Assembly: GCA_001600495.1 (NCBI GenBank)
Contig: BCKE01000098.1
Location: 48,352 to 76,991 of the forward strand
Direction: 5' to 3'
Length of the DNA stretch: 28,640 nucleotides
Origin: Pilasporangium apinafurcum
Taxonomy: Eukaryota > Oomycota > Peronosporomycetes > Pythiales > Pythiaceae
Every line of letters begins with the position of its first letter. Within the stretch, counting starts at the first letter, position 1. The notes below the pieces were generated by a model. It was not told where the DNA came from. It searched no databases and was given only the letters and a program-made list of their open reading frames with translations. This document shows, piece by piece, positions 1-28,640 of this stretch. A program made the translations under genes and the position numbers.

Positions 1-63
1 GACGTTGGAAAAGAGCAGCTACATTGTGCTTATAAGAACAGATGAGTGAGTCACCATCTGTCC

Positions 64-103
64 CACACACACACACATAAGCACATAAGCACATAAGCAC
101 GTG
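64..103. repeat. CA microsatellite plus CACATAAG tandem repeat
   Basis: A (CA)n run at 64-76 passes into three 8-bp copies of CACATAAG (74-97) and a variant CACGTG. It lies beyond the 3' end of the WW/PDZ/PH gene, probably in its untranslated or intergenic DNA. The same repeat recurs in reverse complement at the right end of the window as part of a longer inverted repeat. Confidence 0.9.
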
Positions 104-271
104 TGAGTAAATGGCCAGTGTAGTGTCTTCACAGTGCGGCAATTCAAAACCTTTAATATGATATGGGAACGCTGCTTTACTCTGCTATGCGCGTGTGCTC
201 TCTTCAATAAATACACAGCTACTTTATCGACCCCGAGACGACATTGCTGCTCGATCCAAAGAAGAAGCCGA
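64..271 (+). repeat. Left arm of 208-bp inverted repeat
   Basis: This segment matches the reverse complement of 28433-28640 base for base. Position x pairs with 28704-x, and the only differences are two N calls in the right copy. The arm holds the microsatellite, the 3' flank and the last 53 bp (including the stop codon) of the WW/PDZ/PH gene. The match stops abruptly at 271. On the outer side it is cut by the end of the window, so it may be longer. Confidence 0.95.
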
Positions 272-3200
272 GCGTCGCACGGGAGCTACGCTCATCATCG
301 CTACTCTCGTTACCTCGAGATGGGGACGTGATGATATCAACCGGTTTGCTGTTGGCAGGTGGTTGGTCCTTTAGAAAAAAGGCGCGTGCAGCTTCCAGTG
401 CCTTGACCCATTTCAACATCTCCTCACGGGTCTTGGCATTGAAACGGGTCTGAAATTTGGGTGAGCAAATGGAAAACTCCGTTGGTTTGCCCTGGGTTTT
501 CCCATAGATGATCTCCAAGGATGGAATATTCAGAGGGATAGACCCACGTGGCTCCTTGTCTCCCTTTCGCTTGTAGTAGATGAGGAAACCGCTGGGATCG
601 ATTACACACCAACGCTCCCGAACACCACGTAACGACATGTTACCCAGAACACCCTTTTCATTCGAGTGGCTAGGGTGCTTCATCAGTTTTCCACTCATTA
701 GCGGCACCGTCAAGCCATCGCTGGTCAACAAGGGATTCGACGTGGACTCAATCGATGCCGCCATTGACCCCATCGATGCGCTACTGCTGCTCCGACTGGC
801 AGGTGGTGGCTCCATCGACTCCGAGATCCTCTGCTCAGAAGGTCTCTGACTCAACGACGATGACCTTCGCTCCGGTGGCATAGTGAAACTGGACGGTCGG
901 GGAATATCCATCGACGCGCGGATGTCGATAGATGGTCGAATGTGAAAGCTGCCCTGTTTTCCACCGACATTGAGTGACGAGTTCGTGAGTTGCTCGTACT
1001 CTTCCTGCACTGCCTTCATCTCGTCCTTCAACTGCAGCCGTCGTGCACTCAACTCTTTCTTCAGGTTCTTGTCAGTAGCTGCCTTCGCGATCAGTGAAAC
1101 AGTTTCATGCTGCAAGTAAACGATACAACGGTTAACAGTAGATACGATCGAAGCTTGTGCATCGTAACATTTGAAACTCGTACCAGATCTGATCGTAATC
1201 GTGTTAGTTTGTTCTGTAAACGAGTGGTTTCACGGTTGCGCTCATGCGGAGCAAGGTCGACGTTGACGGCAAGATCTGATGGCCGGAGTTCCACGGGACT
1301 TGATCCATCCAGTGTTGACGGACGCTCTACAATAATTGAGGCTCTTCCGCTCGTATTCGACAAGCCTAGTTCGTTTTCCATTCTTTGCATTTCATCTAAT
1401 GCATTCTTCAGATCATCCTTAAGTTTTGCTCGCTTAATCGATAAACTTTCAATCTCAGCCGGATCATTGTGGTTGGCTTTTGCAATGGAGGTAACTGTAT
1501 CACGCTGTAAGAGACATACATGCACTTGTCAGGATCACAAGCCAGGGAAAAATCTCGCTACTTCTACAGCTGACTTACTAGGTTCTTCCGCAGCTGCGCA
1601 ATTTTGTTCTCGAGAAAAATATATTGCGGTGGTCTTTCCCCACTGATCATGTCGTCTTCTCGTTTAGAAGCTGCAGCAGCTTGCAGCATTTGTTTCTTAA
1701 ACTGCTGGATCTCCGATTCTAGGGAGTTTGCACGCTCTTCTTCTTCTTCGATAATTTCATCTAGATGATCTTGTTCCTGTCTGATCCTTTCAAGAAGTCG
1801 TTCGTGCGCATTTTCAGCATGTTTGTCAATCGATCCTCGCTCAACTAACGATCCCAAGAATGCAGGAGAAAAAACATCGACTTCATAACCCCCAGTATCA
1901 ATGTCGAGATCCCCAAACTGATCTAGCTCCTTTTGAACAGTATCCAATTCTTCCTCAATAGCAACTCTGGCTTTCTGTATTTCTTCGTTTTCGGCGATAA
2001 TATCAGCAATTTCCTTGTCTAAAGCGACATTTCTTGCACTTAACTCGGCGGTTTTTTCGACCTCCGGAGATTCAATGAGTCCCGCTTCCTGCAGTTTTAG
2101 AGTCTTAATCATTTCTTCCAGATTTTTTGCGTCTTCAGCTAAGCTTTCACGCTCCTTCTCCAACAAGGCATGGTATTCGTGCATAGCCTCAACCTGTGCT
2201 GTAAGGATCTCGCATTTCTTGGTCAATTCCATATGTTTTTGCTGCATTCTGTTTTTGGAAATCTCCCACACTTCAAGGTGTAGCTCATGGGCCACTAAAA
2301 TTTGAAAATATTCCAGACGAAGCGTGCTTTGCATGGTCCTTGCGGCACGAACCTCCCTCTCTTCTTCAGTCTCTTCTTCTGGAGGTGCTTCCTTGACTCG
2401 ACCCTATAAAATATTATCGACACATGAGGCAAATGCTACCGTTACATTCGCACTGATACAAACTTACCACAATGCCTTTGCTAACATCAGCAAACTTAAT
2501 GCGTACAGGACGAACGGTTCGGCTCAATTTCTCGAGTACTTCCGAGTATGAGTATCCTGTTAGCGGTTCGCCGTTCATCGCGGTCATGCGCATCCCAACC
2601 ACTAAACGTCTACAATTTGACACGCCGTGAGTATGAACATTCATTTGCAAATCCATACATAAGAAAAGAGATTACTTTTCTGGTTTGACACTCCAGTTGT
2701 AAATTTCAGCGGGACTCGCCATGCCGTTCGGCAGCTAAAGAACGAGCAAATGAGTACAGGATGCCTATTTATCTGATACTGTCCAAGCATTGAAACGGAT
2801 GCACAATGTTTCTACCTTATAGATCTCTGCGATGTGGACTTGAATGTCGGAAAACTCGGCTCCAGGCTCTGCGGCAATTTGCTTCAAGTTGAGCCCCAAT
2901 CGACCGTATCCAAACGTCACTTCAATCTCATGCACCCAATTGTACGACACGTCTGTTTCGTGCAGCATACGAAGATATCAAACATTTGATACACAAATAA
3001 AGCACATGGTACCGCAAAAGTTACTAACGCGTCTTTAAAGGAGGACGAAGCCATTGTGTCTGACCATACGGAGAGACATAGTAGGTTTTGCCGCCATTGG
3101 TTTTGCTTTCTCGTGTCGTCCATCCTTTCGGTAAGACCAGAATTTCTCCAGATTCTTTCACTACAGCAGATTCACAAGGTATCCTGCAACATATACCGTC

Positions 3201-3961
3201 TAAATAAGCAACAAAGATTCCATCATTTAAGAGCAGAATATGAATACATACGTTTCCTTGATTTTCGCAATGACTTCGTCCATATCTTCGTCACCCGTCG
3301 CAGTCTCCCCGTTTTCTGCTGGTGCTGCTTCTTCAATCGTTGCGTGCTCTTCGTGACCGTTGTCAGCATCGACAGCCACGTCACCATTTTCCTTCACTAT
3401 CGCTTCGCCATTTTCTTGGTGCGACTCTGCAGTCTTGTTCTCAGTGCCTGGTGGATCTGTTTCTACGATGATTGGTGCTGATGCTTCATTATCATCAGCT
3501 GTATCGTCAATTAAAGGCGATTCCGCAGCGGGAGAGCTGAGATGATCCAAGATCGCATCCATCGATCCAGGCGTCGCCACCGTATTCTCTACGATAATGG
3601 CTTCACTGATCTCTGTGTTTCCCACCGCGATTCCATTCACTAATTCATCGACTTCGGTCATTTCCAACTCGCTCAACTGTAACGGAGGCGCGACAATCGA
3701 GGGGGAGATGATATTCAGCGGGATCGGTTGTTCACCTCTGCATTCATCTGTTTTATCGGTTTGTTTATCCACTGAACTCGATTCTTCTTGCTTTGTGCCA
3801 TTCGTACCATTACTACTCTCATCAGCGATGGCTTCTTCCTCTGATACGACGATCAACTGCTCTTGGCTTGGTGTGTTTTGTGGATCCTCCTTCTCTGACG
3901 GATCATTCTTAGTGGTCATTGCGGTCGCCGACGGGGGGTTAGCGTCGCTTGGTGTCTCCAT
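219..3961 (-). CDS. WW-PDZ-coiled-coil-PH domain scaffold protein
   Basis: Eight exons rebuild one 1079-residue protein: 3961-3252, 3183-3029, 2952-2816, 2734-2676, 2609-2468, 2403-1579, 1504-1184 and 1109-219. All junctions are GT-AG and in phase. Order of parts: an acidic, low-complexity N-terminus (1-235); a WW domain near 254-285 (LPKGW start, YYV core, second W, then RPP); a PDZ-like domain near 296-394 (FGYGRLGLNL loop, then VVGMRMTAMNGEPLTG); long charged coiled coils (about 402-830); a serine-rich linker; and a PH domain near 922-1028 (GKLMKHPS start, RERWCVID, and the WVKALE helix carrying the invariant Trp). WW binds proline-rich peptides, PDZ binds C-termini and PH binds phosphoinositides, so a membrane-associated adaptor is inferred. 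I cannot name an ortholog. The first ATG of the acidic exon is taken as start; an upstream untranslated exon cannot be excluded. Confidence 0.85.
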
Positions 3962-4429
3962 CCTGTCAGAGCTCTGCTATCTAATCAGCGACGGAGGCTC
4001 ACCAGACACTCGTGGCCTATAAGTGTATTTCCGCTTGCTCGCTCTTACACTTGGCCAGCTTGCGTGCTTGATCGCACAGTAGTACCAGGAAGGTCTTTGT
4101 GTGCCGAAACTTATGTTGGTAATGAGGTTTTAAAGAAAAACCTTTCTCCCCAAACGATTCCAGCATAGAGTAGCCAAGAGTGAATGCTTGTGAGAAAAAT
4201 TAGGGGCGAATTCTCATCCCTTTCATCTTATTTTCGCAAGCTGTCCGTCGGTACGGAAAACGTATGAGATTCCATTTTGTCCGTCTGGCCAAACCTGACA
4301 CATTGACTAGAAAACCTGACAAACGAATTACGTCGAAATCTTATTTTCAGTATAACCAACTGTAAGTGTCTCTTTGCAACCAGTATGGGGAGTTTTTTTT
4401 ACTGGTATGTCATTCGACAATTCGCCACC
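3962..4429. other. Spacer between scaffold gene and Fanzor locus
   Basis: No coding region is visible. It should hold the promoter and 5' leader of the minus-strand WW/PDZ/PH gene and whatever drives, or forms the left end of, the Fanzor locus. A 10-bp direct repeat, AAACCTGACA, occurs at 4291-4300 and 4312-4321. A short inverted motif (TCCGT...ACGGA) lies near 4244-4257. No terminal inverted repeat or target-site duplication could be recognised. Confidence 0.5.
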
Positions 4430-6634
4430 ATGGCGTCAAAGCGCTCTCGATCGCAGGGAGCCCCCTATAATCCTGGACCGGACTCGTAATATGAAGACAC
4501 AGATATTGGAAACGACACCAAGCGCGCTCGCACACTCTCGAGACAAGAACAACGTGATGCCAAGCGCAAGGAAACGGATTTTAACAAGCTTTGTGTGCAG
4601 TTCCGGAAAATGGCACTTCACGAGGATGAGATGTCTTCCATCAAGTGTACGCTTCGCCAGCTCTTCGTCAAAGACTTGAACAAGCGATCGCAGCAACAAC
4701 TGATCAAGGACGAGATTGAGCGAAGCGTGCGCGTACTACGACAGATCCAGATGGAAGCGTGGCATCTTATCAACTTTCATCTCTTGCGGTGTCTGGAGAG
4801 TCGTGACGATCCCGACCAAAACAAGCGCATTGACCACCTTCCCCCGTTTGATATCAACTTCTTCAATCGTTGTATTTCTGGCGTCGGGATCAACCAGTTT
4901 ATTCAGTCTAAGGGTGAAGATATCGCGCTCAACGAGAGCATTAGTCTTTTCCGACAAGAGCGCGAGAGACAAGCTGGGTATCAACGTCCAACTATCATGA
5001 ACTGGGACAGCTCCAAAAGCACGCTCAGCATGCAGATGAAGACGAACGCGCACAATATGATTGTTCTGCATTTCTACCGCCGTCTCTCCCGATATGCCAA
5101 GCTACGCTACGACCAACCGACGAAGGGAATCGTGCACATTTTGATTCGTGAAGCATTTCAGCAGTGGGGACCCAGACGCGAAGTTGCGATGATGGTACGA
5201 GAATGATTGGGAAAGGAGCCATCGATTGACAACATTGAGCGTGATCTCACGTATTTTATCGTCAAGTTGTACGAGATGCTGGTGTACATGGAGAGTCGTC
5301 AAGATGAAGAGCCCAACATCAAGGGCAACCGTGTTTTCTCTCTATTTCCTGTGGCAACGTCATTTATTCCCGCACATATCGCGATCGACTCTTCCGTTCT
5401 CCATCAGATGTGGACCCGAATTCACCAACAGCTCAAGCAAGAAAAGCGAGTCGATTGTGACCCGTTCAAGAAATTTTTGGTGGAAGGAAAGCGTGGGTTG
5501 AAGGTGCCTTCGAACAAGGAGTTCCAGCTATTTCGTGATGATCTCTGGCGAGAGTACTTTGATATTTCCAGGTTCGAGACCGGAAGATGGAAATTTGGAC
5601 ACTACATTACGACCAACGGATACGATGTGTCCGTCTTGCGCAAGCGAGATGTTATCGGTGGAGAGAACCCTTATTTGTCCAAGAAGGAGTTCGACCCGAA
5701 GATCGCACGAAATTTCTGCGCAACTAAGATCATTGGAATTGATTCCGGCATGCGTGCACTATGCACAACTGCCACTGTCCGCATGTTAGAAGACGACAGG
5801 TTTCGTCCGCGACAGTTTTTTCGATTTCGGAAGAAGAAGTGAGTTGCAGCTACGCGGAAACATTCATCTCGATGCAGGAAGAAGAGACCCCTACGACAGA
5901 AGAGACGTAAATTGGCTGGACCGGTGACACGAAGGGTTCATCTGCAACGTACGAATGGAAAACGCAGTCGTGGTCATCAATTGCTCGACATGTACGCCAT
6001 CACGTAGATCTCGACTCGCGAGTATCGTCATCTTGCTGGATTCAACAGAGTTCGTGCTTGGAATGAAGGCATCAAACAACATGAAGTTGCGTATGGAACC
6101 CTGATGTATGGCATGCCCTCTTTCAAAACCGCGTCCTCTTCACGATACTTTAAGCGTCTCAAGTTCGTATGGGCACACATCAACTGGCTTATCGATTTTT
6201 GCTCACGCCATGCTTTCCGGAAGTGGCGCTTCTACCAGTACGTGTACAAGGCTAAGGCGTTGAATCACGTGGCGGAACGTGTTGTACCCGTTGCGAGCAA
6301 GAACACGTTGGTCGGTTTTGGAAACTGGAGTTGTCGTGATGGCATCAAGGGCCACGGTACCGGACCCGTCAAAGCGCACTACCGTTCGTTCCGTCGACGA
6401 CTTTCGTACAAGCAAGCGATGTTTCCACTGCCACGCTGAACTTTCGAAGGTAGTCTTCCCGAAAATGGTCAACGGCGTTCCCGATGGCACAATTGAATCT
6501 CGATTCGTTTTGCACTGTGAATCCAGTGAATGCAAGACGTTTGGGATCGCGACGTGAACGCTTCGCTGAATATTATGCGCGTGACGACAGAACTTTTCAA
6601 CAATCGAGCAAGACCAGAGTACTTGCAACGATAA
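4430..6634 (+). pseudogene. Fanzor (eukaryotic TnpB-like RuvC nuclease), degraded copy 1
   Basis: The Fanzor family comprises RNA-guided DNA nucleases carried by eukaryotic transposons. The ATG sits in a strong Kozak context (CCACCATGG), and the N-terminus is basic (KRSRS, TKRART), suggesting a nuclear signal. One frame (about 735 codons) carries nearly the whole protein. RuvC-I is IIGIDSGMRALCTTA (Asp codon 5741-5743). A domain with FRTSKRCFHCH and a second pair HCESSEC forms the zinc finger, and WDRDVNASLNI is RuvC-III (Asp codon 6551-6553). Damage: in-frame stops at 4487 (TAA), 5204 (TGA), 5840 (TGA) and 6005 (TAG); an apparent +1 base near 6374; and a compensating missing base in the T run at 6540-6542. 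A 39-nt GT-AG intron (5839-5877) would remove the third stop, but it is shorter than any of the 50 introns elsewhere here. The locus lies between two housekeeping genes. Family call is firm; Fanzor1 rather than Fanzor2 is inferred from length. Confidence 0.88.
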
Positions 6635-6790
6635 TCAAGTGAGTTATAGAAGCGCAAAAAAAGCGTGAGCTCGGGATCTTCGAACTTGAACCTGCTCACA
6701 CGGTACAGTCCGTATTCTAGGTGTAGCCAGTTGGTAGGCGCAACTCGCGAAGCGAGTTGGAGTAACCTAGTTTACCAACTATAATAAACG
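6635..6790 (+). ncRNA. Structured 3' segment of Fanzor copy 1 (guide-RNA candidate)
   Basis: Several inverted repeats follow the Fanzor stop directly: GTGAGC/GCTCAC (6665-6670 with 6694-6699); ACGG/CCGT (6700-6703 with 6710-6713); an 8-bp hairpin CAACTCGC-GAA-GCGAGTTG (6741-6759); and AGTTGGTA/TACCAACT (6729-6736 with 6773-6780) enclosing that hairpin. An AATAAA signal sits at 6783-6788. In TnpB and Fanzor systems the guide RNA is made from the 3' end of the gene and element, so this is the expected place for one. That assignment is inference: no guide boundary or transcript can be seen. The segment could equally be a transposon end or the 3' UTR. Confidence 0.4.
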
Positions 6791-6868
6791 CTGAAGTATT
6801 ATTGCATGGGCTGGTTCTGATTTGGAACAGGATTACAGAGAAATCTTTCTCAGTCCTTCTCTGTACTG

Positions 6869-7157
6869 ATGGATATTTCTATGCCTAATTTTCTCTATCA
6901 GCTTTATAAGGCATTACAAAGAAATGATTGCTGGTCAGTTTGTAAGTTCAAATCTGTAGAGGTGCTGTGGTTGCTGGTATACATACATCTTGTGTTGAAG
7001 TTGGCTCACAAAAGGTGTATACACATTAGGCATGAAACAAACAACTCATTTCTTCATATATAATGATTGAAGATTGTGCAATGGCTGGATGATCAGAGTC
7101 TGATTGGGATGCGAATTATCGATGAATTAGACAACAACTCTGAATCCATGGCAATAT
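6869..7157 (+). pseudogene. Possible heat-shock-factor DNA-binding domain fragment
   Basis: An ATG opens a segment reading PNFLYQLYKALQRNDCWS. It continues after a possible intron (6938-7072) as IVQWLDDQSLIGMRIIDEL. This resembles the first helix, the beta strands and the start of the next helix of HSF-type domains (family pattern: FLxxLY, then IxxWxxDGxxFxIxD). The recognition helix and the conserved Phe-rich block that should follow are missing. The two putative introns would be 135 and 48 nt, both outside the 59-102 nt range of the other genes. What follows (7206-7300) opens a frame that I cannot match to HSF. A truncated relic is more likely than a working gene, and chance resemblance remains possible. 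Confidence 0.3.
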
Positions 7158-7304
7158 GTACGTGTTTTTCTGGTTCACTTTTATCTATGTATATTACATC
7201 ACCAGGTTGGTGGATCGCGAAGATTTAAACGCCGCGCTGGTCAACTCGCACCTGAAGATCCCATATATTACGATAAGGGTATCGAACAGACATACATATA
7301 CAAC

Positions 7305-8749
7305 TTAAATCTGAGGGTAGTCCATCATACAATAGCCGTCGCTGCACTCACTGCTCTTGGTCTGTTGCTCCAGATGATCTTCTTCAACCAAACATGTCGA
7401 TTTTGGAAGTCGTGTTTCACGAATGAATTCACATAAGGAATTTCTGGCCAGTTCCTCTTGAGAAAGTTTTGTTTTGCGACACTTAAGCACCATAATTTTC
7501 GTATTAAAGCGACGATTGGCCTCAGCTAGGAAGCACACAGAAGTGAGTATACGGTCGATTAGACTTCGTATGATCCAGAAGAACACTTCAAAAACGCCAC
7601 TTACTACGTGAGCGAACGCCATAAAATTGGCACACACTGTGGATGATCAATCGATGAAATGCCGAATCCACGAGTGGAATAACCAATCTGATGTCTTTTT
7701 CGCTTGCTCGATATAGCTCCATCGGATGCACGAGAACACGATGGAGAGAGGAAGCTACTTCAATGTCAGAGGGTACCTCAAACCACTGAATACATCAGTG
7801 TAGTTAGTTAAAGTAAGCAGCCGTATTCATATTCATAGCCACCATAACTTACTTGAACGAAATGAAGCACGACATATTCAACAGCCTCGATAAATGGAGC
7901 AAAAGACTGAAAAGACCGTAACACCAAAGTTCGCGCTCGACGATCGATACGCAAGAACATTTCTTCGCAAGCTGGTGGCCACCCCCAGAAAAAGTTAGCT
8001 GGTCATTATCAACCCTTGCACTGTAGTATTCAGACACTTCTTACCACCCCATTCATCATTGCGTCGAGGCTTGGGTTGATTAGTACGTTCCACGGTATGC
8101 ACCTTTCCTTTACGGAACGCCGTTTGCAAATCTTGGTTTTGCGGCTGTGCCAGCTTCTCAAAGTTGGATCTAATATAAAATATAATTAGTGAGTTTCTTC
8201 ACTTATAAAATATCAGCAGTCGTAAAGCCGTACTTCCACTCGACGTTGATAGCCATGTGTTCCATCAAATCTTCGAGACGTGTCGACGCGACACGGTTGC
8301 CAAAGTGATGGTCTGTAGTATCCATAGGATGGGAGAACGTTAATTATGTAAAAGAAAATTGCCAGAGTCGTTTTTAGGAACTTCGTACCATTGAACCACC
8401 TCTGTTGCTTGCGAACACCCACAGGAAGTTCATTTGGCTTCGGAAGGTACGCCGCTGAACGGATTGGGTGGATATTAATGAGTCGTTTGCTTTTGGCCAA
8501 CGGCGATTCGCTGGAGCGTTTCTGTGGAGTTCGAGCTCGACTCGATCCGTTGCCATTGCTGCTAGATCGATCCGCGGCGCCCTTGTCGGGTTCCGCGTTC
8601 ATGGCGTTTCGCAACGGTGCGATAGGACCTTCGCCCCAGGCCATCTCCAACTCCAATTCACTGCCGCAAAGCGAACTCACTTCGGCTTCCGAGTCGCTGG
8701 CCGACACGCTGATGACATCCATAGATGGGTGCATAATATCAGTCGACAT
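7305..8749 (-). CDS. R3H domain protein, R3HDM4-like
   Basis: Six in-phase exons (8749-8389, 8312-8234, 8169-8045, 7971-7853, 7785-7605, 7525-7305) give 361 residues. The N-terminus is acidic and serine-rich. The middle (NRVASTRLEDLMEHMA, VEWKSNFEKLAQ) resembles the R3H-associated region. The C-terminal part contains an R3H domain: DSAFHRLIIHSVCQFYGVRS holds the diagnostic Arg-x-x-x-His, followed by a short basic strand. R3H domains bind single-stranded nucleic acid. The layout matches animal R3HDM4, whose function is poorly known. It is divergent from the bZIP gene. The start is the first ATG in frame after the shared promoter. The R3H call is confident; orthology is inferred from domain order. 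Confidence 0.8.
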
Positions 8750-9229
8750 GCTTCACGTTGGGTTGACTTGATCTCGTCTCTCTCCTGTTTGGTGTTTTCT
8801 TTCCACGCCTGCTCTATTACAAATGTGCAATTGCTTCTTCCAACAGAGAGACATCTTGACCTTCACTCTCACAAAACGCCGCAATGGTTTCCATTCCTGC
8901 TATAGTTGATACTTGACCATCTTTCCGCATCTTCATTTGTGACTTTTACATACCCAAATACATCTATAAATTTATATCCGGTGATATCAGATCAACTTCA
9001 ACACACCATATTTGAAAGATGGAGAGATCACCAGAGGAATGTTTCGTCCAGAAGAGAGAATCTTCCGTAAAGTGCGGTTTTGGAGAAGTGGTTAGGATAC
9101 GAACTTAATGCGTTGTGCTGAAGTGTGACAGAGCGCGCGTGAGTGCTCCGATTGGTGCAAACGGGTACGCTTTCCATCTCTCCCTGACTACCAAAGACAG
9201 CGCCAGCAGTAGATAACTTGACGAGGAAG
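8750..9229. promoter_or_regulatory. Divergent promoter of R3H and bZIP genes
   Basis: 480 bp separate two start codons pointing away from each other, so both promoters and 5' leaders must lie here. The part near the R3H gene is pyrimidine-rich (about 8760-8960), and an AT-rich stretch follows at about 8945-9010. I see no convincing TATA box, initiator or repeated operator-like site. Confidence 0.45.
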
Positions 9230-10914
9230 ATGGAACTCACACCCGAAGACGATGATCTCTTGAGCTACTTCCTGTCAGCCGATGTCACCTCGGAACAAAT
9301 TCCGTTGGCGAAACCAGACACGTCAAGTGATGGCTCCGCTTTCCCCGCACTAGGCGGAATTGCTGGCGCACCAGATCAATTCACGTTCGGTCAGCAACTA
9401 CCGCTCTCACAGGATCGCGCGTTTGGCCAATCCACGACGGAGCCGACAACCCCAGCGTCAGGCTCGCATGGAATCACAGCTCTACAGCAAATGCAGAATT
9501 CCTTTCACGCTTCTGCGGAAAATTCGATGATCCGACCGTCAGTAGAAGATGAAGCAGGTGGAGGTCTGGATTCGGATGAAAAGCGCCAACGACGGTGAGT
9601 TTTTGTGAGTGAACTATGCAGAGACGTTATGTGACAATGCTGATGAAATCGTGGAATGCTGTGGATGGTGTTTATAGCCTAGCGCGAAATCGGGAATCGG
9701 CACGTCAAAGTCGACGCCGCAAGAAACAGTACCTCGAGCTGCTGGAAGAAAAGGTTTATGGAGTCGATCATATCAGACATCGTGGCCAATGTGTATAACG
9801 CGTATATTTTTTTCAGGTGTCTCAACTGACAGAGAGTATTGATATCACCCGTGCGAGTCATTTGGAACGGGCAGACGAAGCGCTCAACAACGTGCGATCG
9901 GAGATCTTGACCACACTCGCTGATGATATGAGCAATAATACTGGAGAGGTATAACAGTGATACACCCTGATGCTGACTCACTGAGCTGGAACCTCAATTG
10001 CTGATATTCTTTTCTCACAGCATGTCTCCGAGAAAATCCGACAAGGAATTGGCTTAATTCAAGAACGCTTTGGCCCCAACAGTGTGGTATGTGACGCAGC
10101 AGAACCTATCATCTCTATTTGCTATCGCATTCTCTAACGGTTCTTTTTTGTTTACATGCAATTAGGAGCGTCTAGCTGTGAAGGACTACAACTTTCGTCA
10201 ACTTGATAACTTGCTTCTTCCCCCGTATTGCCGCTTCCTGCTATGGCTAAGCATTCAAGATGAGACATTTTTCGACGAAGCCAATGGACTGGGCTCGAAA
10301 CCCGGTGGAACAGAGTTGCCAGAAAAGAAGAAAACACCAGTGGTGGTCAAGAAAGACACACTGTGGCCAACACTGATCTCGGACTTGGCATTGACGTACG
10401 AGCAAGACGAAAAGCTCAAGTCTCTTTACAAGTAAGTTAGTCATTCCCTGGTGATGGACAGCGAAATATACGACTCACTGAGTGTAATTCTGCAGAAATG
10501 GAGATTCAAAGAGTAGTAAGTCGGAGCGTCGGAGAATCGCACTGGCTGTGGTACGTTAAAGCAAGTGTATGATGCAAAGCTGTGGATATACGTTCTGTTC
10601 TGATGAACTAATCTTTGTATGCATGAATATTGTAAAATCAACAGACGTATTTAAGCAAATTGAAGAACAGTTTAGAACAACGCTCGGAAGCCGTTCAACG
10701 CTACACCCAGATGATTCATTCTATCTTAACACCAGAGCAATCGCTGACATATCTGCGGTGGGTAAATGCAAATCAAGATCGTTTGCCTAGCTACGTCGAG
10801 AAAACTATCTCCATGTCCAACACTGGAACATCTGAAGCGGTTCGCTCGATTTTGAAGAAAAATGACCGGGATCTGACAGTGGAAGACGTCACGGCCTTGT
10901 TGGGTGAACTGTAG
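9230..10914 (+). CDS. bZIP transcription factor
   Basis: Seven exons (9230-9594, 9678-9753, 9817-9948, 10021-10086, 10166-10431, 10496-10550, 10645-10914) join in frame to a 409-residue protein. The acidic N-terminus (MELTPEDDDLLSYFLS) looks like an activation region and is followed by a Ser/Thr/Gln-rich stretch. The basic region, near 118-147, reads LARNRESARQSRRRKKQYL and has the classic Asn-x7-Arg DNA-contact pattern. It is split by an intron directly before it. The dimerisation segment after it is short, with weak leucine periodicity. The rest is helical, with the block LLLPPYCRFLLWLSIQDE, and has no domain I can name. The protein should bind DNA in the nucleus; its targets are unknown. 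The start is the first in-frame ATG; the frame is open slightly further upstream without one. Confidence 0.88.
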
Positions 10915-12203
10915 TATGGCTGGAACAAAGAGCACGAGCATGTTTGGTAATGCGTATGTGAATTTGTATATGAAAAACACGGGTCAGCTTGGTGCCTTGG
11001 ACACCTAGCTCGCTTTTTGTGGCGCACTATGGAAGAAATGATAATCACATTGATCTTGGAAACAGACAAGAGACTCTCTTCTCTTTATTAGCTAGAAGAA
11101 CGACGTCGCTTCGTTATTCTTCATCAGCAATGTCAATCCCAATCAGAATGTAACAAAAAGACAAAATTGCATAGTCAATGATACATGAACAATGTAGTCA
11201 CATTATACAAATGGCTCCAGAAGCACAGTGTTAAGGAAACTCGACGGTTCCCACAAGGCGACAAAGTAGCTGCACAGGATGGTACCGTTACAGTCAATTT
11301 TTACAATGCACCATTGATGACACCATGAATACCACAGATCGATGATTTTTGAGTGGGTTGGCTGATTCGTTGCTCGATGAAGATCATCCAAGTGGGGCAT
11401 TCCACCAGTGTTTCCAGTGATCAGATTGCAGAGGCTCTTATATGCACTACACTACTCCATCGTGGTCACCAATTTCTGCACATTACGACTTCCATGCGGT
11501 TTGAATTAATACGGTGACAGCCGTCAGAAGGGTAAACAACTGCGATAAAAGTATGATTTTCACCATCATCGCGCACCGTGATTTTGTGATAGTCCATGTG
11601 TCAAGTTTTTACAGTTGAGCAGGTGATGGAGCATTTACCTACGGAATCAAGAACGCATCGTACATACGTCCATTTGTGCCTCGTTCTCTGGCATACAGAA
11701 CTGCATTGCATGCACATTGAGTTGCGGGGGGAAATGGCACCTATATATCAGAGTTATGATTCTTTCATAGTAACGAAGTGAGTACTTTGAGCGTCGTATG
11801 CGATACGAGAGGCGCTCAACACAAATACAAAAATGGTATAAAGCAAAAGCTCGAGTAAGCATCTTCAGTTTCTCCTTTTGCTTCTTATGTTGCTTTTCAA
11901 TCTGACGTTTTCACGAGATAATTTCTTCCTCAACGAAACCCTTTGACTGCAGTTCGCACTATGGTTGGCAACAAACAATAAATCACTCGCTCCACCCTAC
12001 TGATCACCGTCGAGGGCGCTTCAGAGTATCAACAATGGCTCGGATGCCACCACGGTGTCGCAATTATTCTATCGCTTGTTGAGTCAACTATTCGTTTGCT
12101 GGGCTTGCTAAGATACATTTGGAGTAACTTCGGAAGAATGACATACGATGAGTGTCACTATTGATGTTGCTTCTTCGTGCCGCTTCACAACGCTCGATTC
12201 CGA
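10915..12203. other. 1.3-kb stretch without a recognisable gene
   Basis: The interval follows the bZIP stop and precedes the SETD3-like start. Open frames here are short (under about 75 codons) on both strands. None carries a motif I recognise, and none can be linked into a longer protein with plausible introns. The piece at 11195-11400 keeps protein-like composition in more than one frame, broken by stops, which may mark a decayed gene or transposon. The last 150 bp should contain the promoter of the downstream gene. Confidence 0.5.
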
Positions 12204-13643
12204 ATGACAGGATCGCTGCTAGAGAAGCTCACCTCGACTCCATGTTGCTGGCAAACAGATGTACTTGCGAATGCCACACAAGCAGTGAAGGAAATACAGC
12301 GATTAAGTCAACAAGAGTCTTTGCACCATATCCATAGGGACCAACCATCTGCCGAAGACCTCTCCAGCTTCCAGGAATGGATGCAACAGCAAAGTGATCA
12401 GCACCTGGTCGTCCATGTGCAGCATGTAGGGAGAGAGGGACTCGGTTTAGTGGCGCAACAGGACATTGAACAGGACGAGGTGTTTATGTCTATTCCGTTC
12501 AAAATGGTTCTTGGGTCGCACGTTAAACTCGGACCACCAGTGAATATAGCCGACAATTCGCCATGGCAATACGTGAGTAATGACCCGCTGCTCAATAGCT
12601 TCCCCAGTTGTCTCCTGGCGTTGCGTTTGTTAGCAGAGGCGTGTAAGTACGAAAATTCGTTCTTCTATCGGTATATCACAATTCTACCAACGTCCTTCGA
12701 GATTCCGTTGTTCTATAATGCCAGCGATTTCGCGTTTCTCGAGGGGTCATCATTGTTTGAACCAGCTGTGAAGCTGCTGTACAATTCCATCAAGCAGTTT
12801 TGTTACCTGCGTCGTCTACTGAAAATATGGACGCAATGTCCGATTCCAAGCGAGAAATTCACGATTGGGAATTATTTCTGGGCGCTTGGTGCGGTGCTGA
12901 CAAGGCAGAACGACGTCGCAGTTAGCTCCACTGAAACAACGTTAGCACTGATCCCTGGTTGGGATATGTGCAATCACGAACAGTATGGCAGCGTTATCAC
13001 TACATTCTCTGATCCTGGTCAGAAGGTTATCAGATGCCACGCTTTTCGGAAGTTTCAGTGTAACGAACAAGTGAAAATGTTTTACGGACCACGGTCAAAC
13101 GAACAACTCCTGCTCTACTCTGGTTTCGTCATCGACAGCAATGCGTATGACTGCGTGCAATTACGCTGTAAGCTCGACAAGTCCGACAGCTTATATAAAG
13201 TTAAACGATTATTGATTGGAAAAGAGCCACTGCCTTTGTTGGCACCGATTTCAGACGATGAAGTCCACGTGTGCTATGAAGTGGATGCGCGCGGAATGAT
13301 AGCAAAGCCAGCGATGAGTAGAGCTATGCAGGTGTTACACATGAAGAAAGAAAATCTGAGCCATGCTCTTAGATCTACTGGAGTTGTTGGTAGTGAAAAC
13401 CTTTACAAATGGAGTGATCTCGAGAGGGATGAAGTATTACACCACCATCGAGCAAATTGCACTGAAGCTCGTGCTGCTACTATATCCATTCTTAACAAGA
13501 AAGTGTGCGGAAAGCACATTGACCTGTTGAAGCGCTATTTCCAGATCTTGTTGCGTCTTCAGGATGTTGCCTTGCAGATTGCCAACCCATTCGCTGAAAA
13601 GCAGGAAAATGACAGCGTAGGCGATGTTAATGACGGACGATAG
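12204..13643 (+). CDS. SETD3: SET-domain protein methyltransferase, SETD3-like
   Basis: A single intronless frame of 479 residues. An N-terminal SET piece (GLGLVAQQDI), an inserted helical region, TRQN, LALIPGWDMCNHE and FYGPRSNEQLLLYSGF occur in the order of the SETD3/Rubisco-LSMT class. The NH of the WDMCNH block and the Tyr of FYGPRSN belong to the S-adenosylmethionine and catalytic site. A C-terminal substrate-binding-like helical region follows, beginning KSDSLYKVKRLL, close to the equivalent SETD3 segment. In animals SETD3 methylates His73 of actin; plant relatives methylate Rubisco or aldolase lysines. An actin role is inferred from the closer resemblance to SETD3. The first ATG after an in-frame stop was chosen. 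It is the only intact gene here without introns. Confidence 0.88.
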   Translation: MTGSLLEKLTSTPCCWQTDVLANATQAVKEIQRLSQQESLHHIHRDQPSAEDLSSFQEWMQQQSDQHLVVHVQHVGREGLGLVAQQDIEQDEVFMSIPFKMVLGSHVKLGPPVNIADNSPWQYVSNDPLLNSFPSCLLALRLLAEACKYENSFFYRYITILPTSFEIPLFYNASDFAFLEGSSLFEPAVKLLYNSIKQFCYLRRLLKIWTQCPIPSEKFTIGNYFWALGAVLTRQNDVAVSSTETTLALIPGWDMCNHEQYGSVITTFSDPGQKVIRCHAFRKFQCNEQVKMFYGPRSNEQLLLYSGFVIDSNAYDCVQLRCKLDKSDSLYKVKRLLIGKEPLPLLAPISDDEVHVCYEVDARGMIAKPAMSRAMQVLHMKKENLSHALRSTGVVGSENLYKWSDLERDEVLHHHRANCTEARAATISILNKKVCGKHIDLLKRYFQILLRLQDVALQIANPFAEKQENDSVGDVNDGR

Positions 13644-13673
13644 ATGAGGTGGTAGTCAACAAAACTGGTCTAG

Positions 13674-15404
13674 TTATTCATGAGGTTTTCTAGGAATAGG
13701 AATACGCAGGAAATCAGAGGCTGGAACGACAGCTCGTCTTCCGAACGTAATTTGAGCGTCTAATGCCAAATGCAGTGTCGTTTGGGATTCGTGACCTTCT
13801 GTCCAGTGGCGGAAGCGATGGCTAAAGTGTGTCAGCGCCAGCAACGTGGCATTCATTTTCTTTGCAGCGAACCCCGCCATTCGAGCGGTTGAATGACCGC
13901 GATGGATTGCCTACATAGCGTTTAGTCACGGACTTTGATAAACATAGATGACTTCTAACATTTCAACTGGCAGAAGCAAATTCTCACCTGTGGAACCATT
14001 TCATGACTCAGCGTAGCTTCATGGACAAGCACCTATCAGAACAGTGATATTGTGAGCAACCTTAGGTGAAAATGACAAAAACATATAACACAATATGTTC
14101 GCGTACGTCACAATCCCGAGCAAGATCAAACAATCGGGATGAATCTGCAGAGTCTCCAAGGATCGCTACTTTACGTCCACGTGCAGCAGGACCAATCACC
14201 TATTTTACAAAAGCGTTAGCGCATCAGTCCATATTTTTTTCTGTTTAATTGTGCAGTTCATTGTCTTGGTGTTACCTCAGACGGATGAAGCATGGTTCCG
14301 TCAGGGAGACGAACACTTTTCCCACACTTAAGTTCACGATAGAGTGGCCCTGGAGGTAGCCCTCGTGCAAGCAATTCATCCGCTTTCAATTTTCCAGGAA
14401 TGGAGTGTTCTTCTACCACGTAACTACGAGATACAAACGTGTGATTCGATATCACATCCAAAAAAAATCGCACAAGCGAAACCTACCCAAAGCTGGTAAC
14501 CGTGTGCTTGAGCGTTGATGCTCGCACGCTTACTTTCCCATCGTCTAGAACATTCCAGATAAGTCCATTACCATCGGACTCGGCATGAATGGTTTTTCGC
14601 CTCAGACACTACAATCAACACATTATGTATGAAAACGTTATCATCACCAAGAACGCTACTGTATGGTATACATCTGCGATCAGAACGTACATGGTGCACA
14701 GGAGCGTTGCGCATATATCGCTCGTGCGCCGATGTCTTTCTCAGCATCTCGTCGGAGACCAATTCGTGGACGGTGATGGTTAAATTGGCTAACGCCGATC
14801 CGCTGGTGGCAAACGCCATATTCAAGTATGAGAATAATCCCAACGGTCCGTACACAGAGATCGGTCGAGGGACGTGTTTCCGCGTACGTGGGTCCATATA
14901 CGCAGCGCTATGGTTGTCTAATGTGCAGAGGATTCCCGGCAGTCCATACACATGATCGCCGTGCAAGTGTGTAATAAAGAACTTGTTGGTCAGTGGAACA
15001 CGGATGATACTCTTCATTAGCTGTCTGAGACTGCCTTCAGCACAATCGAACATCCAATTCTGCTGCGCCAGCCGCAGACATACTGCCGTAGGATTACGCC
15101 GCACGGATGGTGATCCTGCACTCGTGCCGAGAAAGATCAATTCAAAGTCCGTGAACGGTACTTGGCCCAGGTCGTTACGTGGTACCAGCAGCGAGTTGCT
15201 GCTACGCAATGGCACGGAGCCGATTTTCACCTGTCGCTCCGTGAGACGAGTCCCCATGCGTGGTCGCAGCCGAGGAACATTCTTCATACACCGCGGCGTT
15301 TGCCACTTCGGAGCACGAAGCTTCCTCACGACAACGTCAGCAGCCGCTGCCATCGACTTTTCTGCCATCTCCACACTCTTGTTCATACTGACGATGATGG
15401 GCAT
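13674..15404 (-). CDS. tRNase Z (tRNA 3'-processing endonuclease, short/ELAC1-like form)
   Basis: Six exons (15404-14691, 14608-14487, 14423-14276, 14199-14107, 14032-13988, 13910-13674) join in frame to 452 residues. The enzyme cuts the 3' trailer from precursor tRNA. The metallo-beta-lactamase core starts with FELIFLGTSAGSPSVRRNP. The zinc-binding motif is THLHGDHVYGLPG (His146, His148, Asp150, His151). Downstream come RKVAILGDSADS, VLVHEATLSHE, GHSTARMAGFAA (HST loop) and LALTHFSHRF, all in family order. At roughly 450 residues it is longer than bacterial or ELAC1 short forms because of an N-terminal extension of about 85 residues that is rich in Arg and Lys, which might be an organelle-targeting leader. 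The start is uncertain: in-frame ATGs also lie at 15461, 15443 and 15386. It is divergent from SMC5. Confidence 0.92.
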
Positions 15405-20252
<4,848 letters not shown>

Positions 20253-20403
20253 GGTCCACGATTTACTGCTTGGTTATACATCCCCAAAAAAGAACTTATA
20301 TAGTTGTTAACATGTGTTGTTTCAAGTCAGTAGCGCCGTGTACTCCTTGTTCAGTTTACTTGTCGTTTCATATTTTGCTTAAGGACAGCGTAGAATCCAT
20401 ACT

Positions 20404-23400
20404 CTACATGAAATTGAAGGCCGATTTCTCACTGCCGGGGATGTTTCCTTCAGATGATACTGCTGTGCTACGCGGAGAGTTAGCGATGGTAAAGAGATCT
20501 TTCCCAAAGTGGCTCAACGTCTTCGATCGATCATCGAGAGGTGGTGGGGCCTGCTGCTGGTTATAGTATTGCTGCTGTTGCTGCTGCTGAGGAGAGAATG
20601 GCTGTTGTGGAGGAATTGGTTGATGATGAGGGGTATAACCTGGGTTCAAGGTTGACGAACTGGTAACAGGCACTGGATCAAAGCCGTCTAGGAGCTATAC
20701 GGTAAAACAAAAGTGCATGATTAGCCCGCTTTATTGAATGAATACTACTCATTTACATACCGAAATTTCTAGTGGAGGGGCTGGGGGCGGTACAGGAGCG
20801 GATGGAGGAGTCCCATAAATATTCAGAGGCGCCGGTCCAGGAGCTGGAGCAGATGCTGGGGAGGATAATGGTGATCCATAGATATTTGGGACGGGAGGTG
20901 CTGACTGTGCGACTGGTGGTGGAGTTTGTTGAATACTGAGTTGATCAAATCCTAGGAAATCAACTTCATTTTGAATAGGAGCTGAGACCGACGAGGCAGC
21001 AGAACGGTCTTGTCGAGGAACAGCATGCCGTTTGACGACTGTAGGTTGTGGCTCGGACTCATCAGCGAAACCCAAAGTTTGCAGAACCTGCAGTGCTTTC
21101 GATGCCACACTGGGTTTGGCATCCTTGCGCAGCTGAGCGGATGCAATAACACAAACAGTGCTGTTTAGTAACAGAAGATAACTGTTTACAGATGTTGAGC
21201 AAGCAGCACTGTACCTCTTCAATCACCTCCACGTTTTCCTCAAACCATTCGATGTATGGGGAAGCGCCAGGGGACTCGAGTAATGCCAAGACGACGTGAA
21301 GTCCCTTTAAGCGAACCTAAACGTGCCACCGAGATAGAACAGCAGTCGAGGCAATGATATGAGTTGGTGCTGAAGCAAATTATTCCATCATCTGTGATTT
21401 TATGTACCTGCCACGCTGGATCTTCCAGTTTATCCAAAAGAATATCCCCAATCGTTTGGGAGTCTAACGTTTGAGCAAGCTCAATAAACCGGGCTAATGC
21501 ATCCGCAGGAGGTGCGCGTGAGAGTCCAGCCGATGCACATAGGTTATCGATAAGCCCACGTTCATAATCCCTATTGACGGTGTCATTATGCAGTCGTAAG
21601 TAATATATATTATATGTTCAACGCCCAATAGAATATACCTGCTTGTATCTCCACCACCTGTCCCTTGATTAAGATTTGGCTGATAATAGCCCCGATCAAT
21701 AACCTGCGGGCCGGCTCGTAATTCATCATGATCAGCCAGCGACGATGCCATCGATTTATCCATATTCCGTCGATCCCACATATCTCGAACTTCCGTGCTG
21801 ATCTTTTTCAATCCTTCCACCGTTTTTCCCAGCTTGGATGACGCGGCCATTTCATTCATATACTGTGTATTCGAGGGAATTCCTATCGTAGGACCACGAT
21901 TTCCATGCATAATCTTGTTGGTGTTGTCCATATACGACGGTAAGTTAGACGGTCGGTTGCTGAAACTACTTCCTCCACCACTAAAACCACCTGCACCGCC
22001 TGCACCGCCTCCACTTCCACCACTAAACCCACTTCCTCCTCTACCAAAGCCACTGGATTCGCCATAGCCACTGCTGCTACCCCCATAGCCGCCACTGCTG
22101 CTACCTCCATAGCCTCCACTGCTACTACCTCCATAACCGCCACTGCTACCACCATAGCCACGTATAAAAGCACTATTGCCGCCTCCATACCCTCCAGCTG
22201 GCTTTGGAAAGTTTATGGAGTGACCAACCAAAACAGTCGGACGATTATCACGGCTAGAGGACATATTGAAGCGTGGTTCGGATGGCTGCATATCTCTCTT
22301 CTGGTAGCCGCTGCTGCTCCAAACACCGGCGCCAGTTGATTTCCCAATATTTCCTCCAGTAGCTGGAGTACTCCAAGAGTCGAGGCCGCTTGGCTGAGTA
22401 GGCGCATTTTGGTTATAGCTCCCTTCTCCTCTGCCATCGCCATTGTTGTTGTAGCCGTATCCACCAGAGTTACCATCATCATTGTATCCGTAACCACCAG
22501 ATGGACCAGAATTCTGACCATACCCACCAGTGTTACCTGAATTCTGACTATAACCGCCACCACCACTTGGTCCTCCATACTGAGATCCAGATGGTGCATT
22601 GTAGGCGCCTGGTGCATTATAACCACTCGAATGTTGATTGCCATACGACGACGACGTTGAAGGGTTGTCTTGGTACGGAGCAGGGCGGGAACCAGATGAA
22701 GCATCAAATCTGCTGCGGTCATTTCCCCATGGTCCGGTATTCCGTGGTGGCTGTTGCTGATCATAGCGGCTATTGCCTTGGTCGTAGTTGCTTACATTCC
22801 CGTAGGACGGAGTATTTGATACGTACGATGGTGATTGGTGCTGCTGGCCGTAAGCAGGCTGGGAATCAAAATGGCCTGGCGGCCCAGAGGTTTGTGACGA
22901 TTGCCACGAATTGGAAGCATGCGTATCACGTTGACGTGAAAGATTCCCATCGTTCAAACAGACTAATGCTTCCTACATAGTCATTAGATTGCATTTAAAA
23001 TACTGATACTCATCCATTCTATGCGCTTAAACACGCTGGATAATAAACAAGCACGCACCTGCGATGCCACTCGGATGCGGCGGTACTTTTCATCCCCGTA
23101 AACTGGATCTGGCGGGCCAGTAAATTCTAATTAGAGCAAAACAACACAAGTGAGCTTCAACACATATCAAAAATGCAATGCATCTCCTCATTTTTCCTTA
23201 CGCAAATATGTTGAAATCTCTTGCTCTTCTTCACGTATAGCGTGCGTAAACGCTGGACTGCCTTCACGAGCGCAGTACTACAGACATAAACCGCAAGATT
23301 TATCAGGTATCAGCACAGCCGCAGAGTGCGAGAAGAACTTGTTTATAAATGCATCCCAATTAAATCATACCGAAATGATCTGAAGCGCCTTCAATTTGAC

Positions 23401-23645
23401 GTTCAAATTGCTTTTGTTTAAGCGTCCCAGCAAAAAATCGGCCACTTTCTCTGCATCACGTGGACTCGCCTTTGTAGTATCTGTTCCAGAATTGCATCAA
23501 AAGAGTCCGCATCAGATGCATACAAATATCCATGCAGCTAAGTCATCACACTCCACACAAACGTACTGGCGATCTCCTCCATGAGGTAGACGGGAACGGG
23601 CCCATCGTGGAGACTCGTGGCCTCTGCCAACGTCTGTCGGTTCAT
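20404..23645 (-). CDS. TEPSIN: Tepsin-like ENTH domain protein (AP-4 coat accessory)
   Basis: Nine exons (23645-23567, 23480-23371, 23277-23202, 23126-23059, 22972-21639, 21570-21408, 21316-21215, 21132-20761, 20694-20404) give 864 residues. The N-terminal ENTH domain (about 10-111) contains VPVYLMEEIA, NVKLKALQIISYCAREGSP and FTGPPDPVYGDEKYRRIRVASQ (read in parts), closest to tepsin. A very long Gly/Ser/Tyr/Gln/Asn-rich region follows (about 112-480), then a second helical, VHS-like domain (about 555-700) and Pro-rich and Gln-rich tails. The C-terminus SAFNFM resembles the AP-4 epsilon-ear motif of tepsin, and LLDGFDPV (769-776) loosely resembles its beta4-ear motif. Tepsin works with the AP-4 coat at the trans-Golgi network. 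It is convergent with SMC5, 151 bp apart. Family call good; strict orthology to tepsin rather than another ENTH/VHS protein is inferred. Confidence 0.8.
22065..22162 (-). repeat. In-frame minisatellite coding for GGYGGSSS units
   Basis: About four imperfect 18-24-bp units occur in tandem, visible on the plus strand as CCACTGCTGCTACC followed by TCCATAGCC. They encode repeated Gly-Gly-Tyr-Gly-Gly-Ser-Ser-Ser in the low-complexity part of the tepsin-like protein. All units keep the frame. Copy number is likely to vary between strains. Confidence 0.8.
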
Positions 23646-24250
23646 TATTTACAGTCCTCTCTTCCCCTCGCTACCTTCTTCCCAATTCACAAGTGTTGCT
23701 TTCATCAGCAAGGGAGGAAGGCAATCAACTGAGGGTTGTACCTCCTCCCCTCGGCCAGCATTTTAGCCAATCGGCAATGAAGTACACTGTCCCATTACAA
23801 ACAAGCAACAAAGTCTACATAAATGAATTTATCTTCGTAAAATGGCATAATATATTATAGATTCTATATTATTTAGCTATTTAAGATATCCTAGAAATAA
23901 GTACCCCTCACAAAACACTAGGACTCGACTGAATTAGCGGTATTGCATAATGTCTACTATGTCGGAGAAACTGGATTTGCATCGATCCGAGAGAACGAAT
24001 GCTTCGCATGTTCTTACCCATACCCGTTTTTTTTCTCATTTGATAACCTTATCCAAAGCGAAATTTACTGTACCATTGATGTCGAAGTGGATGATGTAAA
24101 CTGTGGTACCCGCCATACCCGAATCAGAGCACAACACATTATAATAACTAGAAGTAAAACCCAATCCTTGCAATAGACACCAAATCATAATATTATGGGC
24201 GCAGCTCATCAAAAGTTAGCGTCTTGACAGTGTTTACGGTTATTTATCGT
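23646..24250. other. AT-rich intergenic DNA upstream of the tepsin-like gene
   Basis: The stretch should hold the promoter of the minus-strand tepsin-like gene (pyrimidine-rich block at about 23650-23760). It becomes strongly AT-rich from 23810 to 23900. No protein or RNA gene is recognisable. It marks the change from the gene-dense part of the window to the repeat-rich right end. Confidence 0.5.
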
Positions 24251-24312
24251 TTTATCCTTCATTCCCCACTTGTACAACGCGTTGTACAAATGATGTGGGG
24301 AATAAAGATTAA
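24251..24312. repeat. Long palindromic motif, left of Fanzor copy 2
   Basis: The core TTGTACAACGCGTTGTACAA (24270-24289) is a perfect 20-bp palindrome. It is flanked by ATTCCCCAC (24261-24269) and its complement GTGGGGAAT (24295-24303), with a 5-nt bulge (ATGAT) on one side. The right arm runs on into AATAAAGATTAA. A related motif lies 2450 bp downstream in the same orientation (26721-26762), just past the Fanzor gene. The pair may mark the element's ends, or the left one may be the tail of an earlier deleted copy. Confidence 0.75.
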
Positions 24313-24497
24313 AACTAAGATTGCCTTGAGAGTAGACTTTAGGATTCANTGGATGGAGTGACTCCTTGGTGGCTGTTGCTGCGTGTGCAATCATCTTGAA
24401 AGGCCATGTTGACGATCAATCGTGTTTCCAGAAAAATTAAATTATACATCTTGGGTAGGGAAAAAGGTTGATATATGGAGTTAGAAAAATCAAGTAT

Positions 24498-24548
24498 ACA
24501 CCACAAGGTACTTCTCAGGAGTTTGAGAATTTCTCATTTCGGTGGTGT
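24498..24548. repeat. Nested inverted repeat in the 5' region of Fanzor copy 2
   Basis: ACACCAC (24498-24504) pairs with GTGGTGT (24542-24548), and inside it TTCTCA (24512-24517) pairs with TGAGAA (24524-24529). It lies between the left palindrome and the Fanzor ATG, in about 450 bp with no coding frame. Role unknown; it may be a subterminal hairpin or part of the leader RNA. Confidence 0.5.
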
Positions 24549-24759
24549 CTTGAATGAATCGTTTCCGGNTTCTCAATAGCGAAGCGTATTGAATTCAAGT
24601 ATTTACCACCTCACGTCCTAAGCAGCCATCCATTGAGTGTTGCTTCAACACTATTTGCCAAGATAGAAAGAACTGCAGCTTTGAGAAACAGCATAATCAA
24701 AGGCACCGAAAAAATCAAACCAACTACGAGGCGTTCTTGGGTTTGAACGTTGTGATAAA

Positions 24760-26665
24760 ATGGCATCAACGAGCAATTGTATTGAAGAGAACACCATTAA
24801 AAAGCGGAAAGCCCGGGTTTTGCGGAACGGAAAGCTCGACAAAAGCAAAGCGTATACACCACTGTGAAGACTGGATGGCAAAAGCTCTGCAAAGACAAAA
24901 GAATGGCGGAAAAGATTGATGAGGCTGTGCAAGTTTGTTCAAGAATAGCATGTGAGGCATCCATGCTGGTATCTGTCCATGTTNTGCGATTATTGGAAGC
25001 TGGCGAAGAACTCCCTTCATTGGATAATAACTTTTTCAANTGATGCTCATCTGCAATAGCCAACTTGAGCAACAACAGAGAGGTCGCCAATCCTGAATTG
25101 GAAACCAGTCGGAATATTTACATGACCCANNACCCTTCAGTTTATGAACTGACAGAGAAGAAAGCCTATATGAGTCAGATNTTGGTTATGATCNCTCAGC
25201 ACGCAAGGTAGAATTTTCAANTCAGCAACCAATTGACGTTCTACTCCCAATTGTATAANTGGATGCGCCTGCAGATACGTCTTCACAACAGTGACTATTT
25301 TGAAAAGCANCAAGGCAAGATAATCAAGAGTGCTGTTTCACTGCTGGTCCGTGCAAGCACCCAAACTCAGCATAGCTTATCCAACCTGATGTCCACGTAC
25401 TCCAGGTTCAAGAAGTATCCCATCCCTACTGAAGAGATTGTTTGGATGCAGGAATTATCGGATAGAGTGAGAAACGAGATCGGACCGCTGCCACTCGACT
25501 TGAACAAATCACCGGAACGTCACATACCTTTTCTCGGCACAATGTTGAAAGACATACAAGCTTGTGTGGATGATGGAATGAAGGGTTGCCGAGTCTGGTC
25601 TCTGTTTCCACAGAAACAATTCAAACCCATTTTCATCAAGATCAACACCACCGTCCTGAAGGAACTTGCTAAGGCTTTGAATGACCCTGTTGAGCTTTAC
25701 GCCGACAAAGCTGAGTTATGGCGCACGTACTTCAATATAAGTCTTGTGACCAAAGGTCAGCGAAAGGAGTCTGAGCACTTCATCTCGACTGATGGTATGT
25801 CAGTTGGTGTGGCAGTCACCCGTCCGAAGCTTCCCGGGAAAGAGCAAAAAGAGGAATTTTCTCTTGAAGACCGGATCATCGGTTTGGACCCGGGAAGAAA
25901 AAAGATCTTCACTGCTGTTGTCTACAAAGAGGAAAGCATGGCTACGCTGCAAAAACAGAAAGGAGAGAACGTCAAACATGAAGTCATCCACTGGTCGAAG
26001 GGTCGTTTCTACAGAGAGTGCGGCTACCACAGACGAACAAAGTTGACGAAAGAGTGGATTGATGCTCAGTCTGACATCAAAACCTTCAATGGAAAGGTTC
26101 CTTCGGCAAAAGTTGCGAACCTTGCCTCCTATTTGGAACGAGTGAGATTTTGTCTCGTGTATTTGGATCGTCTTCTTGGCTTCTATTTATCAAAGAAGAT
26201 GAAGAGGCTACGATGGTCGACCTANATCCGTCGACAACAGACGTACGAGAAGGTAGTCAAGAACCTTACAGNTGGTAATAAACGAACCGTTATCGNGTAT
26301 GGAGATGCAAGTTCCACAAGCTCAGCTAAAGGCAACATTGCTGTTCCCANAACGACCCTACGGAAGCAAATTGGTTTCAGGTGTCGTGTTGTTGATGTGG
26401 ACGAGTTTAGGACGAGCAAGCTGTGTTGTGCTTGTCACAAGAAGATGAAGGGGTTCGTCCTTGACGGAAAAGTTATCAGTGACGGTCTTTATGGTGTGCA
26501 ACACTGCAAAATAATGAATGCCATCGCATATTGTGGGATCGTGGCATCAACGCCAAAATCGACGTTTTGAGGCTATTCATCGACGAAGTGAAGAAAAAGA
26601 GGAGACTTAAAGCCTTCACGAGGGGTAAAGGATTAAGTGGGGCTCGAAATCAAAAACTGAGATGA
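24760..26665 (+). pseudogene. Fanzor (eukaryotic TnpB-like RuvC nuclease), degraded copy 2
   Basis: This is a second, clearly diverged Fanzor gene, sharing blocks with copy 1 (YFNIS, LFP, FRTSK-zinc finger). Its ATG opens a basic N-terminus (TIKKRKARVLRNGKLDKSK), probably nuclear-targeting. After a frame break near 24865 the main frame continues through 25233-26507. RuvC-I is IIGLDPGRKKIFTAVVYKEE (Asp codon 25887-25889), followed by VDVDEFRTSKLCCACHKKM (first zinc-finger pair) and HCKNNEC (second). A lost base in the A run at 26508-26511 shifts the frame, after which ILWDRGINAK corresponds to RuvC-III. There the catalytic Asp is replaced by Gly (codon 26543-26545). In-frame stops also occur near 25041 and 25209. 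At least nine N calls fall in the locus, so some breaks may be sequencing or collapse artefacts. Confidence 0.87.
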
Positions 26666-26720
26666 TAAACAACCTCATTGTTATGATTCCGGAAACGAAT
26701 GAGTGTAACTATTTTCTCAT

Positions 26721-26762
26721 TTGTACCACGCATGGTACAATGATGTGGGGAATAAAGGTTAA
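26721..26762. repeat. Palindromic motif, right of Fanzor copy 2
   Basis: TTGTACCACGCATGGTACAA is an imperfect palindrome. The adjoining 22 bp (26741-26762, containing GTGGGGAATAAAG) match 24291-24312 with one mismatch and in the same orientation. The motif begins 56 bp after the Fanzor stop codon and includes an AATAAA signal, so it may be a transposon end, the 3' end of the guide/messenger RNA, or both. Confidence 0.75.
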
Positions 26763-27369
26763 GGATTAGCGTAAGCTTGACGACTAGTGGTTGAGGCGCC
26801 TTTCAAAGCCGAGTGTGGGGCTGTCAGTATATAGCATGTATTCGAATGATGAGTAGAGCTTAAGTCGATTACGAACCGCTGTTGTCGTAGTATTCATCAG
26901 TAACAAAATCTGTTGTTCGTCTATGTGAGTGTCGGTCAGCTATGCACATGCATGCAGTGTGTCCAGTTTTTAATTTCATCGCACACGCATACCTTCCATC
27001 TACTGTCCATCAACTTTTCCTGCATCACTTGCTTATCGATGAGTGTCAGCACAGGGTGATCGTTCTCTGTATGAAGCAGACGTTTGAGTATGACTGAATC
27101 TTGGTCCTTTCCCTTGTGCTCTGGTGGTAAGAAGATACCAGCTACAACGACGATCGGAGGCAACAACGCAACGGTGATGTGTCAACCTTGTCGACATCCA
27201 TGACAAAGATATTGATTATGCTGTCAAGGAAGAGATCTATGGTGACGGTGAATTGTATCATAAACATCCACCCACACATGTCTCTCTCTGTGCTAGCAGG
27301 TCAGACTCTCATCGACCCTCATGTTACTCACCAAACCGCACTATCGTAACTCTTATAGATCCTAGGGAC
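26763..27369. other. Spacer between Fanzor copy 2 and the ATPase relic
   Basis: No gene is recognised. A minus-strand frame at 27166-26936 (76 codons) has a protein-like middle (PVLTLIDKQVMQEKL), but it shows no motif I know and no supporting introns. A plus-strand piece near 27186-27260 reads VDIHDKDIDYAVKEEI before stops. Either could be leftovers of decayed genes. Confidence 0.4.
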
Positions 27370-28128
27370 TCCCAACTGACTCAAAGGAGCCTCACGACTG
27401 TAAAATGATCATCACTATGCTGGAATCCTCATGACTGGTGATATCATCGTGTGCATATGGGCGACGTGATCCCTACCGATAACAAAATCCTGCAGAGTGA
27501 TAACATCAAGGTCGATCAGTCATCACTTACAGAAGAAATGTGGTCAGCGACCAAGAACGAAGAGAATGAAGTCCATTCGGGTGAAGTCAAACCCGTGATG
27601 GATAACACAGGTGTCAATACTTTTTATTGCTGTGCCGCTGGATAGATCTACAACACTAAATTCCGTTTTCGTTTACTAAAGATGTTGATGGGAACTTTTG
27701 TATGATCTCCACCATTACATGGTGCGCCATTGAGCTGATTATACAGACGAACGCGCGCTCACCAAAGTTCATACCACGCTTTTCAAGGATAGATACTTCG
27801 ATGTTGCCAGCATCTTCATGTTGATCCTTAGTGTCAGTCGCCACGCTGGTAATGATGTCGATGGTTTTTTCTATTCGTTCATTGGCTTTCATCAAGGAAA
27901 TGGCCATTATCACACAGCTCACATGTGCTGAAGAAATGAGCAGTATGAAAATATTGTGCTCAGATGAGACCGGTACGCTTACCATCAACAAGCTGTCCGT
28001 CGACGTGGACAATTTGATTCTATACAATAATTTACGACCTACGATATCTACATGTACGGTGCGCTCACGACCCATATTGAGAACAGTGAAGCCATTAGTG
28101 TAATCCGCTTCAACGAGTACCCTATGCA
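27370..28128 (+). pseudogene. P-type (P3A, plasma-membrane H+) ATPase relic
   Basis: Fragments in the right order but in shifting frames: MTGDIIV (27431-27451), then MGDVIPTDNKILQSDNIKVD and QSSLTEEMWSATK (actuator domain, 27457-27645); GNFCMISTITWCAIELIIQ (membrane segment, about 27690-27750); and EMAIITQLTCAEEMSSMKIL leading into CSDETGTLTINKLSVD (phosphorylation site, about 27895-28020). Last comes YMYGALTTHIENSEAI (28049 onwards). These match proton-pumping P3A ATPases. Key residues have changed: the TGES loop reads TEEM and DKTGTLT reads DETGTLT, although the phosphorylated Asp is kept. The N-terminus, several membrane helices and the C-terminal half are absent. It is non-functional as read. 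Single-pass errors cannot explain both motif losses and several frameshifts. Confidence 0.8.
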
Positions 28129-28432
28129 CAATGGTAAGACCAGCTCAGTGAACTATAGTAAAATAGATAATAGTGTTATTAAGACGGGTAATCTTGGTAA
28201 GCGCATCATGAAAAGAAGGAGCACGAGCAATGATAATGCAATCCGGTTGTCATTCTTTGGTTTTACATCAATTAACCATTGTACCCTTCTTACTGCTTCG
28301 TTAGTGTTTAAGAAAGACGTTTGCTATACCACGACGATTGTATCTTTATGCTACCACATATATCTCATACTTTTCACGTACATGTGAGCAGGAGAATATC
28401 GAACTCTAATCCTCTCTTTCGTACTTGGTCTT
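28129..28432. other. Unassigned sequence before the right inverted-repeat arm
   Basis: A 111-codon plus-strand frame spans 28052-28387, but only its first part matches the ATPase relic. The rest has no recognisable motif. Nothing else is visible. The junction with the inverted repeat at 28433 is abrupt. Confidence 0.4.
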
Positions 28433-28640
28433 TCGGCTTCTTCTTTGGATCGAGCANCAATGTCGTCTCGGGGTCGATAAAGTAGCTGTGTATNTATTGA
28501 AGAGAGCACACGCGCATAGCAGAGTAAAGCAGCGTTCCCATATCATATTAAAGGTTTTGAATTGCCGCACTGTGAAGACACTACACTGGCCATTTACTCA
28601 CACGTGCTTATGTGCTTATGTGCTTATGTGTGTGTGTGTG
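28433..28640 (-). repeat. Right arm of 208-bp inverted repeat
   Basis: This is the reverse complement of 64-271, identical except for N at 28457 and 28494. It carries a second copy of the last 53 bp of the WW/PDZ/PH gene, its 3' flank and the CACATAAG/CA repeat, facing outward. It reaches the last base of the window, so its true outer limit is unknown. Either a real inverted duplication or an assembly fold-back at a contig end would give this pattern. Confidence 0.95.

Follow-up and report, generated by a model that had tools for sequence, protein, structure and literature searches.

Fanzor1 gene of Pilasporangium apinafurcum probably carried as cargo by a decayed element with Helitron1-like ends

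Positions 4217 to 6770 of a 28,640-nucleotide stretch of the Pilasporangium apinafurcum genome (the window, contig BCKE01000098.1) are, in our judgement at a probability of about 0.75, a dead, non-autonomous Helitron-type element of 2554 bp that carries a Fanzor1 nuclease gene. This assessment includes the proposed origin and mode of life of the element. The nuclease would have left a TIR (mariner-like) transposon for a Helitron, and in the live element a transcript running out of the 3' end into the adjoining DNA would have guided it. By cutting the empty target site beside a TAM that contains CA, the nuclease would have favoured retention or copying of the element, while a RepHel that is no longer detectable would have moved full and internally deleted (ghost) copies in trans. 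The window copy is dead and in itself ordinary. The element, its parts and the second Fanzor frame of the window described below lie on the forward (+) strand. An earlier note on this DNA had the gene embedded between housekeeping genes, and thereby missed that it is carried by an element of Helitron type that has ends of its own and many ghosts.

Three-frame translation of positions 4430 to 6634 yields one Fanzor-like protein, in a long frame plus a stretch in another frame. The landmarks located in this way are the long frame, the start ATG with its context (GCCACCATGG), GIDSG, the FRTSK zinc finger and WDRDVNAS, as named in the earlier note. The four stops it counted lie in frame at 4487, 5204, 5840 and 6005. 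Its two compensating frame changes correspond to the loss of 23 bp near 6369 (between 6369 and 6370) and of 1 bp near 6539 (between 6539 and 6540), the latter restoring the frame; alignment with eight sibling copies shows these deletions, 24 bp in sum, in the window copy only. The RuvC-I motif GIDSG is read in the first frame, with its aspartate at 5741-5743, and its DSG (5741-5749) is DPG in six of the nine copies known. The zinc ribbon (6402-6539), which opens at 6402 with FRTSKRCFHCH, is read in a frame other than the first, and WDRDVNAS, which holds the RuvC-III aspartate (6551-6553), returns to the first. At the site of the alternative RuvC glutamate (6399-6401; E541 of SpuFz1, as numbered in PMC10432273), the window copy reads D. 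The catalytic blocks are only partly intact and, contrary to the earlier note, do not all survive, given the DSG, the D at the alternative glutamate and the out-of-frame zinc ribbon. A 211-residue piece of the window protein has eight further copies in the same genome at 91-95% identity, and thus the frame is more than a product of chance.

Membership in the Fanzor family, which had been proposed from motif order, is supported by relatives of the window copy in the assembly searched (36.5 Mb in 136 contigs). Separate pieces of the window protein (five, then one more) gave no significant match to Pfam or the PDB. The open frame of one sibling copy, L012, matches the structures of Parasitella Fanzor1 (E = 3.2e-5) and SpuFz1 (9.6e-5), and L018, an uninterrupted frame of 655 residues from another family, matches SpuFz1 (2e-9) and GtFz1 (3.7e-5). 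No TnpB or Fanzor2 chain was among the PDB matches listed for L018 and L012 at E up to 1. The Pfam TNB domain (PF07282, a C4 zinc ribbon and then RD), with a cut-off of 26.3 bits, is found in siblings L009 (35.1 bits) and L012 (26.4, barely over) and in L018 (28.6). The OrfB_IS605 score was under its cut-off, and the match to NCBIfam guided_TnpB was far under its own. In a tree, families A (that of the window element) and B (described below) form one clade. On the matches to Pfam and the PDB, the family of the window copy is Fanzor1, related to Fanzor1 rather than to TnpB.

At the presumed site of the canonical glutamate, all nine copies have G, the one in the motif GNWS. DPG together with an alternative glutamate is given as a Fanzor hallmark in a figure legend of PMC10711439, and the catalytic residues of SpuFz1 are stated to be D383, E541 and D606 (PMC10432273). 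With the offset counted on the L018 alignment, these three correspond to the D of DP, to DEY before the zinc ribbon and to RD. The alternative-glutamate position reads D in seven of the nine family A copies, and among the 31 loci in which the site was found (37 examined) D occurs in 16 and E in 15.

L018 (G000:C59, positions 1670 to 3637, minus strand) is 41% identical to L012 over 629 positions and, judged by its sequence, is a candidate live nuclease. It meets the expectation of the earlier note that intact relatives may exist, although it belongs to another family and there are none among the nine close copies, all of which have in-frame stops. A relative of L018, L019, has one stop and runs off the end of its contig. 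A scan of IMG/VR for close relatives of L018 matched none of its patterns.

The borders of the carrier element were drawn from nine full-length copies (L009 to L017, the window copy included), the other eight of which are 93-95% identical to the window copy. Their similarity ends at an identical 3' point and, on the 5' side, within a few bases of a common point, and the flanks are unrelated; one copy, L015, has a 5' subterminal deletion. The 5' terminal region (4217-4429) begins with TC. First bases vary among copies (TCTCCC, TCCC, TTTTAC and others), with TC in 12 and TT in four of 16 well-defined starts. At the 3' side, a subterminal hairpin at 6741-6759 consists of a perfect 8-bp stem (arms GCAACTCGC and GCGAGTTG) and a GAA loop, and the element terminates in CTAG at 6767-6770. 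All nine full copies end exactly at CTAG, as do 24 of 25 further loci, L036 having a one-base variant. No inverted repeat was found between the two ends of the element.

The bases that adjoin the element also show a preference. The window copy is directly preceded by a TAM-like CA (4215-4216), and in the 16 copies with well-defined starts, compared as a shared start class, the two preceding bases are CA in 14, TA in one and CG in one (binomial p of about 1e-14 against 7.4% of background dinucleotides), so that the left flank ends in A in 15. CAT occurs within the 18 nt spanning the 5' end in 29 of 33 copies with a recognisable end, as against 21 of 99 control stretches. The first base past the element (6771) is T in 34 of 37 copies and C in three. 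Direct repeats of the flanks are absent from 15 of the 16 copies and 3 bp long in one, and a TA target duplication was not seen in any of the 16. One copy, L016, lies inside a family B copy. Its flanks, once joined, match further copies of family B through the junction, where about 8-10 bp of target are missing, such that it is not a clean empty-site case. The target reads CCA before this junction, as it does in four of 17 family B copies, and therefore the CA belongs to the target, at L016 at least. For the other 17 loci queried, no empty related site was found among the 40 of 300 candidates that were scored.

Helitrons insert between A and T. The ends described above are of Helitron1 type: 5'-TC, CTRR-3', a 3' hairpin, no terminal inverted repeats, and insertion between A and T without duplication. 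The first three of these attributes, with a single 3' hairpin, are those given for Helitron1 in PMC3627910.

A whole-genome pattern search recovered 74 3' ends (up to three mismatches) and 58 5' ends, and none for the reversed patterns; these counts are lower bounds. When pairs were sought up to 8 kb apart, 55 of the 74 3' ends had a partner, 49 at 0.40-0.66 kb and six at 2.55-2.59 kb. The 49 short pairs are of the size of internally deleted ghosts. No longer element that might encode Rep between these ends was found among the pairs up to 8 kb. Three 5' ends and 19 3' ends remained unpaired, the latter having no 5' match within the mismatch limit and including the full copies L009, L011 and L015.

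The last 75 bp of the element have at least 40 matches, and the 30 loci read there comprise five of the known full-length copies and 25 ghosts. What these ghosts retain is a 5' piece of at most the first 127-230 bp, joined to the final 275-409 bp; in L034 and L042 the matched 5' piece begins further in, and L023 and L045 lack a further stretch. Two more ghosts, L072 and L073, lie beyond the 25. Most of the 74 3' sites have a hairpin loop of GAA or nearly so, but seven have TTC (one TTT), which looks like an inversion of the loop; L072 and L073 are of this inverted-loop type and are otherwise ordinary ghosts. At L067 (G000:C73), a ghost of family A is found next to a Fanzor copy of family B, the two being on opposite strands.

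PIF1 is the helicase family of Helitrons. A PIF1 search of the genome returned a single gene, which looks to us like the host's own. Pfam Helitron_like_N and DUF6570 had no match, and control genomes were equally silent. As no RepHel protein was detected in three profile searches, two of them without a positive control, we deduce the mobilising enzyme from the ends of the element. This outcome would also fit a mover other than RepHel, such as an HUH transposase of the single-domain kind or a partner not yet known, acting on ends that resemble those of a Helitron. The strong preference for CA, which exceeds the A and T expected for Helitrons, adds to the case for such an enzyme. However, the combination of 5'-TC, subterminal hairpin and CTRR end is the signature described for Helitron1 (PMC3627910), and we consider a different mover unlikely, if still worth keeping in mind. 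Mariner-like DDE domains are plentiful in the genome, with 59 matches. Five places share an equal DDE_3 score and an open frame of 407 residues, and two others have a frame of 573 residues; these repeated equal frames suggest recently active mariner-like transposons.

Family B, a sister family of the window element, was compared at 17 loci, which are about 80% identical and decayed. It ends in CACACGGTTAGTCCGTATTCTGG or a similar sequence, with TA next in eight of the 17 right flanks. Among nine stretches aligned at the 5' side, the reverse complement of this end is present in L054, L065, L068, L069 and the stretch beside L056, with TA next to the left end in three of the five, and thus family B is a TIR element. 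From its ends we take it to be mariner-like. In a tree of projected residues rooted on a second Fanzor of the window (omitting L014, L062 and L070, whose coverage is low), all 26 tips of families A and B fall into a single clade, of FastTree local support 1.0, and L018, L019 and L061 lie outside it.

The end motif of family B also occurs within the window element, at 6697-6720 (CACACGG..CCGTATTCTAG), 50 bp inside its 3' end. When the 136 nt that follow the stop in the window were locally aligned with the 17 family B ends, the best match fell at this relic in 14. The score was above those of all 300 mononucleotide shuffles for four of the 17 (L053, L057, L060 and L020), was reached by two shuffles for L071 and by 8-27 for seven copies, and was unremarkable for L052, L054, L055, L059 and L068. 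The corresponding alignment with L018 has a score reached by 29 of 1000 shuffles. The aligned terminal relic is short. Together, these comparisons suggest a transfer of the nuclease out of a TIR transposon and into a Helitron, whose new end lies 50 bp beyond the old 3' terminus. Each of the 74 3' ends neighbours the upstream pattern next to the relic motif, a pattern that has four more sites. Because every one of these tails keeps the stretch next to the relic, no Fanzor-free Helitron parent was seen among the 74.

The second Fanzor of the window, a Fanzor1 frame at 25212-26570 (E = 2.5e-5 to SpuFz1), belongs to a distant family and lies outside the element. A 208-residue piece of it has at least 150 matches in the genome (from 150 of 235 candidates), many about 80% identical and some representing one copy split in two, which points to a very large Fanzor1 family. 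Hairpin-like motifs (TTGTAC..GTACAA, ATGATGTGGGGAATAAAG) flank this gene at 24270-24307 upstream and 26721-26757 downstream, and are possibly the ends of its element. Single N bases are scattered over 24349-26350 of the window and occur at 28457 and 28494.

The 3' region of the window element (6635-6770) is a putative guide-RNA (fRNA) segment, as judged by its position, a motif common to several families and its predicted fold. Such regions are predicted to fold mildly better than shuffled sequences, with z-scores of -1.45 and -1.62 in family A, -0.66 in L018 and 0.49 in a family B copy. A stem of the form GTGNNN/NNNCAC before ACGG, with differing inner bases, can be drawn in L018 and numerous copies of family A, and completely in a single copy of family B (L069). 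In other sequences the search caught unrelated places, and the 5' arm was picked by pairing, so that we treat the stem as a lead only. An extended RNA stem reaching the Helitron tail was dropped, as the commoner sequence variant, by our reading, breaks its pairing.

Saito et al. have raised the possibility that RNA-guided cutting by Fanzor could promote the spread of single-strand (HUH) transposons, Helitrons among them, as a counterpart to TnpB and IS200/IS605, with ghosts helped in trans (PMC10432273). The junctions of full and ghost copies, CA before the element and T after it, would fit this scheme, and a target preference of the transposase would look alike. An IS607 TnpB is described as taking the fixed flanking base into its RNA scaffold (PMC10711439), and therefore a guide boundary can follow the transposase. 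If it did so here, the guide would begin after CTAG; otherwise, the tail of the Helitron would itself contain the guide. The latter arrangement would arise if the guide scaffold had kept the old terminus at 6697-6720 and the new Helitron end was merely added downstream, making the guide the Helitron's own tail and the nuclease a fixed-target enzyme for Helitron 3' ends next to a suitable TAM. Were this so, the enzyme would be aimed at Helitron 3' ends instead of the flanking genome. We regard this as improbable, and the conserved CA at the true left border favours a guide boundary that shifted together with the end of the element rather than a fixed target.

The same relic, together with the inverted repeats of sister clade B, could be read to mean that the window element belongs with the ordinary mariner-type Fanzor1 elements, such as those of Pythium and Spizellomyces, and has lost its 5' inverted repeat and TA duplication through decay. 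This seems quite improbable to us, since the 74 ends lie 50 bp further out, at CTAG followed by T, and neither an inverted repeat between the ends nor a TA duplication is present.

The history of the Helitron-type element after its spread can be read from its nine full copies. Pairwise distances are 0.042-0.059 and star-like. Mean dN/dS is 0.584 (36 pairs), against 0.562 +/- 0.064 in a neutral star simulation that used the observed substitution spectrum; 42 of 60 simulations were at or under the observed value. Each copy has 3-6 in-frame stops (mean 4.7, including one at the end of the window frame), which is above the 2.8 +/- 1.6 simulated, although the rates used there were taken from well-agreed columns only and are perhaps low. 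In columns where at least seven of the nine copies agree, C>T and G>A changes number 296 and the reverse 93, and the former amount to about 3% in CG and CC contexts and about 2% in CA and CT. These data record amplification and then neutral loss, by which all nine full copies are broken. Decay, which the earlier note had put forward, is supported by the stops, deletions and neutral dN/dS. Given that the copies diverged neutrally, the survival of the core blocks shows no constraint.

The assembly does have scattered N bases (for example in 24349-26350), and both deletions are private to the window copy, as they might be if the gene were live and its stops and frame changes came from faulty sequencing or assembly. 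Against this very improbable explanation, each of the four stops recurs in one other copy at an unrelated locus (L013, L016, L016 and L011, respectively), where shared ancestry or recurrent C>T/G>A change could be the source. Moreover, the excess of 296 over 93 is a mutational pattern, and stops are found in every copy. That a frame recognisable over its whole length might be a host-domesticated gene with programmed readthrough and frameshifting is scarcely credible beside the neutral dN/dS, the differently broken copies and the transposon ends.

Fanzor1 genes in Helitrons have been known since 2013 (PMC3627910), and the closest parallels are CRe-1, CRe-2 and CRe-3 of Chlamydomonas reinhardtii (Bao and Jurka 2013, PMC3627910). 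As described there, these are non-autonomous Helitrons with Fanzor1 only, like the window element, and likewise have many shortened copies, some internally deleted. They differ in being Helitron2 elements with hairpins at both ends, asymmetric inverted repeats and a TTTT target, in frequent 5' truncation and in often producing duplications. In contrast, the window element has Helitron1-like ends and a target of CA and T without duplication, and most of the ghosts read keep both ends.

The second parallel is SPu-1, the element of SpuFz1 (Saito et al. 2023, PMC10432273), which is described as a Fanzor1 element with ghosts of about 0.55 kb, with CA conserved directly before the left end of element and ghosts, and with no transposase found between its ends, all as in the window element. 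Unlike the latter, with its Helitron-like ends, it has 30-nt inverted repeats, and SpuFz1 is active with a CATA TAM, whereas the full-length copies found of the window family are all broken (PMC10432273 for SPu-1 and SpuFz1). Family B resembles the Pythium mariner elements PUl-1 and PUl-4, which are reported with Fanzor1, inverted repeats and TA (PMC3627910); the window element, in the sister clade of family B, no longer ends at the TIR terminus. Two Fanzor1 families are also recorded from Albugo laibachii (PMC3627910). Among the titles and openings of abstracts retrieved on Fanzor and on Helitrons with TnpB, no report of a Helitron1-ended Fanzor with ghosts was found, and what is new here is thus a variant of Helitron-borne Fanzor1 with ends of Helitron1 type. 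A genome that holds a Helitron1-ended Fanzor1, a TIR sister family and ghosts can be used to ask how the guide boundary and the TAM follow when the mode of transposition changes.
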